Positions 1 to 64,000 of a stretch of 64,000 bases of DNA are shown here, one piece after another. A program made the translations under genes and the position numbers. Below the pieces are notes generated by a model. It did no database searches and was not told the DNA's origin. It was given only the letters and a program-made list of their open reading frames with translations. The stretch's first letter is position 1. Each line of letters starts with the position of its first letter. This stretch comes from Rehaibacterium terrae (GTDB lineage Bacteria; Pseudomonadota; Gammaproteobacteria; Xanthomonadales; Xanthomonadaceae), in the NCBI RefSeq assembly GCF_014202935.1, contig NZ_JACHHX010000003.1, forward strand, positions 62,001 through 126,000, given 5' to 3'.

Positions 1-138
1 GCCGACCTGCTCGGCGAGGATCTCGCCGACCAGCGCACCCAAGCGCTTCACGTCATCGCGCAGCAGCCTGTCGGTGGGTGGGAAGTCGATGTCGCGCAGG
101 CTGTCACCGGCCTGCCCGGGCAGGGTGATTTCGGACAT
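1..138 (-). CDS. ppc: Phosphoenolpyruvate carboxylase, N-terminal fragment
   Basis: Only the first 46 codons are present; the gene runs off the left edge. The start is ATG at 138 on the minus strand. The peptide has the arginine-aspartate-rich opening of PEP carboxylase, with RDDVKRLGALVGEI near residue 28, which matches the family's conserved N-terminal helix. The full enzyme would carboxylate phosphoenolpyruvate to oxaloacetate to refill the TCA cycle. It is transcribed divergently from the TPR lipoprotein, with about 95 bp between the two starts. The call rests on a short stretch, and the catalytic residues lie outside the window. Confidence 0.72.
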   Translation of the reverse strand, partial: MSEITLPGQAGDSLRDIDFPPTDRLLRDDVKRLGALVGEILAEQVG

Positions 139-232
139 GCGGGGCAGCCTACACGAGCTGGCCGCCCCCGGGCACGCGTGCGTTGTCCCCATTGCCTGGC
201 CCTCCCCGGGCCGCCGTCTGGAAGATCCCCCG

Positions 233-1903
233 ATGAAACGCCTAACCCTCACCGTTCTCGCGTGTGCGGTCGCGCTCGCCGTCGCCGGCTGCGGACGCGC
301 GCCGGACAGCCAGACCGCCGCCGATGCCGTGCCCGATGCCGACCGCCCGGTGCTGTTCGACAACCTCGGTCACCTCAGCCGTCCGATCGGCGCCGCCGAC
401 CCGGACGCGCAACGCTGGTTCGACCAAGGGCTGCGGCTGGCCTACGCCTTCAACCACCAGGCCGCCGAGCGCGCCTTCGCCGAGGCGGCGCGCCTGGACC
501 CCGACTGCGCCATGTGCTTCTGGGGCCGCGCGCTGGTGCTCGGCCCCAACATCAATCTGCCGATGCTGCCGGAGGCGATGCAGCCGGCCTACGAACATGT
601 GCAACGGGCGCTGGCGCTGGCCGGCAAGGCGACGCCGGCCGATCGCGCACTGATCGAAGCCTTGGCCACGCGTTATGCCTGGCCGGCGCCGGAGGATCGC
701 GGCGCGCTCGATCGGGCCTATGCCGACGCGATGCGCGCGGTGGTGGCACGGTTTCCCGACGACAACGACGCCGCCGCGCTGTTCGCCGAGTCGCTGATGG
801 ATCTTTCGCCGTGGTCGTACTGGGGGCCGGACGGCCAGCCCAACGAGCACACCGGCGAGATCCTCGCCGCGCTGGAGGGCGTGCTGGCGCGCGACCCCGA
901 CCACATCGGCGCGATCCACTACTACATCCACGCCACCGAGGCCTCCAACGAGCCGCACAAGGCCGAGCCGCACGCCGACAGGCTGGCGATGCTCTCGCCC
1001 GGCGCCGGTCATCTGGTGCACATGCCGGCGCACACCTACATCCGCGTCGGCCGTTACCACGACGCCACGCTGACCAACCTCGCCGCCACCGAGGCCGATG
1101 CGGCCTTCCTGTCGATCTGTCGCGGCAGCAGCGGCGTGTATCCGCTCGGCTACGTGCCGCACAACTGGCACTTCGCCACCATGACCGCCGGGCTGGAGGG
1201 CGCCAGCCGCGTCGCACTCAACGCCGCCGAGCAGAGCCTGCGCCGCGTCGACGTCGCCGCCATCGACCAACTGAGCTTCATGCAGCAGTTCGCGGTGGCG
1301 CCGCTGATGACACAGTTGCGCTTCGGTCGATGGGATGCGGTGTTGGCGCAGTCGGCGCCGCCGGTGGATCGTCCCTACCCGACCGCGATCTGGCATTTCG
1401 CGCGCGGCCTGGCGCGGGCGCGCACCGGCGACATCGACGGCGCCCGCGCCGAGCTGGCCGCGCTCGAACCGCTCGCCGCCGACCCGGCGATGGCGCAGGT
1501 GCCGCTGTGGGACATCAACGCCGCCGACAAGGTGCTGGCGGTGGCGGTGCCGTTCCTGCGCGGCGAAATCGCCGCGGCCGCCGGCGACCGCGACACCGCC
1601 ATCGCCGAACTGACCGCCGCCGTCGCCGCCGAGGACGCGCTCGGCTACAACGAGCCGCCCGACTGGCTGCTGCCGGTGCGGCCCTACCTGGGCGTGGCAT
1701 TGCTCGACGCCGGCCGTGCCGCCGAGGCCGAGGCCGTGTTCGCCCGCGACCTGCGCGTGTTCCCGGAGGCCGGCTGGTCGCTGTTCGGCCTGGCGCAGGC
1801 CCAGCGCGCGCAGGGCAAGACCACCGAGGCCGACGCCACCCAGGCCCGCTTCGAACGCGCCTGGCAGTGGGCCGACGTCACATTGGAGCGCGCGCGGTTT
1901 TGA
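233..1903 (+). CDS. TPR-repeat lipoprotein of unknown function
   Basis: A 556-residue protein. I chose the ATG at 233 because it gives a clean lipoprotein signal: a Lys-Arg start, a hydrophobic run and the lipobox VAGC at about residues 19-22. An upstream in-frame start would bury that signal. The body is alanine-rich and helical, with recognisable tetratricopeptide units, for example WFDQGLRLAYAFNHQAAERAF, then DPDCAMCFWGRALVLGPN and a C-terminal AEAEAVFARDL repeat. A histidine-rich central stretch (IHYYIHATE, LVHMPAHTYIRVGRYHDA) recurs in this group of bacterial TPR proteins. The protein is probably membrane-anchored and mediates protein contacts. Its substrate or partner is unknown. The gene converges on gshA. 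Confidence 0.75.
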   Translation: MKRLTLTVLACAVALAVAGCGRAPDSQTAADAVPDADRPVLFDNLGHLSRPIGAADPDAQRWFDQGLRLAYAFNHQAAERAFAEAARLDPDCAMCFWGRALVLGPNINLPMLPEAMQPAYEHVQRALALAGKATPADRALIEALATRYAWPAPEDRGALDRAYADAMRAVVARFPDDNDAAALFAESLMDLSPWSYWGPDGQPNEHTGEILAALEGVLARDPDHIGAIHYYIHATEASNEPHKAEPHADRLAMLSPGAGHLVHMPAHTYIRVGRYHDATLTNLAATEADAAFLSICRGSSGVYPLGYVPHNWHFATMTAGLEGASRVALNAAEQSLRRVDVAAIDQLSFMQQFAVAPLMTQLRFGRWDAVLAQSAPPVDRPYPTAIWHFARGLARARTGDIDGARAELAALEPLAADPAMAQVPLWDINAADKVLAVAVPFLRGEIAAAAGDRDTAIAELTAAVAAEDALGYNEPPDWLLPVRPYLGVALLDAGRAAEAEAVFARDLRVFPEAGWSLFGLAQAQRAQGKTTEADATQARFERAWQWADVTLERARF

Positions 1904-1915
1904 TGGGCGGGAATC

Positions 1916-1990
1916 GGTGGCCGGTAATCGGTAACCGGAGAGCAGGAGCGCCGTTTCGCGCGCTTTTCCGGTTGCCGGTTTCCGGCTACC
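1916..1990. terminator. Large inverted repeat between convergent genes
   Basis: Two 24-bp arms (1916-1939 and 1967-1990) are inverted copies matching at 20 of 24 positions, built from GGTAACCGG-type units, around a 27-nt loop. The element lies between the 3' ends of the TPR gene and gshA, so it probably terminates or insulates transcription in both directions. It has no strong T-tract. Its sequence belongs to the GGGAATCGG/CCGG family seen in other gaps of this window. Confidence 0.55.
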
Positions 1991-1999
1991 GTCCCTCGA

Positions 2000-3367
2000 T
2001 CAATACGCAAACTCGCGGAACACCGGATCGACGCTGCCGTTCCACGGGCCGTGGAACAGTGCCAGTTTGCGCTCGGCCGGGGTTTCGTTGGCGAGCGCGA
2101 ATTCGATCAGCGGTTCGAGGAACACCGCCTCGTCGGCGCCGTTGGCGTTGATGCGGGCGCGGCGCTTGAGGCCCTGGCCGGAAATCTTCAGTGCTTCCAG
2201 CGCCAGCTCGCGCACCGTGTGCCGGCGGAACGGCAGCTTCAGCGCGTATTTCGGCACGCCGTCGCGCAGGGCGTGGCGCTCTTCCAGGCTGAAGTCCCGG
2301 ACCAGATCCCAGGCAGCGTCGAGCGCCTGGTCGTCGTAGAGCAGGCCGGTCCAGAACGCCGGCAGCGCGCACAGCCGGTTCCACGGGCCGCCATCGGCGC
2401 CGCGCATTTCCAGGTACTTTTTCAGCCGCACTTCCGGGAAGGCGGTGGTGAGGTGGTCGGACCAGTCGCGCAGGGTCGGCCGCTCGCCCGGCAGCGGGGC
2501 CAGCCTGCCGGCGAGGAAGTCGCGGAAGCTCAGGCCGGCGCAGTCGACATAGGTGCCGTCGCGGTAGGCGAAGTACATCGGCACGTCGAGAATGTAGTCG
2601 GCGTAGCGCTCGAAGCCGAAGCCGTCCTCGAACACGAAGTCGAGCATGCCGGTGCGGTCGGGGTCGGTGTCGGTCCAGATGTGCGAGCGGTAGGAGAGGT
2701 AGCCGTTGGGCCGGCCTTCGCTGAACGGCGAGTCGGCGAACAGCGCGGTGGCGACCGGCTGCAGCGCCAGCGAGACGCGGAACTTCTTCACCATGTCCGC
2801 TTCGCTGGAAAAATCCAGGTTCACCTGCACGGTGCAGGTGCGGGTCATCATGTCCAGGCCGAGCTTGCCGACCTTGGGCATGTACTCGCGCATGATCTTG
2901 TAGCGGCCCTTGGGCATCCACGGCATGTCCTCGCGCGACCACTTGGGCTGGAAGCCCATGCCGAGGAAGCCGACCCCGAGCTCGTCGCCGACCGCCTTGA
3001 CTTCCTTGAGGTGCTGGGTCACCTCGCGGCAGGTCTGGTGGATGGTTTCGAGCATCGCGCCGGACAGTTCGAGCTGGCCGGCCGGCTCCAGCGTCACCGA
3101 GGCGCCGTCGGGACGGATGAGTGCGATCAGCTTGCCGTTCTCCTCCACCGGCTCCCAGGCGAAACGCGTCAAGCCGCGCAGCACCGCCTCGATGCCGCGC
3201 TCGCCCTCCCACGGCAGCGGCCGCAGGTCGTCGAGGCGGAAGCCGAACTTCTCGTGCTCGGTGCCGATCCGCCAGGCCTCGCGCGGCTTGCAGCCGGATT
3301 CCAGATATTCGACCAGTTGCCGGCGGTCTTCGATCGGTGTGTCTTTCTCGTGGCTGGGGCCGGACAA
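2000..3367 (-). CDS. gshA: Glutamate-cysteine ligase, plant-type (GCS2 family)
   Basis: A 455-residue cytoplasmic enzyme for the first step of glutathione synthesis: ATP-dependent ligation of L-glutamate and L-cysteine. The N-terminus carries the family signature GTEHEKFGF near residue 37. A glycine/aspartate-rich ligase core follows, including [18 protein letters not shown] and PMYFAYRDG. Length and motifs fit the plant/proteobacterial class rather than the enterobacterial GshA class. This type is typical of xanthomonads and alphaproteobacteria. No gshB lies nearby. The gene appears monocistronic, with engB 180 bp upstream on the same strand. The start ATG at 3367 gives the expected length. 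Confidence 0.93.
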
Positions 3368-3549
3368 GGGCGAATCCTTGCGCAGGGACGGGAGGCAGCG
3401 ACGTGGGGGCGCAGCCCCGGCATCGCAAGCCGGACGAGTTTACGCCCGGATGCCGTGGCCCGATGCGCGCGATTCGCCGCGCCGTCGACACGGTTTGTCC
3501 CGTCCGCGCGCGTGGCCGCGGTCTGCCGCCGCGCGGGACTGGCCGACGG

Positions 3550-4149
3550 CTACAGCGCCAGCCAGCCGGCGACGACCGCGCGCGCCTCGTCCACGCCCTG
3601 TTTCGATTCGGACGAGAACAGCTGCACGCCGACGCTGTCGCCGTACTGCGCGGCCAGTTGCCTGCGCACCGTCAGCAGGGCCTGCGACTGCTGGCCGCGA
3701 CCGAGCTTGTCGGCCTTGGTCAGCAGGCAGTGCGCGGGCAGGCCGCGATCGGTGGCGTAGGCCAGCATCTGCCGGTCGTACTCGCGCAGCGGGTGGCGGA
3801 TGTCCATCACCACCACCAGCCCGGCCAGCGACTGGCGGTTGCGGAAATAGCCGTTGATGAAGTCCAGCCAGTGCGAGCGCAGGTCCTGTGGCACCTTGGC
3901 GTAGCCGTAGCCGGGCAGGTCGACCAGGTGGCGGCCGTCGGCGACCTGGAAGTAGACCAACTGCTGGGTGCGTCCGGGGGTCTTGGAGGTGCGCGCCAGC
4001 CGGTTGTGTCCGGTCAGGGCGTTGAGCGCGCTCGACTTGCCGGCGTTGGAACGGCCGGCGAAGGCCACCTCGCGGCCGTCGTCGGGCGGCAATTGCCGGG
4101 GCAGGTGGGCGGCCAGCAGGTAGCGGGCGCCGTTGAGCGGGTTGGACAT
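3550..4149 (-). CDS. engB: Ribosome-biogenesis GTPase EngB/YsxC/YihA
   Basis: A 199-residue TRAFAC-class GTPase needed for late assembly of the large ribosomal subunit. The G1 P-loop GRSNAGKS is at residues 32-39. The G2 region follows (ARTSKTPGRTQQ), then G3 DLPGYGYA, G4 TKAD and G5 near FSSES. I chose the ATG at 4149 because it gives the family's normal length and the usual short N-terminus; a longer in-frame extension upstream has no family counterpart. The gene is divergent from cytochrome c4, the neighbour usually found in xanthomonads. Confidence 0.95.
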   Translation of the reverse strand: MSNPLNGARYLLAAHLPRQLPPDDGREVAFAGRSNAGKSSALNALTGHNRLARTSKTPGRTQQLVYFQVADGRHLVDLPGYGYAKVPQDLRSHWLDFINGYFRNRQSLAGLVVVMDIRHPLREYDRQMLAYATDRGLPAHCLLTKADKLGRGQQSQALLTVRRQLAAQYGDSVGVQLFSSESKQGVDEARAVVAGWLAL

Positions 4150-4355
4150 GGTGACAGGCCGCGGTCGCGCCGGAGGGACGCCAAGGATGCCCGCAGCGGG
4201 TCGTCGAGGCCAGCGACGGGCCGCGGCTTCGTTGACCATGCCGGCAGGGCGCTGGGATAATTCCGCGGTTTCCGCCGTCGCGGGCCGCGGCCCCGACACT
4301 CTCCGGTCCGACCGACGGTCGATCGACATATTCCAAGCGTTTTCGGAGCCCGCAC

Positions 4356-5111
4356 ATGACCTTCCCGCGCACCCTGGGCCTGGCCGGTCTGCTCGTCGCC
4401 GCCACGGCGCTCGCCCAGTCCGAGCCCGCCATCGTCGCCCCGGCCGTCGAGGCCGCGCCGGCGCCGGTGTCCGAGTTGACCGACGCCCATGGCCCGGCCG
4501 AGGCCGGCGACGCCGCCGCCGGCCAGACCAAGGCCGCCGTGTGCGCCGCCTGCCACGGCCTGGACGGCAACGCGCAGGATCCGCAGTACCCGAAGCTGGC
4601 CGGCCAGCACGAGCGCTACATCGCCCGGCACCTGGCCTTGTTCAAGAGCGGCGAGCGCGAGAACGCGATCATGCTCGGCTTCGCCGCCCTGCTCAGCCCG
4701 CAGGACATGCGCGACATCGGCGCTTTCTACGCCAGTCAGACGATGTTGCCGGGCGTGGCCGACGAGACGGTGATCACCGATGGCCCGAACCAGGGCAGGA
4801 AGTTCTACCAGGTCGGCGAAGCCATCTACCGCGGCGGCAACGCCGAGCGCGGCATCCCGGCCTGCGCGGCCTGCCACAGCCCGACCGGTGCCGGCAACCC
4901 GGGCCCGGCCTATCCCCGACTGGGTGGCCAGCACGCGCAGTACACCGCCGACATGTTGCGCCGTTTCCGCGCCGGGACGGTGTTCGGTCGTGGCGAGAAC
5001 GCCGATGCGGTGATGGCGGGCATCGCGTCCCGTCTCACCGATGAAGAGATCGAGGCGCTGGCCACCTACATCGAAGGCCTGCACGCGGCCGGTGGCGGCG
5101 CGGCCAACTGA
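4356..5111 (+). CDS. Dihaem cytochrome c4
   Basis: A 251-residue exported c-type cytochrome. A signal peptide ends near residue 20 (LAQS). Two CXXCH haem sites are visible, C63-A-A-C66-H67 and C170-A-A-C173-H174, each opening a class I cytochrome c domain of about 90 residues. The two-domain layout is that of cytochrome c4, a periplasmic electron carrier feeding terminal oxidases. An acidic/alanine linker of about 30 residues follows the signal peptide and could tether the protein to the membrane face. It sits between engB (divergent) and a dsbA-like gene (same strand). That context suits a cytochrome whose maturation depends on periplasmic thiol chemistry. Confidence 0.93.
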   Translation: MTFPRTLGLAGLLVAATALAQSEPAIVAPAVEAAPAPVSELTDAHGPAEAGDAAAGQTKAAVCAACHGLDGNAQDPQYPKLAGQHERYIARHLALFKSGERENAIMLGFAALLSPQDMRDIGAFYASQTMLPGVADETVITDGPNQGRKFYQVGEAIYRGGNAERGIPACAACHSPTGAGNPGPAYPRLGGQHAQYTADMLRRFRAGTVFGRGENADAVMAGIASRLTDEEIEALATYIEGLHAAGGGAAN

Positions 5112-5173
5112 TCCGCGCCCTTCGCCGGAACTTCCGCACGCAGCGGCGGTCCAGCCAAACCACGTTCAGCGAG

Positions 5174-5193
5174 CCGCCCCTAGTCTGGGGCGG
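5174..5193 (+). terminator. Short GC hairpin between cytochrome c4 and dsbA-like gene
   Basis: A perfect 7-bp stem (CCGCCCC at 5174-5180 with GGGGCGG at 5187-5193) is followed by a weak T-rich stretch (TGTCATTTT). It lies 60 bp after the cytochrome c4 stop and 26 bp before the next start. It could be a weak terminator or an attenuator between the two genes. Confidence 0.4.
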
Positions 5194-5218
5194 TGTCATT
5201 TTCCGGAGGGCTCCCCCG

Positions 5219-5866
5219 ATGCTGCACCGCCTGCTTCCCGCCCTGCTCGCCGCCGCCCTGCTGCCCGTCGCGGCCGTTGCCGCGCAGACCGCCGAAACGC
5301 CGCAGGCCGGCCGCGAGTATGCCGTGATCGAGCCGGCCCAGACCATCGCCCCGGCCAGCGGCAGGGTCGAGGTCGCCGAGGTCTTCGCCTACACCTGCAT
5401 CCACTGCGCGCGCTTCGAGCCGGTGCTGAAGGCGTGGAAGGCGCGACAGCCCGAGCATGTCCAGGTGGTCGCGGTGCCGATGGCCTTCGGCGGCGTCGCC
5501 GAGGCCTATGCCCGCGCCTACTACGCGGCCGAGGCCATGGGTGTGCTCGACCGCACCCACCAGGCGCTGTTCGACGCCGTGCATGTGCAGCAGCGCCAGT
5601 TCCGCAGCGCCGAGGACATCGCCGCCTTCGTGGCCGAACAGGGCGTGGACAAGGCCACCTTCCTGTCGACGATGAACAGCTTCGCGGTCAGCGCCAAGAT
5701 CGCCCGCGCCAAGCAGGTCGTGCCGCGCTGGGGTGTGGAGGGCACGCCGAGCGTGGTGGTGGCCGGCAAGTACCGCGTCCTGGGCGGCGCCCGTGGCGGC
5801 TTCGAGGGCATCCTCGACACGGTCGACTTTCTGATCGCCCGGGAGCACGCCGCCGGTGGTGGTTGA
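5219..5866 (+). CDS. Thiol:disulfide interchange protein, DsbA family
   Basis: A 215-residue periplasmic thioredoxin-fold oxidoreductase. The signal peptide runs to about residue 22 (AVAAQ). The active site is C60-I-H-C63 in EVFAYTCIHCARFEP. A helical insertion follows, and the cis-proline loop (EGTPSVVV) comes near the end. The expected role is to introduce disulfides into exported proteins, probably recycled by DsbB, which is not in the window. The dipeptide between the cysteines is Ile-His instead of the common Pro-His. A second DsbA-like gene with the same CIHC site lies at the right end of the window. An SD-like GGAGGG sits just upstream of the start. Confidence 0.9.
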   Translation: MLHRLLPALLAAALLPVAAVAAQTAETPQAGREYAVIEPAQTIAPASGRVEVAEVFAYTCIHCARFEPVLKAWKARQPEHVQVVAVPMAFGGVAEAYARAYYAAEAMGVLDRTHQALFDAVHVQQRQFRSAEDIAAFVAEQGVDKATFLSTMNSFAVSAKIARAKQVVPRWGVEGTPSVVVAGKYRVLGGARGGFEGILDTVDFLIAREHAAGGG

Positions 5867-5987
5867 ACGCCTGCGCGGCTGGCGCGCCTGAATGCCGACG
5901 GGGCCGCGTTGCGGCCCCGTCTCGCTTGCCGGCTTGCGACGGACGGCTCCGGCCCTCATTTCCCCGGCATCGGCCGCACATTTCCTC

Positions 5988-6752
5988 ATGCCCGAGCATC
6001 GCCTGACCCTGCTGAGCTGCAACATCCAGGCCGGATCGAGCACGTCGCGCTACCGGGACTACGCCATCCGCGCCTGGTCGCACGTGCTGCCGGCGGGCAA
6101 GCGTGACAACCTCGACGCCATCGCCCAGCTGGTCCAGCCCTACGACATCGTCGGCCTGCAGGAGAGCGACCCGGGCAGCCTGCGCTCGGGTTTCATGAAC
6201 CAGACCCACTACCTCGCCGAGCGGGCGGACTTCCCCTACTGGAGCCACCAGCCCAACCGTACCCTCGGCGGGATCGCCTCCAGCGCCAACGCGCTGCTCA
6301 GCCGATTGCCGCCCAACGAAGTGCTCGACTATGCCTTGCCGGGCCGCATTCCCGGCCGTGGCGTGCTGCTGGCGCGCTACGGCGATGGCGAGGACGGGCT
6401 GACCGTGGCGGTGGCGCATCTGTCGCTGGGCGCCCGTTCGCGCCAGGCGCAGATCGCCTTCATCGCCGAGCTGCTCAGCGACGCACCGCACGCGGTGCTG
6501 ATGGGCGACTTCAACTGCGCCCCCGACGCCCCCGAGATGCAGCTGCTGTTCCGCCGCACCCGGCTGGCGCCACCGAGCGAGGTGTTTCCGACCTTCCCGA
6601 GCTGGGCACCGCGGCGTGCGCTCGACCACATCCTCGCCAGTGAACCGCTGATCGCCGAGGCACCGCGCACCTTCCCGGCGGCGCGTTCGGACCATCTCGC
6701 GGTCGCGCTCGACCTGAAGGTGCCCAAGCGCTGCCTCGGCGCCGAGGCCTGA
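5988..6752 (+). CDS. Endonuclease/exonuclease/phosphatase family protein
   Basis: A 254-residue cytoplasmic protein with the DNase I-like fold. Visible motifs are SCNIQ at the N-terminus, the catalytic Glu in IVGLQE, MGDFNC (metal-binding Asp/Asn), and a C-terminal LDHILAS plus [10 protein letters not shown] (catalytic His). ATG 5988 was chosen because homology to the fold begins directly at RLTLLSCNI. Family members cleave phosphodiester bonds in nucleic acids, phospholipids or inositol phosphates, and the sequence does not say which applies here. The gene follows the dsbA-like gene on the same strand by 121 bp. Confidence 0.85.
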
Positions 6753-6876
6753 AGCGGCACCTTCCCGGCGCGTGGCAGCGGCCATGGCCGCGACACCCGC
6801 CGCCGACGCTTCCCGCCGCCGCTGCTGCGGCTGCCGCCTGGCGCGCGCGCTGCGTCCGCTCGCGGGAAGGGCCGGG

Positions 6877-6907
6877 AAAAAAAACCGGCCGGGTCGCCCC
6901 GGCCGGT
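6877..6907 (-). terminator. Rho-independent terminator of the first TonB receptor
   Basis: Read on the minus strand, a perfect 10-bp GC stem (6898-6907 with 6884-6893, 4-nt loop) is followed by eight consecutive T residues (6884-6877). It lies 24 bp beyond the stop codon of the TonB-dependent receptor, which ends at 6931. Confidence 0.9.
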
Positions 6908-6930
6908 CGGTGTTGCGCAGCGCGCGACGC

Positions 6931-9792
<2,862 letters not shown>

Positions 9793-9916
9793 GAAGGTTC
9801 TCCCCTAAGAGGTTGGTTGGGTACCCGACGACGCACGCCCCTGCCGGGCGCGTCTGGCGCACCTGTTGTAACGAAACCTTCACGGCCTGGCAACGGCTGG
9901 GCGTATTCGAGCTTTG

Positions 9917-10708
9917 CTAAACCAGCAGGGATCCGCCGACCAGGACCAGAAAACCCGCGAACACCCGCCGCAGCGCCGGCCCGCTGATGGCGTGGGCAAG
10001 CCGGACCCCGTACGGGGCGGCCAGCACCGAGGCCGCGGCCACGCCCAGCGCGGCCGGCAGGTAGACATAGCCCAGTGCGGGGCCCGGCAGCGCATCGGGC
10101 GGGGCGTTGACGGCATAGCCGGCGGCGCTGGCCAGGCCGATCACCACGCCGCAGGCGGCCGAGGTGCCGACCGCGCGCACCGGCGGCACGCCCAGCCAGA
10201 CCAGCAGCGGCACGGTCATGCTGCCGCCGCCGATGCCGACCACCGCCGAGACCGCGCCGATGCCCACGCCGGCCGCACTCAGACCCGGCCCGCGCGGGTC
10301 GCCGTGGCCGTCCGGCCGCTCGCGGACGCGGCCGAAGCCGATCTGCGCCGCCGCCAGCAGGCAGTAGCCGGCGACGATGTAGCGCAGCACCTGCCCGTCC
10401 AGCGCGACCGCCACACGGCTGCCCAGCCAGCCGCCCAGCAGCAGGCCGGGCACCAGCCAGCGCACGGTCGTCCAGCGCACGCTGCCGCGCCGGTGGTGCG
10501 AGCGGGTCGAGGACAGCCCGGTGATCACGATGCTGGCCAGCGAGGTGGCCAGCGCCGCGTGCATCGCCGCCGCGGCCGGGATGCCCTGGGTCGGCAGCAG
10601 CCAGGCCAGCGCGGCCACCAGCACCAGCCCGCCGCCGACCCCGAGCAGGCCAGCCAGCACCCCGGCCGCGGCGCCGAGCGCGAGGTACAGCAGCAGCGCG
10701 CTCAGCAT
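9917..10708 (-). CDS. TSUP-family membrane transporter (TauE/SafE-like)
   Basis: A 263-residue inner-membrane protein with about eight hydrophobic segments in two halves, each starting with a glycine-rich helix (GVLAGLLGVGGGLVLV near residue 15 and VGIGAVSAVVGIGGGSMTVPLL near residue 147). This duplicated pattern defines the sulfite exporter TauE/SafE (TSUP) family, which moves organosulfonates, sulfite or other small anions. The substrate cannot be assigned. The gene is divergent from the lytic transglycosylase, 46 bp apart. Confidence 0.88.
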   Translation of the reverse strand: MLSALLLYLALGAAAGVLAGLLGVGGGLVLVAALAWLLPTQGIPAAAAMHAALATSLASIVITGLSSTRSHHRRGSVRWTTVRWLVPGLLLGGWLGSRVAVALDGQVLRYIVAGYCLLAAAQIGFGRVRERPDGHGDPRGPGLSAAGVGIGAVSAVVGIGGGSMTVPLLVWLGVPPVRAVGTSAACGVVIGLASAAGYAVNAPPDALPGPALGYVYLPAALGVAAASVLAAPYGVRLAHAISGPALRRVFAGFLVLVGGSLLV

Positions 10709-10754
10709 CGCGCCCGCCCCGGCGTCTCAGCACCCATCGGCTACACTTCCGCGC

Positions 10755-12740
10755 ATGCGCAATCCCCTGATTCCCTTGTTGCTGTCCTTGCTGTCGTTGC
10801 TGTGGCTGGCACCGGCGGGCGCCGCCGACGAGGCCGCGCTGGCCGCGCGGCGCGACGAACTGCGCCACGCGCTGCAGATCGCCGAGCGCGGCTCGCCGGC
10901 GCAGTACGAGGCCGTCGCGAAACGGCTGGCCGACCACCCGCTGTTCCCGTGGCTGGAGTATGCCCGGCTGCGCCGCGATCTGGGCACGGCCACGCCGGGG
11001 CGCGTCGAGGGCTTCCTGCGCCGTTTCGACGGCCAGCCGGCCGCGCAGCTGCTGCGCGAGGCCTGGCTGGGCGAGCTGATCCGCCGCCAGGACTGGCCGC
11101 GCTTTCTCGCCACGTACCGGCCCGACAGCGACCCGACCCGCCGCTGCGCCCACGCCCAGGCGCGCCTGGCCGCCGGCGCCGTCGACGAGGGCTGGCTGAA
11201 AGACGTGGAGGCGCTGTGGCTCAACGGCCGCTCGATGCCCGACCTGTGCGATGCGCCGTTCGCCGAACTGCAACGTCGCGGCCGGCTCACGCCAGAGCTG
11301 CGCTGGCAGCGCATCGAGCTGGCCGCCGAGGCCGGCGAGCTGGGCATCATGCGCTTCCTCGCCCGCGGCCTGCCCGCGGCCGAGGCGGCGCTGGCGCAGG
11401 ACTATGCCGCCTTCGTCGAGAGCCCGCACGAGCGTGCGGCGCGCTGGCCGGCCGATGCGCGCAGCCGCCGGATCGCCATGCACGGGCTGGTGCGCGCCGC
11501 GCGCCGCGATCCGGACGGCGTCGAGGCGCGACTGGCCGCGCTCACGCCGGTGCTCGGACTGGGCGAGGCCGAGCGCGGCCCGGTGCTGTACCAGATCGCG
11601 CTGTGGACGGTGGCCTCGTACGGCGAGGCTTCGGCGCGTCGGCTGGCGGCCGTGCCCGCCTCGGCCTGGGACGCCCGCCTGCACGAATGGCAGGTGCGCG
11701 AGGCGCTGGCGCGCCAGGACGATGCCGCCGCGCTCGCCGCACTGGAACGCATGCCCGAGGCGCAGCGCCGCGACGCCCGCTGGCGTTACTTCGAGGCGCG
11801 CCTGCGCGAACGCCGCGGCGAGCGGGATCTGGCGCATGCGCTGTATGCCGAGGCTGCGCGCGATGCCAGCTTCCATGGCTTCCTCGCCGCCGATCGCTTG
11901 AACCAGCCTTACGCGTTGTGCCCGAAGACGCCGCGGACGCCGGCCGAGATCGCCGCCGAAGTCGCCAGCCACCCGGGCCTGGTGCGCGCCTTCGAGCTGC
12001 GCCGGATCGATCGCCCCGGCTGGGCCGAGCGCGAATGGCGCGCGGCGGTGGCCGGCTTCGACGCCACCCGCCGCATCGAGGCGGTGCGGCTGGCGCGGCG
12101 CCAGTTCTGGCATGACCGCGCGGTGTTCTTCCTCGGCCGCGAGGATCCCGACGAGCTGCGCTACTACCGCCTGCGCTTCCCGCTGAGCTACCCGCGCACG
12201 GTGCGCGCCGAGGCCGAGCGGCACGGGCTGGACCCGGCCGTGGTCGCCGCCGAGATCCGCGCCGAGAGCGCCTGGATGCGCGAGGCCCGTTCGCACGCCG
12301 ACGCCCGCGGCCTGATGCAGGTGCTGCCGGCCACCGGCGCCGCGGTGGCGCGCCGCCACGGCATCGCCTGGGGCGGGCCGGACACCCTGTACCGACCGGT
12401 CACCAACATCCGCATCGGCACCGCCTACCTGCGCGAGATGATCGACCGCCACGACGGCAAGTACTTCCTCGCCATGGCCGCCTACAACGCCGGCCCGGCG
12501 CCGGTGCAGCGCTGGCTGGCGCAGCGGCCCGACCTCGACCCGGACTTCTGGATCGAGACCATCCCCTTCAAGGAAACCCGCGACTACGTCGCCCGCGTGC
12601 TCGCCTTCAGCGTCATCTACGATTGGCGGCTGGGGCAGGAGTCGCCGCCGGTGAGCGAGCGCATGCTGGGACGCGACCCGCCGCCCGACCGCCGCCGCGC
12701 CCACGTCTGTCCGTCGCCCACGGAGTCCATCGCCCCATGA
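10755..12740 (+). CDS. slt: Soluble lytic murein transglycosylase
   Basis: A 661-residue periplasmic enzyme that cleaves the MurNAc-GlcNAc bond with formation of 1,6-anhydroMurNAc. The ATG at 10755 gives a signal peptide (NPLIPLLLSLLSLLWLAPAGA). A long alpha-helical superhelical U/L region covers residues 23-480. The C-terminal goose-lysozyme-like catalytic domain contains AEIRAESAWMREA (catalytic Glu in the ES motif), ARGLMQVLPATG and AYNAGPAPVQRW. Length and order match Slt70. The stop overlaps the next start by 4 bp (ATGA), so the NDUFA9-like gene is probably translationally coupled. Confidence 0.93.
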   Translation: MRNPLIPLLLSLLSLLWLAPAGAADEAALAARRDELRHALQIAERGSPAQYEAVAKRLADHPLFPWLEYARLRRDLGTATPGRVEGFLRRFDGQPAAQLLREAWLGELIRRQDWPRFLATYRPDSDPTRRCAHAQARLAAGAVDEGWLKDVEALWLNGRSMPDLCDAPFAELQRRGRLTPELRWQRIELAAEAGELGIMRFLARGLPAAEAALAQDYAAFVESPHERAARWPADARSRRIAMHGLVRAARRDPDGVEARLAALTPVLGLGEAERGPVLYQIALWTVASYGEASARRLAAVPASAWDARLHEWQVREALARQDDAAALAALERMPEAQRRDARWRYFEARLRERRGERDLAHALYAEAARDASFHGFLAADRLNQPYALCPKTPRTPAEIAAEVASHPGLVRAFELRRIDRPGWAEREWRAAVAGFDATRRIEAVRLARRQFWHDRAVFFLGREDPDELRYYRLRFPLSYPRTVRAEAERHGLDPAVVAAEIRAESAWMREARSHADARGLMQVLPATGAAVARRHGIAWGGPDTLYRPVTNIRIGTAYLREMIDRHDGKYFLAMAAYNAGPAPVQRWLAQRPDLDPDFWIETIPFKETRDYVARVLAFSVIYDWRLGQESPPVSERMLGRDPPPDRRRAHVCPSPTESIAP

Positions 12741-13675
12741 CCTCGCAGCGTATCGTCGTCCTCGGCGGCACCGGCTTCGTCGGCCGCCATCTGGTCCGGC
12801 GCCTGGTCGCCGATGGCCACGCCGTCACCGTGCTCAGCCGCAACAGCGGCAGCCATCACGAGGAAGTCTTCCCGCCGGAAGTGACGCTGCGCGACTGCAA
12901 CGTCTACGACACCGCCGCGCTGGCGCGCGCGCTGCGGGGCGCGGATGCCGCGATCAACCTCGCCGGCATCCTCAACGAGCGCGGCGATTCCGGCCAGGGC
13001 TTCCGGCGCGTCTTCGTCGAGCTCACCGACACCCTGATCGCCGCCTGCCACCAGGCCGGCGTGCGCCGCTTGCTGCAGATGAGCGCGCTCAATGCCGGTC
13101 GCGGCCAGAGCCATTACCTGAAGGCGCGCGGCGAGGCCGAGGCGCGGGTGAAGGCCTCCGGTCTGGACTGGACGATCTTCCAGCCGAGCGTGATCTTCGG
13201 CGAGGGCGACGGGCTGTTCTGCCGTTTCGCCCGCCTGCTCAGGCTGCTGCCGGTGCTGCCGATCGCCCGTGGCGGTGCGAAGTTCGCGCCGGTGTTCGTC
13301 GGCGACGTCGCCGAGGCGTTCCGGCGCGCGCTGCGCGATCGCAAGACCATCGGCCAGGTCTATGAGCTGTACGGGCCGGATGTGTTCACCCTGGCCGAGA
13401 TCGTGCGGATGACCGCGCGCACCCTGGGCCTGAAGCGGCTGGTGATCCCGCTGCCCGACGCGCTCGGCCGGCTGCAGGCGGAGGTGGGCGAATGGCTGCC
13501 GGGCAAGCCGATCAGCCGCGACAACTTCCGTTCGCTGCTGACCGACTCGGTCGGCGGCATCGATGGCCTGCACCGGCTCGGCATCGAGCCCGCGCGGGTG
13601 GCCGACTGGCTGCCGCGCATCCTCGGCGTCGAGGACACCCGCCAGCGCCGTCTCGACCGCTACCGCAGGCAGTGA
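12737..13675 (+). CDS. NAD(P)-binding SDR protein, complex I NDUFA9-like subfamily
   Basis: A 312-residue atypical extended short-chain dehydrogenase. The N-terminal Rossmann motif is [11 protein letters not shown] (residues 9-19). A conserved NLAGIL strand follows, then an [16 protein letters not shown] helix where the usual active-site YxxxK is replaced by HYLKAK-like residues, and [11 protein letters not shown]. This matches the complex-I-NDUFA9-like group found in many proteobacteria, whose members may bind NADPH without strong catalysis or may act on quinone-related substrates. It overlaps slt upstream by 4 bp and is 2 bp from cca downstream, so the three genes look like one transcript. 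Confidence 0.82.
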
Positions 13676-13677
13676 GC

Positions 13678-14904
13678 ATGCGCGCCTACCTCGTCGGTGG
13701 CGCCGTGCGCGACCGCCTGCTCGGGCGCGAGGGCGGCGACCGCGACTGGGTGGTGGTGGGCGCCACGCCGGAGCAGATGCTGGCGCAGGGCTTCAAGCCG
13801 GTCGGGCGGGATTTTCCGGTGTTCCTGCATCCGCGCACCGGCGAGGAGTACGCGCTGGCACGCACCGAGCGCAAATCCGGACGCGGCTATCGTGGCTTCG
13901 TGGTCGATGCCCATCCGGCGGTGACGCTGGAAGAGGATCTCGCCCGCCGCGACCTGACCATCAACGCCATCGCGCAGGACGAGGACGGTACGCTGATCGA
14001 CCCTTACGGCGGCGTGCGCGACATCCAGGCGCGCGTGCTGCGCCATGTCTCGCCGGCCTTCGTCGAGGACCCGGTGCGGCTGCTGCGGGTGGCCCGCTTC
14101 GCCGCCCGCTTGGCGCCGCTCGGCTTCACCGTGGCGCCGGAGACGATGGCGCTGATGGCGCGGATGGTCGCCGACGGCGAGGTCGACCACCTGGTGCCCG
14201 AACGGGTCTGGCAGGAGCTGCGCCGCGCACTGGCCGAGCCGGTGCCCTCGGCCTTCCTCGCCGTGCTGCGCGATTGCGGCGCACTGGCGCGGATCCTGCC
14301 CGAGGTCGATGCCCTCTACGGCGTGCCGCAGCGCGCCGAGTTCCATCCCGAGATCGACGCCGGCGTGCACACCGGGCTGGTCGTGGATATGGCTGCGAAA
14401 CTCGCGCCGGGCGACAGCCTGATCGGCTTCGCCGCCCTGCTGCACGACCTGGGCAAGGCGCTGACCCCGGCCGACGAGTGGCCGCGCCACGTCGGCCACG
14501 AGCAGCGTGGCCTGGCCGCCGTCGACGCCGTCTGCGCGCGGCTGAAGGTGCCGGCCGATCATCGCGAGCTGGCGCGCATCGCCTGTCGCGAACATCTGAA
14601 CCTGCACCGCCTCGACGAGCTGCGGCCGGCCAGCGTCCACGACCTGATCGCCCGCTGCGATGGTTTCCGTCGGCCCGAGCGCATCGCGCAACTGGCGCTG
14701 GTGTGCGAGGCCGACGCCCGCGGCCGCCTCAGCAAGCACGATGAGCCGTACCCGCAGCGCGAACGCCTGCTGGCGCTGCATCGCGCCGCCTTGGCCGTGA
14801 ACGCCCGCGAGCTGGTCGCCGCCGGCGTCAGCGGCCCGGAAGTCGGCAAACGCCTGCGCGAAGCGCGCATCGCCGCGATCCGCGCGGCGATGACCGGGCG
14901 CTGA
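13678..14904 (+). CDS. cca: Multifunctional CCA tRNA nucleotidyltransferase
   Basis: A 408-residue enzyme that adds or repairs the 3'-CCA end of tRNAs using CTP and ATP. The nucleotidyltransferase head has GGAVRD at residues 8-13 and the DRDW metal-binding aspartates. [15 protein letters not shown] and [13 protein letters not shown] complete the class II signature. A C-terminal HD phosphohydrolase domain is present ([11 protein letters not shown] and HEQRG), matching the long gammaproteobacterial bifunctional form with phosphatase and 2'-nucleotidase activities. The start, 2 bp after the upstream stop, was chosen because the family begins directly at the VGGAVRD strand. Confidence 0.95.
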
Positions 14905-14934
14905 TTCCGCCGCGGTGCGCGTCGCGTCCGGCCC

Positions 14935-15321
14935 TTACCGCCACCATCCATCGAAACGCTGCAGCCAGCGCGCCGCGGGGGTGTGGGCGAGGGCGAGGCC
15001 GGCGAGTACGCCGGCCGTGTTGGCCAGCGCATCGAGCAGTTCGAACCGGCGGCTGGCGGTGAGCGCGCCCTGGGCGAATTCCAGCCCGAGACCGAGGGCG
15101 GCCAGCCATACGGCGATGGCGAGCAGCGCGGCGCGCGAGGCGAACAGCTGCACCGCGCCGGCCATCAGCAGGAAATAGGCCAGCACATGGCCGAGCTTGT
15201 CGGAGCCGGGGATGGCCTGCGGCACCGGCGGCGGCGGGGCCAGCGAGACGACGATCACCGTCGCGACCATCGCCAGCCACAGCGCCAGCCACAGGCGTGG
15301 TCGTCGCAGCGCGCGCATCAC
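14935..15321 (-). CDS. VanZ-like family membrane protein
   Basis: A 128-residue protein with four hydrophobic segments. The family hallmarks are GSDKLGHVLAYFLLM, with a His in a membrane-adjacent helix, and the later acidic LGLEFAQG motif. VanZ itself raises teicoplanin resistance by an unknown mechanism. Chromosomal homologues such as this have no established function. Its ATG overlaps the stop of the MidA-type methyltransferase (ATGA at 15318-15321), so the two are probably co-translated. It converges on cca. Confidence 0.85.
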   Translation of the reverse strand: MMRALRRPRLWLALWLAMVATVIVVSLAPPPPVPQAIPGSDKLGHVLAYFLLMAGAVQLFASRAALLAIAVWLAALGLGLEFAQGALTASRRFELLDALANTAGVLAGLALAHTPAARWLQRFDGWWR

Positions 15322-16505
15322 AGGCGGCGCGACAGGTCGCCGAGCGCGAACGCGGCGCCTAGCGTCACGCCACGGACGAAGCCCATCACCTGGAAGCGCT
15401 CGCCCATTTCGCCAGGCAAGGTCAGGCGCTTGATCTCCTGGCGGCGGCGATGGCGTTCGATCTCATCGGGCAGCGTCTCGATGGCGGCGATGCGGCCTTG
15501 CAGCCCGTTGCCGATCAGGAAGTTGGCCTGCGAGCAGTAGCCGGCGAAATCGAAGCCGGCGCCGAGGCCGGCCTCGGCCAATGCGGTGAAATCGACGAAG
15601 GCGGTGAGGTCCTGCAGCCCGGGCAGCCGGTACGGGTCGGTGTGGGCGCGGTGGCGGTAGTGGCAGACCAGCGTGCCATCGCGCCGCTCGGGCAGGTAGT
15701 ACTCCGCGCGCGGGTAGCCGTAGTCGACGAACAGCATCGCGCCGGCCTCGATCATGCCGCCCACCGCCTGCAGCCAGTACGGCAGTTGCGGCAGGATCTC
15801 CGAGCGGTAGCCCTCGGCGAACGGCGCCTCCAGATAGGCCTCGACGTGGCGGACCGCGCCGGCCACCAGTGCGTCGGCAGGACGGTCGACGCGGATGAAG
15901 CCGCCGTGTTCGTCGAGTGCGACATGCTCCTCATACACCTCGCCGCCGTGGATGCTGAAGCGTGGTGTCGGCAGCGCGTCGAGCACCTCGTTGGCGAACA
16001 GCACGCCGCGCCAGTGCGCCTGCGGCGGACCGTCGAGCCAGTGCAGACGCGCGGACAGTGCCGCCGGCAGCGATCCGGTCAAGCGCTCGCGCTGGCGCGC
16101 GCGCAGGTCGGCGCTGGGTTCGAGGATGGCGTAGCGCGCCGGCAGCGCGTCGAGTTCGGCCAGGCGGCGCAGTGCGGCCTCGGCGAAGGCGCCGCTGCCG
16201 CCGCCCAGTTCGAGGAATTCGGCCTGCGGGCCGAGCGTGCGCAGCACCGGGGCCATCGCCTCGGCCACGCACTCGGCGAAGGTCGGGCCGAGCTCGGGCG
16301 CGGTGACGAAGTCGCCGCTCTCGCCGAACTTGGTCGCGCCGGCACTGTAGTAACCCAGGCCCGGCGCGTACAGGGCCAGCTCCATGAAGCGCGAGAACGG
16401 GATGGCGCCGCCGGCGGCGGCGATCTCGGCGCGGATCAGCGCCGCCAGGCGGTCGCTGTGGGCGCGTGCGGCGGCATCGGGCTCGGGCAGGGCGGTAGCG
16501 GTCAT
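15318..16505 (-). CDS. MidA/NDUFAF7-type SAM-dependent methyltransferase
   Basis: A 395-residue class I methyltransferase. The N-terminal IPFSRFMELALYAPGLGYYS block and the SAM-binding FLELGGGSGAFAE loop are the conserved features of COG1565. Further support comes from LFANEVLDALP and MLFVDYGYPRAEYY. Mitochondrial members (NDUFAF7) dimethylate an arginine of a complex I subunit during assembly. The bacterial role is less certain but may be similar. ATG 16505 was chosen because the conserved region starts about 20 residues later; an upstream extension is arginine-rich and unlike the family. Confidence 0.87.
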   Translation of the reverse strand: MTATALPEPDAAARAHSDRLAALIRAEIAAAGGAIPFSRFMELALYAPGLGYYSAGATKFGESGDFVTAPELGPTFAECVAEAMAPVLRTLGPQAEFLELGGGSGAFAEAALRRLAELDALPARYAILEPSADLRARQRERLTGSLPAALSARLHWLDGPPQAHWRGVLFANEVLDALPTPRFSIHGGEVYEEHVALDEHGGFIRVDRPADALVAGAVRHVEAYLEAPFAEGYRSEILPQLPYWLQAVGGMIEAGAMLFVDYGYPRAEYYLPERRDGTLVCHYRHRAHTDPYRLPGLQDLTAFVDFTALAEAGLGAGFDFAGYCSQANFLIGNGLQGRIAAIETLPDEIERHRRRQEIKRLTLPGEMGERFQVMGFVRGVTLGAAFALGDLSRRL

Positions 16506-16705
16506 CGGCGGGTCGTGGGCGTGCGAGCGGGCAGGATACCGGCAAACCGCCGCATCGCGATCATCCGTGGCAGGCCTGATGCGGTGGCCTTCCGCGTTCA
16601 ACCTTCCCGTGGCGGTCGGCCGCATCATGCGCCGCTCGTGCCGGGGCGGGAGCCGGGGCGTACAATGGGCGATTGGATGGTCTTGGGTTCGCCATGCCGT
16701 GCAGG

Positions 16706-16733
16706 CGCGTCCCGATTCCCGATTCCCGAACCC
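16706..16733. repeat. CCCGATTCCC direct-repeat element
   Basis: This is a short tandem of CCGATTCC-type units in the leader of the glutaredoxin-rhodanese gene. It is the reverse complement of the GGGAATCGG units found in the hairpins after the TPR gene, around 18.1 kb and before ftsE. Function is unknown. In related genomes such short A/T-containing GC repeats are scattered in gaps. Confidence 0.45.
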
Positions 16734-16746
16734 CAGGAGCTCCCCC

Positions 16747-17673
16747 ATGTCCCTCGACCCCGCCCTGCGCGCCCGCATCGACGCGCTGCTCACCGACCAC
16801 CGCGTCGTCCTGTTCATGAAGGGCGACCCGTCCGCGCCGCGCTGCGGTTTCTCGGCCAAGGCCGCCGGCATCCTCGATGGCCTGGGCGTGGAGTACGCCA
16901 GCGTCGACGTGCTGCAGGACCCGGAGATCCGCGAGGGCATCAAGCTCTACGGCAGCTGGCCGACCATCCCGCAGCTGTACGTCGAGCGCGAGCTGGTCGG
17001 CGGCAGCGACATCATCGAGCAGCTGCTCAACAGCGGCGAGCTGCATGAGCTGCTCGGCCTGCCCAAGCCGGACCGCACCGCGCCGACCCTGCACGTCACC
17101 GCCGCCGCCGCCGCCGCGATCCGCAACGCGCTGGCCAACAGCGATCCGGGGCTGGGCCTGCACCTGTCGGTCGATCCGCGCTTCAACGCCCAGTTCCAGC
17201 TCAAGCCGGTGACCGGGCAGGAGATCGTCGCCGAGGCCGCCGGCATCCGCTTCCATCTGGACCTTGCCAGCGCGCCGCGCGCCAACGGCATCGAGATCGA
17301 CTGGGTCGAGGACATGCGCGGCGCCGGCCTGTCGATCCGCAACCCGAACGCGCCGCCGCCGGTGCAGCCGATCGAGGTCGAGGCGCTGCGCGACCGTCTC
17401 GCCGCCGGCGACATCACCGTGATCGACGTGCGTCCGGCCGAGGCCCGCGCCTTGGCTCCGTTCCCGGGTGCCGAGGTGCTGGACGAGGACAGCCGCGCCC
17501 GTCTCGCCGCGCTGCCCAAGGACCGCGCGCTGGCCTTCCTCTGCCATCACGGCCATTCCAGCCGCCAGGCGGCCGAGCATTTCCGCGGGCTGGGCTTCCG
17601 CAACCTGTACAACGTCGAGGGCGGTATCGACGCCTGGTCGCAGCGCATCGACCCGTCGGTGCCACGGTACTGA
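16747..17673 (+). CDS. CGFS monothiol glutaredoxin fused to a cysteine-less A-type-carrier-like domain and a rhodanese
   Basis: A 308-residue cytoplasmic protein with three parts. Residues 1-107 are a Grx4/GrxD-like monothiol glutaredoxin with active site C33-G-F-S, the class that binds [2Fe-2S] clusters with glutathione. Residues about 112-203 resemble the IscA/HesB (A-type carrier) fold (HVTAAAAAAIRNAL, FQLKPV, IEIDWVEDM) but contain none of its cluster-binding cysteines. Residues 207-308 are a rhodanese domain with an intact active-site C266-H-H-G-H-S-S. A Fe-S trafficking or sulfur-transfer role is a reasonable inference. The fusion is known in xanthomonads as an extended Grx4 protein, but its mechanism is not settled. 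The gene is monocistronic, with an SD-like AGGAG upstream. Confidence 0.88.
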   Translation: MSLDPALRARIDALLTDHRVVLFMKGDPSAPRCGFSAKAAGILDGLGVEYASVDVLQDPEIREGIKLYGSWPTIPQLYVERELVGGSDIIEQLLNSGELHELLGLPKPDRTAPTLHVTAAAAAAIRNALANSDPGLGLHLSVDPRFNAQFQLKPVTGQEIVAEAAGIRFHLDLASAPRANGIEIDWVEDMRGAGLSIRNPNAPPPVQPIEVEALRDRLAAGDITVIDVRPAEARALAPFPGAEVLDEDSRARLAALPKDRALAFLCHHGHSSRQAAEHFRGLGFRNLYNVEGGIDAWSQRIDPSVPRY

Positions 17674-17736
17674 GCGCGGCGGCGGTTTGGTGTCGCCGCG
17701 GCATTTGCGCTAGCTTCGTCTCCGGAGCCATACGGA

Positions 17737-17760
17737 TCGGCACGGCAGGTACCGTGCCGA
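17737..17760 (+). other. Perfect 9-bp inverted repeat
   Basis: Arms 17737-17745 and 17752-17760 are perfect complements around a 6-nt loop. The repeat sits 64 bp after the glutaredoxin fusion gene and 24 bp before the small lipoprotein gene. No T-tract follows. It could be a factor-dependent terminator, an RNA hairpin in the 5' leader, or an operator. Confidence 0.45.
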
Positions 17761-17784
17761 CCGTCCAACGAGGTGAGGGGCACG

Positions 17785-18090
17785 ATGCGCACGATGTTGC
17801 TGTTGCTGCTGGCCGCGCTGCTGGCCGGCTGTGGAGGCCGCAGCGCCGACGCTTGGGCGGTGTGCGAGGCCGCCATCGCCGAGCGCCTGGCCGGCAAGAC
17901 CTACCGGCTCGATCCCAAGGCCATCCGGGCCAGCGCCCGCGAGGAGGGCGAAAACGTGCTGGTCCTGAGCGGCGAGGTCGTGCTCGACCCGGGCATGACC
18001 CACGAGCAGCGGCAGACCCTGGAGTGCAAGGCCCGCTTCACGCCGGGGCAGGCCAGGCCGGACGTGATTTCGCTCAACTTCGTCTGGTAG
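17785..18090 (+). CDS. Small hypothetical lipoprotein
   Basis: A 101-residue protein with a lipoprotein signal peptide (TMLLLLLAALLAGCGG, lipobox LAGC). ATG 17785 is preferred over an in-frame GTG at 17773 because the purine-rich AGGTGAGGGG stretch then serves as its ribosome-binding site. The mature part has two cysteines (AVCEAAIAE and TLECKARF) that could form a disulfide, and a short beta-rich core. I do not recognise the family. The protein is probably anchored in a membrane facing the periplasm. Confidence 0.65.
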   Translation: MRTMLLLLLAALLAGCGGRSADAWAVCEAAIAERLAGKTYRLDPKAIRASAREEGENVLVLSGEVVLDPGMTHEQRQTLECKARFTPGQARPDVISLNFVW

Positions 18091-18095
18091 CAGGG

Positions 18096-18182
18096 CGGGA
18101 ACCGGAAACCGGAAGAGCGGGGCGTGGGGTGTTCCGACCGAGCACGCGCAGCGCGCGGCCCATTTCCGGTGTCCGATTTCCG
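18096..18182. repeat. Inverted GGGAACCGG/CCGATTTCC element between convergent genes
   Basis: Related units GGGAACCGGAAACCGG (from 18096) and TTTCCGGTGTCCGATTTCCG (to 18182) face each other across about 45 bp. They lie between the small lipoprotein gene and the oppositely oriented SGNH hydrolase gene. The layout parallels the inverted repeat at 1916-1990, so it probably acts as a bidirectional terminator. Confidence 0.5.
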
Positions 18183-18186
18183 AGGC

Positions 18187-18885
18187 TCAGCGCCGCGACA
18201 GCAATCGCCGTGCGACCGGCAGCGCCAGCGCCGTCCACTCGCGGTACATCGCCGCCGACGGGTGCAGGCCGTCCTCGGCCACCATCGCCGCCTCGGCGCC
18301 GCGCGCGCGGCTCACCGGCGTCACGTCCACCCAGGCCACGCCGCGTGTTTCGCTTTCCTCGCGGTTGACCGCGTTGTAGGCGTCCAGCTCGGCCGACACA
18401 CGCGCCAGATCGCGGCCGCTGGCCTGGCCGAACGGCGTCGCGCCCCAGTCCGGGATCGACAGCACCAGCACGCGGTCGGCGCGGCCGCCGGCCAAGGCGA
18501 TGGCGCGCTTGAGCAGGGCGGCGAACTGCGCGCGGTACTCCTCCACGTCGCGGCCACGGTACTGGTTGTTGACGCCGATCAGCAGCGAGACGAAGCCGTA
18601 TTCGCCGATCGGCTCGGCAGCGTCCATCGCCGCGCTCAGCTCGTCGGTGGTCCAGCCGGTGGTGGCGATGATCCGCGGCGGCGCCAGCGCGATGCCCTCG
18701 GCGCGCAGCGCGGCGGCGAGCTGCACCGGCCAGCGGTCGTCCTCGGCCACCGCCTCGCCGATGGTGTAGCTGTCGCCGAGGGCCAGGTAGCCGATGGCCT
18801 CGTCGGCGAGCGCGGGCGTCGTGGTCATGGTCAGCAGCAGCAGATGGCGAAAAAACACGGGCAGGCTCCCCGCATCAGGCGACAT
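18187..18885 (-). CDS. Exported SGNH/GDSL hydrolase
   Basis: A 232-residue protein with a signal peptide (FFRHLLLLTMTTTPALA) and the SGNH blocks. Block I is GDSY with the nucleophilic Ser, block III is GVNNQ, and block V is DGLHPS, which supplies the catalytic Asp/His pair. Family members are esterases, lipases or carbohydrate deacetylases acting in the periplasm or outside the cell. Nothing here fixes the substrate. The start overlaps the end of the aminotransferase gene by 11 bp on the same strand, which suggests co-transcription. Confidence 0.87.
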   Translation of the reverse strand: MSPDAGSLPVFFRHLLLLTMTTTPALADEAIGYLALGDSYTIGEAVAEDDRWPVQLAAALRAEGIALAPPRIIATTGWTTDELSAAMDAAEPIGEYGFVSLLIGVNNQYRGRDVEEYRAQFAALLKRAIALAGGRADRVLVLSIPDWGATPFGQASGRDLARVSAELDAYNAVNREESETRGVAWVDVTPVSRARGAEAAMVAEDGLHPSAAMYREWTALALPVARRLLSRR

Positions 18886-20119
18886 GGCGCGCGGTCTGGC
18901 GTTCGGCGTGACGGGCGAGGGCGCGCTCGATGCGCCGGAACACTTCGCGCACGGTGTCGGCCTCGGGCAACAGCGTCACCCGGAAGTGATGGCGGTAGGG
19001 CACGTTGAAGCTGGAGCCGGGCACGATCAGCACGTCTTCTTCCTCCAGCAGCTCGACCGCGAAGCGGTGGTCGTCGAAACCGCGCAGCGCCTCGGTGTCG
19101 ACCGCCGGGAAGGCATACAGCGCACCCTGCGGCGGCACCAGCGCGAGGAAGTCGCTGGCGGCGCAGCTGTCGATCACCGCACGGCGCGATTCATACAGCC
19201 GGCCACCGGGTGCGGTGAGCGCGGTGATGGTGTCCGGGCCGGTCAGCGCGGCGGCCACGGCGAACTGGCCGGGCACGTTGGCGCACAGGCGCAGCGCGCC
19301 GAGCAGGTCGAGCGCGTGGTGGTATTCGCCGATCCGCAGCGGGTCGCCGGACAGCAGTGCCCAGCCGACCCGCCAGCCGCAGGCGCGGTGCACCTTCGAC
19401 AGCCCGCCGAAGCTCAGGCAGGGCAGGTCGTCGGCCAGCGGCGCCAGCGGCTGGAAGGCGGCACCGTCGTAGAGGATGCCGTCGTAGATCTCGTCGGCCA
19501 TCAGCAGCAGGTCGTGCTTCGCCGCGATGGCGACCAGGCGTTCGAGCAGTGCGCGCGGGTAGCTGGCGCCGGTGGGGTTGTTCGGGTTGATCAGCACCAG
19601 CGCGCGGGTGCGCGAGCTCACCAGCGATTCGATCTCGTCCGGGTCGGGCAGGAAGCCGTTGCCGGCCTCACAGCGGTAGTAGACCGGCCGGCCGTCGTTG
19701 AGGATGGTGGCGGCGCTCCACAGCGGGTAGTCGGGGCTGGGCAGCAGCACCTCGTCGCCGGGATTGAGCAGGGCGCGCAGGCTCAGATCGATCAGTTCGC
19801 TGACGCCATTGCCGACGAAGACCCGTTCCGGCGTGGCGCCATGCACGCCGCGGGCGCGGTGCTGGGCGGCGATCGCCTCGCGCGCGGCCGGCAGACCTTG
19901 CTGGTGGGTGTAGGGATCACTTTCGGCGAGGTGTTCGGCGATGGCGCGTTGCAGGTGCTCGGGGGCGCGGAAGCCGAACGCGCCGGGGTTGCCGATGTTG
20001 AGCTTGATCAGCCGGCGGCCCTGCGCTTCCAGTTCGCGGGCGCGGCGGGCCAGCTCGCCGCGGATTTCATAACGGACTTCGCCGAGGCGGGCGCGGGTGG
20101 GGACGGGCGGATGGTTCAT
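18875..20119 (-). CDS. PLP-dependent aminotransferase, class I (AlaA-like)
   Basis: A 414-residue cytoplasmic fold-type I aminotransferase. Visible features are LIKLNIGNPGAFGF (substrate loop), VFVGNGVSELIDLSLRALL, LLPSPDYPLW, INPNNPTGASY, ADEIYDGILYDG, and the PLP lysine in SFGGLSKVHRACGWRVGW. The YDG and SKVHRACGWRVGW segments fit the alanine aminotransferase AlaA group, which makes L-alanine from pyruvate and glutamate. Exact substrate preference is inferred. It is divergent from rsgA. Confidence 0.88.
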   Translation of the reverse strand: MNHPPVPTRARLGEVRYEIRGELARRARELEAQGRRLIKLNIGNPGAFGFRAPEHLQRAIAEHLAESDPYTHQQGLPAAREAIAAQHRARGVHGATPERVFVGNGVSELIDLSLRALLNPGDEVLLPSPDYPLWSAATILNDGRPVYYRCEAGNGFLPDPDEIESLVSSRTRALVLINPNNPTGASYPRALLERLVAIAAKHDLLLMADEIYDGILYDGAAFQPLAPLADDLPCLSFGGLSKVHRACGWRVGWALLSGDPLRIGEYHHALDLLGALRLCANVPGQFAVAAALTGPDTITALTAPGGRLYESRRAVIDSCAASDFLALVPPQGALYAFPAVDTEALRGFDDHRFAVELLEEEDVLIVPGSSFNVPYRHHFRVTLLPEADTVREVFRRIERALARHAERQTARHVA

Positions 20120-20295
20120 GCGGCGGGGGCGGGGCGCGGGATTCCGCGCAGCCTAGCCGAAACCGCGGCGGCGGTCAGTGCCCGGTCGCGCCGTCCCGCG
20201 CGGCCGCCCCGGCAATAGTCCGCGGTCCCGGCACCGGACCCCGGTCCGCGCGGTACCCTTGTGCCATCTCCGACCTCCATCTGCGTACCCGGCCC

Positions 20296-21384
20296 ATGCG
20301 ACTCGACCCCCTGACCCTCGTCCGCCTGCGCACGATCGGCTGGCCCGACGATGCCTGGGCGGAAGAGGCGCTGCGGGCCGCGCCCCGGGGGCGGCTGGCG
20401 CGGGTGGTCGAGCAGCACCGCTCCGGCTATGTGGTGTCGGTGGGCGAGGGCGAGGAATTCAGGGCGCAGGCGCCGGCGGCCTGGCTGCGGCCGCGTTTCC
20501 CGCCCGAGCAGCGCGCCTGCGTCGGCGACTGGGTGGTGCTCGACGACGAGGCCGACGAGATCCTCGCCCTGCTGCCGCGCCGCTCGCTGCTCAAGCGCGG
20601 CGCCGCCGGCGAGCACTATCGGCAGCAGCTGATCGCAGCCAACATCGATTACGTGCTGGTGGTCTGCGGCCTCGACCACGACTTCAACCCGCGCCGGCTG
20701 GAGCGCTATCTGGTGCTGGTGCAGGGCAGCGGCGCCACGCCGGTGCTGGTGTTGACCAAGGCCGACCTGTGCCAGGACCTGGAGCCGGTCACCGAGGCGC
20801 TGGCCGACATCCTGGCGCTCGGCGTCCAGGCGCATCCGGTCAATGCCAAGGATCCGGCCAGCGTCGCCGTGCTCGACCGCTACCTGCAGCCCGGCCGCAG
20901 CGTGGTACTGGTCGGCAGCTCCGGTGCCGGCAAGTCCACGCTCACCAACACCCTGCTCGGCGTCGAGAAGATGAAGACCGGCGAGGTGCGCGCGCGCGAC
21001 TCGCGCGGCCGCCACACCACCACCTGGCGTGCGCTGATCCCGCTGCCGCAGGGCGGCTGCCTGATCGACACCCCGGGCATGCGCGAACTCAAGCTCACCG
21101 GCGAGGAGCGGCTGGACGCAGGCGCCTTCGCCGACATCGAGGCGCTGGCCGCCAGTTGCCGTTTCAACGACTGCGGCCACCGGCGCGAACCCGGCTGCGC
21201 CGTGCGCGCCGCACTCGAGGCCGGCACGCTCGACGCGGATCACTACGCCAATTACCTCAAGCTGCGCGACGAACTCGCCGCTGCCGCCGGTCAGCTCGCC
21301 GCACGCCTGGCCGACAAGGCCGAGGCGAAAGTGATGGGCAAGGCACTCGACAAGCGTCTGAAGGAAAAGTACGGCCGCCGATGA
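20296..21384 (+). CDS. rsgA: Small ribosomal subunit biogenesis GTPase RsgA
   Basis: A 362-residue circularly permuted GTPase that helps mature the 30S subunit. An OB-fold N-domain (VVEQHRSGYVVSVG) is followed by the permuted G-motifs. G4 TKADLC precedes G1 GSSGAGKS (residues 207-214), and G3 DTPG follows. The C-terminal zinc knuckle uses C288, C293, H295 and C301 (CRFNDCGHRREPGC). These features are diagnostic. The gene lies 43 bp upstream of the QEGLA protein gene on the same strand. Confidence 0.96.
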   Translation: MRLDPLTLVRLRTIGWPDDAWAEEALRAAPRGRLARVVEQHRSGYVVSVGEGEEFRAQAPAAWLRPRFPPEQRACVGDWVVLDDEADEILALLPRRSLLKRGAAGEHYRQQLIAANIDYVLVVCGLDHDFNPRRLERYLVLVQGSGATPVLVLTKADLCQDLEPVTEALADILALGVQAHPVNAKDPASVAVLDRYLQPGRSVVLVGSSGAGKSTLTNTLLGVEKMKTGEVRARDSRGRHTTTWRALIPLPQGGCLIDTPGMRELKLTGEERLDAGAFADIEALAASCRFNDCGHRREPGCAVRAALEAGTLDADHYANYLKLRDELAAAAGQLAARLADKAEAKVMGKALDKRLKEKYGRR

Positions 21385-21427
21385 ACACAGCCAGGCCACG
21401 CAGACGCGGCAGGAGGCGCATGCGCCG

Positions 21428-22681
21428 ATGAACGACGCCGTCGCCCACCACGCCGCGCTCGACGCGCGCCTGGTCGAGGCGGTGCGCGGCATCCGCCTGC
21501 TGCAGACGGTGAGCTGGCCGGCGCACGTGCAGGAGGAGTTCCTCGACGGCTGGCGGCGCGGCCAGGCCAAACTGCCGCTGATCGAATACCCGGCGCTCGA
21601 TTTCGGCGAAGTGCGCGCCGAGCTCGACGCCATCCGCCTCGCCGCCGACCCCGACCACCCGCTCGGCCAGTACCTGCAGCGCACCGCCGAGAGCTGGGCG
21701 ACCGCCACGCGCCTGCTGGAATGCGCCGGCAGCGCCAGCGTCACCGACCACAGCGTGCAGCTCTACGGCCGCCCCGGCGACGTGCTGCCCGGCGGCGAGG
21801 CGACCAACCTCGACGCCGCCCGCCACTTCATCGCCCTGGCCGACGAGCTCGACCAGGACCTGCATCCGGACGAATCCGATTTCCATATCCCGGCGGCAAC
21901 GCTGCGCGACGAACTGCAGGCCGAGCTGGACCGCTTCTTCGTCCATCACAAGCTCAGCGTCGAGCTGGATCCCGAGCTGATCGCCAAGGCCGCCGCCGGC
22001 CCCACCCGCATCCGCCTGCGCGGCGGCCACGCCTTCAGCGACTACGACCGCCACCAGCTGCTCGAACACGAGGCCTTCGTGCATTCGCTGACCGCGCTCA
22101 ACGGCCGCGAGCAGCCGGTGCTCAAGTCGCTGGCGCGCACCTCGCCGCGCATCACCGCCACCCAGGAAGGGCTGGCCACCTTCGCCGAGCTGATCACCGG
22201 CGCCATCGACATCGAGCGCATGAAGCGCATCAGCCTGCGCATCCTCGCCATCGACATGGCGCTGCGCGGCGCCGACTTCATGCAGGTGTTCCGCTTCTTC
22301 CTCGACGAGGGGCAGACGCCCTCGGACAGCTTCGCCTCGGCGCAGCGCATCTACCGCGGCGTGCCGCTGACCGGCAAGGCCGCCTTCACCAAGGACAGTG
22401 TCTACCTCACCGGCCTGATCGGCGTGCACACCTTCTTCCGCTGGACGCTCAAGCACCGCCGCATCCGCCTCACCCGCCTGCTGTTCGCCGGCAAGATGAC
22501 CCTGCAGGATGTGCTCGCCTTCGAGCCGCTGTTCGACGAAGGCACGCTCGCCGAACCGCTGTACGTGCCGCCGTGGGTGCAGCGCGCGCAGGGCTTGGCC
22601 GGCATGCTCGCGTTCTCGCTGTTTGCCAACCGCATCCGCCTGGACCGCGTCGGCGCCGACGACCTCGTGCTGAGCCTGTAG
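21428..22681 (+). CDS. QEGLA-motif (DUF1704) protein, MATCAP-like metallopeptidase candidate
   Basis: A 417-residue cytoplasmic protein. The family signatures are HEAFVH (H214-E-A-F-V-H219, a HExxxH zinc motif) and QEGLATF (246-252). Bacterial members are annotated as flavohaemoglobin expression-modulating QEGLA proteins. The same domain occurs in the eukaryotic tubulin-detyrosinating carboxypeptidase MATCAP. A C-terminal exopeptidase activity is therefore possible, but no bacterial substrate is established. The gene follows rsgA and converges on maeB, 34 bp apart. Confidence 0.87.
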   Translation: MNDAVAHHAALDARLVEAVRGIRLLQTVSWPAHVQEEFLDGWRRGQAKLPLIEYPALDFGEVRAELDAIRLAADPDHPLGQYLQRTAESWATATRLLECAGSASVTDHSVQLYGRPGDVLPGGEATNLDAARHFIALADELDQDLHPDESDFHIPAATLRDELQAELDRFFVHHKLSVELDPELIAKAAAGPTRIRLRGGHAFSDYDRHQLLEHEAFVHSLTALNGREQPVLKSLARTSPRITATQEGLATFAELITGAIDIERMKRISLRILAIDMALRGADFMQVFRFFLDEGQTPSDSFASAQRIYRGVPLTGKAAFTKDSVYLTGLIGVHTFFRWTLKHRRIRLTRLLFAGKMTLQDVLAFEPLFDEGTLAEPLYVPPWVQRAQGLAGMLAFSLFANRIRLDRVGADDLVLSL

Positions 22682-22715
22682 GAGACACGGGCGACGCCAG
22701 CCGCGGCCGGCGATA

Positions 22716-24995
<2,280 letters not shown>

Positions 24996-25333
24996 GGCGG
25001 TGGAGAAGCTGGGGAGTCGGCGCGTCGGGCAGCGCAAGAGGGTCGATTGTAGCGGTCGCGCCGCGCCCGCGGGCGACGCGGCCGTACGGGCGCACGGCTC
25101 GCGTTCAACCGGGCACCCGGGCCAGCTCGCCGTGTTCGCTCCATGTCCGATCCTGTCGGTCCGGGCACCGCCAGCCCCGGTCGTCGAGCGGCAGGCAGTG
25201 CCGCACGGGTCCTTGCCGACGCCGGCCGCATCCGCCGGCACCACGCCCGCCTACGTGTCCTTCCTCTGGGGGTGCCGGGCTTTACGGCTTCACGTGGTAC
25301 GGCTGAGGAACCCCTGATCGATTCAGAGGCTCC

Positions 25334-25443
25334 GCCGGCCAGGGATGGCCGGCTCACGAATCAAGCACGCAAGTGCCTGATTCGTCGTAGCCGCGTCCGG
25401 ACATGCGCCGGACGCAGCGTGGGCTGCCATGTCCGGGATGGAC
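25334..25443. repeat. Three-hairpin structured intergenic element in a 525-bp gap
   Basis: The gap 24996-25520 has no convincing gene. Inside it are three adjacent inverted repeats. The first is 25334-25341 with 25346-25353 (perfect 8 bp). The second is 25356-25368 with 25373-25385 (13-bp arms, one mismatch, GCAA tetraloop). The third is 25397-25405 with 25428-25436 (perfect 9 bp). The arrangement looks like a repetitive extragenic element or a structured RNA. It lies between the divergent maeB and gspF-like genes, so both promoters must share this region. Confidence 0.6.
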
Positions 25444-25520
25444 TTGTTCAGGCCCTCCCCAAGTGGAGGCAGGTCACCCGCCCGTGCCCCCGGTCGCGCG
25501 ACACTCCGTACACTCTGCCC

Positions 25521-26711
25521 ATGCCCGCCTTCGAATACCAGGCTCTCGACACCGCCGGCCGCACCGAGAAGGGTGTGCTGCAGGCCGACACCGCACGCGC
25601 CGCACGGGCGGCGCTGCGCGAGCGCGGTCTGACGCCACTGGCGGTGGACGAGGTCGAGGGTGCGGCGGCCGAGCGCGCCCGGCTCGCGATGAGCGCGCGG
25701 GTGCTGTTCACGCGCCAGCTCGCCACCCTGGTGCGTGCCGGTCTGCCGCTGGACGAGGCCTTGGCCGCAGTCGCCGAAGGCGCCGAGGGGCGCACCCGCG
25801 CGGTGGCGCTGTCGCTGCGCGCGCGGGTGATGGAAGGCGCATCGCTGGCACAGGCGCTGGGCGAGTTCCCGGGCAGTTTCGATGCGCTCTACCGCGCCAC
25901 TGTCGCCGCCGGCGAGCGGAGCGGGCGGCTCGACACGGTGCTGCTGCGGCTGGCCGCGCACTTGGAGTCGCGCGATGCACTGCGGCGCAAGCTGATCGGC
26001 GCGTTGACCTACCCGGCGCTGCTGCTGGCGGTGTCGCTGCTGGTGGTGACCGGCCTGCTGCTGTACGTGGTGCCGGAAGTCACCGGCGTGTTCGCCCGCA
26101 GCGGCCAGGCGCTGCCGTGGGCGACGCGGCTGCTGTTGCTGCTCAGCGACGGGCTGCGCGCGCATGCCGTCTGGTTGTTGCCGCTGTCCATCGCGCTCGG
26201 TGCGGCGCTGGCCGTGTTGTGGCGGCGACCGGCGTTCGCCGCGCGCCGCGATGCGCTGTGGCTGCGCCTGCCCGGCATCGGCCGGCTGCTGGCGGCGCTG
26301 GAGACGGCGCGCTTCGCCCGCACGCTGGCCTTGCTCGGTGGCAGCGCGGTGCCGCTGCTCGACGCGCTGACGCTGGCCGCGGCGACGGTGCGCAACCGCG
26401 TGCTGCGCGCGGCGCTCGACGGCGTCGCCGCGCGCGTGCGCGAGGGCGCGCCGCTGTCGCGGGCGTTGGCGCAGTCGGGGCATTTCCCGCCGCTGGCGCT
26501 GCGGCTGATCGCCAGCGGCGAGCGCGCCGGGCGGCTCGACGCCATGCTGGATGAAGCCGCCGACCAACTCGAACGCGAACTGGACACCGTGCTCGGGGTG
26601 GCGATGGCCGCGCTCGGCCCGGCGGTGATCCTGTTCGTCGGCGGGCTCGTGCTGTTCATCGTGCTGGCGATACTCTTGCCGATCTTCCAGATGAACCAGT
26701 TGATTCGATGA
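25521..26711 (+). CDS. GspF/PilC-type inner-membrane protein (orphan type II secretion F family)
   Basis: A 396-residue membrane protein. The N-terminal sequence AFEYQALDTAGRTEKGVLQA is the usual opening of GspF. The duplicated F domain follows, with conserved FTRQLATLVRAGLPLDEAL and FARTLALLGGSAVPLLDAL, and each half is followed by AAGERSGRLD or ASGERAGRLD. Three membrane helices are visible (about 170-192, 220-240 and 365-390). GspF forms the inner-membrane platform of type II secretion or type IV pilus machines. No other gsp or pil genes are nearby. ATG 25521 starts exactly at the family N-terminus. Confidence 0.9.
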   Translation: MPAFEYQALDTAGRTEKGVLQADTARAARAALRERGLTPLAVDEVEGAAAERARLAMSARVLFTRQLATLVRAGLPLDEALAAVAEGAEGRTRAVALSLRARVMEGASLAQALGEFPGSFDALYRATVAAGERSGRLDTVLLRLAAHLESRDALRRKLIGALTYPALLLAVSLLVVTGLLLYVVPEVTGVFARSGQALPWATRLLLLLSDGLRAHAVWLLPLSIALGAALAVLWRRPAFAARRDALWLRLPGIGRLLAALETARFARTLALLGGSAVPLLDALTLAAATVRNRVLRAALDGVAARVREGAPLSRALAQSGHFPPLALRLIASGERAGRLDAMLDEAADQLERELDTVLGVAMAALGPAVILFVGGLVLFIVLAILLPIFQMNQLIR

Positions 26712-26716
26712 GAAGC

Positions 26717-26757
26717 CGGGCATCGGGAGCCGGTAACCGGGAGCCGGGAGCCGGTTC
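26717..26757 (+). repeat. GGGAGCCGG direct-repeat tract
   Basis: Several imperfect copies of a GGGAGCCGG/GGTAACCGG unit follow the gspF-like stop codon. The units match those of the inverted repeats at about 1.9 and 18.1 kb. Together with the heptanucleotide array downstream they fill the gspF-ftsE gap. Confidence 0.5.
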
Positions 26758-26853
26758 GATGTCTGACGGCCATCGGGTCCGTGTGGCCAGCGAGAATCCG
26801 CGTGAGACCGGAAACGGCTTGCATCGTATCGGCGACTCCGTAACGCTCCCCCC

Positions 26854-26937
26854 GCTCACCGCTCACCGCTCACCGCTCACCGCTCACCGCTCACCGCTCA
26901 CCGCTCACCGCTCACCGCTCACCGCTCACCGCTCACC
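26854..26937 (+). repeat. Heptanucleotide tandem repeat (GCTCACC) x12 abutting ftsE
   Basis: Twelve perfect uninterrupted copies of a 7-bp unit occupy 26854-26937, ending 6 bp before the ftsE ATG. No purine-rich ribosome-binding site is visible in or after the array. The unit has no stop codon in any frame. Perfect short-unit arrays of this kind are prone to slipped-strand copy-number change, so the array could vary the ftsE leader. It lies in the 5' untranslated region between the gspF-like gene and ftsE. Confidence 0.95.
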
Positions 26938-26943
26938 GCGCCC

Positions 26944-27630
26944 ATGCCCATCCTCCGCTTCGACAACGTCAGCAAACGCTACCCCGGCGGCCATGAGGCG
27001 CTCACCGACGTGAGCTTCGCGGTCGAGCCCGGCGAGATGCTGTTCGTCACCGGCCACTCGGGCGCCGGCAAGAGCACGCTGCTGCGGCTGATCCATCTCA
27101 GCGAGCGGCCCAGCCGTGGCGCGGTGCTGGTGGAGGAGCGCAACCTCGCCAAGGTGCGCGGACGGCGCGTACCGCTGCATCGCCGCAAGGTCGGCGTGGT
27201 GTTCCAGGACCACCGCCTGTTGATGGACCGCAGCGTGTTCGAGAACGTCGCCCTGCCGTTGGTGATCGCCGGCACGCCGCGCGCCGAGATCGGCAAGCGG
27301 GTGCGGGTGGTGCTGGAGAAGGTCGGCCTCGCCGACCGCGAGCGCGCCCGGCCGATCGAGCTCAGCTCGGGCGAGCAGCAACGGGTGGGCATCGCCCGCG
27401 CGGTGGTGTCGCAGCCGCTGCTGCTGGTGGCCGACGAGCCCACCGGCAATCTCGATCCGCAGCTGGCCGCCGAGATCATGCAGCTGTTCGCCTCGCTGCC
27501 GGCCCAGGGCACCAGCGTGCTGGTGGCCAGCCACGACCTGCATCTGGTCAAGCGCATGCGCCGGCGCGTGCTGGTGCTCGACCACGGACGCCTGGTCGAC
27601 GACATCGCCCCGGAGGATCTGGCGGCATGA
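26944..27630 (+). CDS. ftsE: Cell-division ATP-binding protein FtsE
   Basis: A 228-residue ABC ATPase that with FtsX forms a division-site complex controlling periplasmic murein hydrolases. Walker A GHSGAGKS is at residues 37-44, the Q-loop is VVFQD, the ABC signature is LSSGEQQ at about 140-146, and Walker B LLLVADEPTGNLD starts near residue 159. The sequence FDNVSKRYPGGHEAL is typical of FtsE. The stop overlaps the ftsX start (ATGA), giving tight coupling. The start codon has no visible Shine-Dalgarno sequence because the GCTCACC array occupies that position. Confidence 0.96.
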   Translation: MPILRFDNVSKRYPGGHEALTDVSFAVEPGEMLFVTGHSGAGKSTLLRLIHLSERPSRGAVLVEERNLAKVRGRRVPLHRRKVGVVFQDHRLLMDRSVFENVALPLVIAGTPRAEIGKRVRVVLEKVGLADRERARPIELSSGEQQRVGIARAVVSQPLLLVADEPTGNLDPQLAAEIMQLFASLPAQGTSVLVASHDLHLVKRMRRRVLVLDHGRLVDDIAPEDLAA

Positions 27631-28613
27631 ACGCGACCCCGACGAACCAGCGGAAGGCCGACAAGCGTGTCGCCGCCGAGCGCATCCGCCCGGGTGGGTT
27701 CGGCAGCGCCGTGCGCGCCTGGGGCAACCTGCACCTGTTCGGGCTGGTGTCCAGCATCGGCCGCATCGTCGCGCGGCCGTGGGCGACCCTGCTCACGGTC
27801 GGGGTGATGGCGATCGCTATCGCCCTGCCGCTCGGCCTGCTGCTGGCGATGCAGAATCTGGAGCGCTTCACCGGCAGCGCGCGCGAGTCGCGCGAGATCG
27901 GCGTGTTCCTCAAGCCCGGGGTGACGCTGGCGCGGGCCGAGGCGCTGGCTGTCGAGCTGCGTGGGCGCCCCGACGTGGCCGCGGTGCGCGTGCGTACGCC
28001 CGAGGAAGGGCTGGCCGAGTTCCGCGAGATGGCCGACCTGGCCGGCGCGCTCGACGTGCTCGAGCACAACCCGCTGCCGCCGGTGCTGGTGGTCGATCCG
28101 GCCAACGGCGGCAACGCCCTGGCCGACGCGCTGCGCGCGCTGCCCGAGGCCGAGATCGTCCAGCACGATGCGCTCTGGCGCGAGCGGCTCGACGCCTGGC
28201 TCGGCTTCGGCGAGCGCGTGGTCTGGGTGATCGCGGTGCTGCTCGGCCTCGGCGCGCTGCTGGTGGTCGGCAACACGGTGCGGCTGGACATCCAGTCGCG
28301 CAGCGAGGAAATCGGCGTGCTGCAGCTGCTCGGCGCCACCGATGGCTTCGTGCGCCGGCCATTCCTCTATCTCGGCGCCTGCTACGGCCTGGCGGCCGGC
28401 CTGCTGGCGCTGCTGACGCTGGCGATCGTCGGGTTTGCCTTACAGCCACCCCTGTCACAGTTGGTGGCGAGCTATGGCAGTACCTTCAGCCTGCAGGGGC
28501 CTGGCTGGCTGGGCGGACTGCAGGTGCTGGCCGGCGCCACGGCGCTGGGCTGGCTTGGCGCCTGGGTCGCCACCGGCCACCATCTGCGCGCCACCCGACC
28601 GACCGAGCTTTGA
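27627..28613 (+). CDS. ftsX: Cell-division permease-like protein FtsX
   Basis: A 328-residue inner-membrane partner of FtsE. A charged cytoplasmic N-terminus (residues 1-50) precedes TM1 (about 53-74). A periplasmic loop of about 120 residues follows, which in other bacteria contacts an EnvC-type activator. TM2 (about 198-215), TM3 (about 247-272) and TM4 (about 292-315) form the FtsX fold, with the conserved VGNTVRLDIQSRSEEIGVLQLLGAT coupling segment. The start overlaps ftsE by 4 bp, and the stop overlaps the possible start of the response regulator. Confidence 0.95.
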   Translation: MNATPTNQRKADKRVAAERIRPGGFGSAVRAWGNLHLFGLVSSIGRIVARPWATLLTVGVMAIAIALPLGLLLAMQNLERFTGSARESREIGVFLKPGVTLARAEALAVELRGRPDVAAVRVRTPEEGLAEFREMADLAGALDVLEHNPLPPVLVVDPANGGNALADALRALPEAEIVQHDALWRERLDAWLGFGERVVWVIAVLLGLGALLVVGNTVRLDIQSRSEEIGVLQLLGATDGFVRRPFLYLGACYGLAAGLLALLTLAIVGFALQPPLSQLVASYGSTFSLQGPGWLGGLQVLAGATALGWLGAWVATGHHLRATRPTEL

Positions 28614-29482
28614 TGGGCCCTGCGATGACCGCCGCCGCTTCCGGTTCCCACGACGCCCACGCCCCGCGGGTGATGGTGGTCGACGGTTCCAGGCTGGTGC
28701 GCCGGCTGGTCGAGCAGGTACTGCGCAAGGAGTTGCCCGGGCTGCACTTCGTCGGCTGCGCCAGCGCGGCCGAAGCTAAGGCGGCGCTGGACCAGGCCGA
28801 CGCGGTCGATCTGGTCATCACCGCCCTGCGCCTGCCCGACATGGACGGCCTGGACCTCGCCCGGCACATCCGCGAGCACAGCCCGCAGGCCTACATTCCG
28901 ATCATCGTGGTCTCCGGCGACGTGCAGCAGCGGCTGGTCGAACGCCGCTTCAGCGACGACGTCACCGACTACTTCGACAAGTCGCTCGGCTACGAGGCGC
29001 TGGCCACCTTCATCCGCGGCTACGTGCGGCCGGAGGCCGAGCCGGGCGGCGAGGTGCTCTACGTCGAGGACAGCCGGGTGGTCGCCGCCGCCACCTGCCG
29101 GATGCTGGAGAAGCACGGCCTGCGTGTCGTCCTCGCCACCTGCGTGGAGGATGCGGTGGCCCACCTGGAGGCGGCGCGCGCGGCCGGACGGGTGCCCGGT
29201 CCGGACGTGGTGCTGACCGACATCTACCTGAAGGGCGACCTCAGCGGCAAGGACCTGCTGCTGAAGATCCGCGACGACTACGGCTACGCCAAGGGCCAGC
29301 TGCCAGTGCTGGTGATGACCGGCGACGCCAACCCCGCCAACCAGAGCGAGCTGCTGCGGCTGGGCGCCAACGACCTGGTGCAGAAGCCGATCGAGGAACG
29401 CCTGCTGGTCACCAAGCTGCTGTTCCAGCTGCGGGTCGGCCGGCTGATGCGGGAGCGGGTCGGGACCGGCGCCGGCGGCTGA
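28613..29482 (+). CDS. Double-receiver response regulator without output domain; first receiver degenerate
   Basis: A 289-residue protein of two tandem receiver domains and no DNA-binding or enzymatic domain. Receiver 1 (about 19-138) has the acidic pocket only partly (VVDGS) and carries Ala71 in [12 protein letters not shown] exactly where the phospho-accepting Asp should be. Receiver 2 (about 147-270) is intact: YVEDS, D203 in [12 protein letters not shown], a Thr in VLVMTGD and a Lys in VQKPIEE. One domain can be phosphorylated and the other is probably a protein-interaction platform. The gene overlaps the ftsX stop (TGATG); an alternative ATG is at 28625. A link to division is suggested only by position. 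Confidence 0.85.
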
Positions 29483-29555
29483 GCGGGTGCCCGCTGCGCG
29501 CCGGCGGGGGAAGTTTGCGTACCCTTGCGCTTTTCCGTCGCGGGGGAGCCAAGGC

Positions 29556-30323
29556 ATGAACGACGACCGGATCCGGCTGGAGCCTTCCTGGAAGGCGCGG
29601 GTCGGCGACTGGCTGCTTCGCCCGGACATGCAGGCGCTGGCCGAGTTCCTGCGCGCGGAGAAGGCGCGCGGCAAGCGCATCTATCCGCCCGGCCCGCGCA
29701 TCTTCGCCGCGCTGGATGCCACCCCGTTCGAGCGGGTGAAGGTGGTGATCCTCGGCCAGGACCCCTACCACGGGCCGGGGCAGGCGCACGGGCTGTGCTT
29801 CTCGGTCCCGCCGGGGGTGCCCCTGCCGCCGTCGCTGGTCAACATTTTCAAGGAGATCGAAGCCGATGTCGGCGTGAAGCCGGCCGATCACGGCTGCTTG
29901 CTGTCATGGGCCGAGCAGGGCGTGCTGCTGCTCAATGCCGTGCTGACGGTCGAGGAAGGCCGCGCCGGCGCCCACCAGGGCCTGGGCTGGGAGGGCTTCA
30001 CCGACCACATCGTCGAGACCCTGGGTCGTGAGCGCGAGGGGCTGGTGTTCATGCTCTGGGGCAGCTACGCCCAGGCCAAGGGCCGGGTCATCGACGCCCG
30101 CCGCCACTGCGTGCTGCGCGCCCCCCACCCCTCGCCGCTGTCGGCCCACCGCGGCTTCTTCGGCTGCGGCCACTTCTCCGCCGCCAACCGTTACCTGGCC
30201 GGGCGTGGACAGGCGCCGATCGACTGGCGCCTGCCGCCGCGGGCCGAGGTGGAGCAGCGGCTGGCCGCGCAGGCCGCGCCCACAAAGGTCTGGCGGGAAC
30301 CCGGGCACGCCGGCCCGGTCTAA
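29556..30323 (+). CDS. ung: Uracil-DNA glycosylase, family 1
   Basis: A 255-residue base-excision repair enzyme that removes uracil from DNA. The catalytic-water motif is [19 protein letters not shown] (Asp and Tyr-His). The DNA-minor-groove/His loop is [18 protein letters not shown] near residue 190. The uracil-recognition Asn sits in [10 protein letters not shown]. These are the diagnostic family 1 blocks. ATG 29556 follows GGGGGAG at the expected SD distance. It sits between the receiver protein and rpoH. Confidence 0.96.
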
Positions 30324-30413
30324 GCCGCAGTCCGCCGGACCCCGCCGGCGAGGGCCAGGTGACCGTCCCGGGTGACTGTCCCTTAAATGGAAAACACCGG
30401 CCCGCCCAAGCCT

Positions 30414-30440
30414 TTAGCACTCGTCAGGGGTGAGTGCTAG
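30414..30440 (+). promoter_or_regulatory. CIRCE (HrcA operator) upstream of rpoH
   Basis: The sequence TTAGCACTC, nine spacer bases, then GAGTGCTAG matches the CIRCE consensus (TTAGCACTC-N9-GAGTGCTAA) at 17 of 18 arm positions. It ends 11 bp before the rpoH ATG. In other bacteria CIRCE is bound by the repressor HrcA and controls groESL or hrcA-grpE-dnaKJ. No hrcA or groE gene is in this window, so the gene under control here appears to be rpoH itself. Confidence 0.88.
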
Positions 30441-30451
30441 ACTCCGGAACC

Positions 30452-31327
<876 letters not shown>

Positions 31328-31352
31328 TCCGGCGCCGCAGGCCGATGCCGTG

Positions 31353-31386
31353 AACGACGAAGGCCCCCCGCAGGGCCTTCGTCGTT
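31353..31386. terminator. Bidirectional terminator between rpoH and alpha-glucosidase
   Basis: A perfect 14-bp inverted repeat (31353-31366 with 31373-31386, 6-nt loop) ends in GTT on one strand and in the matching A/T edge on the other. It lies 25 bp after rpoH and 17 bp after the convergent alpha-glucosidase gene, so it can serve both. Confidence 0.85.
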
Positions 31387-31403
31387 TCCGTTCCCGGCGC
31401 CGG

Positions 31404-33017
31404 TCAGATCGCCGCAAACAGCACGCCGCAACCGGGTAGCTGCGCGGTATCGCCGTCGAGGCGGCCGTTGATCAGGCCGGGCACGGCCAGCGCGCGGGCG
31501 TTGCCGAGCCCGGCGATGCGCGCTTCCACCGGCGCGGCTGACAGGTTGAACGCGGCCAGCAGCCGTTGGCCGTCGTGCTCGCGCACGAAGGCCAGCACCG
31601 GCTCGGCGGTGTCGACGAAGCCGATCGCGCCCCAGCGCAGCGCCGGCTGGCCGTGGCGCCAGCGCAGGAAGGCGCGGAAGCCGTTGAGCGTGGACTGCGG
31701 ATCGGCCTCCTGTCGCGACACCGCCAGCGCGCGGTGCTCCGGCGGCAGCGGCAGCCACGGCGTGCCCGCGGTGAAACCGCCCTGCTCGCTGTCGTCCCAC
31801 GGCATCGGCGTGCGGCAGCCGTCGCGGCCCTTGAAGTTCGGCCAGAAGGCGATGCCGTAGGGATCGCGCAGGGCTTCGAAGGGAAGCTCGGCCTCGGTCA
31901 GCCCCAGCTCCTCGCCCTGGTACACGCAGACCGAACCGCGCAGCGAGCACACCAGCGCGGTGAGCTGGTTGGCCAGTGATGCCGGCGGCCGCGCGCCGCC
32001 CCAGCGGCTGACCACGCGTTTGACGTCGTGGTTGGAGATCGACCAGCACGGCCAGCCCTCGCTGACCTGGGCCTCCAGTCGTTCCACCGTGCGGCGGATG
32101 TGCGCGACGGAGAAGTCGTCGGTGAGCAGCTCGAAGCTGTAGCCCATGTGCAGGCGCCGACCCGAGGTGTACTCGGCCATGGTCGCCAGCGAATCCTCCG
32201 AGGAGATCTCGCCGAGCGCGGCCACGTCCGGGTAGCGGTCGAGCAGGGCGCGCAGCTCTTCCAGGAAGGCGAGGTTCTCCGGCCGGGTGTTGTTGTACCA
32301 GTGGTACTGGAAGGCGTAGGGGTTGTCCGGGCTGAAGCCGCGTCCGATGCGCTTGTCCTTGGGCTTGGGCGGGTTGTCGCGCAGCAGGCGGTCGTGGAAG
32401 CAGAAATTGATCGCGTCCAGCCGCAGTCCGTCCACGCCGCGGTCGAGCCAGAACTTCACGCAGTCGAGCACCGCCGCGCGCACCTGCGGATTGTGGAAGT
32501 TCAGGTCCGGCTGCGAGGCGAGGAAGTTGTGCAGGTAGTACTGGCCGCGGCGCGGCTCCCACTGCCAGGCCACGCCGCCGAAGATCGACAGCCAGTTGTT
32601 GGGCGGGCTGCCGTCGTCCTTCGCGTCGGCCCACACGTACCAGTCGGCCTTGGGGTTGTCGCGGCTCTCGCGGCTTTCCTTGAACCAGTCGTGCTCGACC
32701 GAGGTGTGGCTGAGTACCTGGTCGATCATCACCTTCAGCCCGAGCGCGTGCGCTTTGGCCAGCACGCGGTCGAAGTCGTCGAGCGTGCCGAACAGCGGAT
32801 CGACCGCGCGGTAGTCGGCGATGTCGTAGCCGAAGTCGGCCATCGGCGACTTGAAGAACGGCGAGATCCAGATCGCGTCCACGCCCAGACTGGCGACGTA
32901 GTCCAGCTTGCGCTCGATGCCAGGCAGGTCGCCGACGCCGTCGCCGTCGCTGTCGAGAAAGCTGCGCGGGTAGATCTGGTAGGTGACGGCGCCGCGCCAC
33001 CACGGGTTTTCGCTCAT
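31404..33017 (-). CDS. GH13 alpha-glucosidase, cytoplasmic (oligo-glucosidase type)
   Basis: A 537-residue enzyme without a signal peptide that hydrolyses alpha-glucosidic bonds in maltose and maltooligosaccharides after uptake. The start WWRGAVTYQIYPRSFLDSDGDGVGDL is typical of the GH13 alpha-glucosidase/oligo-1,6-glucosidase clade. Catalytic residues are D201 (DGLRLDAINF), E270 (ALGEIS) and D331 (SNHD). The protein belongs to the maltodextrin locus. It is transcribed away from the halogenase gene, and the 213-bp gap between them contains one of the TGAATACGTATGCA operators. The linkage preference (alpha-1,4 or alpha-1,6) is not settled by sequence. Confidence 0.92.
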   Translation of the reverse strand: MSENPWWRGAVTYQIYPRSFLDSDGDGVGDLPGIERKLDYVASLGVDAIWISPFFKSPMADFGYDIADYRAVDPLFGTLDDFDRVLAKAHALGLKVMIDQVLSHTSVEHDWFKESRESRDNPKADWYVWADAKDDGSPPNNWLSIFGGVAWQWEPRRGQYYLHNFLASQPDLNFHNPQVRAAVLDCVKFWLDRGVDGLRLDAINFCFHDRLLRDNPPKPKDKRIGRGFSPDNPYAFQYHWYNNTRPENLAFLEELRALLDRYPDVAALGEISSEDSLATMAEYTSGRRLHMGYSFELLTDDFSVAHIRRTVERLEAQVSEGWPCWSISNHDVKRVVSRWGGARPPASLANQLTALVCSLRGSVCVYQGEELGLTEAELPFEALRDPYGIAFWPNFKGRDGCRTPMPWDDSEQGGFTAGTPWLPLPPEHRALAVSRQEADPQSTLNGFRAFLRWRHGQPALRWGAIGFVDTAEPVLAFVREHDGQRLLAAFNLSAAPVEARIAGLGNARALAVPGLINGRLDGDTAQLPGCGVLFAAI

Positions 33018-33124
33018 GTCGCCTTCTCTCGGTTCCGTTTCTGCGGGCGGCGCATGGCTGCGGTCGCACCCGTCACGCCGCGCAGCTTAGCGTCGGCATT
33101 TGCGCCGCGAGCCTGCTGTGGGGA

Positions 33125-33138
33125 TGCATACGTATTCA
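33125..33138 (-). promoter_or_regulatory. Putative LacI/MalR-type operator, copy 1
   Basis: TGAATACGTATGCA (minus strand) is a palindrome centred on ATACGTAT. It lies 108 bp before the alpha-glucosidase start and 93 bp before the divergent halogenase start. It is identical at all 14 positions to the sites at 43544 and 48015. The central CG and palindromic form are typical of LacI-family operators, and a LacI-type gene lies in the same locus. Confidence 0.75.
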
Positions 33139-33230
33139 TGACTGCCGGACGGTCGAGAGCGGGGTAGCGTTGGCCCGCTCGCGCCGGTTCGGGCGCAAGG
33201 GCAGGCGGCGGGCTCCAACGGAGAAGAGTG

Positions 33231-34760
33231 ATGGACGATCGACGCATCCGGAAAACCGTCATCGTTGGCGGCGGCACTGCCGGCTGGATGACCGCGGCGG
33301 CGCTCTCGCGGCTGTTCGAACGGCAGTTGGAGATCGTGCTGATCGAATCCGACGAGATCGGCACGGTCGGCGTCGGCGAGGCGACGATTCCGCAGATCCG
33401 CCTGTACAACGCCATGCTCGGCCTCGATGAGAACGAGTTCGTCCGCCGGACCCAGGGCACCTTCAAGCTCGGCATCGAGTTCGTCGACTGGCTGCGCCCG
33501 GGGCATCGCTACATGCACGCCTTCGGCGGCGTCGGCGGACGCGACCTCGGGCTGGTGCCGTTCCACCACTACTGGCTCAAGCTGCATCGTCGGGGCCATG
33601 CCGGCCCGCTCGACGACTACACCTTCAATGCCGTCGCCGCGCGACGCGGCAGGTTCATGCGCGGCGCCGACGTGTCGGACTCGCCGCTGTCGAACGTCTT
33701 CCACGCCTTCCACTTCGACGCCGGACTGTACGCGCGCTACCTGCGCGGCCATGCCGAGGCGCGCGGCGTGCGGCGGTGCGAGGGCAGGGTGGTCGACGTG
33801 GCGCTGCGCGCCGAGGACGGCTTCATCGAAGCGGTGACGATGGACGACGGCACGCGCATCGAGGGCGAGCTGTTCATCGACTGCTCGGGCTTCCGCGGCC
33901 TGCTGATCGAGCAGGCGCTCAAGACCGGCTACGAGGACTGGAGCCGCTGGCTGCCCTGCAACCGTGCGCTCGCCGTGCCCTGTGCCTCCGGCGGCGAGCT
34001 CACGCCTTACACGCGCTCGACCGCGCGCGCCGCCGGCTGGCAGTGGCGGATCCCGCTGCAGCACCGGATCGGCAACGGCTACGTCTACTGCAGTGACCAC
34101 ATCGGCGACGACGAGGCCGCGTCCGTCCTGCTCGCCAACCTCGACGGCGAAGCGTTGGCCGACCCGCGCCCGCTGCGTTTCGTCACCGGCATGCGGCGCC
34201 GGTTCTGGCACCGCAACTGCGTCGCCATCGGCCTGTCCAGCGGCTTCCTGGAGCCGTTGGAGTCGACCAGCATCCACTTCATCCAGTCGAGCATCGCCAA
34301 GCTGGTGCAGTTCTTCCCGGACCGTCGCTTCGCGCCGGCCGACATCGATGCCTACAACCGCCTCACCCGGTTCGAGTTCGAGCGCAGCCGCGACTTCCTG
34401 GTGCTGCACTACAAGGCCACCGAGCGCGACGACTCCGAGTTCTGGCGCCGTTGCCGCGGGATGCAGATCCCCGAGACGCTGGCCGACAAGATCGAGCTGT
34501 TCCGCAGCGGCGGCCGCATCCTTCGCGAGCGCGAGGAACTGTTCACCGAGGTCAGCTGGCTGCAGGTGATGGTCGGCCAGGGCATCCTGCCGGCGGCCTG
34601 GCACCCGATGGTCGAGCTGCTGTCAGACGAGGAGTGCGAGCGCATGGTCGAAGGCGTGCGCCGCGTGCTGGAGAACGCCGCCGGGGTGATGCCGACGCAT
34701 GCCGACTTCATCGCCCGGCATTGCGCGGCCGAGCCGGCCGGACAGCGGGTGCCGGCGTGA
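33231..34760 (+). CDS. Flavin-dependent (tryptophan-type) halogenase homologue
   Basis: A 509-residue cytoplasmic FAD-binding protein. The dinucleotide motif is GGGTAGW (13-19). The catalytic lysine is K79 in GTFKLGIEF, at the same number as in PrnA/RebH. The WxWxIP signature is at 270-275 (WQWRIP), and the conserved Glu is E344 in [10 protein letters not shown]. All residues for hypohalous-acid-dependent halogenation are therefore present. Relatives sit beside TonB receptors in xanthomonads and Caulobacter, and some brominate indole in vitro; the natural substrate is unknown. Here it lies inside a maltodextrin operon region. ATG 33231 follows a strong GGAGAAGAG site. A dedicated flavin reductase was not seen. 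Confidence 0.92.
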
Positions 34761-34870
34761 GCCACGGCGTGGGTGCATGGACCAATCCGCCGCGCCGCGC
34801 CGCCTGCACGGCCTGGCCGCACGACGCCTGTCCCGGCATCGCGCCGCGGAGGCCCGACGAGGACGCTGCC

Positions 34871-36787
34871 ATGAGTTCACCCCGTATTCCCGTTTCGAGC
34901 GCCACCCCGCCCCGCCGGCCATGGCTGCCGATGCTGCTGGCCGTCGCGCTGGCCGCCTGCGGCCGCGGCGGGCCAGCGCCCGAGACCGTGCCCGAGGCCG
35001 CCCCAGGGACCGGCGGGCGGCCGGTGGTCTACCAGGTCATGACCCGCCTGTTCGGCAACACCAACACCACCAACACGCCCTGGGGCACGATCGAGGAGAA
35101 CGGCGTCGGCAAGTTCGCCGACTTCACCGACACGGCGCTCGCCGGCATCCATGAACTCGGCGTCACCCACCTCTGGTACACCGGCGTGCCGCACCACGCG
35201 CTGGTGCGCGACTACACGGCATATGGCATCGCCGACGACGATCCCGACGTGGTCAAGGGCCGGGCCGGCTCGCCCTACGCGGTCAAGGACTACTACAGCG
35301 TCAATCCCGATCTTGCCGTCGATCCGGCGCGCCGGCTGGAGGAGTTCCGCGCACTGGTCGCCCGCACCCATGCGCACGGCATGCGCGTGATCGTCGACAT
35401 CGTCCCCAACCACGTCGCCCGCGGCTACCGCTCCACGACCCGGCCCGCGGCTGTGCGCGACTTCGGCGAGGACGACGACACCACGGTCGAGTACGCGCGC
35501 GACAACGACTTCTACTACGTCGTCGGCACGCCGTTCGAAGTCCCCGTCTGGCCCGAGGGCTACCTGCCGCTCGGCGGCGAGCCGCACCCGCTGGCGGACG
35601 GAAAGTTCGACGAGAATCCGGCCAGGTGGACCGGCAATGGCGCGCGCAGCCACCGCCCGGACTTCGACGACTGGTACGAGACGGTCAAGATCAATTTCGG
35701 CGTCCGCCCCGACGGCAGCCACGACTTCGACCGCCTGCCGCCCGACTACGCCGAGCGGGACGCTGCTGCCCATCACGCCTTCTGGCAGGGCCGCGACGTG
35801 CCCGGCAGCTGGGTCAAATTCCGGCAGATCGTCGACCACTGGCTCGACCAGGGCGTCGACGGCTTCCGCTACGACATGGCCGAGATGGTGCCGGTGGAGT
35901 TCTGGAGCTACCTCAACAGCCACATCAAGCAGCGCCGTCCCGACGCCTTCCTGCTTGCCGAGATCTACAACCCGGCTGAGTACCGAAATTACCTGCGGCT
36001 CGGCCTGATGGACCACCTCTACGACAAGGTCGATCTTTACGACGGTCTCAAGGCGGTGATGCAGGGCAAGGCCGAGACCGACAGCCTGCCGCCGATCCGC
36101 GACGCGCTGGCCGACATCGACACGCGGCTGCTGCGCTTCCTCGAAAACCACGACGAGCAGCGCATCGCCAGCCCCGAGTTCGCCGGCGACGCGCGGATGG
36201 GGCGTCCGGCGATGCTGGTGACCGTGGCGCTCGGCCGCTCGGCGACGCTGCTGTACTTCGGCCAGGAGGTCGGTGAGCCCGGCGCGGGTGACGCCGGTTT
36301 CGGCAAGGCCAGCCGCACCACGATCTTCGACTACTGGGGCGTGCCCGCGCACCAGCGCTGGATGAACGGCGGCCGCTTCGACGGCGGCGCGCTGAGCGAG
36401 GCCGAGCGTGGGCTGCGCGCGTTCTACGCGCGGCTGTTGCGACTGTCGGCCGAACACCCTGCGCTGCGCGGCGACTACGCCGACCTGCACGCGTACAACC
36501 GCGCCCACACGCCCGGCTACGACGGCCGCCTGTTCGCCTTCGCGCGCTGGCAGGGCGAGCGGCGCTTGATCGCCGTCGCCAATTTCTCGGCCGGGCGCGA
36601 CTACGCCATCGACCTCGCCCTGCCGCCCGCCCTCGTCGCCGCCTGGCGGCTCGGCGACGGCCGCCATGCCGTCCACGACCTGCTCGGCGCGCCACTCGAC
36701 AGCGCGCTCGTGGTCGAGGACGGCCGGGCGCGGCTGTCGCTGCGGCTGCCGCCGCACGCCGCCCAGCTGATCGAGATCGCCCCATGA
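34871..36787 (+). CDS. GH13 alpha-amylase-family lipoprotein
   Basis: A 638-residue exported glycoside hydrolase. ATG 34871 gives a lipoprotein signal with lipobox LAAC (Cys30) and has GAGGA upstream. An in-frame GTG at 34757 that overlaps the halogenase stop would hide this signal. Catalytic residues are D335 (GFRYDMAE), E364 (LLAEIY) and D428 (ENHD), with the conserved VDIVPNHV region near 175-182. It probably sits on the periplasmic or outer face of the outer membrane and cuts starch or maltodextrins before uptake. The stop overlaps the GH31 start by 4 bp. It belongs to a transcript that starts at the halogenase gene or upstream of it. Confidence 0.9.
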   Translation: MSSPRIPVSSATPPRRPWLPMLLAVALAACGRGGPAPETVPEAAPGTGGRPVVYQVMTRLFGNTNTTNTPWGTIEENGVGKFADFTDTALAGIHELGVTHLWYTGVPHHALVRDYTAYGIADDDPDVVKGRAGSPYAVKDYYSVNPDLAVDPARRLEEFRALVARTHAHGMRVIVDIVPNHVARGYRSTTRPAAVRDFGEDDDTTVEYARDNDFYYVVGTPFEVPVWPEGYLPLGGEPHPLADGKFDENPARWTGNGARSHRPDFDDWYETVKINFGVRPDGSHDFDRLPPDYAERDAAAHHAFWQGRDVPGSWVKFRQIVDHWLDQGVDGFRYDMAEMVPVEFWSYLNSHIKQRRPDAFLLAEIYNPAEYRNYLRLGLMDHLYDKVDLYDGLKAVMQGKAETDSLPPIRDALADIDTRLLRFLENHDEQRIASPEFAGDARMGRPAMLVTVALGRSATLLYFGQEVGEPGAGDAGFGKASRTTIFDYWGVPAHQRWMNGGRFDGGALSEAERGLRAFYARLLRLSAEHPALRGDYADLHAYNRAHTPGYDGRLFAFARWQGERRLIAVANFSAGRDYAIDLALPPALVAAWRLGDGRHAVHDLLGAPLDSALVVEDGRARLSLRLPPHAAQLIEIAP

Positions 36788-39177
36788 GGTTACGGCTCCG
36801 CCTGCTGCTTCCGTTCACCCTCGTCCTCGCCGCACCCGCGTGGGCGGCCGATTACGTCGCCCACGCCCTGCGCGACGACAGCCTGCACATCGAAACCAGC
36901 GACGGCGCGCTGCGCCTGAGCTTCCGCGGCGCCGAGGCGATCGAGGCGCACTACCGGCCCGAAGGCCGCAAACAGCTGCCCTCGTTCAGCCTGATCGACA
37001 CCGCGCCGGTGCCGGCGACGCTCGACGTGCGCGACGACCGGCTGGTCTACGACAGCGGCCGCCTGCGCGCCGTCGTCCACAAACGCCCGTTGCGCATCGA
37101 ATACCTGCGCGGCGACACGCCGCTGCTGGCCGAGGAGGCCGGCCTGTTCCACCACGAGACGCTGCGCGGCTTCCGCTTCCGGCTCGCGCCCGACGAGAAG
37201 CTGCTCGGCGCCGGCCAGCGCGTGCTCGGCATGGACCGCCGCGGCCACCGCCTGCCGCTCTACAACCGGCCCCACTACGGTTACGGCAGCCGCTCCGAAC
37301 AGATGTACTTCAGCCTGCCGGCGGTGCTGTCCAGCCGCAAATACCTGCTGCTGTTCGACAACAGCGCGCGCGGCCACATCGACCTCGGCAAGACCGAGCC
37401 CGACGTGCTGCAGTTCGAGGCGGTCGCCGGCCGCACCGGCTACCTCGTCGTCGCCGGCGACAGTTATCCGCGGATCATCGAGAACTACGTCGCCGTCACC
37501 GGCCGCCCACCGCTGCCGGCACGCTGGACGCTCGGCAACTACGCCTCGCGCTTCGGCTACCGCTCCGAGGCGCAGGCGCGCGAGGTCGTGCGCCTGTTCC
37601 GCGCGCACGACATCCCGCTCGACGCGCTGGTGCTCGACCTGTACTGGTTCGGCCCCGACATCCAGGGCCACATGGGCAAGCTCGACTGGGACCGCGAAGC
37701 GTTTCCGGACCCCGAAGGCATGCTGCGCGACTTCGCCGCCGACGGTGTGCAGACCATCCTGGTCACCGAGCCTTTCGTCCTCACCACCTCCACCCGCTGG
37801 GACGAGGCCGTGCAGGCCGGCGTGCTCGCGCGCGATCTCGCCGGCAAACCGAAAACCTTCGACTTCTACTTCGGCCACACCGGCCTGATCGACGTGTTCG
37901 ATCGCCGCGCCGCCGACTGGTTCTGGGCCATCTACCGCGGGCTGACCGCGCAGGGCGTCGCTGGCTGGTGGGGCGACCTCGGCGAACCCGAAGTGCATCC
38001 GCACGACACCCTCCACGCCATCGGCAGCGCCGACGAAGTACACAACGCCTACGGCCACGAATGGGCGCGGCTGGTCTACGAAGGCATGCGCGCCGACTTC
38101 CCCGCGCGCCGCCCGTTCGTGATGATGCGCGCCGGCGCGCCCGGCTCGCAGCGCTACGGCATGGTGCCGTGGACCGGCGACGTCGAGCGCAGCTGGGATG
38201 GCCTGGGCGCACAGGTCGAACTGGCGCTGCAGATGGGCCTGTTCGGCTTCGGCTGGATCCATTCCGACCTCGGCGGCTTCGCCGGCGGCGAGCGCTTCGA
38301 CCGCGATCTGTACCTGCGCTGGCTGCAGTACGGCGTGTTCCAGCCGGTGTTCCGCCCGCACGCCCAGGAGCACATCGCGCCCGAGCCGGTCTTCCACGAC
38401 CGCCGCACCCGCGCCCTCGCCCGCGAGGCCGTGCGCCTGCGCTACCGCCTGCTGCCCTACCACTACACCCTGGCCTGGCAGCACGCCCGCACCGGCCTGC
38501 CGCCGATGCGCCCGCTGTTCTTCGAGGACGAATCCGACCCCGCCCTGATCGATCGCCACGACGGCTACCTGTGGGGCGACGCCTTCCTGGTCTTCCCCGT
38601 GGTCCGCCCGCGCGTGAGCGTGCTCGATGTCGAACTGCCGCGCGGCGTGTGGTTCGACTTCCACGGCGGCTGCCGCTACGAGGGTGGCCGACGGCAGCGG
38701 CTGCCGGTGCGGCGCGAAGCGATCCCGGTGCTGGTCCGCGCCGGCGCCTTCGTGCCGATGATCGAACCGGTCGCCACCACCCGCGACTACCGCAGCGACC
38801 GGCTCGAACTGCACTACTGGGCCGATGCCGGCACCCCGGCCGCCGAAGGCCGGATGTACGAAGACGACGGCCACAGCTTCGGCGCCCACGACAGCGACGC
38901 CCACGAACTGCTGCACTTCGCCGCCGAGCATGGCGCACAAACCCTCACCGTGCGCCTGCGCCGCGAAGGCGGCCACTACCCCGGCCGCCCCGACACGCGC
39001 CGCATCACGCTGGTGGTGCACGGCTGGGCGCAGGCGCCGCAGCGCGTGCAGCTCGACGGCCGGCCGCTGGCCGATGCCGACCTGCGCTACGACGCCCGAC
39101 GCCGCGAACTGCGGGCGAGCTTCGACTGGCACGGCGAGGCGGCAGTGGTCGCCATCCGCCAACCCGACGCCGAATGA
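36784..39177 (+). CDS. GH31 alpha-glucosidase, exported
   Basis: A 797-residue glycoside hydrolase family 31 protein. The signal peptide ends near AWA|ADY (residue about 21). The nucleophile is D398 in GWWGDLGEPE, and the acid/base is D466 in VPWTGDVERS. The N-terminal galactose-mutarotase-like region, LDLYWFGPDIQG and FRPHAQEH also match GH31. It is expected to release glucose or xylose from non-reducing ends of oligosaccharides in the periplasm. In this context alpha-glucosidase is likelier than alpha-xylosidase. It is coupled to the GH13 lipoprotein gene by a 4-bp overlap. The gene-cassette insert begins a few hundred bases downstream. Confidence 0.91.
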   Translation: MRLRLRLLLPFTLVLAAPAWAADYVAHALRDDSLHIETSDGALRLSFRGAEAIEAHYRPEGRKQLPSFSLIDTAPVPATLDVRDDRLVYDSGRLRAVVHKRPLRIEYLRGDTPLLAEEAGLFHHETLRGFRFRLAPDEKLLGAGQRVLGMDRRGHRLPLYNRPHYGYGSRSEQMYFSLPAVLSSRKYLLLFDNSARGHIDLGKTEPDVLQFEAVAGRTGYLVVAGDSYPRIIENYVAVTGRPPLPARWTLGNYASRFGYRSEAQAREVVRLFRAHDIPLDALVLDLYWFGPDIQGHMGKLDWDREAFPDPEGMLRDFAADGVQTILVTEPFVLTTSTRWDEAVQAGVLARDLAGKPKTFDFYFGHTGLIDVFDRRAADWFWAIYRGLTAQGVAGWWGDLGEPEVHPHDTLHAIGSADEVHNAYGHEWARLVYEGMRADFPARRPFVMMRAGAPGSQRYGMVPWTGDVERSWDGLGAQVELALQMGLFGFGWIHSDLGGFAGGERFDRDLYLRWLQYGVFQPVFRPHAQEHIAPEPVFHDRRTRALAREAVRLRYRLLPYHYTLAWQHARTGLPPMRPLFFEDESDPALIDRHDGYLWGDAFLVFPVVRPRVSVLDVELPRGVWFDFHGGCRYEGGRRQRLPVRREAIPVLVRAGAFVPMIEPVATTRDYRSDRLELHYWADAGTPAAEGRMYEDDGHSFGAHDSDAHELLHFAAEHGAQTLTVRLRREGGHYPGRPDTRRITLVVHGWAQAPQRVQLDGRPLADADLRYDARRRELRASFDWHGEAAVVAIRQPDAE

Positions 39178-39489
39178 ATCGGCTGTCCCCGCCAAGGTGG
39201 CCGCCGAACACCACCGCGTCGCCTTCGACGCCAATCACATCAGCCATCGCATCCCTTCCGCCATCCGCGCCTTGACACCGCACCGCGTCGCAACGCAGCA
39301 CGCGACGCATGGCAAACATGACGGTCCCCGAAGCAATCAAGCCGATGACGCTTCCGGCCGACCGCGGCCGCTTGAACGACGGGCTCTGCTTCGGCGGATT
39401 TCATGATCACCCGGGCCAGCGCGCCCACCCCAGGGTCGGATACACGACTGCAACCGATCCGGTTTGCCTGCGTCAGGTGCTCGCGACCG
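39178..39489. other. Gene-poor flank of the cassette insert
   Basis: This 312-bp stretch between the GH31 stop and the first cassette gene has no convincing coding region on either strand; short open frames lack ribosome-binding sites and recognisable motifs. A 7-bp perfect inverted repeat is visible (39285-39291 with 39302-39308). It may be remnant DNA from an older insertion, or a decayed cassette end. Confidence 0.4.
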
Positions 39490-39738
39490 CTACTTGCGGG
39501 AGGAGTCCATACATGAACTGTTAGGCGCCTGATCATCGCCGCTGCCCTCGGTCTTGCGCGACACGCCAAGCAGCTCCGCGAAGCCATTGCACAGCACGCC
39601 GAGCAGAAGAAGTACGACGCCGACACCAGCCGCGATCTCCGAAAGGCTCTCGCGTAGGACCATCGAAGCCAAGAGAAAGACACCACCGATGATGATGAGC
39701 CTCTTGGCCTGCTCAGGTGTTGGGAGAAAGTTTTTCAT
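39490..39738 (-). CDS. Small membrane protein in integron cassette
   Basis: An 82-residue hypothetical protein. ATG 39738 (KNFLPTPEQAKRL) is chosen over the upstream TTG at 39768, which lies inside attC. Two hydrophobic segments are visible (about residues 14-30, IIIGGVFLLASMV, and 37-58, AAGVGVVLLLLGVLCNG). Base composition is clearly lower in GC than the neighbouring genes. The last codons run through a GCCTAAC core (39520-39526, minus strand), so the stop lies beyond the cassette boundary, as happens when cassettes are joined. No homologue is recognised. Confidence 0.6.
   Translation of the reverse strand: MKNFLPTPEQAKRLIIIGGVFLLASMVLRESLSEIAAGVGVVLLLLGVLCNGFAELLGVSRKTEGSGDDQAPNSSCMDSSRK
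39520..39526 (-). other. attC-like core site GCCTAAC/GTTAGGC
   Basis: The consensus integron core (RYYYAAC on the minus strand, GTTAGGC on the plus strand) occurs near the 3' end of the 82-residue cassette gene. I could not find a matching second core and palindrome further left, so this looks like the remaining half of a degraded or truncated attC. Confidence 0.5.
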
Positions 39739-39762
39739 CGCGCGGAGTCTCGATTGGGTGGC

Positions 39763-39822
39763 GCCCAACGCCTGAATTAAGCCGCGCCGCGAAGCGGCGT
39801 CGGCTTGAATGAATTGTTAGCG
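39763..39822 (-). other. Integron attC recombination site (60 bp)
   Basis: On the minus strand the site starts CGCTAAC and ends GTTGGGC. Between these cores is an imperfect palindrome: an ATTCATTCAAGCCGACGCCGC arm faces GCGGCGCGGCTTAATTCAGG around a TTC loop. There is an unpaired extra base next to the inner stem, as in classical 59-base elements. The site lies directly after the 137-residue gene and before the 82-residue gene, in the same orientation as both. This is the expected gene-attC-gene order. Confidence 0.93.
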
Positions 39823-39831
39823 CTCAGCCCG

Positions 39832-40245
39832 CTAAGCAAGCAGATGTGCATAAGCAGAGCCTACCGACACGACGAGCAGTGATGCGCCAATGAAGAAGCA
39901 AACGCAGCTTGTCCAGAACAAGCGCCAAGTGCAAGCACTGAAAGGATCCGGATTACAGCCAAACAGCTTGAGCGGAGGCTTGCCCCGCACTTTGCGGGCA
40001 GTAAGCCGAAAGTCGATGAGTCTGCTGAGCACAGTGGCGCAACTGCAGAAGGCTGCAACAACGAGAAGCAGTAGAGACGCAGCGAAAGCCCACCGGAAGA
40101 AGCCGGCAATAGCGAACTCGGGCCTCTGCAACAACGCCAGGCCCGCACCCAAGCCAGCAACGGAAAGGCCAGATACGAGAGTGACAGCAACCGATAGCTG
40201 CGTGATTGCGAGGCCTTGCCAGCGGTTGAACCTGACGTCTGCCAT
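39832..40245 (-). CDS. Membrane protein in integron cassette
   Basis: A 137-residue hypothetical inner-membrane protein. It has about three hydrophobic helices (13-38, 46-70 and 107-135) and several cysteines (CSCA and TSCVCFF). The ATG at 40245 follows AAGGGCAAG, a good ribosome-binding site that lies just inside the cassette boundary GTTAGCG (40267-40261). The stop is 10 bp before attC. Codon use and GC content differ from the surrounding genes, consistent with acquisition as a mobile cassette. The family is not recognised. Confidence 0.65.
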   Translation of the reverse strand: MADVRFNRWQGLAITQLSVAVTLVSGLSVAGLGAGLALLQRPEFAIAGFFRWAFAASLLLLVVAAFCSCATVLSRLIDFRLTARKVRGKPPLKLFGCNPDPFSACTWRLFWTSCVCFFIGASLLVVSVGSAYAHLLA

Positions 40246-40627
40246 GATCTTGCCCTTGAGCGCTAACTAGTTTTCGACGTCAAAGTGACGTGTAGCACTG
40301 ACGTGCAACGCCGTGCCCTCACGCCCGCGCGCAGGAAATTTCCTGCCCCGGTCAGCGACATGCTGCCGATCATGACGCGTAATCCTGAGGCTTGGGATTG
40401 CCATCGGTTTCCCCTGTCGGCGAGGCGCTGATGGCACCCTACAACGCGCCGGATGGGTCGGCAATCGGGTCTGCGCGGGCGTATTGCGCTTCGTTGGCGG
40501 GGGCGGGCGGGTGCGCCGGCATGCTTTCCCTGCGGGGCCGAGGTGGCCCGGATGATGCGCGGCGGAATCCGGGAGTGCGGCCGTTGCGCGCCCCGGATTC
40601 CGGCCGGCCTTCATTCGGGCGATGTGT
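40246..40627. other. Cassette-array left boundary and non-coding flank
   Basis: Starting at the CGCTAAC core (40261-40267), this 382-bp stretch carries no convincing gene. On the minus strand several ACGTCA units lie directly upstream of the core, which may mark an attI-like or secondary insertion site. Further right, a perfect 11-bp inverted repeat (40563-40573 with 40592-40602, 18-nt loop) lies 26 bp beyond the stop of the long amylase gene. It could form an RNA hairpin at the end of that transcript, although no T-tract follows. Confidence 0.5.
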
Positions 40628-43417
40628 CTATTCGCGGGGAATGACGAGCTGCAGGTCGTCCATCACCAGCGGGTCGCGGTTGCCGTCGCCGCCGCCGAAG
40701 GCGTGCGGGCCGGGTTCGTCGTGCAGGGGGCGGTAGCGGCCGTCGTAGTCCCAGGTGGTGATGTGGATGCGCGCGCCGGCGAGCGTGGGCGGGTGGCCGA
40801 GGGCGGCGGCGGGGAGGGTGAGGCGCAGGGTGTCGGCGTCGCGGTCGATGTCGATGCGGGCGCCGACGGCGACGGGGCTGCCTTCGTGTTCGGCGCTGGC
40901 GCCTTCGGCGGCGAACAGGGCGTTGCTCCAGCCGCCGACGCGCAGGCGGTAGTGCCAGCGCATGCCGGCGGGCAGCTCGGCGTTCTGCAGCGGCATGACG
41001 GTGGCGCCGCCGTCGCGGTCGGGCAGTTCGATGAAGACGGTGAAGGCGACGTGGTCGAAGCCGTGCGGCGGGTTCCAGCTGGCGGTGAGGCGATGCATGC
41101 GCAGGTCGAGCCGCAGCGAGCCGCCGGAGGTGGCCGCGAGTGCGCCGCGCAGGTCGAGCTGGCGCGCGTCGCCCCAGCTCGGGTCGGTGGGGTAGCGGTA
41201 GTCGCCGCGCGGGCCGCTGTCGTCGCCGGCCGGGTCTTCGATGTCGGCGACGACGGTCCATTCGCGCTGCACGCGGAAGCGGCGGATGGCGGAGACGGCC
41301 GCCGGCTGCCCGGACCAGGCGACGAGGCTGTGTTCGATCGCCGGGTCGATCATGCTTGCGGTGGCGATGGTCGCCTGCCAGCGGCCGTGGCGGTCGGGGC
41401 GTACGGTTTGCGCGTTGGCGAGGTCGCCGTCGACGACGAGGTGGAAGCGGTCGAGGCCGGTCGCGGTGCCGGTGACGGTGAGGTCGGTGGCGATGATGGG
41501 CGTGGCGTCGCTGTCGTCCGGCGTGGCGTGGGCAGACGGTGCTCGTGCGCGGATGCCGGGCGAGGCCGGCGGGGGCGGTTCGGTCGATGCGGTCGGGGGT
41601 GTGCGTCGCTTCGCCGTGCCCTCACCCCAACCCCTCTCCCGGGGGGAGAGGGGCTTTGGCTGGAATGGCGGGATTGGATCGAGCGTGAGCCGGGCGGTGG
41701 ACGGCGGCGGGATTTCGCCACGGCCGTCGACGCGCCAGACCAGGCCCGCACGCGGCGGCAGGCGCAGCGTCAGGCGGCCGTCGGCGCCGACGATGAGCGG
41801 CGCGGCCTCGCCGTCGATGGCGAACAGCGGCGCAAGCCGGGTGCCGGCGGGCAGGCCGGTGGCGAGGTTGGCGAGCAGGGTGTCGGTGTCGGCGCTGTTG
41901 AAGACGACCAGTGCGGTGTCGCCGGCGTGGTCCATGCGCCAGGCGAGCGCGCCCGCGGCGGCGGCACTGGCGGCGAGCACGGTCGGCGTGCCGCGCGAAA
42001 ACACGCGGTGCGCGCGGCGCAGGGCGGTGGCGCGCTGCAGGTAACGATACAGCGGCGCGTCGGTGTCGAAATGGTCGCGGCCGCCGGAGGCGTGGCCGCC
42101 GGCGAACATGGCACGGCGCGGTTCGGTGAAGCCCTGCTCGGTGCCGTAGTAGATCGTCGGGATGCCGGGCAGGGTCATCAGCATCAGCAGGCCCTGCTTC
42201 AGCCCGGCCTCGCTGCCGCCGGCGAGGAAGCGGTCGACGTCGTGGTTGTCGATGAAGCTCGGCATGCGGTGCGGGTCGGCGTGCACGCGCATCATGCTGT
42301 CGATGCGGTGGGCCAGTTCGGCGGGCGGGCGGCCGCGCGCGAACACGTCGAGTGCGCTGCCGTAGAGCGGGAAGTTGATCATCGACGACAGCAGCGGCCG
42401 ACCGTCGGCGTCACGCACGTAGGTTTCCAGCTTGCGCGCGTTGGCGTCGTCGTAGGCGCGGTCGACGCCGAAGCCTTCGCCGAAGGCGATGAAGCCGGTG
42501 CGCCCGGTCTGCCGCGCGACTTCCAGCATGCCCGGATGCTCGGCGTCGCCGGCATGCATGAAGTCGTGGAAGAAGTCCGGCTCGACGTGGTACGCGGTAT
42601 CGACGCGGAAGGCGTCGACGCCGACTTCGCGGATCCAGTGGCCGTAGCTTTCGCGCAGCGCGCGGCGCACCAGCGGGTTGCCGGTGGCGAGGTCGTCGAG
42701 GTCGGCGAGCGCGAAGGTCAGCTCCTGCTCGCGATCGGCGAAGTCGGCGATCGGCGGCGTCCAGTGGTAGACGCCGGCGGCGCGGTGCGCAGGGTCGCGC
42801 GCGTCGCTCAGCGAGAACGGCCATTGCGTCGGCGCCGGCACCGGGCGCGCGTCGGGATTGGGCGCGTAGTGGCGGGCGGGGTCGGCGCGCTCCCAGCCGT
42901 CTCGGTAGCTGAAGAAATTGCCGGTGTGGTTCACCACCACGTCCTGGATCAGGTACATGCCGGACGCGTGCAGCGCATGCGACAGCGCGCGGTAGTCGTC
43001 GAGCGTGCCGTAGTGGGCGTCGACCTTCATGAAGTGCTCGGCCCAGTAGCCGTGATAGCCGCCGTAGCCCAGGGCGCCGTCCCACCACTGGTTGGCGACC
43101 GGCGGGGTGATCCACAGCGCGGTCGCGCCGAGGCCGCGGAGGTAGTCGATGCGGCGGGCGAGGCCGCGCAGGTCGCCGCCGCTGTACTTGCGGTGGTCGG
43201 CGGGGTCGTATTCGCCGGCGCCCTGGTCGTTGTTGGACGGGTCGCCGTCGTCGAAGCGGTCGATCAGCGCGAAGTAGACGATCTGGTCGCGCCAGTCGGG
43301 CGAGGGGACGTGGAGCATCGGCGTGGCCGATGCGCCCGCGACCCACGCCAGGCAGGGGGCGAGCAACAGGGCGTGGAGCGGGCGCGGCGCGGGGAGGCCG
43401 GTAGTCGGATGGCGCAT
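40628..43417 (-). CDS. Long exported GH13 alpha-amylase with C-terminal DOMON/glucodextranase-type domain
   Basis: A 929-residue secreted enzyme. ATG 43417 gives a signal peptide ending near AGASA|TP (about residue 31). The GH13 catalytic domain has DVVVNHTGN, D273 (AFRVDTAYH), E314 (FGEGF) and D393 (DNHDVDRF). A C-terminal amylase beta domain ends near residue 565. A Pro/Thr/Ala-rich linker (570-640) contains the repeat-derived SPRERGWGEG. A beta-rich C-terminal domain (about 735-929; ATWNP-like segments, HITTWDYDGRYR) resembles glucodextranase domain C/DOMON carbohydrate-binding regions. Likely role: endo-attack on starch or pullulan-like glucans. It is divergent from the TonB receptor. Confidence 0.88.
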   Translation of the reverse strand: MRHPTTGLPAPRPLHALLLAPCLAWVAGASATPMLHVPSPDWRDQIVYFALIDRFDDGDPSNNDQGAGEYDPADHRKYSGGDLRGLARRIDYLRGLGATALWITPPVANQWWDGALGYGGYHGYWAEHFMKVDAHYGTLDDYRALSHALHASGMYLIQDVVVNHTGNFFSYRDGWERADPARHYAPNPDARPVPAPTQWPFSLSDARDPAHRAAGVYHWTPPIADFADREQELTFALADLDDLATGNPLVRRALRESYGHWIREVGVDAFRVDTAYHVEPDFFHDFMHAGDAEHPGMLEVARQTGRTGFIAFGEGFGVDRAYDDANARKLETYVRDADGRPLLSSMINFPLYGSALDVFARGRPPAELAHRIDSMMRVHADPHRMPSFIDNHDVDRFLAGGSEAGLKQGLLMLMTLPGIPTIYYGTEQGFTEPRRAMFAGGHASGGRDHFDTDAPLYRYLQRATALRRAHRVFSRGTPTVLAASAAAAGALAWRMDHAGDTALVVFNSADTDTLLANLATGLPAGTRLAPLFAIDGEAAPLIVGADGRLTLRLPPRAGLVWRVDGRGEIPPPSTARLTLDPIPPFQPKPLSPRERGWGEGTAKRRTPPTASTEPPPPASPGIRARAPSAHATPDDSDATPIIATDLTVTGTATGLDRFHLVVDGDLANAQTVRPDRHGRWQATIATASMIDPAIEHSLVAWSGQPAAVSAIRRFRVQREWTVVADIEDPAGDDSGPRGDYRYPTDPSWGDARQLDLRGALAATSGGSLRLDLRMHRLTASWNPPHGFDHVAFTVFIELPDRDGGATVMPLQNAELPAGMRWHYRLRVGGWSNALFAAEGASAEHEGSPVAVGARIDIDRDADTLRLTLPAAALGHPPTLAGARIHITTWDYDGRYRPLHDEPGPHAFGGGDGNRDPLVMDDLQLVIPRE
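41633..41660. repeat. CCCCTCTCCC/GGGAGAGGGG palindrome inside the amylase coding sequence
   Basis: A short palindromic repeat of the type usually found between genes (CCCCTCTCCC and GGGAGAGGGG, near-perfect arms) is embedded in frame in the linker of the long amylase. There it encodes PKPLSPRERGWGEG. Similar elements lie at about 46.57 kb and 56.62 kb in real intergenic gaps. Confidence 0.8.
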
Positions 43418-43543
43418 GCCGGGATCGCCTCGGTCGGTGCCGGCGCGACGGCGGGCGTCGGCCGCGCGGATCGGAAGCAGCAATGCGTCCCATTAAAGCC
43501 GCGAATGCGGGCGCGGCGTGCGCCGGGGTGAGCGGCGTCCGGC

Positions 43544-43557
43544 TGAATACGTATGCA
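43544..43557 (+). promoter_or_regulatory. Putative LacI/MalR-type operator, copy 2
   Basis: TGAATACGTATGCA occurs 121 bp before the TonB-receptor start and 126 bp before the divergent long-amylase start. A TACCAT hexamer, a candidate -10 element, begins 28 nt after the site (43586). The copy upstream of the MFS gene has the same spacing. This supports a real promoter with the operator overlapping or just upstream of RNA polymerase. Confidence 0.75.
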
Positions 43558-43678
43558 GTCTCCGCCATGCCGAAAGCGCCACGGCTACCATCGCCTGCGT
43601 CCGGTGGACCGTTCGGTTTCCGGCGTGCCGGGCCGATCCGAGCCCGCCTTAGACAACACGAAGTGGGGAGGGGAAACA

Positions 43679-46402
43679 GTGAAGCTCAAGCGCAACATGC
43701 TGAGCATGGCGTTGGCGTCGGCCTTGCTGACCATGGCGGCCGGCGTCCAGGCGCAGGACGACACGCAGCCGGCGGCCGACGAAACCGCGGCCGACGAGGC
43801 GGCGAAGCGGCGCAAGCAGGGCGAGGGCGAAGCAGTCAAGCTCGACTCGTACGAGGTCACCGGCTTCATGCGCAGCATCGAGAAGGCGGTGCTGATCAAG
43901 CAGGAGTCGAACTCGATCGTCGAGGCGATCTCGGCCGAGGACATCGGCAAGCTGCCCGACATCAGCATCGCCGACTCGATCTCGCGCCTGCCCGGCCTGA
44001 CCGCGCAGCGCGTCGCCGGCCGCGCCTCCACCATCAACATCCGCGGCCTGGCGGGCGACTTCTCCACCACCCTGCTCAACGGCCGCGAGCAGGTCAGCGC
44101 CGGCGACAACCGCGGCGTCGAGTTCGACCAGTATCCGTCCGAGCTGATCTCCGGCGTGCTCGTCTACAAGACGCCCGACGCCACCCTGCCCGCGCAGGGC
44201 ATCTCCGGCACCGTCGATCTGCGCACGGTGCGCCCGTTGAGCTACGTCGGCCCGCGCTTCTCGGTGAACGCGCGGCTGGAACAGAACTCCCTGGGCGAGC
44301 TCAACGACGGCTTCGGCGACCGCGGCAACCGCCTGTCCGCCACCTACATCGACAACGGCTTCGCCGACGGCCGGGTCGGCCTGGCCATCGGCATCGCCCG
44401 GCTGGATTCGCCGGGCCAGTTCAGGGAATGGGAGGCCTGGGGCTTCCCGACCGCCACCATCAACGGCAGCGAGGCGCTGGTGCTGGGCGGCAACAAGATC
44501 AAGGCCGGCTCGGTCGACAACGTGCGCACCGGCGTGATGGCGGTGCTCGAGTTCGAGCCCAACGACGTCTACCGCGGCGCGATCGACGTCTACTACTCCA
44601 AGTTCGAGCGTGCTGAAACCACGCGCTGGCTGGAGTTCGGCCTGGGCTGGTCGGGCGCGACGCTGAGCAATCCGCAGGTCGAGAACGGCATCGTGGTCGG
44701 CGGCAGCTGGGCCGGCGTGCGGCCGGTGGTGCGCACCGACCTCAGCGAGTTCGACGACAAGCTGTTCGCGATCGGCTTCAACAACCAGTTCAAGTTCAAC
44801 GACGACTGGCGCGGCATCGCCGACTTCAGCCTGTCACGCGCCGACCGCAACCAGGAGATCCTGGAGGTCTACGCCGGTGCGCCGACCGGGGACAACGCGC
44901 AGTTCACGCTCGACCCGCGCAACGGACCGGCGCGGTACCAGTTCGGCTTCGACTACGGCGACCCGGCGCGGATCGGCCTGACCGATCCGGGCGGCTGGGG
45001 CCAGGACGGCTATGTGAAGTACCCGAACATCGACGACAAGCTGCGTTCGGCGCGGCTGGCGGTCGAGCGCAGCTTCGTGGACGGCCACCTGAGCGGCATC
45101 GAGGCCGGTGTGCACTATTCCAATCGCGAGAAGAGCCGCGAGTCGGACGAGTTCTTCCTCGATCTCAAGGATGCCGACTTCGTGGCGATCCCGCCCGAGC
45201 TGCTGGGCCGTCCGACCCGTGCGGCCTTCGCCAACACCAACATCATCGCTTACGACACCCGCGCGGTGGTCGCCCGCTTCCACAATTTCCGGCCCAATCT
45301 GTGCCGCGACTGCGCGGCCAAGAACTGGACGGTGGAAGAGGAGATCGTCACGCCGTACGTGCAGTTCAACATCGACACCGCGATCGGCTCGGTGCCGGTG
45401 CGCGGCAACTTCGGCCTGCAGTACGTCGATGTCGACCAGGAGTCGACCGGCTTGGGGGTGATCGGCGGCGATGGCAGCCGCACCACGGTCACCCACGACG
45501 GCGACAAATACAGCAACGTCCTGCCCAGCCTGAACCTGGCCTTCACGCTGCCGCACGACCAGTTCATCCGCTTCGGCGCCGCCCGCCAGCTCGCCCGGCC
45601 GCGCATGGACCACATGCGCATGTTCGCCGACTACGGCATCGACACCACCAAGGGCATCTGGAGCGGCAGCGGTGGCAACGCGCGCCTGCGGCCGTGGCAG
45701 TCGGACAGCTTCGACCTGTCGTACGAGAAGTATTTCGGCTACACCGGCTACGTCAGCGCCGCCGTGTTCCACAAGGACCTCAAGACCTACATCTACGAGG
45801 CGGTCAACACGCAGTTCGACTTCAGCATCTTCGACCTGTCGGCGTTCACCGGACCGAACCGGCCGGCCTCGACGATCGGCGAGTTCCGCCAGCAGGTGAA
45901 CGGCGAGGGCGGCAGCATCAACGGTTGGGAGTTCGCCGCTTCGCTGCCGATCGGCGAGTGGGTCGCGCCGCTGCAGGGCTTCGGCCTGATCGCCAACTAC
46001 TCCGACACCCGCAGCTCGATCCAGCCGAACGGGCCGGGCACCACCCAAACCCTGCCGGGCCTGTCGCGCTACGTGAGCAACGTCACCGCCTATTACGAGC
46101 GCGGCGGCTTCTCCACCCGCGTCAGCCGGCGCGCGCGCTCGGACTTCCGCGGCGAGATCCAGGGTTTCGGCGCCGACCGCGAGACGCAGTTCATCCGCGG
46201 CGAGGCGATCGTCGATTTCCAGATCGGCTACAGCTTCGCCGAGGGCAGCGCGCTCACGGGCATGACCGTGCTGCTGCAGGTGAACAACCTCACCAACGAG
46301 GAGTACCGCGAGTTCTTCCGCGATCCGGGCGTGGTGGACCGGCCGCGCAAGTTCGTCGAGTACGGGCGCACCCTGCTGGTGGGCGTGAACTACAAGTTCT
46401 GA
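43679..46402 (+). CDS. TonB-dependent maltodextrin-type outer-membrane receptor
   Basis: A 907-residue receptor. GTG 43679 follows the strong GGGGAGGGG site and gives a signal peptide ending VQAQD (about residue 26). A charged spacer and TonB-box-like YEVTGF precede the plug (IVEAISAEDIGKLPDISIADSISRLPGLTAQR, INIRGL, LLNGREQ, GTVDLRTVRPL). The barrel ends in LLVGVNYKF with a terminal Phe. The IGKLPD-type plug is typical of the carbohydrate receptors of xanthomonads and Caulobacter (MalA-like). Flanked by amylases and a sugar MFS, it most likely imports maltodextrins. A strong terminator follows. Confidence 0.93.
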   Translation: MKLKRNMLSMALASALLTMAAGVQAQDDTQPAADETAADEAAKRRKQGEGEAVKLDSYEVTGFMRSIEKAVLIKQESNSIVEAISAEDIGKLPDISIADSISRLPGLTAQRVAGRASTINIRGLAGDFSTTLLNGREQVSAGDNRGVEFDQYPSELISGVLVYKTPDATLPAQGISGTVDLRTVRPLSYVGPRFSVNARLEQNSLGELNDGFGDRGNRLSATYIDNGFADGRVGLAIGIARLDSPGQFREWEAWGFPTATINGSEALVLGGNKIKAGSVDNVRTGVMAVLEFEPNDVYRGAIDVYYSKFERAETTRWLEFGLGWSGATLSNPQVENGIVVGGSWAGVRPVVRTDLSEFDDKLFAIGFNNQFKFNDDWRGIADFSLSRADRNQEILEVYAGAPTGDNAQFTLDPRNGPARYQFGFDYGDPARIGLTDPGGWGQDGYVKYPNIDDKLRSARLAVERSFVDGHLSGIEAGVHYSNREKSRESDEFFLDLKDADFVAIPPELLGRPTRAAFANTNIIAYDTRAVVARFHNFRPNLCRDCAAKNWTVEEEIVTPYVQFNIDTAIGSVPVRGNFGLQYVDVDQESTGLGVIGGDGSRTTVTHDGDKYSNVLPSLNLAFTLPHDQFIRFGAARQLARPRMDHMRMFADYGIDTTKGIWSGSGGNARLRPWQSDSFDLSYEKYFGYTGYVSAAVFHKDLKTYIYEAVNTQFDFSIFDLSAFTGPNRPASTIGEFRQQVNGEGGSINGWEFAASLPIGEWVAPLQGFGLIANYSDTRSSIQPNGPGTTQTLPGLSRYVSNVTAYYERGGFSTRVSRRARSDFRGEIQGFGADRETQFIRGEAIVDFQIGYSFAEGSALTGMTVLLQVNNLTNEEYREFFRDPGVVDRPRKFVEYGRTLLVGVNYKF

Positions 46403-46426
46403 GCACCAAGTCGGGAAGTGGAACCA

Positions 46427-46458
46427 CCCGCCGGCGGCGACGCCGGCGGGTTTTTTTT
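46427..46458 (+). terminator. Rho-independent terminator after the maltodextrin receptor
   Basis: A perfect 10-bp stem (46427-46436 with 46441-46450, 4-nt loop) is followed by eight T residues. It lies 24 bp after the receptor stop codon. Confidence 0.95.
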
Positions 46459-46492
46459 CGTCCGTGGGCGGCGGCGCGCCAGCGGCGCGAGC

Positions 46493-46686
46493 GGGACACC
46501 GCCGCGGCCGTCGTGCGCAGAGCGCAGGCTACACGGCAGGCGTGGGCGACAGCGGAGGCGCGCTCTTCTCCCTCCCCTTGAAGGGGAGGGCTTGAAGTCG
46601 CAGCCGTCGGCCGGCGCAGGGTGTGCGCCATCCTCACGGGTGGGACACCGCCACAGCAGTCGTGCGCAAAGCGCACGCTGCACGGC
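46493..46686. repeat. Duplicated 45-bp element with embedded palindrome in a 317-bp gap
   Basis: Copies at 46493-46537 and 46642-46686 share GGGACACCGCC, then GTCGTGCGCA and CACGGC blocks, with few differences. Between them sits a CTCCCTCCCCTTGAAGGGGAGGG palindrome (about 46567-46589) of the same type as in the long amylase linker. The rest of the gap 46459-46719 holds no gene. Dispersed intergenic repeats of this kind are common in high-GC gammaproteobacteria. Confidence 0.6.
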
Positions 46687-46719
46687 ATCGCTTCCGTCCG
46701 CTTCGAGGGGCCGGGGGCG

Positions 46720-47946
46720 TTACCGCTCGGCGGTCGCCGGCGCCGTGTGCGCGCCGGTGGGCACGCCGGACAATCGGGCCAGCCGCGGCGCTGCCATCGG
46801 GATCGCCAGCATCGTGCTGGCTACCGCCATCAGCAGCAGGGCGGTGAAGGTCTGGCCGCCGATTACGCCGCGGTCGAGCAGGATGTTGGCGAACACGATC
46901 ATGATCAGCGCCTTGGTCTGCAGCAGCCAGCCGATCAGCGCGGCCTCGCCGCGACGCCAGCCGAGCAGCCGGCCGGCCAGGTGCACGCCGGCGAGCTTGC
47001 CGCCGACGCAGGCCGCCAGCAGCAGCGCCGCCGCGGCGAAGATCGCCGGCCCGCCCAGCGACCATTCGGTGCGCAGGCCGGTGGAGAGGAAGAACACCGG
47101 CATCGCGATCAGCAGCAGGTGGTGGCGCAGCAGGTCGAGCCGGTCGCGGCCGAACCAGCGGCCGTCGAGCACCGCGCCGGCGAGGAAGGCGCCGACCATG
47201 TAGTGCAGCCCGGCCCAGTCGCTGGCGAAGCCGCAGGCGGCCAGCCAGATCACGCCGACGAACCAGCGGTCGGCTTCGGGCAGGCGCGGCAGTGCGCGCC
47301 GCACCAGCCACGTGGCTGCCGCGAAACCGACCAAGAAGCCGGCCTGCCGGCCGAGCCGCTCGAAGTCGAGCAGGATCAGCGCCAGCACGGCCCAGATGGC
47401 GATGTCGTCGAGGCTGGCGTAGCGCAGCACGCGCTGGCCGAGCGGGCGGCGCAGGATGTCCAGCTTCTCCATCAGCAGGATCAGGATCGGCAGCGCGGTC
47501 ACCGCGCAGGCCATGCCGATGCCGGCGACGAATTGCCACGGCGCGGCGGCGGCGCCCATCCAGCCGGGGTCGTGGGCGAGCAGCACCAGCGCCGCGCCGG
47601 CGCCGGCCAGCAGCGGTGCGCCCAGCGCCAGGCCGGCGGTGATCGCGCTCTCGCGGCGCTCGGTCCAGGCTTCGCGCAGGTCCAGTTCGAGCCCGGCCAG
47701 CCAGACGAACAGCATCACCGCCCAGGCGGCGATGCCGTCGAGGGCGAGGATCACCTCGGGGTTGAAGACGAAGGCGTGGTAACCGGGAAAGACCGCGCCG
47801 AGCACGCCCGGTCCGAGCGCAATGCCGGTGAGGATCTGCACCACCACCAGCGGCGCCCAGTAGTCGGTCCGGCCGAGTCGCCAGATGGCGTAGGGCAGCG
47901 CCAGGATCAGGGTCATCGCGATCAGCAGGGTTTCGATCGTGCTCAT
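46720..47946 (-). CDS. Monovalent cation:proton antiporter, CPA2/Kef-like
   Basis: A 408-residue membrane protein with about 12 hydrophobic segments. The conserved LTGIALGPGVLG helix, FVWLAGLELDLREA, the ASLDDIAIWAVLAL aspartates in the translocation helix, and AMPVFFLSTGLRTE match the CPA2 sodium/proton exchanger family. No C-terminal TrkA domain is present. It is oriented away from the MFS gene, and the 210-bp gap between them contains operator copy 3, so it could be co-regulated. A direct role in sugar use is not evident. Confidence 0.87.
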   Translation of the reverse strand: MSTIETLLIAMTLILALPYAIWRLGRTDYWAPLVVVQILTGIALGPGVLGAVFPGYHAFVFNPEVILALDGIAAWAVMLFVWLAGLELDLREAWTERRESAITAGLALGAPLLAGAGAALVLLAHDPGWMGAAAAPWQFVAGIGMACAVTALPILILLMEKLDILRRPLGQRVLRYASLDDIAIWAVLALILLDFERLGRQAGFLVGFAAATWLVRRALPRLPEADRWFVGVIWLAACGFASDWAGLHYMVGAFLAGAVLDGRWFGRDRLDLLRHHLLLIAMPVFFLSTGLRTEWSLGGPAIFAAAALLLAACVGGKLAGVHLAGRLLGWRRGEAALIGWLLQTKALIMIVFANILLDRGVIGGQTFTALLLMAVASTMLAIPMAAPRLARLSGVPTGAHTAPATAER

Positions 47947-48014
47947 GGGCGGACTCGGCGGCGGATCGGTGCGACGATGGCAGGTGGCGGGCGCGGGATG
48001 GCGTCCTGTGCGTC

Positions 48015-48028
48015 TGAATACGTATGCA
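48015..48028 (+). promoter_or_regulatory. Putative LacI/MalR-type operator, copy 3
   Basis: TGAATACGTATGCA lies 128 bp before the MFS transporter start and 68 bp before the divergent antiporter start. A TACCAT hexamer begins 28 nt downstream (48057), as at copy 2. Confidence 0.75.
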
Positions 48029-48156
48029 GCGGCTGTCCGCGCCGGATGGGGCCACCTACCATCCGGCGCACACCCAAGAAAAAAACGCGCCGCGCGTCCG
48101 CCTGCCGGGCGATGCCGGACGCGACCGCCACCGCATCGGGGTCCTGGGAGGGATCG

Positions 48157-49653
48157 ATGAACGTCAAACCCGCACTGTCGTTCTGGCAGATCTGGAACAT
48201 GTGCTTCGGCTTCCTGGGCATCCAGGTCGGTTTTGCCCTGCAGAACGCCAACGTCAGCCGCATCTTCCAGACGCTGGGTGCGGAGATCGACACGATTCCG
48301 CTGTTGTGGATCGCCGCGCCGCTGACCGGCCTGATCGTGCAGCCGATCGTCGGCTACTGGTCGGACCGTACCTGGACCCGGCTCGGTCGCCGCCGGCCGT
48401 ACTTCCTCTACGGCGCACTGTGCACCTCACTGGCGCTGCTGTTCATGCCGAACTCGCCGACGCTCTGGGTCGCCGCCGGCCTGCTGTGGATCATGGATGC
48501 TTCGATCAACGTCTCGATGGAGCCGTTCCGCGCCTTCGTCGCCGACCAGCTGCCGCCGAAGCAGCGCCCGACCGGCTATGCGATGCAGAGCTTCTTCATC
48601 GGCACCGGCGCGGTGGCGGCGAGCATGCTGCCGTGGCTGTTCGCACACTTCGGCGTGAGCAACGTCGCCGAGCCCGGGGTGATTCCCGACACGGTCAAGT
48701 ACGCGTTCTATTGCGGTGGCGTCGTGCTGTTCCTCGCGGTCGGCTGGACCGTGCTGAGCACGCGCGAGTATCCGCCCGAGGCGCTGGCCGCCTTCGACGA
48801 CGCACGGCCGGTCGAGCATGCCCCGCTCGACCTCGCCGCGACGCGCCGCAACGGCCTGCTCTGGCTCGGCGCCGGTGGCGCCGGCCTGGCGGCGATCGCC
48901 GGTTTCGGGCTCGACCCGCAGCTGTACATCCTGGCCGCCGGCCTGACCGTCTACGGCCTCGCCCTGCTGTGGCTCAGCCGCGGCGGCCAGGGGGGCATGT
49001 TCAGCACGATCATGGCGGACCTGCACGCGATGCCCGATGCGATGCGCCGGCTCGCGGTCGTGCAGTTCTTCTCCTGGTTCGCGCTGTTCGCGATGTGGAT
49101 CTACACCACCGCGGCGGTGACCCAGGTGCACTACGGCACCACCGATACCGCGTCGGCCGCCTACAACGAGGGCGCCAACTGGGTCGGCGTGTTGTTCGGC
49201 GCCTACAACGGCTTCGCCGCGCTGGCGGCCCTCGTCATCGCCTGGATGACCCGCCGCCTCGGCCTGCGCCTGAGCCACCTGGTCAACGTCTGGCTGGGTG
49301 GCGCCGGCCTGCTGTCGTTCCTGTTCATCCGCGACCCGCAGTGGCTGCTGCTGTCGATGGTCGGGGTGGGCTTCGCCTGGGCCTCGATCCTGTCGATTCC
49401 CTACGCCCTGCTGTCGGACAACCTGCCGACCGAGAAGATGGGCGTGTACATGGGCATCTTCAATTTCTTCATCGTGATTCCGCAGCTGCTGGCGGCGGCG
49501 GTGCTGGGTTTCCTGCTCAAGACCTTGTTCGGCAACGAGCCGATCTACGCGCTGGCGATCGGCGGCGCGAGTCTGTTCGTGGCCGGGTTGTGCGTGCTGC
49601 GGGTGCGCGAGCCAGGCGTGGACGTGGTGCCGCTGGCGGCCGTGGCCAAGTGA
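48157..49653 (+). CDS. MFS sugar transporter, SLC45/maltose-permease-like
   Basis: A 498-residue inner-membrane protein with about 12 helices. The loop GYWSDRTWTRLGRRRPYFLYG between helices 2 and 3 is the SLC45/GPH-like signature, and FQIWNMCFGFLGIQVGFALQ-type helix 1 is also typical. Caulobacter and xanthomonad homologues import maltose or maltodextrin with protons. ATG 48157 follows GGGAGGG. It starts a two-gene unit with the downstream GH13 lipoprotein (8 bp apart) under operator copy 3. Inferred role: moves maltooligosaccharides from periplasm to cytoplasm, where the GH13 alpha-glucosidase acts. Confidence 0.91.
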   Translation: MNVKPALSFWQIWNMCFGFLGIQVGFALQNANVSRIFQTLGAEIDTIPLLWIAAPLTGLIVQPIVGYWSDRTWTRLGRRRPYFLYGALCTSLALLFMPNSPTLWVAAGLLWIMDASINVSMEPFRAFVADQLPPKQRPTGYAMQSFFIGTGAVAASMLPWLFAHFGVSNVAEPGVIPDTVKYAFYCGGVVLFLAVGWTVLSTREYPPEALAAFDDARPVEHAPLDLAATRRNGLLWLGAGGAGLAAIAGFGLDPQLYILAAGLTVYGLALLWLSRGGQGGMFSTIMADLHAMPDAMRRLAVVQFFSWFALFAMWIYTTAAVTQVHYGTTDTASAAYNEGANWVGVLFGAYNGFAALAALVIAWMTRRLGLRLSHLVNVWLGGAGLLSFLFIRDPQWLLLSMVGVGFAWASILSIPYALLSDNLPTEKMGVYMGIFNFFIVIPQLLAAAVLGFLLKTLFGNEPIYALAIGGASLFVAGLCVLRVREPGVDVVPLAAVAK

Positions 49654-49661
49654 GGGTGCCG

Positions 49662-51347
49662 ATGCGCAAGACCGCGGCACTGCTCGCAACACTGCTGCTG
49701 GCCGCTTGCAGGCAGGGGGCGGCACCGCAAGCGCCGGAGTCGTTCTACGGCACACTGGAGCCGTTCGCGAGCGAGGCGGTGTACTTCGTCGTCACCGACC
49801 GTTTCGTCAACGGCGACCCGGACAACGACCAGCGCGACCAGGGCGGCGCGTTCCCGACCTTCGACCGGCCGATTCCCGGCCCCGACGGCGAGTCGGCGAA
49901 CATCGGCTACCTCGGCGGCGACTTCAAGGGCATCGTCGACAACGCCGGCTACATCCGCGACATGGGCTTCACTGCGGTATGGATCACGCCGGTGGTCGAC
50001 AACCCCGACGCCGCGTTCAGTGGCGGCAGGCCGGCCAGCTGGGGCAGCGCCTGGACCGACCAGGGCAAGACCGGCTACCACGGCTACTGGGGCGTGAACT
50101 TCTACAGGCTCGACGAGCACCTGCCCAGCCCGGGTCTGGACTTCGCCGGCTTCACCGCCGCGCTGCGCGCGCATGGGCTCAAGACCGTGCTCGACGCCGT
50201 GGTCAACCACGGCTCGCCGGCCTTCAGCATGCCGGAGCCGCAGCCGGAGTTCGGCAAGCTCTATGGCCGCGACGGCGAGCTGCTGGCCGATCACCAGAAC
50301 CTGCACCCGAGCCGGCTCGACCCCGTCAACAACCCGCTGCACCGCTTCTTCCGCACCGAGCCCGACGTCGCCGAACTGGCCGACTTCGACCACGACAATC
50401 CGCAGGTGCGCGAGTACCTGATCGACGCCCATCTGTTCTGGATCGCGCAGGGCGTGGACGCGTTGCGGCTGGACACGCTCAAGCACGTGCCGCACGCGTT
50501 CTGGAAGGAATTCGCCGAGCGTGTCCGCGCCGAGCATCCGGGGCTGTTCATGTTCGGCGAGGCCTGGGACTACGACGCCGACGCCATCGCCAGCTACACC
50601 TGGCCGGAGAACGGCGGCATCAGCGTGCTCGACTTTCCGCTCAAGGGCGCGCTGGCCGAAATCTTCGAGCAGCCGGACAGCGACTACGCGCGCGTGGCCG
50701 AGGCCCTGCATCTGGAGCACGGCCCCTATCACAACCCCTACGAGCTGGCGACCTTCTACGACAACCACGACACGCCGCGCATGAACGCCAGCGACGAGGG
50801 CTTCATCGACGCGCACAACTGGCTGTTTACCGCGCGCGGCATCCCGGTCGTCTATTACGGTTCGGAGGTCGGTTTCATGCGCGGCCGCGGCGAGCACGCC
50901 GGCAACCGCAACTACTTCGGCCAGGCACGCATCGACGCCGCCGTCGGCCATCCGATCCGCGAACACCTCAAGCGCATCGCCACGCTGCGCGCGCAGTCGC
51001 CGGCACTGCAGAAGGGCCTGCAGCTCAATGTCGAGCTGGCCGGGCACCGCGCCGCGTTCTACCGCGTGTTCCAGCACGAGGGCGTCCACCAGATCGCGCT
51101 GGTGCTGCTCAACAAGGGCGACGAGGCGGCGGAGTTCGCGGTGCGCGACTACCTGCAGGCGGGCGAGTGGCGCGCCGCCTTCGGCGGCGAAACCGTCAAC
51201 GTGTCCGCGGGCGAGGCGCTGACGGCGACCGTGCCGGCGCACGGCGTCGAGGTGTTTTTCCTGGATGCGCCGGTGAGCGAGCCGACGCTGCGCGCGCGCC
51301 TTGCCGAGCTGATGGCGAACCGCCTGCGCCGCACGAGCGGCGGATGA
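49662..51347 (+). CDS. GH13 amylase/cyclomaltodextrinase-type lipoprotein
   Basis: A 561-residue exported enzyme with lipobox LAAC (Cys16). The GH13 motifs are VLDAVVNHGS, D271 (DALRLDTLKH), E300 (FMFGEAW) and D370 (YDNHDTPRM). The calcium-site-like VTDRFVNGDPDNDQ and the FKGIVDNAGYIRDMGF segments place it near cyclodextrin glucanotransferase/neopullulanase-like members. It is probably attached to a membrane facing the periplasm or outside, trimming maltodextrins or cyclodextrins. It is co-transcribed with the MFS gene. Its 3' end overlaps the convergent LacI-family gene by 152 bp. Confidence 0.9.
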   Translation: MRKTAALLATLLLAACRQGAAPQAPESFYGTLEPFASEAVYFVVTDRFVNGDPDNDQRDQGGAFPTFDRPIPGPDGESANIGYLGGDFKGIVDNAGYIRDMGFTAVWITPVVDNPDAAFSGGRPASWGSAWTDQGKTGYHGYWGVNFYRLDEHLPSPGLDFAGFTAALRAHGLKTVLDAVVNHGSPAFSMPEPQPEFGKLYGRDGELLADHQNLHPSRLDPVNNPLHRFFRTEPDVAELADFDHDNPQVREYLIDAHLFWIAQGVDALRLDTLKHVPHAFWKEFAERVRAEHPGLFMFGEAWDYDADAIASYTWPENGGISVLDFPLKGALAEIFEQPDSDYARVAEALHLEHGPYHNPYELATFYDNHDTPRMNASDEGFIDAHNWLFTARGIPVVYYGSEVGFMRGRGEHAGNRNYFGQARIDAAVGHPIREHLKRIATLRAQSPALQKGLQLNVELAGHRAAFYRVFQHEGVHQIALVLLNKGDEAAEFAVRDYLQAGEWRAAFGGETVNVSAGEALTATVPAHGVEVFFLDAPVSEPTLRARLAELMANRLRRTSGG

Positions 51348-52344
51348 CCAGTCGCGCCGGGAGCAGCCGGCTCTCGGCAGGCTCGTTGCGGATCAGCCGG
51401 AGCAGCGTCTCGACCAGCAGTTCGCCGGCGCGCTGGGTGTCCTGCAGCACGGTGGTCAGCGGCGGCTGCGCGAAGCGCGCCATCGGGATGTCGTCGAAGC
51501 CGGTCACCGCCACGTCCTCCGGCACGCGCAGGCCGTGGTCGGCCAGTGCCTGCATGGCGCCCATCGCGATCAGGTCGCTGGCGGCGAAGATGGCGTCGAA
51601 CGGCTGCCGCCGCGCCAGCAGCGTGCAGGCGGCGGCGTAGCCGGCTTCCTCGGTACTGATGGCGTCGACCTGCAGCGCCGCCGGGGCGGACAGGCCGGCG
51701 GCGGCCAGCGCCTCGGCGTGGCCGCGGTAGCGGGCGAGGAATTCCGGGCAGTCCGGCGTGATGGTGCCGAGGAAGGCGATGCGGCGGCGGCCCTGGGCGA
51801 CCAGGTGCGCGCCCATCGCCTTGCCGCCATCGTGGTTGTCGCAGCCAATCGAGATGCCGGGCTGGTCCGGCAGCACCGGTCCCCAGCGCACGAAGTGCGT
51901 GCCCTGCGCGACCAGCTTCTCCAGCTTGCTGCAGTAGGGCATGTAGTCGCCGTAGCCGAGCAGGATCAGGCCGTCGGCCTTGCGGCTGTCTTCGTAGTCG
52001 GCATGCCAGTCGTCGGAGAACTGCTGGAAGCTCACCAGCAGGTCGTAGCCGTGGCGGGCGCAGGCGCGGGTGATCGAGCCGAGCATGCTCAGGAAAAACG
52101 GGTTGATGTGCGATTCGTCGGGCGTCGGGTCCTCGAAGAACAGCAGCGCCAGCGTGCCCGACTGCTGCGAGCGCAGGTTGGAGGCGTTCTTGTCGACCTT
52201 GTAGTTGAGCTCGCGCGCGATCCGCTCGATGCGCTGGCGCGTCTGCGCGTTGACCAGCGGGCTGCCGCTGAGCGCGCGCGATACGGTCGATTGCGAGACA
52301 CCGGCCCGGTAGGCGATGTCGAACGAGGTGGCCTTGCCTTTCAT
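51196..52344 (-). CDS. LacI-family transcriptional regulator of the maltodextrin/ED locus
   Basis: A 382-residue repressor. The helix-turn-helix is at the start (SFDIAYRAGVSQSTVSRALSGSPLV), followed by the hinge helix (RIARELNYKVDKNASNLR) and a periplasmic-binding-protein-like effector domain ending near LVIRRSCG. ATG 52344 is chosen because the HTH begins about six residues later, as usual. The C-terminus continues about 36 Arg/Ala/Pro-rich residues past the normal family end, antisense to the amylase gene. It is the best candidate to bind TGAATACGTATGCA. It lies 81 bp downstream of eda on the same strand. Confidence 0.88.
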   Translation of the reverse strand: MKGKATSFDIAYRAGVSQSTVSRALSGSPLVNAQTRQRIERIARELNYKVDKNASNLRSQQSGTLALLFFEDPTPDESHINPFFLSMLGSITRACARHGYDLLVSFQQFSDDWHADYEDSRKADGLILLGYGDYMPYCSKLEKLVAQGTHFVRWGPVLPDQPGISIGCDNHDGGKAMGAHLVAQGRRRIAFLGTITPDCPEFLARYRGHAEALAAAGLSAPAALQVDAISTEEAGYAAACTLLARRQPFDAIFAASDLIAMGAMQALADHGLRVPEDVAVTGFDDIPMARFAQPPLTTVLQDTQRAGELLVETLLRLIRNEPAESRLLPARLVIRRSCGAGGSPSARQGARAASARSPAHPGKTPRRRAPARSPSAPRPRTR

Positions 52345-52425
52345 CCCGGCGGTGGGGTTGCCCTGGAGATCGCCGGCAGTGTAGCCCAGGGCGGGCGCCG
52401 GCATGGCGCGCCGTGCCGCCCGGGC

Positions 52426-53079
52426 TCAGCGCCGTGCCAAGGCCGCCGCCGCGCGGGCCAGGGCCTCGATGCGGGCGAAGTCGCCGGCGGCCAGGGCGTC
52501 GGCCGGCACCATCCAGGAGCCGCCGACGGTGATCACGTTCGGCAACGCCAGGTAGTCCGGCGCGCTGCGCGCGTCGATGCCGCCGGTCGGGCAGAAACGC
52601 GCCTGCGGGAACGGGCCGGCGAAGGCCTTGAGCGCGGCCACGCCGCCGGCCGCGGCGGCCGGGAAGAACTTGAAGCGGCGATGGCCGTGCTCCAGCCCGC
52701 GCATCAACTCGCTGGCGGTGGCGACGGCGGGCAGGAACGGGAGGTCGGCCGCGTCCGCCGCCGCGTACAGCGCCGGCGTGGCGCCGGGCGCGATGGCGAA
52801 GGTGGCGCCGGCGCGGGCCACCGCGTCCAGGTCGGCCGGCGAGAGCACCGTGCCGGCGCCGACCACGGCCTCCGGCACCTCGGCGGCGATGCGGCGGATG
52901 GCGTCCAGCGCGATGTCGCTGCGCAGTGTCACTTCCAGCACCGGCAGGCCGCCGGCGACCAGCGCGCGCGCCAGCGGCACGGCGTCGTCGAGGCGGGCGA
53001 TCGCCAGCACCGGCAAGACCGGAGCGCGGACGAGGATGGCGTCGAGGGCAGCGGCCCGGGCATCGGTGGAGGCGGTCAT
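52426..53079 (-). CDS. eda: 2-Keto-3-deoxy-6-phosphogluconate aldolase
   Basis: A 217-residue class I aldolase for the last Entner-Doudoroff step, splitting KDPG into pyruvate and glyceraldehyde 3-phosphate. Conserved elements are the Glu in [20 protein letters not shown], the Schiff-base lysine in RFKFFPA, and FCPTGGI for phosphate binding. Length is standard. Its start overlaps glk by 4 bp, so it is the last enzyme gene of the zwf-pgl-edd-glk-eda transcript. Confidence 0.96.
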
Positions 53080-54077
53080 GCGGAACCCTTGTCGTGGCGC
53101 TCTCGCAGCGCGACCGCCGCGCCGAGCAGGCCGGGCTGCGGATGGGTGATGAGCCGCACCGTCACCGTTTCGAGCAGGGCGGCGAAGCGGCCCTTGGCGA
53201 GGAAGCGCTCGCGGAAGGCGCTGGCGCGCAAGAACGGCAGGAAGCGCGGCACGATGCCGCCGGCGATGGCCACCGTGCGTGCGCCGTGGATCAGCGCGCA
53301 GTCGCCGGCGACGCTGCCGAGCACGGCGCAGAAGCGCGCCAGCGCGCGGCGGGCGACGGCATCGTGACCGTCGAGCGCGGCGTTCACTATCGAGGCCGGA
53401 TCGCGCAGTGCGCCGTCCTGCACCGACACCGAAGGGTCGATCCCGCGCAGCGCCGCATCGATGTGCGACAGCCCGGCGCCGGACAGCAGGCGTTCGTTGG
53501 AGGCGCGGCCGAAACGCGCCGTCACCCAGCGCGCCAGCGTCTGCTCCTCCTCGCCTTGCGGGGCGAAGCCGACGTGCCCGCCCTCGGTCTCGACGACCTG
53601 CCAGCCGTGCGCGTCGTCGCCGACCAGCAGCGCCACGCCGAGGCCGGTGCCGGGGCCGAGCACGCTCACCGGCCCGCGCAGCGGTGCGTCGGTCGGGCCG
53701 TACAGATGCGTGCGCTCGTCGTCGGCCAGCCGTGGCACCGCATGGGCAACGGCGCCGAAGTCGTTGAGCAGGTGCAGTGCGTCCAGACCGAGCGCGCGCC
53801 GCAACGCCTCACGGCCGAATGACCAGGCGCGGTTGGTCAGCCGGATCTCGTCGCCGTCGACCGGGCAGGCGACCGCGATCGCCGCGCGCTTGGGCGTCGC
53901 CCCGACCTCGGCGAGGTAATGCTCGACGGCATGCTGCAGGCTGGCGAAGTCGGCCGCCTTCAGCGAACGCTGCTCGCGCAGCGCCGGTCGCGGCGGCGAC
54001 AGGTCGGCCAGCGCGAAGCGCGCATTGGTGCCGCCGATGTCGGCGACCAGGGCGGGCGAGGTGTCACGGCTGGTCAC
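53076..54077 (-). CDS. glk: Glucokinase
   Basis: A 333-residue proteobacterial glucokinase that phosphorylates free glucose at C6 with ATP. It has [14 protein letters not shown] (phosphate 1), [25 protein letters not shown] (phosphate 2) and [10 protein letters not shown], which contributes the glucose-binding Glu/His. It belongs to the Glk family, not the ROK family, as no zinc-binding cysteines are seen. It follows edd by 3 bp and overlaps eda. This fits a pathway in which amylase and glucosidase release free glucose that must be phosphorylated in the cytoplasm. Confidence 0.95.
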
Positions 54078-54080
54078 GCC

Positions 54081-55901
54081 TCAGCCCTCCGCGAACAATG
54101 CGCAGGCGCCTTCCTCGGCCGAGCCGGTGTTGGCGCGCAGCAGGCCGAACAGCTCGCGGCCGAGGCCGAGGCGGTTGGGGGCGAGGTCGGGCGCGATGGC
54201 GTCGCGGGCGTTCCACGCGGCGGCGTCGACCAGGCCGTCGAGGGTGCCGGCCTCGGCGTCGATGCGGACGGTGTCGCCGTCGCGCAGCTTGCCGATCGCG
54301 CCGCCGCAGGCGGCCTCGGGCACGACGTGGATCGCCGCCAGCACGGTGCCGGAGGCGCCGGACATGCGGCCGTCGGTCAGCAGGGCCACGCGCTGGCCGC
54401 GGTTTTGCAGCACCGACAGCGTGGGCGTGAGCTTGTGCAGTTCGGGCATGCCGTTGGCGCGCGGCCCCTGGCCGCGGATCACGGCGACGAAGTCGCCGCT
54501 CAGCGTGCCGGCCTGGAAGGCGGCAAGCAGTGCGTCCTGCGAGTCGAACACCCGCGCCGGCGCCTGGATGATGCGGTGCGCGGGCGCCACCGCGGACACC
54601 TTCACGATGGCGCGGCCGAGGTTGCCGCTGAGCAGGCGCAGCCCGCCCTCGGCGTCGAAGGGCGACGCTGCCGGGCGCACGGTGTCCGTGTCCAGCGAGG
54701 CCGCCGGCGGATCGCGCCAGCGCAGCGTGGTGCCGTCCAGATACGGCTCGCGCGCCTGCGCGCGCAAGTCGCCGCCGTGCACGCAGCGGATGTCCGGATG
54801 CAGCAGGCCGGCGTCGAGCAGCTCGCGGATCACGAAGCCCAGCCCGCCGGCGGCGTGGAAGTGGTTCACGTCGGCGGCGCCGTTGGGATAGATCCGCGCC
54901 AGCAGCGGCGTGGCGCGGGAGATCTCGTCGAGGTCGCTCCAGTCGATGCGGATGCCGGCGGCGCGGGCGATGGCGACCAGGTGGATGGCGTGGTTGGTCG
55001 AGCCGCCGGTGGCGGCCAGCCCGACCATGGCGTTGACGATGGCCTTTTCGTCGACGCTGCGGCCGAGCGGCGTGTAGGCGTCGCCGAGCGCGGTGATCGC
55101 GCAGGCGCGCTCGGCGGCGGCGACGGTGAGCGCGTCGCGCAGCGGCGTGTTCGGGTTGACGAAGGCGGTGCCGGGCAGGTGCAGGCCCATCACCTCCATC
55201 AGCATCTGGTTGGAGTTGGCGGTGCCGTAGAAGGTGCAGGTGCCGGGCGCGTGGTAGGAGGCGGCCTCGGCGTCGAGCAGTTGCTCGCGCGTGGCCTTGC
55301 CCTCGGCGAAGAGCTGGCGGACGCGGGCCTTCTCCCTGTTCGGCAGGCCCGAGGGCATCGGGCCGGCCGGGATCAGGATCACCGGCAGGTGGCCGAAGCG
55401 CAGCGCGCCGATCAGCAGGCCAGGCACGATCTTGTCGCAGACGCCGAGCAGCACGGCGGCGTCGAAGGCGTCGTGCGACAACGCCACCGCGGTGGCCAGC
55501 GCGATGGTGTCGCGCGAGAACAGGCTCAGCTCCATGCCGGCGCGCCCTTGCGTGACGCCGTCGCACATCGCCGGCACGCCGCCGGCCACCTGCGCGGTGG
55601 CGCCGGCGTTGCGCGCGGCCATCCGGATCAGCGCCGGGTAGTGCTCGAACGGCTGGTGCGCCGAGAGCATGTCGTTGTAGGCAGTGACGATGCCGAGGTT
55701 GGGCGCGCGCGCTTCGCGCAGGCACGGCTTGTCGTCGCCGCTGGCGGCGAAGGCATGGGCGAGGTTGCCGCAGCTCAGGCGGCGGCGCGCCGGCGCGCGC
55801 TGCGCGGCGGCGTCGATCAGCGCGAGATAGGCGTCGCGGTCCGGGCGGCTGCGCTCGGCGATGCGAGCGGTGACGCGTTCGATGACAGGGTGCAGGGCCA
55901 T
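54081..55901 (-). CDS. edd: 6-Phosphogluconate dehydratase
   Basis: A 606-residue [4Fe-4S] dehydratase of the IlvD/Edd family that converts 6-phosphogluconate to KDPG. Conserved cysteine motifs are [18 protein letters not shown] and [27 protein letters not shown] and [12 protein letters not shown] are C-terminal signatures. The length separates Edd from the shorter dihydroxyacid dehydratases. The start overlaps the pgl stop by one base, and glk follows 3 bp later. Confidence 0.96.
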
Positions 55902-56605
55902 CACGGGCTCCAGTGGATGTGCAGATGCGCCTGCGGTGCGTGCAGCAGCGCCGCGATCGGCAGGCGTTGCGGGTCGCGCGTGGTTTGCGCGTCGCGCAGC
56001 GCGGACAGTTTGCGCTCGCCGGTGATCGCCAGCCACGACGTGCGACTGCGCAACAGGCGCGCGGCGGTGAGCGAGACGCGCGCGAACGGCGCTTCCGGGG
56101 GCAGCGGATCGGGATGGATCACGCAGACGTCGTCGGCGTTGTCGAAGGCGAGCGCCTCGCCGAGATTGGTCGCGCCGGGGAACAGCGAAGCGAAATGGCC
56201 GTCGTTGCCCATGCCGAGCAGCACCGCGTCGAAATCGCCGCGGCAGTCGGCCAGCGTCAGTCGCGCCTGCGCGGTGTCGGGCACGTCGCCGGGCTGCGCC
56301 GGCACCAGCGCGCCGAGGCGGATGCCGGTCGCGTCGGCGAAGGCGGCGGCGAGTTCGCGCCGGTTGCTGGCGGAATGGTCGTGCGCCACCCAGCGTTCGT
56401 CGGTTGGTACGACGGTGACGGCGTGCCAGTCGAGGTTTTCCTTGGCGAGCCGACGGTAGATCGGCAGCGGCGTGCGGCCACCGGCCAAGGCGAGCAAGGC
56501 ATGGCCGCGGGCGGCGATGGCGTCGCGGCAGATGCCGGCCAGCCGCGCGGCCAGCGTCTCGACCAGCGCGTCGCCATGATCGTGCAGGGCTTCGGTCCAG
56601 CTCAT
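55901..56605 (-). CDS. pgl: 6-Phosphogluconolactonase (DevB/SOL type)
   Basis: A 234-residue enzyme that hydrolyses 6-phosphogluconolactone to 6-phosphogluconate. Family motifs are [49 protein letters not shown] and [12 protein letters not shown]. It is related to NagB-type isomerases, but this motif set is specific to the lactonase. It lies 79 bp after zwf and overlaps edd by one base. Confidence 0.95.
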
Positions 56606-56614
56606 GAGGTGCTT

Positions 56615-56644
56615 TGCAGCCCCTCTCCCACCGGGAGAGGGAAG
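56615..56644. repeat. CCCCTCTCCC/GGGAGAGGG palindrome between zwf and pgl
   Basis: A hairpin-forming element (CCCTCTCCC facing GGGAGAGGG around a 3-4-nt loop) occupies the 79-bp zwf-pgl gap. It is the same repeat type as the element inside the long amylase gene. In an operon it may stabilise or process the transcript. Confidence 0.65.
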
Positions 56645-56684
56645 GGAAGCCCGGCAGCGCCGGTGATCGGGTGGAGACGCATCG

Positions 56685-58151
56685 TCACTCCCGCCAGCTG
56701 TGCCCGTGGCGTTCGGTCAGCACGACCGCACTGGCGGGGCCCCAGGTGCCGGCCGGGTAGGATTTCGGGGTCAGGTCGGCGTCACGCCAGCCGGCATGGA
56801 TGCCGTCCACCCACTGCCAGGCCGCCTCAATCTCGTCGCGGCGCACGAACAGGGTGCCGTTGCCTTCCAGCGCGTCGAGGTAGAGCCGCTCGTAGGCGAT
56901 GAAGCGGCGCTGCTCGGCGAAGGCATGGCGCAGGTCCAGGTCGAGGGCGACCTGCGAGAGCTTGACGCCGCCGCGATCCAGACCGGGCGTCTTGTTCATC
57001 AGCGCCAGCGCGATGCGCTCTTCCGGCTGCAGGGCGATCACCAGCGCGTTCGGCGCGACGCGCGCGCCGCCGCCGGCGAAGATCGAATGCGGGATGGCGC
57101 GGAACTGGATGTAGATCTCGGTGCAGCGGCGCGGCATGCGCTTGCCGGTGCGCAGGTAGAACGGCACCCCCGACCAGCGCCAGTTGTCGATGTGGGCACG
57201 CACGGCGACGAAGGTCTCGGTGCGGCTGTCGCGACCGAGCTCGTCGCGGTAACCGGGCACCGCCGTGCCGCCGACCGCGCCGGCCGTGTACTGGCCGGCG
57301 ACGGTGTGGCTGGCCACATCGCCGCCGCGGAGCGGCCGCAGCGAGCGCAGCACCTTGATCTTCTCGTTGCGCACCGAGTGCGGCTCGAAGTGCGCCGGCG
57401 GCTCCATCGCGGTCAGGCACAGCAGCTGCAGCAGGTGGTTCTGCAGCATGTCGCGCAGTGCGCCGGCCTCGTCGTAGTAGCCGGCGCGGCCCTCGACCCC
57501 GACCGTCTCGGCGACGGTGATCTGCACCTGTTCGATGTGGCGCGCGTTCCACAGCGGCTCGAACAGGGCGTTGCCGAAGCGCAGCGCCAGCAGGTTCTGC
57601 ACGCCCTCCTTGCCGAGGTAGTGGTCGACGCGGAACACCCGATCCTCGTCGAACACTGCTGCCACGCCATCGTTGATCGCGACCGAGCTGGCGAGATCGT
57701 GGCCGATGGGTTTTTCCAGCAGCACGCGCGCGCCGGGGTCGTTGAGACCGGCGGCGCCGAGCGCGGCGCAGATTGGCGCGTACCAGCGCGGCGCGGTGGA
57801 CAGGTGGTAGGCAGCGCCGCCGCCATCGCGGGCAGCCGTGATGGTGCGGGCGAGCGCGGCCATCGCCTCGGGCGAGGAGACGTCGGCCGGCTGGAAATCC
57901 ACGCGTTCGAGGAAGGCGCGCAGGCTGGCCGGATCGCGCTCGCCGGCCGGCGCGTGGCGCGCGATGGCGGCGGCGACCAGGGTGCGGAAACCCTCGCCGT
58001 CGAGCTCGCCACGCGCACTGCCGAGGATGCGCAGCGCCGGCGGCAGCAGGCCCTCGCGCTGCAGGCCGTACAGCGAGGGCAGCAGCATCCGCTGGGCGAG
58101 GTCGCCGGTAGCGCCGAAGATGGTGAGGTGGGTGGCGAGGGGGGCGGTCAT
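56685..58151 (-). CDS. zwf: Glucose-6-phosphate dehydrogenase
   Basis: A 488-residue enzyme that oxidises glucose 6-phosphate to 6-phosphogluconolactone with NADP/NAD. The coenzyme motif is FGATGDLAQRMLLP (residues 12-25). The active-site sequence RVDHYLGKE is intact, and EKPIGHDL and KRMPRRCTEIYIQF are further family blocks. ATG 58151 places the coenzyme motif at the usual distance from the start. It begins the zwf-pgl-edd-glk-eda transcript. A weak match to the mal-type operator lies at 58220-58233, which hints at shared control by the LacI regulator. Confidence 0.95.
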   Translation of the reverse strand: MTAPLATHLTIFGATGDLAQRMLLPSLYGLQREGLLPPALRILGSARGELDGEGFRTLVAAAIARHAPAGERDPASLRAFLERVDFQPADVSSPEAMAALARTITAARDGGGAAYHLSTAPRWYAPICAALGAAGLNDPGARVLLEKPIGHDLASSVAINDGVAAVFDEDRVFRVDHYLGKEGVQNLLALRFGNALFEPLWNARHIEQVQITVAETVGVEGRAGYYDEAGALRDMLQNHLLQLLCLTAMEPPAHFEPHSVRNEKIKVLRSLRPLRGGDVASHTVAGQYTAGAVGGTAVPGYRDELGRDSRTETFVAVRAHIDNWRWSGVPFYLRTGKRMPRRCTEIYIQFRAIPHSIFAGGGARVAPNALVIALQPEERIALALMNKTPGLDRGGVKLSQVALDLDLRHAFAEQRRFIAYERLYLDALEGNGTLFVRRDEIEAAWQWVDGIHAGWRDADLTPKSYPAGTWGPASAVVLTERHGHSWRE

Positions 58152-58219
58152 GCACGGCATCCTGCGGACTGTCGGCAAGCCTACCGTTTTCGCCGCACCG
58201 TTCGTGGGGCGGCGCGCAT

Positions 58220-58233
58220 TGCATTCGTTTGCA
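58220..58233 (-). promoter_or_regulatory. Degenerate LacI-type operator candidate upstream of zwf
   Basis: TGCATTCGTTTGCA, 69 bp before the zwf start, matches the mal palindrome TGAATACGTATGCA at 11 of 14 positions and keeps its central CG and outer TGCA. It lies in the zwf/pcm-like divergent region. It could be a weak site for the same repressor or for another LacI-family protein. Confidence 0.45.
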
Positions 58234-58326
58234 GCGTTGGCGGCGGTGTTCACGGCGCGTGAACCGGTGTGTGGCGGCGCGGGCGTAGAATCGACGCCGG
58301 CAGGCGGCGACTGCGGAGCGGGCGGC

Positions 58327-59151
58327 ATGGGCCGGACGCGGCATGCGAGGCGATGGGGCTGGCGGGCGGCCTGGCCGCTCGCGCTGCTGATGTGCGCGCC
58401 GCTGGCGGCCACCGCAGCGCTTGCCGACCGGGACGGCGCCGGGAGTGGCGCGCCGGCCGGCAGCCTCGTGCCGGATGCCCCGGAGATGGCGACCCGGCGC
58501 GCGCGGATGGTGCACGAGGTGCGCCGCAACGCCGAGGAGGTGCGCCGCGGGACCGGCCTGCCGGCGCTCGATCCGCGCGTGCTCGAAGCACTCGCCAGGG
58601 TGCCGCGCCACCGCCTGGTGCCGGAAGCGCAGCGCGCCCACGCCTATGCCAACCGGCCGCTGCCGATCGGCCACGGGCAGACCATCTCGCAGCCCTACAT
58701 CGTCGCGCTGATGACCGACCTGGCGCGGCCGCGGCCGGGCGATCGCGTGCTGGAGATCGGCACCGGCTCGGGCTACCAGGCGGCAGTGCTGGCCGAGCTG
58801 GTCGAGCGCGTGTACAGCATCGAGATCGTTCCGCCGCTGGCGCGGCGCGCTGCCGCCGACCTGCAGGCGCTGGGCTACACCAACATCGAGCTGCGCGAGG
58901 GCGACGGCTACTACGGCTGGCCCGAGCACGCGCCGTTCGACGCCATCGTGGTAACCGCGGCGGCGGCCTCGATCCCGCCGCCGCTGATCGAGCAGCTCAA
59001 GCCCGGCGGGCGGATGGTGATCCCGGTCGGCGGGCAGTTCCATACCCAGATGCTGATGCTGGTGGAGAAGCAGGACGACGGCCGCGTGCGCAGCCGGCAG
59101 ATCCTGCCGGTGCGCTTCGTGCCGCTGACCGGCGCCGGCGAGCGGCGATGA
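58327..59151 (+). CDS. Protein-L-isoaspartate O-methyltransferase with signal peptide
   Basis: A 274-residue PCMT-family methyltransferase. It has the SAM-binding LEIGTGSGYQAAVLAEL, the N-terminal PRHRLVPEAQRAHAYANRPLPIGHGQTISQPYIVALM block that recognises isoaspartyl residues, and GGRMVIPVG. Unlike the usual cytoplasmic Pcm of about 210 residues, it starts with an export signal (residues 1-33: Arg-rich start, AAWPLALLMCAPLAATAALA) and a 25-residue spacer. It would then act in the periplasm, where a SAM supply is unclear, or the N-terminus may be a membrane anchor. It overlaps the next gene by 4 bp. Confidence 0.88.
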   Translation: MGRTRHARRWGWRAAWPLALLMCAPLAATAALADRDGAGSGAPAGSLVPDAPEMATRRARMVHEVRRNAEEVRRGTGLPALDPRVLEALARVPRHRLVPEAQRAHAYANRPLPIGHGQTISQPYIVALMTDLARPRPGDRVLEIGTGSGYQAAVLAELVERVYSIEIVPPLARRAAADLQALGYTNIELREGDGYYGWPEHAPFDAIVVTAAAASIPPPLIEQLKPGGRMVIPVGGQFHTQMLMLVEKQDDGRVRSRQILPVRFVPLTGAGERR

Positions 59152-61679
59152 GCGAGGCGCGCGCCGGGCCGTGGCTGGCGCTGTCGGTGGCGCTGCTGTC
59201 GGCGGCGGCGCTGGGCTACCAGATCCTGCTGATGCGCTGGCTGGCGATCGCGCACTGGCAGCCGTTCGCGGCGATGATCATCAGCCTGGCCCTGCTCGGC
59301 CACGGCGCCAGCGGCACCGCGCTGAGCCTGCTGCGCGGCTGGGCGGTGGCGCGCTTCGACGCGCTGTATCCGCTGTGCGCGGCGGCGTTCGCACTCGCTG
59401 CGCCGGGCTGCGTGACGCTGGCGCAGACGATCCCGTTCAACGGCCTGGCGCTGGTCTGGGACCTACGCCAGCTCGGCTGGCTGGCGGCGCTGTACCTGTG
59501 CCTGGCGCTGCCGTTCTTCTTCGCCGCCTGTTGCTTCGGGCTGGCCTTCGCGCGTCACCCGGCACACATCCCGCGGCTGTACGGCGCCGACCTGTTCGGC
59601 GCCGGCCTCGGCGCGGCGCTGGCGATCGGTCTGCTGTTCCTGCTGCCGTTGCCGCAGGCGCTGGCCGCGGTGGCCGCGCTCGGCCTGGTCGCCGCCGGTC
59701 TGGCCGCGCTGGCGGGCGCGCGCCGCCTGCGCAGGCTGGCCGGGCTGGCGGCGCTCGGCGTTCTGCTGGCGGCGGTGCTGGACGGGACCGCGCTGCAGCC
59801 GCCGCTCAACGAGTACAAGGGACTGGCGCAGGCGTTGCGGCTGCGCGACGCGGCGGTGATCGACCAGCGCCACAGTCCCTACGGCTGGCTGGCGGTGGTG
59901 GAAAGTCCGACCGTGCCGCTGCGCCATGCGCCCGGGCTGAGCCTGCACAACAGCCAGGAGCCGCCGCCGCAGTTGGGCGTGTTCGTCGACGGCGACGCGC
60001 TCGGCGCGATCACCCGCGCGGTGGACGATCCGGCGCGGCTGGACTGGCTGGGCCGGATGACATCCGCGCTGCCCTACGTGCTGCTGGATGGCCCGCGCGT
60101 GCTGGTGCTCGGTGCCGGGGCCGGGATGGACGTGCTGCAGGCGCTGCACCTTGGCGCGCAGCACGTGCATGCGGTCGAGCCCAACCCGCAACTGCTGGCG
60201 CTGCTGTGCGAGGACTACGCGGACTACGCTGGCGCGCCCTGCGCCGATCCGCGTGTGCGGATGACGGTCGGCGATGCCCGCACCGCGCTGCGCGGCGGCG
60301 GCGCGGACTACGAACTGATCGTCTGGCCGCTGGCCGAGTCGCTGGGCGGCGCCGCGTCCGGCGCCTTCGCCGCCGAGGAGAACTACGCGCTCACCGTCGA
60401 GGCCTTCGTCGCCGCGCTGCGCCGGCTGGCGCCGGGCGGGCTGCTGGCGCTGACGCGCTGGGAGAAACTGCCGCCGCGCGACATGCTCAAGCTGTTCGCC
60501 ACCGCCGTCACGGCGCTGGAACGCGAAGGCGCCGCCGAGCCGGGCGCACGGCTGGCGGCGATCCGCGGCTGGAGCACCGGCACCCTGCTGGTCGCACGCG
60601 ATCCGTTCGACGCCGCGCGCATCGCGCGCCTGCGCGACTTCGCCGAAGGTCTGGGCTTCGACCCCGTGCACTACCCCGGCATGCCGGCCGACGAGGCCAA
60701 CCGCTACAACCTGCTGGCGCAGCCGTGGGCGTTCGAGGGCGCGCGGGCGCTGCTGTCGCCGGCGCGGGCGCAGTTCCTGCGCGACTACAAGTTCGACCTG
60801 CGGCCGGCCAGCGACGACCGCCCGTACTTCGCGCATTTCTTCCGCTGGCGCGCGCTGCCCGAACTGTGGGCGCTGCGCGGACAGGGCGCCGCGGTGCTGT
60901 TCGACGCCGGCTACCTGCTGCTGCTGGCGGCACTGGCGCAGGCGCTGCCGCTGTCGCTGCTGCTGATCCTGGCGCCGCTGCTGGCCTTGCCGCGCGGTGC
61001 CGCCGCCGGCGGCAGCCGCGCGCGGCCGGCGCTGTACTTCCTCTGCCTCGGATTGGCCTTTCTGCTGATCGAGATCGCCTGCCTGGCGCGGCTGAAGCTG
61101 TTGGTCGGCCAGCCACTGCTGGCGATCACCGTCGGGCTGGCCGGCTTCCTGTGCTTCGCCGGTCTCGGCAGCCTGCAGGCGCAGCGATTCGATCCCGACC
61201 CGGCGCGATTTCCGGCGTGGCTGCGGCGGATCGTCGCCGGCATCGCGCTGGCGCTGGGCTGGCACGTGCTGGTGGTGGCGCTGGCGCTGCATTGGGGCGG
61301 CGCGCTGGCGCTGCCGTGGCGCGCGCTGCTCGGGCTGTTGTCGATCGCGCCGCTGGCTTTCCTGATGGGCATGCCGTTTCCGCTGGGATTGTCGCGGTTG
61401 GCGCGCAGCCAGCCGGCCTTCGTGCCCTGGGCCTGGGGCATCAACGGCTGCGCCTCGGTGCTGGCGGCGCTGCTGGCGCTGCTGCTGGCGATCGACCTTG
61501 GCCTGCCGGCGACACTGCTGATCGCCTGGCTGCTCTACGCGCTGGCGGCGCTGTGCTGGCCGCTGCCGCGCGACCCGGGCGCGGCTGACGCCGCTCGTCC
61601 CCGCGGCAAGCTGCTGCGGTTCCCATCGTTCTTCACTCCGCCCGCTGCGAGAAGCGCTCGCGGTAGCGCTGCGGGCTGA
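59148..61679 (+). CDS. Multi-spanning membrane protein with central spermidine-synthase-like methyltransferase fold
   Basis: An 843-residue protein. The N-terminal third (about 1-225) has six or seven hydrophobic helices. The centre (about 245-560) has a SpeE-type Rossmann domain with VLVLGAGAGMDVLQALHLGA, HAVEPNPQL and a DARTAL loop. The C-terminal third (about 585-820) has another six or so helices, including FLIEIACLARLKLLVGQPL. Such fused spermidine-synthase-like transporters have no proven function. Aminopropyl transfer is doubtful because the usual DGxxxD pair is not seen. It is coupled to the exported isoaspartyl methyltransferase gene and overlaps the convergent AraC-type gene by 47 bp. 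Confidence 0.8.
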   Translation: MSEARAGPWLALSVALLSAAALGYQILLMRWLAIAHWQPFAAMIISLALLGHGASGTALSLLRGWAVARFDALYPLCAAAFALAAPGCVTLAQTIPFNGLALVWDLRQLGWLAALYLCLALPFFFAACCFGLAFARHPAHIPRLYGADLFGAGLGAALAIGLLFLLPLPQALAAVAALGLVAAGLAALAGARRLRRLAGLAALGVLLAAVLDGTALQPPLNEYKGLAQALRLRDAAVIDQRHSPYGWLAVVESPTVPLRHAPGLSLHNSQEPPPQLGVFVDGDALGAITRAVDDPARLDWLGRMTSALPYVLLDGPRVLVLGAGAGMDVLQALHLGAQHVHAVEPNPQLLALLCEDYADYAGAPCADPRVRMTVGDARTALRGGGADYELIVWPLAESLGGAASGAFAAEENYALTVEAFVAALRRLAPGGLLALTRWEKLPPRDMLKLFATAVTALEREGAAEPGARLAAIRGWSTGTLLVARDPFDAARIARLRDFAEGLGFDPVHYPGMPADEANRYNLLAQPWAFEGARALLSPARAQFLRDYKFDLRPASDDRPYFAHFFRWRALPELWALRGQGAAVLFDAGYLLLLAALAQALPLSLLLILAPLLALPRGAAAGGSRARPALYFLCLGLAFLLIEIACLARLKLLVGQPLLAITVGLAGFLCFAGLGSLQAQRFDPDPARFPAWLRRIVAGIALALGWHVLVVALALHWGGALALPWRALLGLLSIAPLAFLMGMPFPLGLSRLARSQPAFVPWAWGINGCASVLAALLALLLAIDLGLPATLLIAWLLYALAALCWPLPRDPGAADAARPRGKLLRFPSFFTPPAARSARGSAAG

Positions 61680-62607
61680 GGCCGATCCGCCTGGCGAAAT
61701 GATGGCGCAGGGCCGCGGCGGTGCCGAAGCCGCAACGCTCGGCGATGGCGTCGACCGGATGGGTCGTGGTTTCGAGCAGCTCGCGGGCGCGCGCCAGCCG
61801 CTCGCCCAGCAGCCACTCGCCCGGTGGCCGGCCGGTGGCCTCGCGGAAGCGGCGCAGGAAATTGCGTTCGCTCATGTGCATCTGTTCGGCCATGCGCGGC
61901 ACCGGCCAGGGCTGGTCGAGACCGGCGCGGATGCGGTCGAGCAGCGGACCGACCCCGGCGCGCTCGCGGCGCGGCACCGGCTGCTCGACGTACTGCGCCT
62001 GGCCGCCCTCGCGGTGCGCCGGCACCACCAGCCGCCGCGCGATCTGGTTGGCGACGGCCGGTCCGTAGTCGCGCCGCACCAGGTGCAGGCACAGGTCGAT
62101 GCCGGCCGAGCTGCCGGCGGAGGTGAGCAACTGGCCTTCGTCGACGTAGATCACGCCGGGATCGACCTCGATCCGCGGGTAGCGCGCACGCAGGCGTTCG
62201 GCGTGCAGCCAGTGGGTGGTCGCGCGGCGGCCGTCGAGCAGGCCGGTGGCGGCGAGCACGAACACGCCCGAGCAGATCGACAGCAGCCGCGCGCCGCGGG
62301 CGTGGGCACGACGCAGCGCGGACAGCAGCGCGGGTGGCGGATCGGTTTCGGGATCGCACCAGCCGGGGATCACGATGGTGTCGGCGCGCGCCAGCGCATT
62401 GCGCTGCGGCGCGCAGATGCGGATGCCGCCGGTGGCGCGCAACGGGCCGCTCTGTATCGGATGCACGGCGAAGCGGTACCAGTCCGGGCCCAGTTCGGGG
62501 CGCGGCAGGCCGAAGATCTCCACCGCGATGGCGAACTCGAACGTGCACAGCCCGTCGTAGGCGAGCACGGCGACGGTGTGCGGCGGTCTGTCGGTGCGGC
62601 GTGGCAT
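61633..62607 (-). CDS. AraC-family regulator with DJ-1/PfpI-like domain (FtrA-type)
   Basis: A 324-residue transcription factor. The N-terminal GATase1-like domain has VAVLAYDGLCTFEFAIAVEIFG and the nucleophile-elbow-like SICSGVFVLAATGLL. The C-terminal AraC domain has two helix-turn-helix units (PRMAEQMHMSERNFLRRFREATG and DAIAERCGFGTAAALRHHFARRIGLSP). This is the FtrA/GlxA organisation; the ligand is unknown. It is divergent from the DUF1272 gene, whose 92-bp upstream gap is a likely target. Its 3' end overlaps the membrane protein gene by 47 bp. Confidence 0.9.
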   Translation of the reverse strand: MPRRTDRPPHTVAVLAYDGLCTFEFAIAVEIFGLPRPELGPDWYRFAVHPIQSGPLRATGGIRICAPQRNALARADTIVIPGWCDPETDPPPALLSALRRAHARGARLLSICSGVFVLAATGLLDGRRATTHWLHAERLRARYPRIEVDPGVIYVDEGQLLTSAGSSAGIDLCLHLVRRDYGPAVANQIARRLVVPAHREGGQAQYVEQPVPRRERAGVGPLLDRIRAGLDQPWPVPRMAEQMHMSERNFLRRFREATGRPPGEWLLGERLARARELLETTTHPVDAIAERCGFGTAAALRHHFARRIGLSPQRYRERFSQRAE

Positions 62608-62699
62608 TGGCGGAATATTGATCCTTGTCGGCGATTACGCCAATGGCCCGTTCGTCATGGCGGCGCGACACTGGCCTGGTCCGCTACGCGAGGTATCCG

Positions 62700-62942
62700 A
62701 TGCTCCAGATGCGCCCCAACTGCCAGTGCTGCGACGCCGACCTGCCGCCCGAGTCGGCGCAGGCATGGATCTGCTCGCTGGAATGCACCTACTGCGCCGA
62801 CTGCGCGCAGGCCCGGCTCGGCGGCGTCTGCCCCGGCTGCGGCGGCGAGCTGCGGCCCAGGCCGCGCCGCTTGCCGGCGACCGCCGCCAAGTACCCGCCC
62901 TCGACCACCCGCCTGTTCACGCCGGAGCGCTGCGCCCGATGA
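62700..62942 (+). CDS. DUF1272 zinc-ribbon-like protein
   Basis: An 80-residue cytoplasmic protein of the DUF1272 family. The opening MLQMRPNCQCCDADLPP is diagnostic. It carries four Cys pairs or triplets (CQCC, ICSLEC, CADC and CPGC) suited to two zinc sites. Function is unknown. The family is often found beside AraC/FtrA-type regulators and rhodanese or flavoprotein genes. Its stop overlaps the ATG of the rhodanese gene by 3 bases. Confidence 0.88.
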   Translation: MLQMRPNCQCCDADLPPESAQAWICSLECTYCADCAQARLGGVCPGCGGELRPRPRRLPATAAKYPPSTTRLFTPERCAR

Positions 62943-63333
62943 AGACCCTGGTCAACCTCGTCCCGCCCGCCCCGTCCGACCTCGCCGCCGCGCACTACGC
63001 CGGCCGGCTGGCCTTCGAGACCGACTGCGCCGACGTCCACGCCGGCCTGATGCAGCCCGAGCGCGACTTCGTGCTGCTCGACGTGCGCTCGCCCGAGCTG
63101 TACGCGCGCGGCCACCTGCCGGGCGCGGTGAATCTGCCGCACGGCAGATCGGCGCGGAGACGCTGGCGGCGTTCCCGCCGGCGACGGTGTTCGTCACCTA
63201 CTGCGCCGGGCCGCACTGCAACGGCTCGACCAAGGCGGCGCTGAAGATCGCCCGGCTGGGACGGCCGGTGAAGGAGATGATCGGCGGTGTGACCGGCTGG
63301 CTCGACGAGGGCTTCGCGCTCGCGGGCGGCTGA
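62939..63333 (+). pseudogene. Rhodanese-domain protein with an internal frameshift
   Basis: Translation from ATG 62939 reads a clear rhodanese start (DFVLLDVRSPELYARGHLPGAVNLPHG) up to about 63144. The second half (QIGAETLAAFPPATVFVTYCAGPHCNGSTKAALKIARLGRPVKEMIGG) continues only in the frame one base back, to the stop at 63333. A single missing base, probably a C in the GGCAG stretch near 63143, explains both halves. The active-site Cys (TYCAGPHCNGST) is in the second half, so the unshifted product is inactive. This could be a real pseudogene, a sequencing error or recoding. It is coupled to the DUF1272 gene. Confidence 0.8.
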
Positions 63334-63348
63334 GGCGGGGCCGGTGGC

Positions 63349-64000
63349 TCAGCGCACCTGCGCGGCGTGCTCGCGGGCGACCAGCCAGTCGACGGTGCGC
63401 AGCATGCCTTCCAGGCCGCCCTCGCGGGTCGCCATCACCTTGTACTTGCCGGCGACCACGAAGGTCGGCGTGGCCTCGATGCCCCAGCGCTGCAGCAGCT
63501 GCTGCGAGCGGGCGATCTTCGCATTGACCGCGAACGAGTCCATGGTCGAGGCGAACACCGCCGGGTCGACGCCGTGGCGGCCGTACCACTGGGCGATACG
63601 CGGCGCGGCGTCGGCGGTCATCGGCAGGCTGCGCTCGACGTGGATGGCGTGGAACAGGGCGTCGTGGGTGGCGTCGAGCACGCCCATCGCCTCGGCGGTG
63701 TAGAAGGCACGGGCATAGGGCGTCCAGAAGCCGCCGAACGCGGCCGGCACGTAGACGAAATTGACGTGCGCCGGGAGGCGCTTCTTCCACGCGTTGACGT
63801 GCGGCTGCAGGTTGGCGCAGTGGATGCAGGTGTAGCCGAACACCTCGGCGACCTCGACCTTGCCGGCGACCGGCTGCGCCGGCATGGCCGGCTCGATGCG
63901 GGTGTAGTCGACGCCCTCGACCGGGGCCGGGCCGGGCGGCGGCGCGGTGGCTTCGGCGGTCGGCGTGGCCGATGCGGCGGTGTCCTCGGCGGCGGGCGCA
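63349..64000 (-). CDS. Thiol:disulfide interchange protein, DsbA family (5' end outside window)
   Basis: At least 217 codons of a second DsbA-like protein are present; the N-terminus lies beyond 64000. A Pro/Ala/Thr-rich spacer (ATAPPPGPAPVEG) precedes the thioredoxin fold. The active site is again C-I-H-C (VFGYTCIHCANLQP), the cis-proline loop is IEATPTFVV, and the remainder aligns with the protein encoded at 5219, including SFAVNAKIARSQQL versus SFAVSAKIARAKQV. It is a paralogue of that gene. The spacer suggests a lipoprotein or a tethered periplasmic form. Confidence 0.88.
   Translation of the reverse strand, partial: APAAEDTAASATPTAEATAPPPGPAPVEGVDYTRIEPAMPAQPVAGKVEVAEVFGYTCIHCANLQPHVNAWKKRLPAHVNFVYVPAAFGGFWTPYARAFYTAEAMGVLDATHDALFHAIHVERSLPMTADAAPRIAQWYGRHGVDPAVFASTMDSFAVNAKIARSQQLLQRWGIEATPTFVVAGKYKVMATREGGLEGMLRTVDWLVAREHAAQVR

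Follow-up and report, generated by a model that had tools for sequence, protein, structure and literature searches.

The window, a 64,000-nucleotide stretch of the Rehaibacterium terrae contig NZ_JACHHX010000003.1, contains a gene specifying a fusion of three domains, each related to Fe–S cluster or sulfur metabolism. The gene, its putative translation signal, and the domains it encodes are:

16735–16739, forward strand: Shine–Dalgarno-like AGGAG, 7 bp upstream of the ATG, as read from the sequence
16747–17673, forward strand: whole fusion gene, an open reading frame from the ATG at 16747 that encodes 308 amino acids plus stop in three domains, with 60 or more orthologues of the same architecture
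16771–17055, forward strand: CGFS glutaredoxin domain (class II, Grx4/GrxD type), residues ~9–103, with CGFS at 33–36 (TIGR00365, PF00462)
17071–17358, forward strand: degenerate A-type-carrier domain, residues ~109–204, without Cys (PF01521, fold match, alignment)
17377–17643, forward strand: single-domain rhodanese, residues 211–299, active-site loop CHHGHSS with Cys266 (PF00581)

The two outer domains belong to well-defined families. Specifically, Pfam Glutaredoxin (PF00462) matches residues 20–84 of the whole 308-residue protein (1.1e-18), and the glutaredoxin part exceeds the Grx4-equivalog cut-off of TIGR00365 (125.4 versus 117.1 bits). The nearest PDB folds of this domain are monothiol glutaredoxins, with E-values down to 1.6e-10. 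The CGFS motif is invariant in 43 fusion sequences, as are K25, T73, P75, G85, G86, and D88. At the other end of the protein, Rhodanese (PF00581) matches residues 211–299 (8.4e-12; 45.9 bits versus a cut-off of 22.2), and this part matches both the GlpE profile (3e-12) and the GlpE fold 1gmx (6.2e-7). Searches of the fusion protein with Pfam returned no frataxin domain and no Nfu domain (PF01106) at E-values up to 10; the PF01106 match in the genome is another gene. The initial annotation held that residues 34 to 265 lack cysteine, and this is exact: the fusion possesses only C33, in CGFS, and C266, in CHHGHSS.

The middle domain had been described as retaining IscA/HesB-like fold features, a description that both profile and model bear out. 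Fe-S_biosyn (PF01521) matches residues 115–204 above the Pfam cut-off of 26.3 bits, scoring 27.0 bits within the full-length protein and 30.6 bits when the domain is taken by itself. When the middle-domain sequence profile was run against the PDB with hmmsearch, it matched ErpA/IscA structures, with AQ_1857, Haemophilus influenzae HI1723, and IscA at about 1e-10. The AlphaFold2 model of the whole fusion, made from 43 orthologues, has a mean pLDDT of 94.9 and a pTM of 0.80, and the middle domain modeled alone has a pLDDT of 89.8. In VIA-align, the middle-domain model scores Z 11.9 with Allochromatium vinosum DsrR, 11.7 with E. coli IscA, and 10.4 with SufA, far over unrelated rows; Foldseek likewise places it among A-type folds (E 4e-6). 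The structure prediction that the initial annotation had proposed as a check therefore came out A-type-carrier-like, with Z-scores of 10–12 to DsrR, IscA, and SufA, and by sequence family and predicted fold the middle domain is A-type-carrier-like. DsrR is the best fold match, tied with IscA, and one could imagine that the domain is a regulatory module of the DsrR kind that regulates sulfur oxidation rather than cluster delivery. As summarized in PMC11406059, DsrR is an IscA-like protein that binds neither Fe nor Fe–S (Grimm et al. 2010). We find this reading highly improbable: a fold match does not give function, and sulfur oxidizers have DsrR as a free-standing protein, whereas the domain considered here is linked to a CGFS glutaredoxin on one side and a rhodanese on the other.

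What sets the middle domain apart from carriers is the manner in which its ligands have been lost. In an alignment that retains all three ligand cysteines in 18/18 ErpA-type and 12/12 IscA/SufA sequences, all three positions are empty in 41 of the 41 fusion A-type domains, two of which have a non-ligand Cys elsewhere in the domain. The four-residue loop that bears Cys-1 (xGCS) is cleanly deleted in these 41 domains, a gap that the HMMER alignments show as well. The domains also lack the C-terminal CGCG tail, and beyond the NPN motif the chain continues with the linker that leads to the rhodanese. No orthologue retains the ligands, whose retention would have spoken against the earlier description. 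We estimate that, at ~1% Cys, one 95-residue stretch has a chance of roughly 0.4 of being Cys-free, which is unremarkable alone; chance Cys loss in a single genome is ruled out by the 41/41 orthologous domains without ligands. With all three ligand cysteines gone, the domain must, as claimed, be unable to bind a cluster in the usual manner, and, judged by its sequence, the domain is not a functional A-type carrier.

In a phylogenetic tree, the fusion A-type domains form one group (support 99/98), but support is low (87/12 and 92/43) for the branches that decide where this group stands with respect to NfuA. A single Cys loss shared with NfuA is therefore indistinguishable from two separate losses. 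An acidobacterial genome that carries the fusion also encodes a second degenerate A-type protein (L121, G409:C37:48191–48478), which is NfuA-like, has P at the Cys-1 position, and weakly (92/43) adjoins the fusion group.

Where carriers have Y/F-L, the fusion A-type domain displays a conserved SAxRAxG signature of its own, and its interaction surface may, on these grounds, differ from theirs. This substitution bears on the possibility that the A-type domain promotes dimerization or oligomerization. Canonical A-type carriers form dimers. The notion is that the domain would self-associate as IscA does, allowing two glutaredoxin domains to share a bridging [2Fe-2S] cluster without collision. GrxD binds a bridging [2Fe-2S] cluster as a homodimer (PMC8593673), and the pTM of the fusion model suggests a fixed arrangement of domains. 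Nonetheless, a conserved R-A stands where the canonical helix has Y/F-L, a change that may have disrupted the canonical contact surface, and we judge a role in self-association to be distinctly unlikely.

The fusion is a core gene of the order. It is present in 375 of 398 sampled genomes (~94%) of the large order Lysobacterales/Xanthomonadales, in 331 of 343 good ones, and in 93 of 99 genera (E 1e-45 or better). A class-wide draw found it in 7/369 genomes, of which five belong to the source's order and the remaining two to a single other family. A few Myxococcota and one acidobacterial MAG carry the fusion too, and their copies likewise lack the ligands. Purifying selection acts on the A-type domain: its dN/dS lies at 0–0.19 in eight pairs of close, equally long sequences, a range comparable to that of the glutaredoxin part. 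Several close pairs show faster divergence in the rhodanese than in the A-type part; the rhodanese dN/dS of the window protein versus L005 is invalid, as the two proteins are offset by a one-residue shift. Two other explanations were rejected. A vestigial, decaying A-type domain is ruled out by the low dN/dS in close pairs together with retention of the domain in two-domain forms, and a sequencing or frame error is ruled out by the many orthologues of the same length and architecture.

The two-domain forms are five complete orthologues, from Silanimonas, Rhodanobacter, and relatives, that end directly after the A-type domain and lack the rhodanese (L060:5001–5606, L062:5001–5612, and L070–L072:5001–5603). 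A further sequence, L073, resembles them, but its 5′ end is cut. Because some complete orthologues do without the rhodanese, the glutaredoxin plus the Cys-less A-type domain is the minimal unit, with the rhodanese an accessory. These orthologues also weigh on a reading in which the protein is a persulfide or sulfane-sulfur relay that involves no cluster: the rhodanese would be catalytic, the glutaredoxin would bind GSH or GSSH as co-substrate and release sulfur, and the A-type domain would act purely as scaffold, fixing the distance or bringing in the acceptor of the sulfur. The active-site Cys of the rhodanese is indeed kept in every three-domain orthologue, its loop resembles that of GlpE, and the rhodanese part survives by itself in one genome of the same family (G013) as a separate 108-aa gene (L109:1039–1347, G013:C1) whose product is 53% identical to the C-terminal domain of the fusion; in G013, the fused glutaredoxin/A-type part is absent and only this stand-alone rhodanese remains. 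Set against these points, natural orthologues keep the glutaredoxin and A-type domains without the rhodanese, the glutaredoxin belongs to the CGFS class (TIGR00365), which has little redox activity, and it is the rhodanese that diverges faster. We therefore consider a cluster-free relay unlikely.

The fusion gene coexists with genes for other carriers. The source genome also encodes ErpA, an IscA/SufA-type carrier, NfuA (L087), and a stand-alone GrxD (L002, 49% identical). Most of 40 close relatives similarly carry a stand-alone GrxD and an NfuA-type protein, and thus the fusion is not a simple replacement for either. Among the same 40 relatives, there are four genomes from three families (G029, G030, G031, and G039) in which the fusion, with CGFS intact and A-type ligands absent, is the sole CGFS glutaredoxin over the TIGR00365 cut-off. 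Conversely, of nine relatives without a full-length fusion, eight possess a stand-alone GrxD over the cut-off, and the ninth, G038, has a weaker match. That the fusion can be the only CGFS glutaredoxin over the cut-off, and that most of the relatives lacking it have GrxD, suggests from gene content that it can fill the GrxD role.

Genome context provides a link to ErpA in one lineage. Specifically, in L057 and L059, which are near-identical and count as one lineage, the fusion gene starts 91 and 80 bp, respectively, past the stop codon of a canonical erpA, both genes having the same orientation. A perfect inverted repeat, GGAGCGCCGACCGGCGCG...CGCGCCGGTCGGCGCTCC, is located between the two genes in L057 (4912–5004) and is partly altered in L059; with this repeat between them, erpA and the fusion need not be co-transcribed. 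The L059 MAG is labeled Rheinheimera, probably wrongly: its sequence around the fusion is GC-rich and almost the same as that of L057, which is a gammaproteobacterial MAG from Baikal. Apart from this erpA, no Isc or Suf genes were found within ~5 kb of the fusion in the order. Matches to SufC near the fusion reflect generic ABC-ATPase similarity (24–30% identity) and were discarded. Elsewhere, including in the window, the neighbors are housekeeping genes: an aminotransferase, an SGNH-type hydrolase (assigned by eye), RsgA, QEGLA, and malic enzyme. In ~40 relatives, the genes for the aminotransferase and the SGNH-type hydrolase are found upstream of the fusion and in its orientation; in the window (17773–20119) they are downstream on the opposite strand, and this flipped order suggests a local inversion around the fusion gene. 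A few genes from the fusion, at 21362–22678 of the window, is a gene for a QEGLA-motif protein (flavohemoglobin expression-modulating) that scores just below the TIGR02421 cut-off.

How could a domain stripped of its ligands remain useful? Every metal-binding Cys has been lost, yet the domain is strongly selected in nearly all genomes of the order, and for this reason the Cys-less A-type domain is probably a docking handle, not a carrier. The degenerate A-type domain of NfuA binds no cluster and targets NfuA to apo-proteins, and both NfuA domains are needed in vivo (PMC8593673, PMC11327457). NfuA also interacts with ErpA (PMC8593673, PMC11327457). E. coli GrxD gives its [2Fe-2S] cluster one-way to ErpA and, less efficiently, to SufA, and yeast Grx5 interacts with Isa1/Isa2 (PMC11327457). 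Because of the NfuA, GrxD–ErpA, and Grx5–Isa1/Isa2 precedents, a cluster carrier equipped with a docking handle is the best reading of the protein. We propose, at somewhat better than even odds (a probability of roughly 0.55), that the fusion is an adaptor for Fe–S cluster trafficking that follows the plan of NfuA but carries another head, and that its A-type domain serves in docking.

The mechanism that we infer covers cluster binding, docking onto a particular partner, and a sulfur role for the rhodanese. Specifically, the CGFS glutaredoxin domain would carry a glutathione-ligated [2Fe-2S] cluster, as GrxD does. The Cys-less A-type domain, itself without a cluster, would recognize the partners of A-type carriers, namely client apo-proteins and probably ErpA, the latter by A-type/A-type association. 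Docking would set the glutaredoxin cluster beside the acceptor, and transfer to ErpA or to clients could then occur with higher rate or specificity. Finally, the rhodanese, dispensable in some lineages, could supply or remove sulfane sulfur at the same site. The initial annotation had offered dimerization or partner docking as roles for the middle domain. By analogy, partner docking appears to be the best supported, as NfuA provides a model, erpA is a neighbor in one lineage, and orthologues with glutaredoxin and A-type domains exist without a rhodanese. A more ambitious version would make the fusion a single-chain machine for cluster repair or conversion, in which the A-type domain grips a partner, either an A-type carrier or a damaged Fe–S client, the glutaredoxin gives [2Fe-2S], and the rhodanese adds sulfane sulfur, all coupled on one docked partner; we deem this very unlikely. 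Beyond what had been noted before, the Cys-1 loop is deleted, not substituted, the gene is core to the order, and the rhodanese is optional.

Comparison with known systems locates the fusion among them. In the literature searched, mostly outside subscription journals, no study addressed the function of a glutaredoxin/A-type/rhodanese protein. A bacterial CGFS “frataxin-rhodanese-GRX” fusion has been listed, with a suggested link to Fe–S metabolism (Alves et al. 2009, PMC2679010). Compared by description, that protein likewise combines a CGFS glutaredoxin, a rhodanese, and a third Fe–S-related domain; there the third domain is named frataxin, whereas here it is Fe-S_biosyn by Pfam. The listed protein may be the present architecture under another name, or it may be a different fusion. 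GrxD, Grx4, and Grx5 share with the fusion a glutaredoxin over the TIGR00365 cut-off with invariant CGFS and GSH-site residues, but stand-alone GrxD has neither an A-type nor a rhodanese part. IscA, SufA, and ErpA have the same fold and, as far as the NPN motif, largely the same sequence pattern; unlike them, the fusion domain lacks the three ligand cysteines (C...CGC) and does not stand alone. DsrR has the same Cys-less A-type fold and is a stand-alone protein of the dsr pathway with no glutaredoxin or rhodanese, whereas here the domain is fused on both sides.

The closest parallel is NfuA of E. coli and Azotobacter vinelandii, in which a degenerate A-type domain without ligand cysteines is likewise fused to another cluster-binding domain. 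In the fusion, the head is a CGFS glutaredoxin rather than an Nfu domain, the head comes first, reversing the order, and a rhodanese is added; furthermore, the loop is deleted in the fusion but has its full length in NfuA, where T or P occupies the Cys position. Most likely, to judge by this analogy, the fusion works like NfuA but, having no Nfu domain, is not NfuA. Glutaredoxins and A-type carriers are known trafficking partners, and here they reside in one polypeptide whose A-type part is ligand-stripped as in NfuA. If docking is indeed its role, the degenerate A-type domain would prove to be a targeting module that can be reused by joining it to various cluster carriers, and the fusion would offer a clean system for mapping the surface by which A-type carriers recognize their clients.
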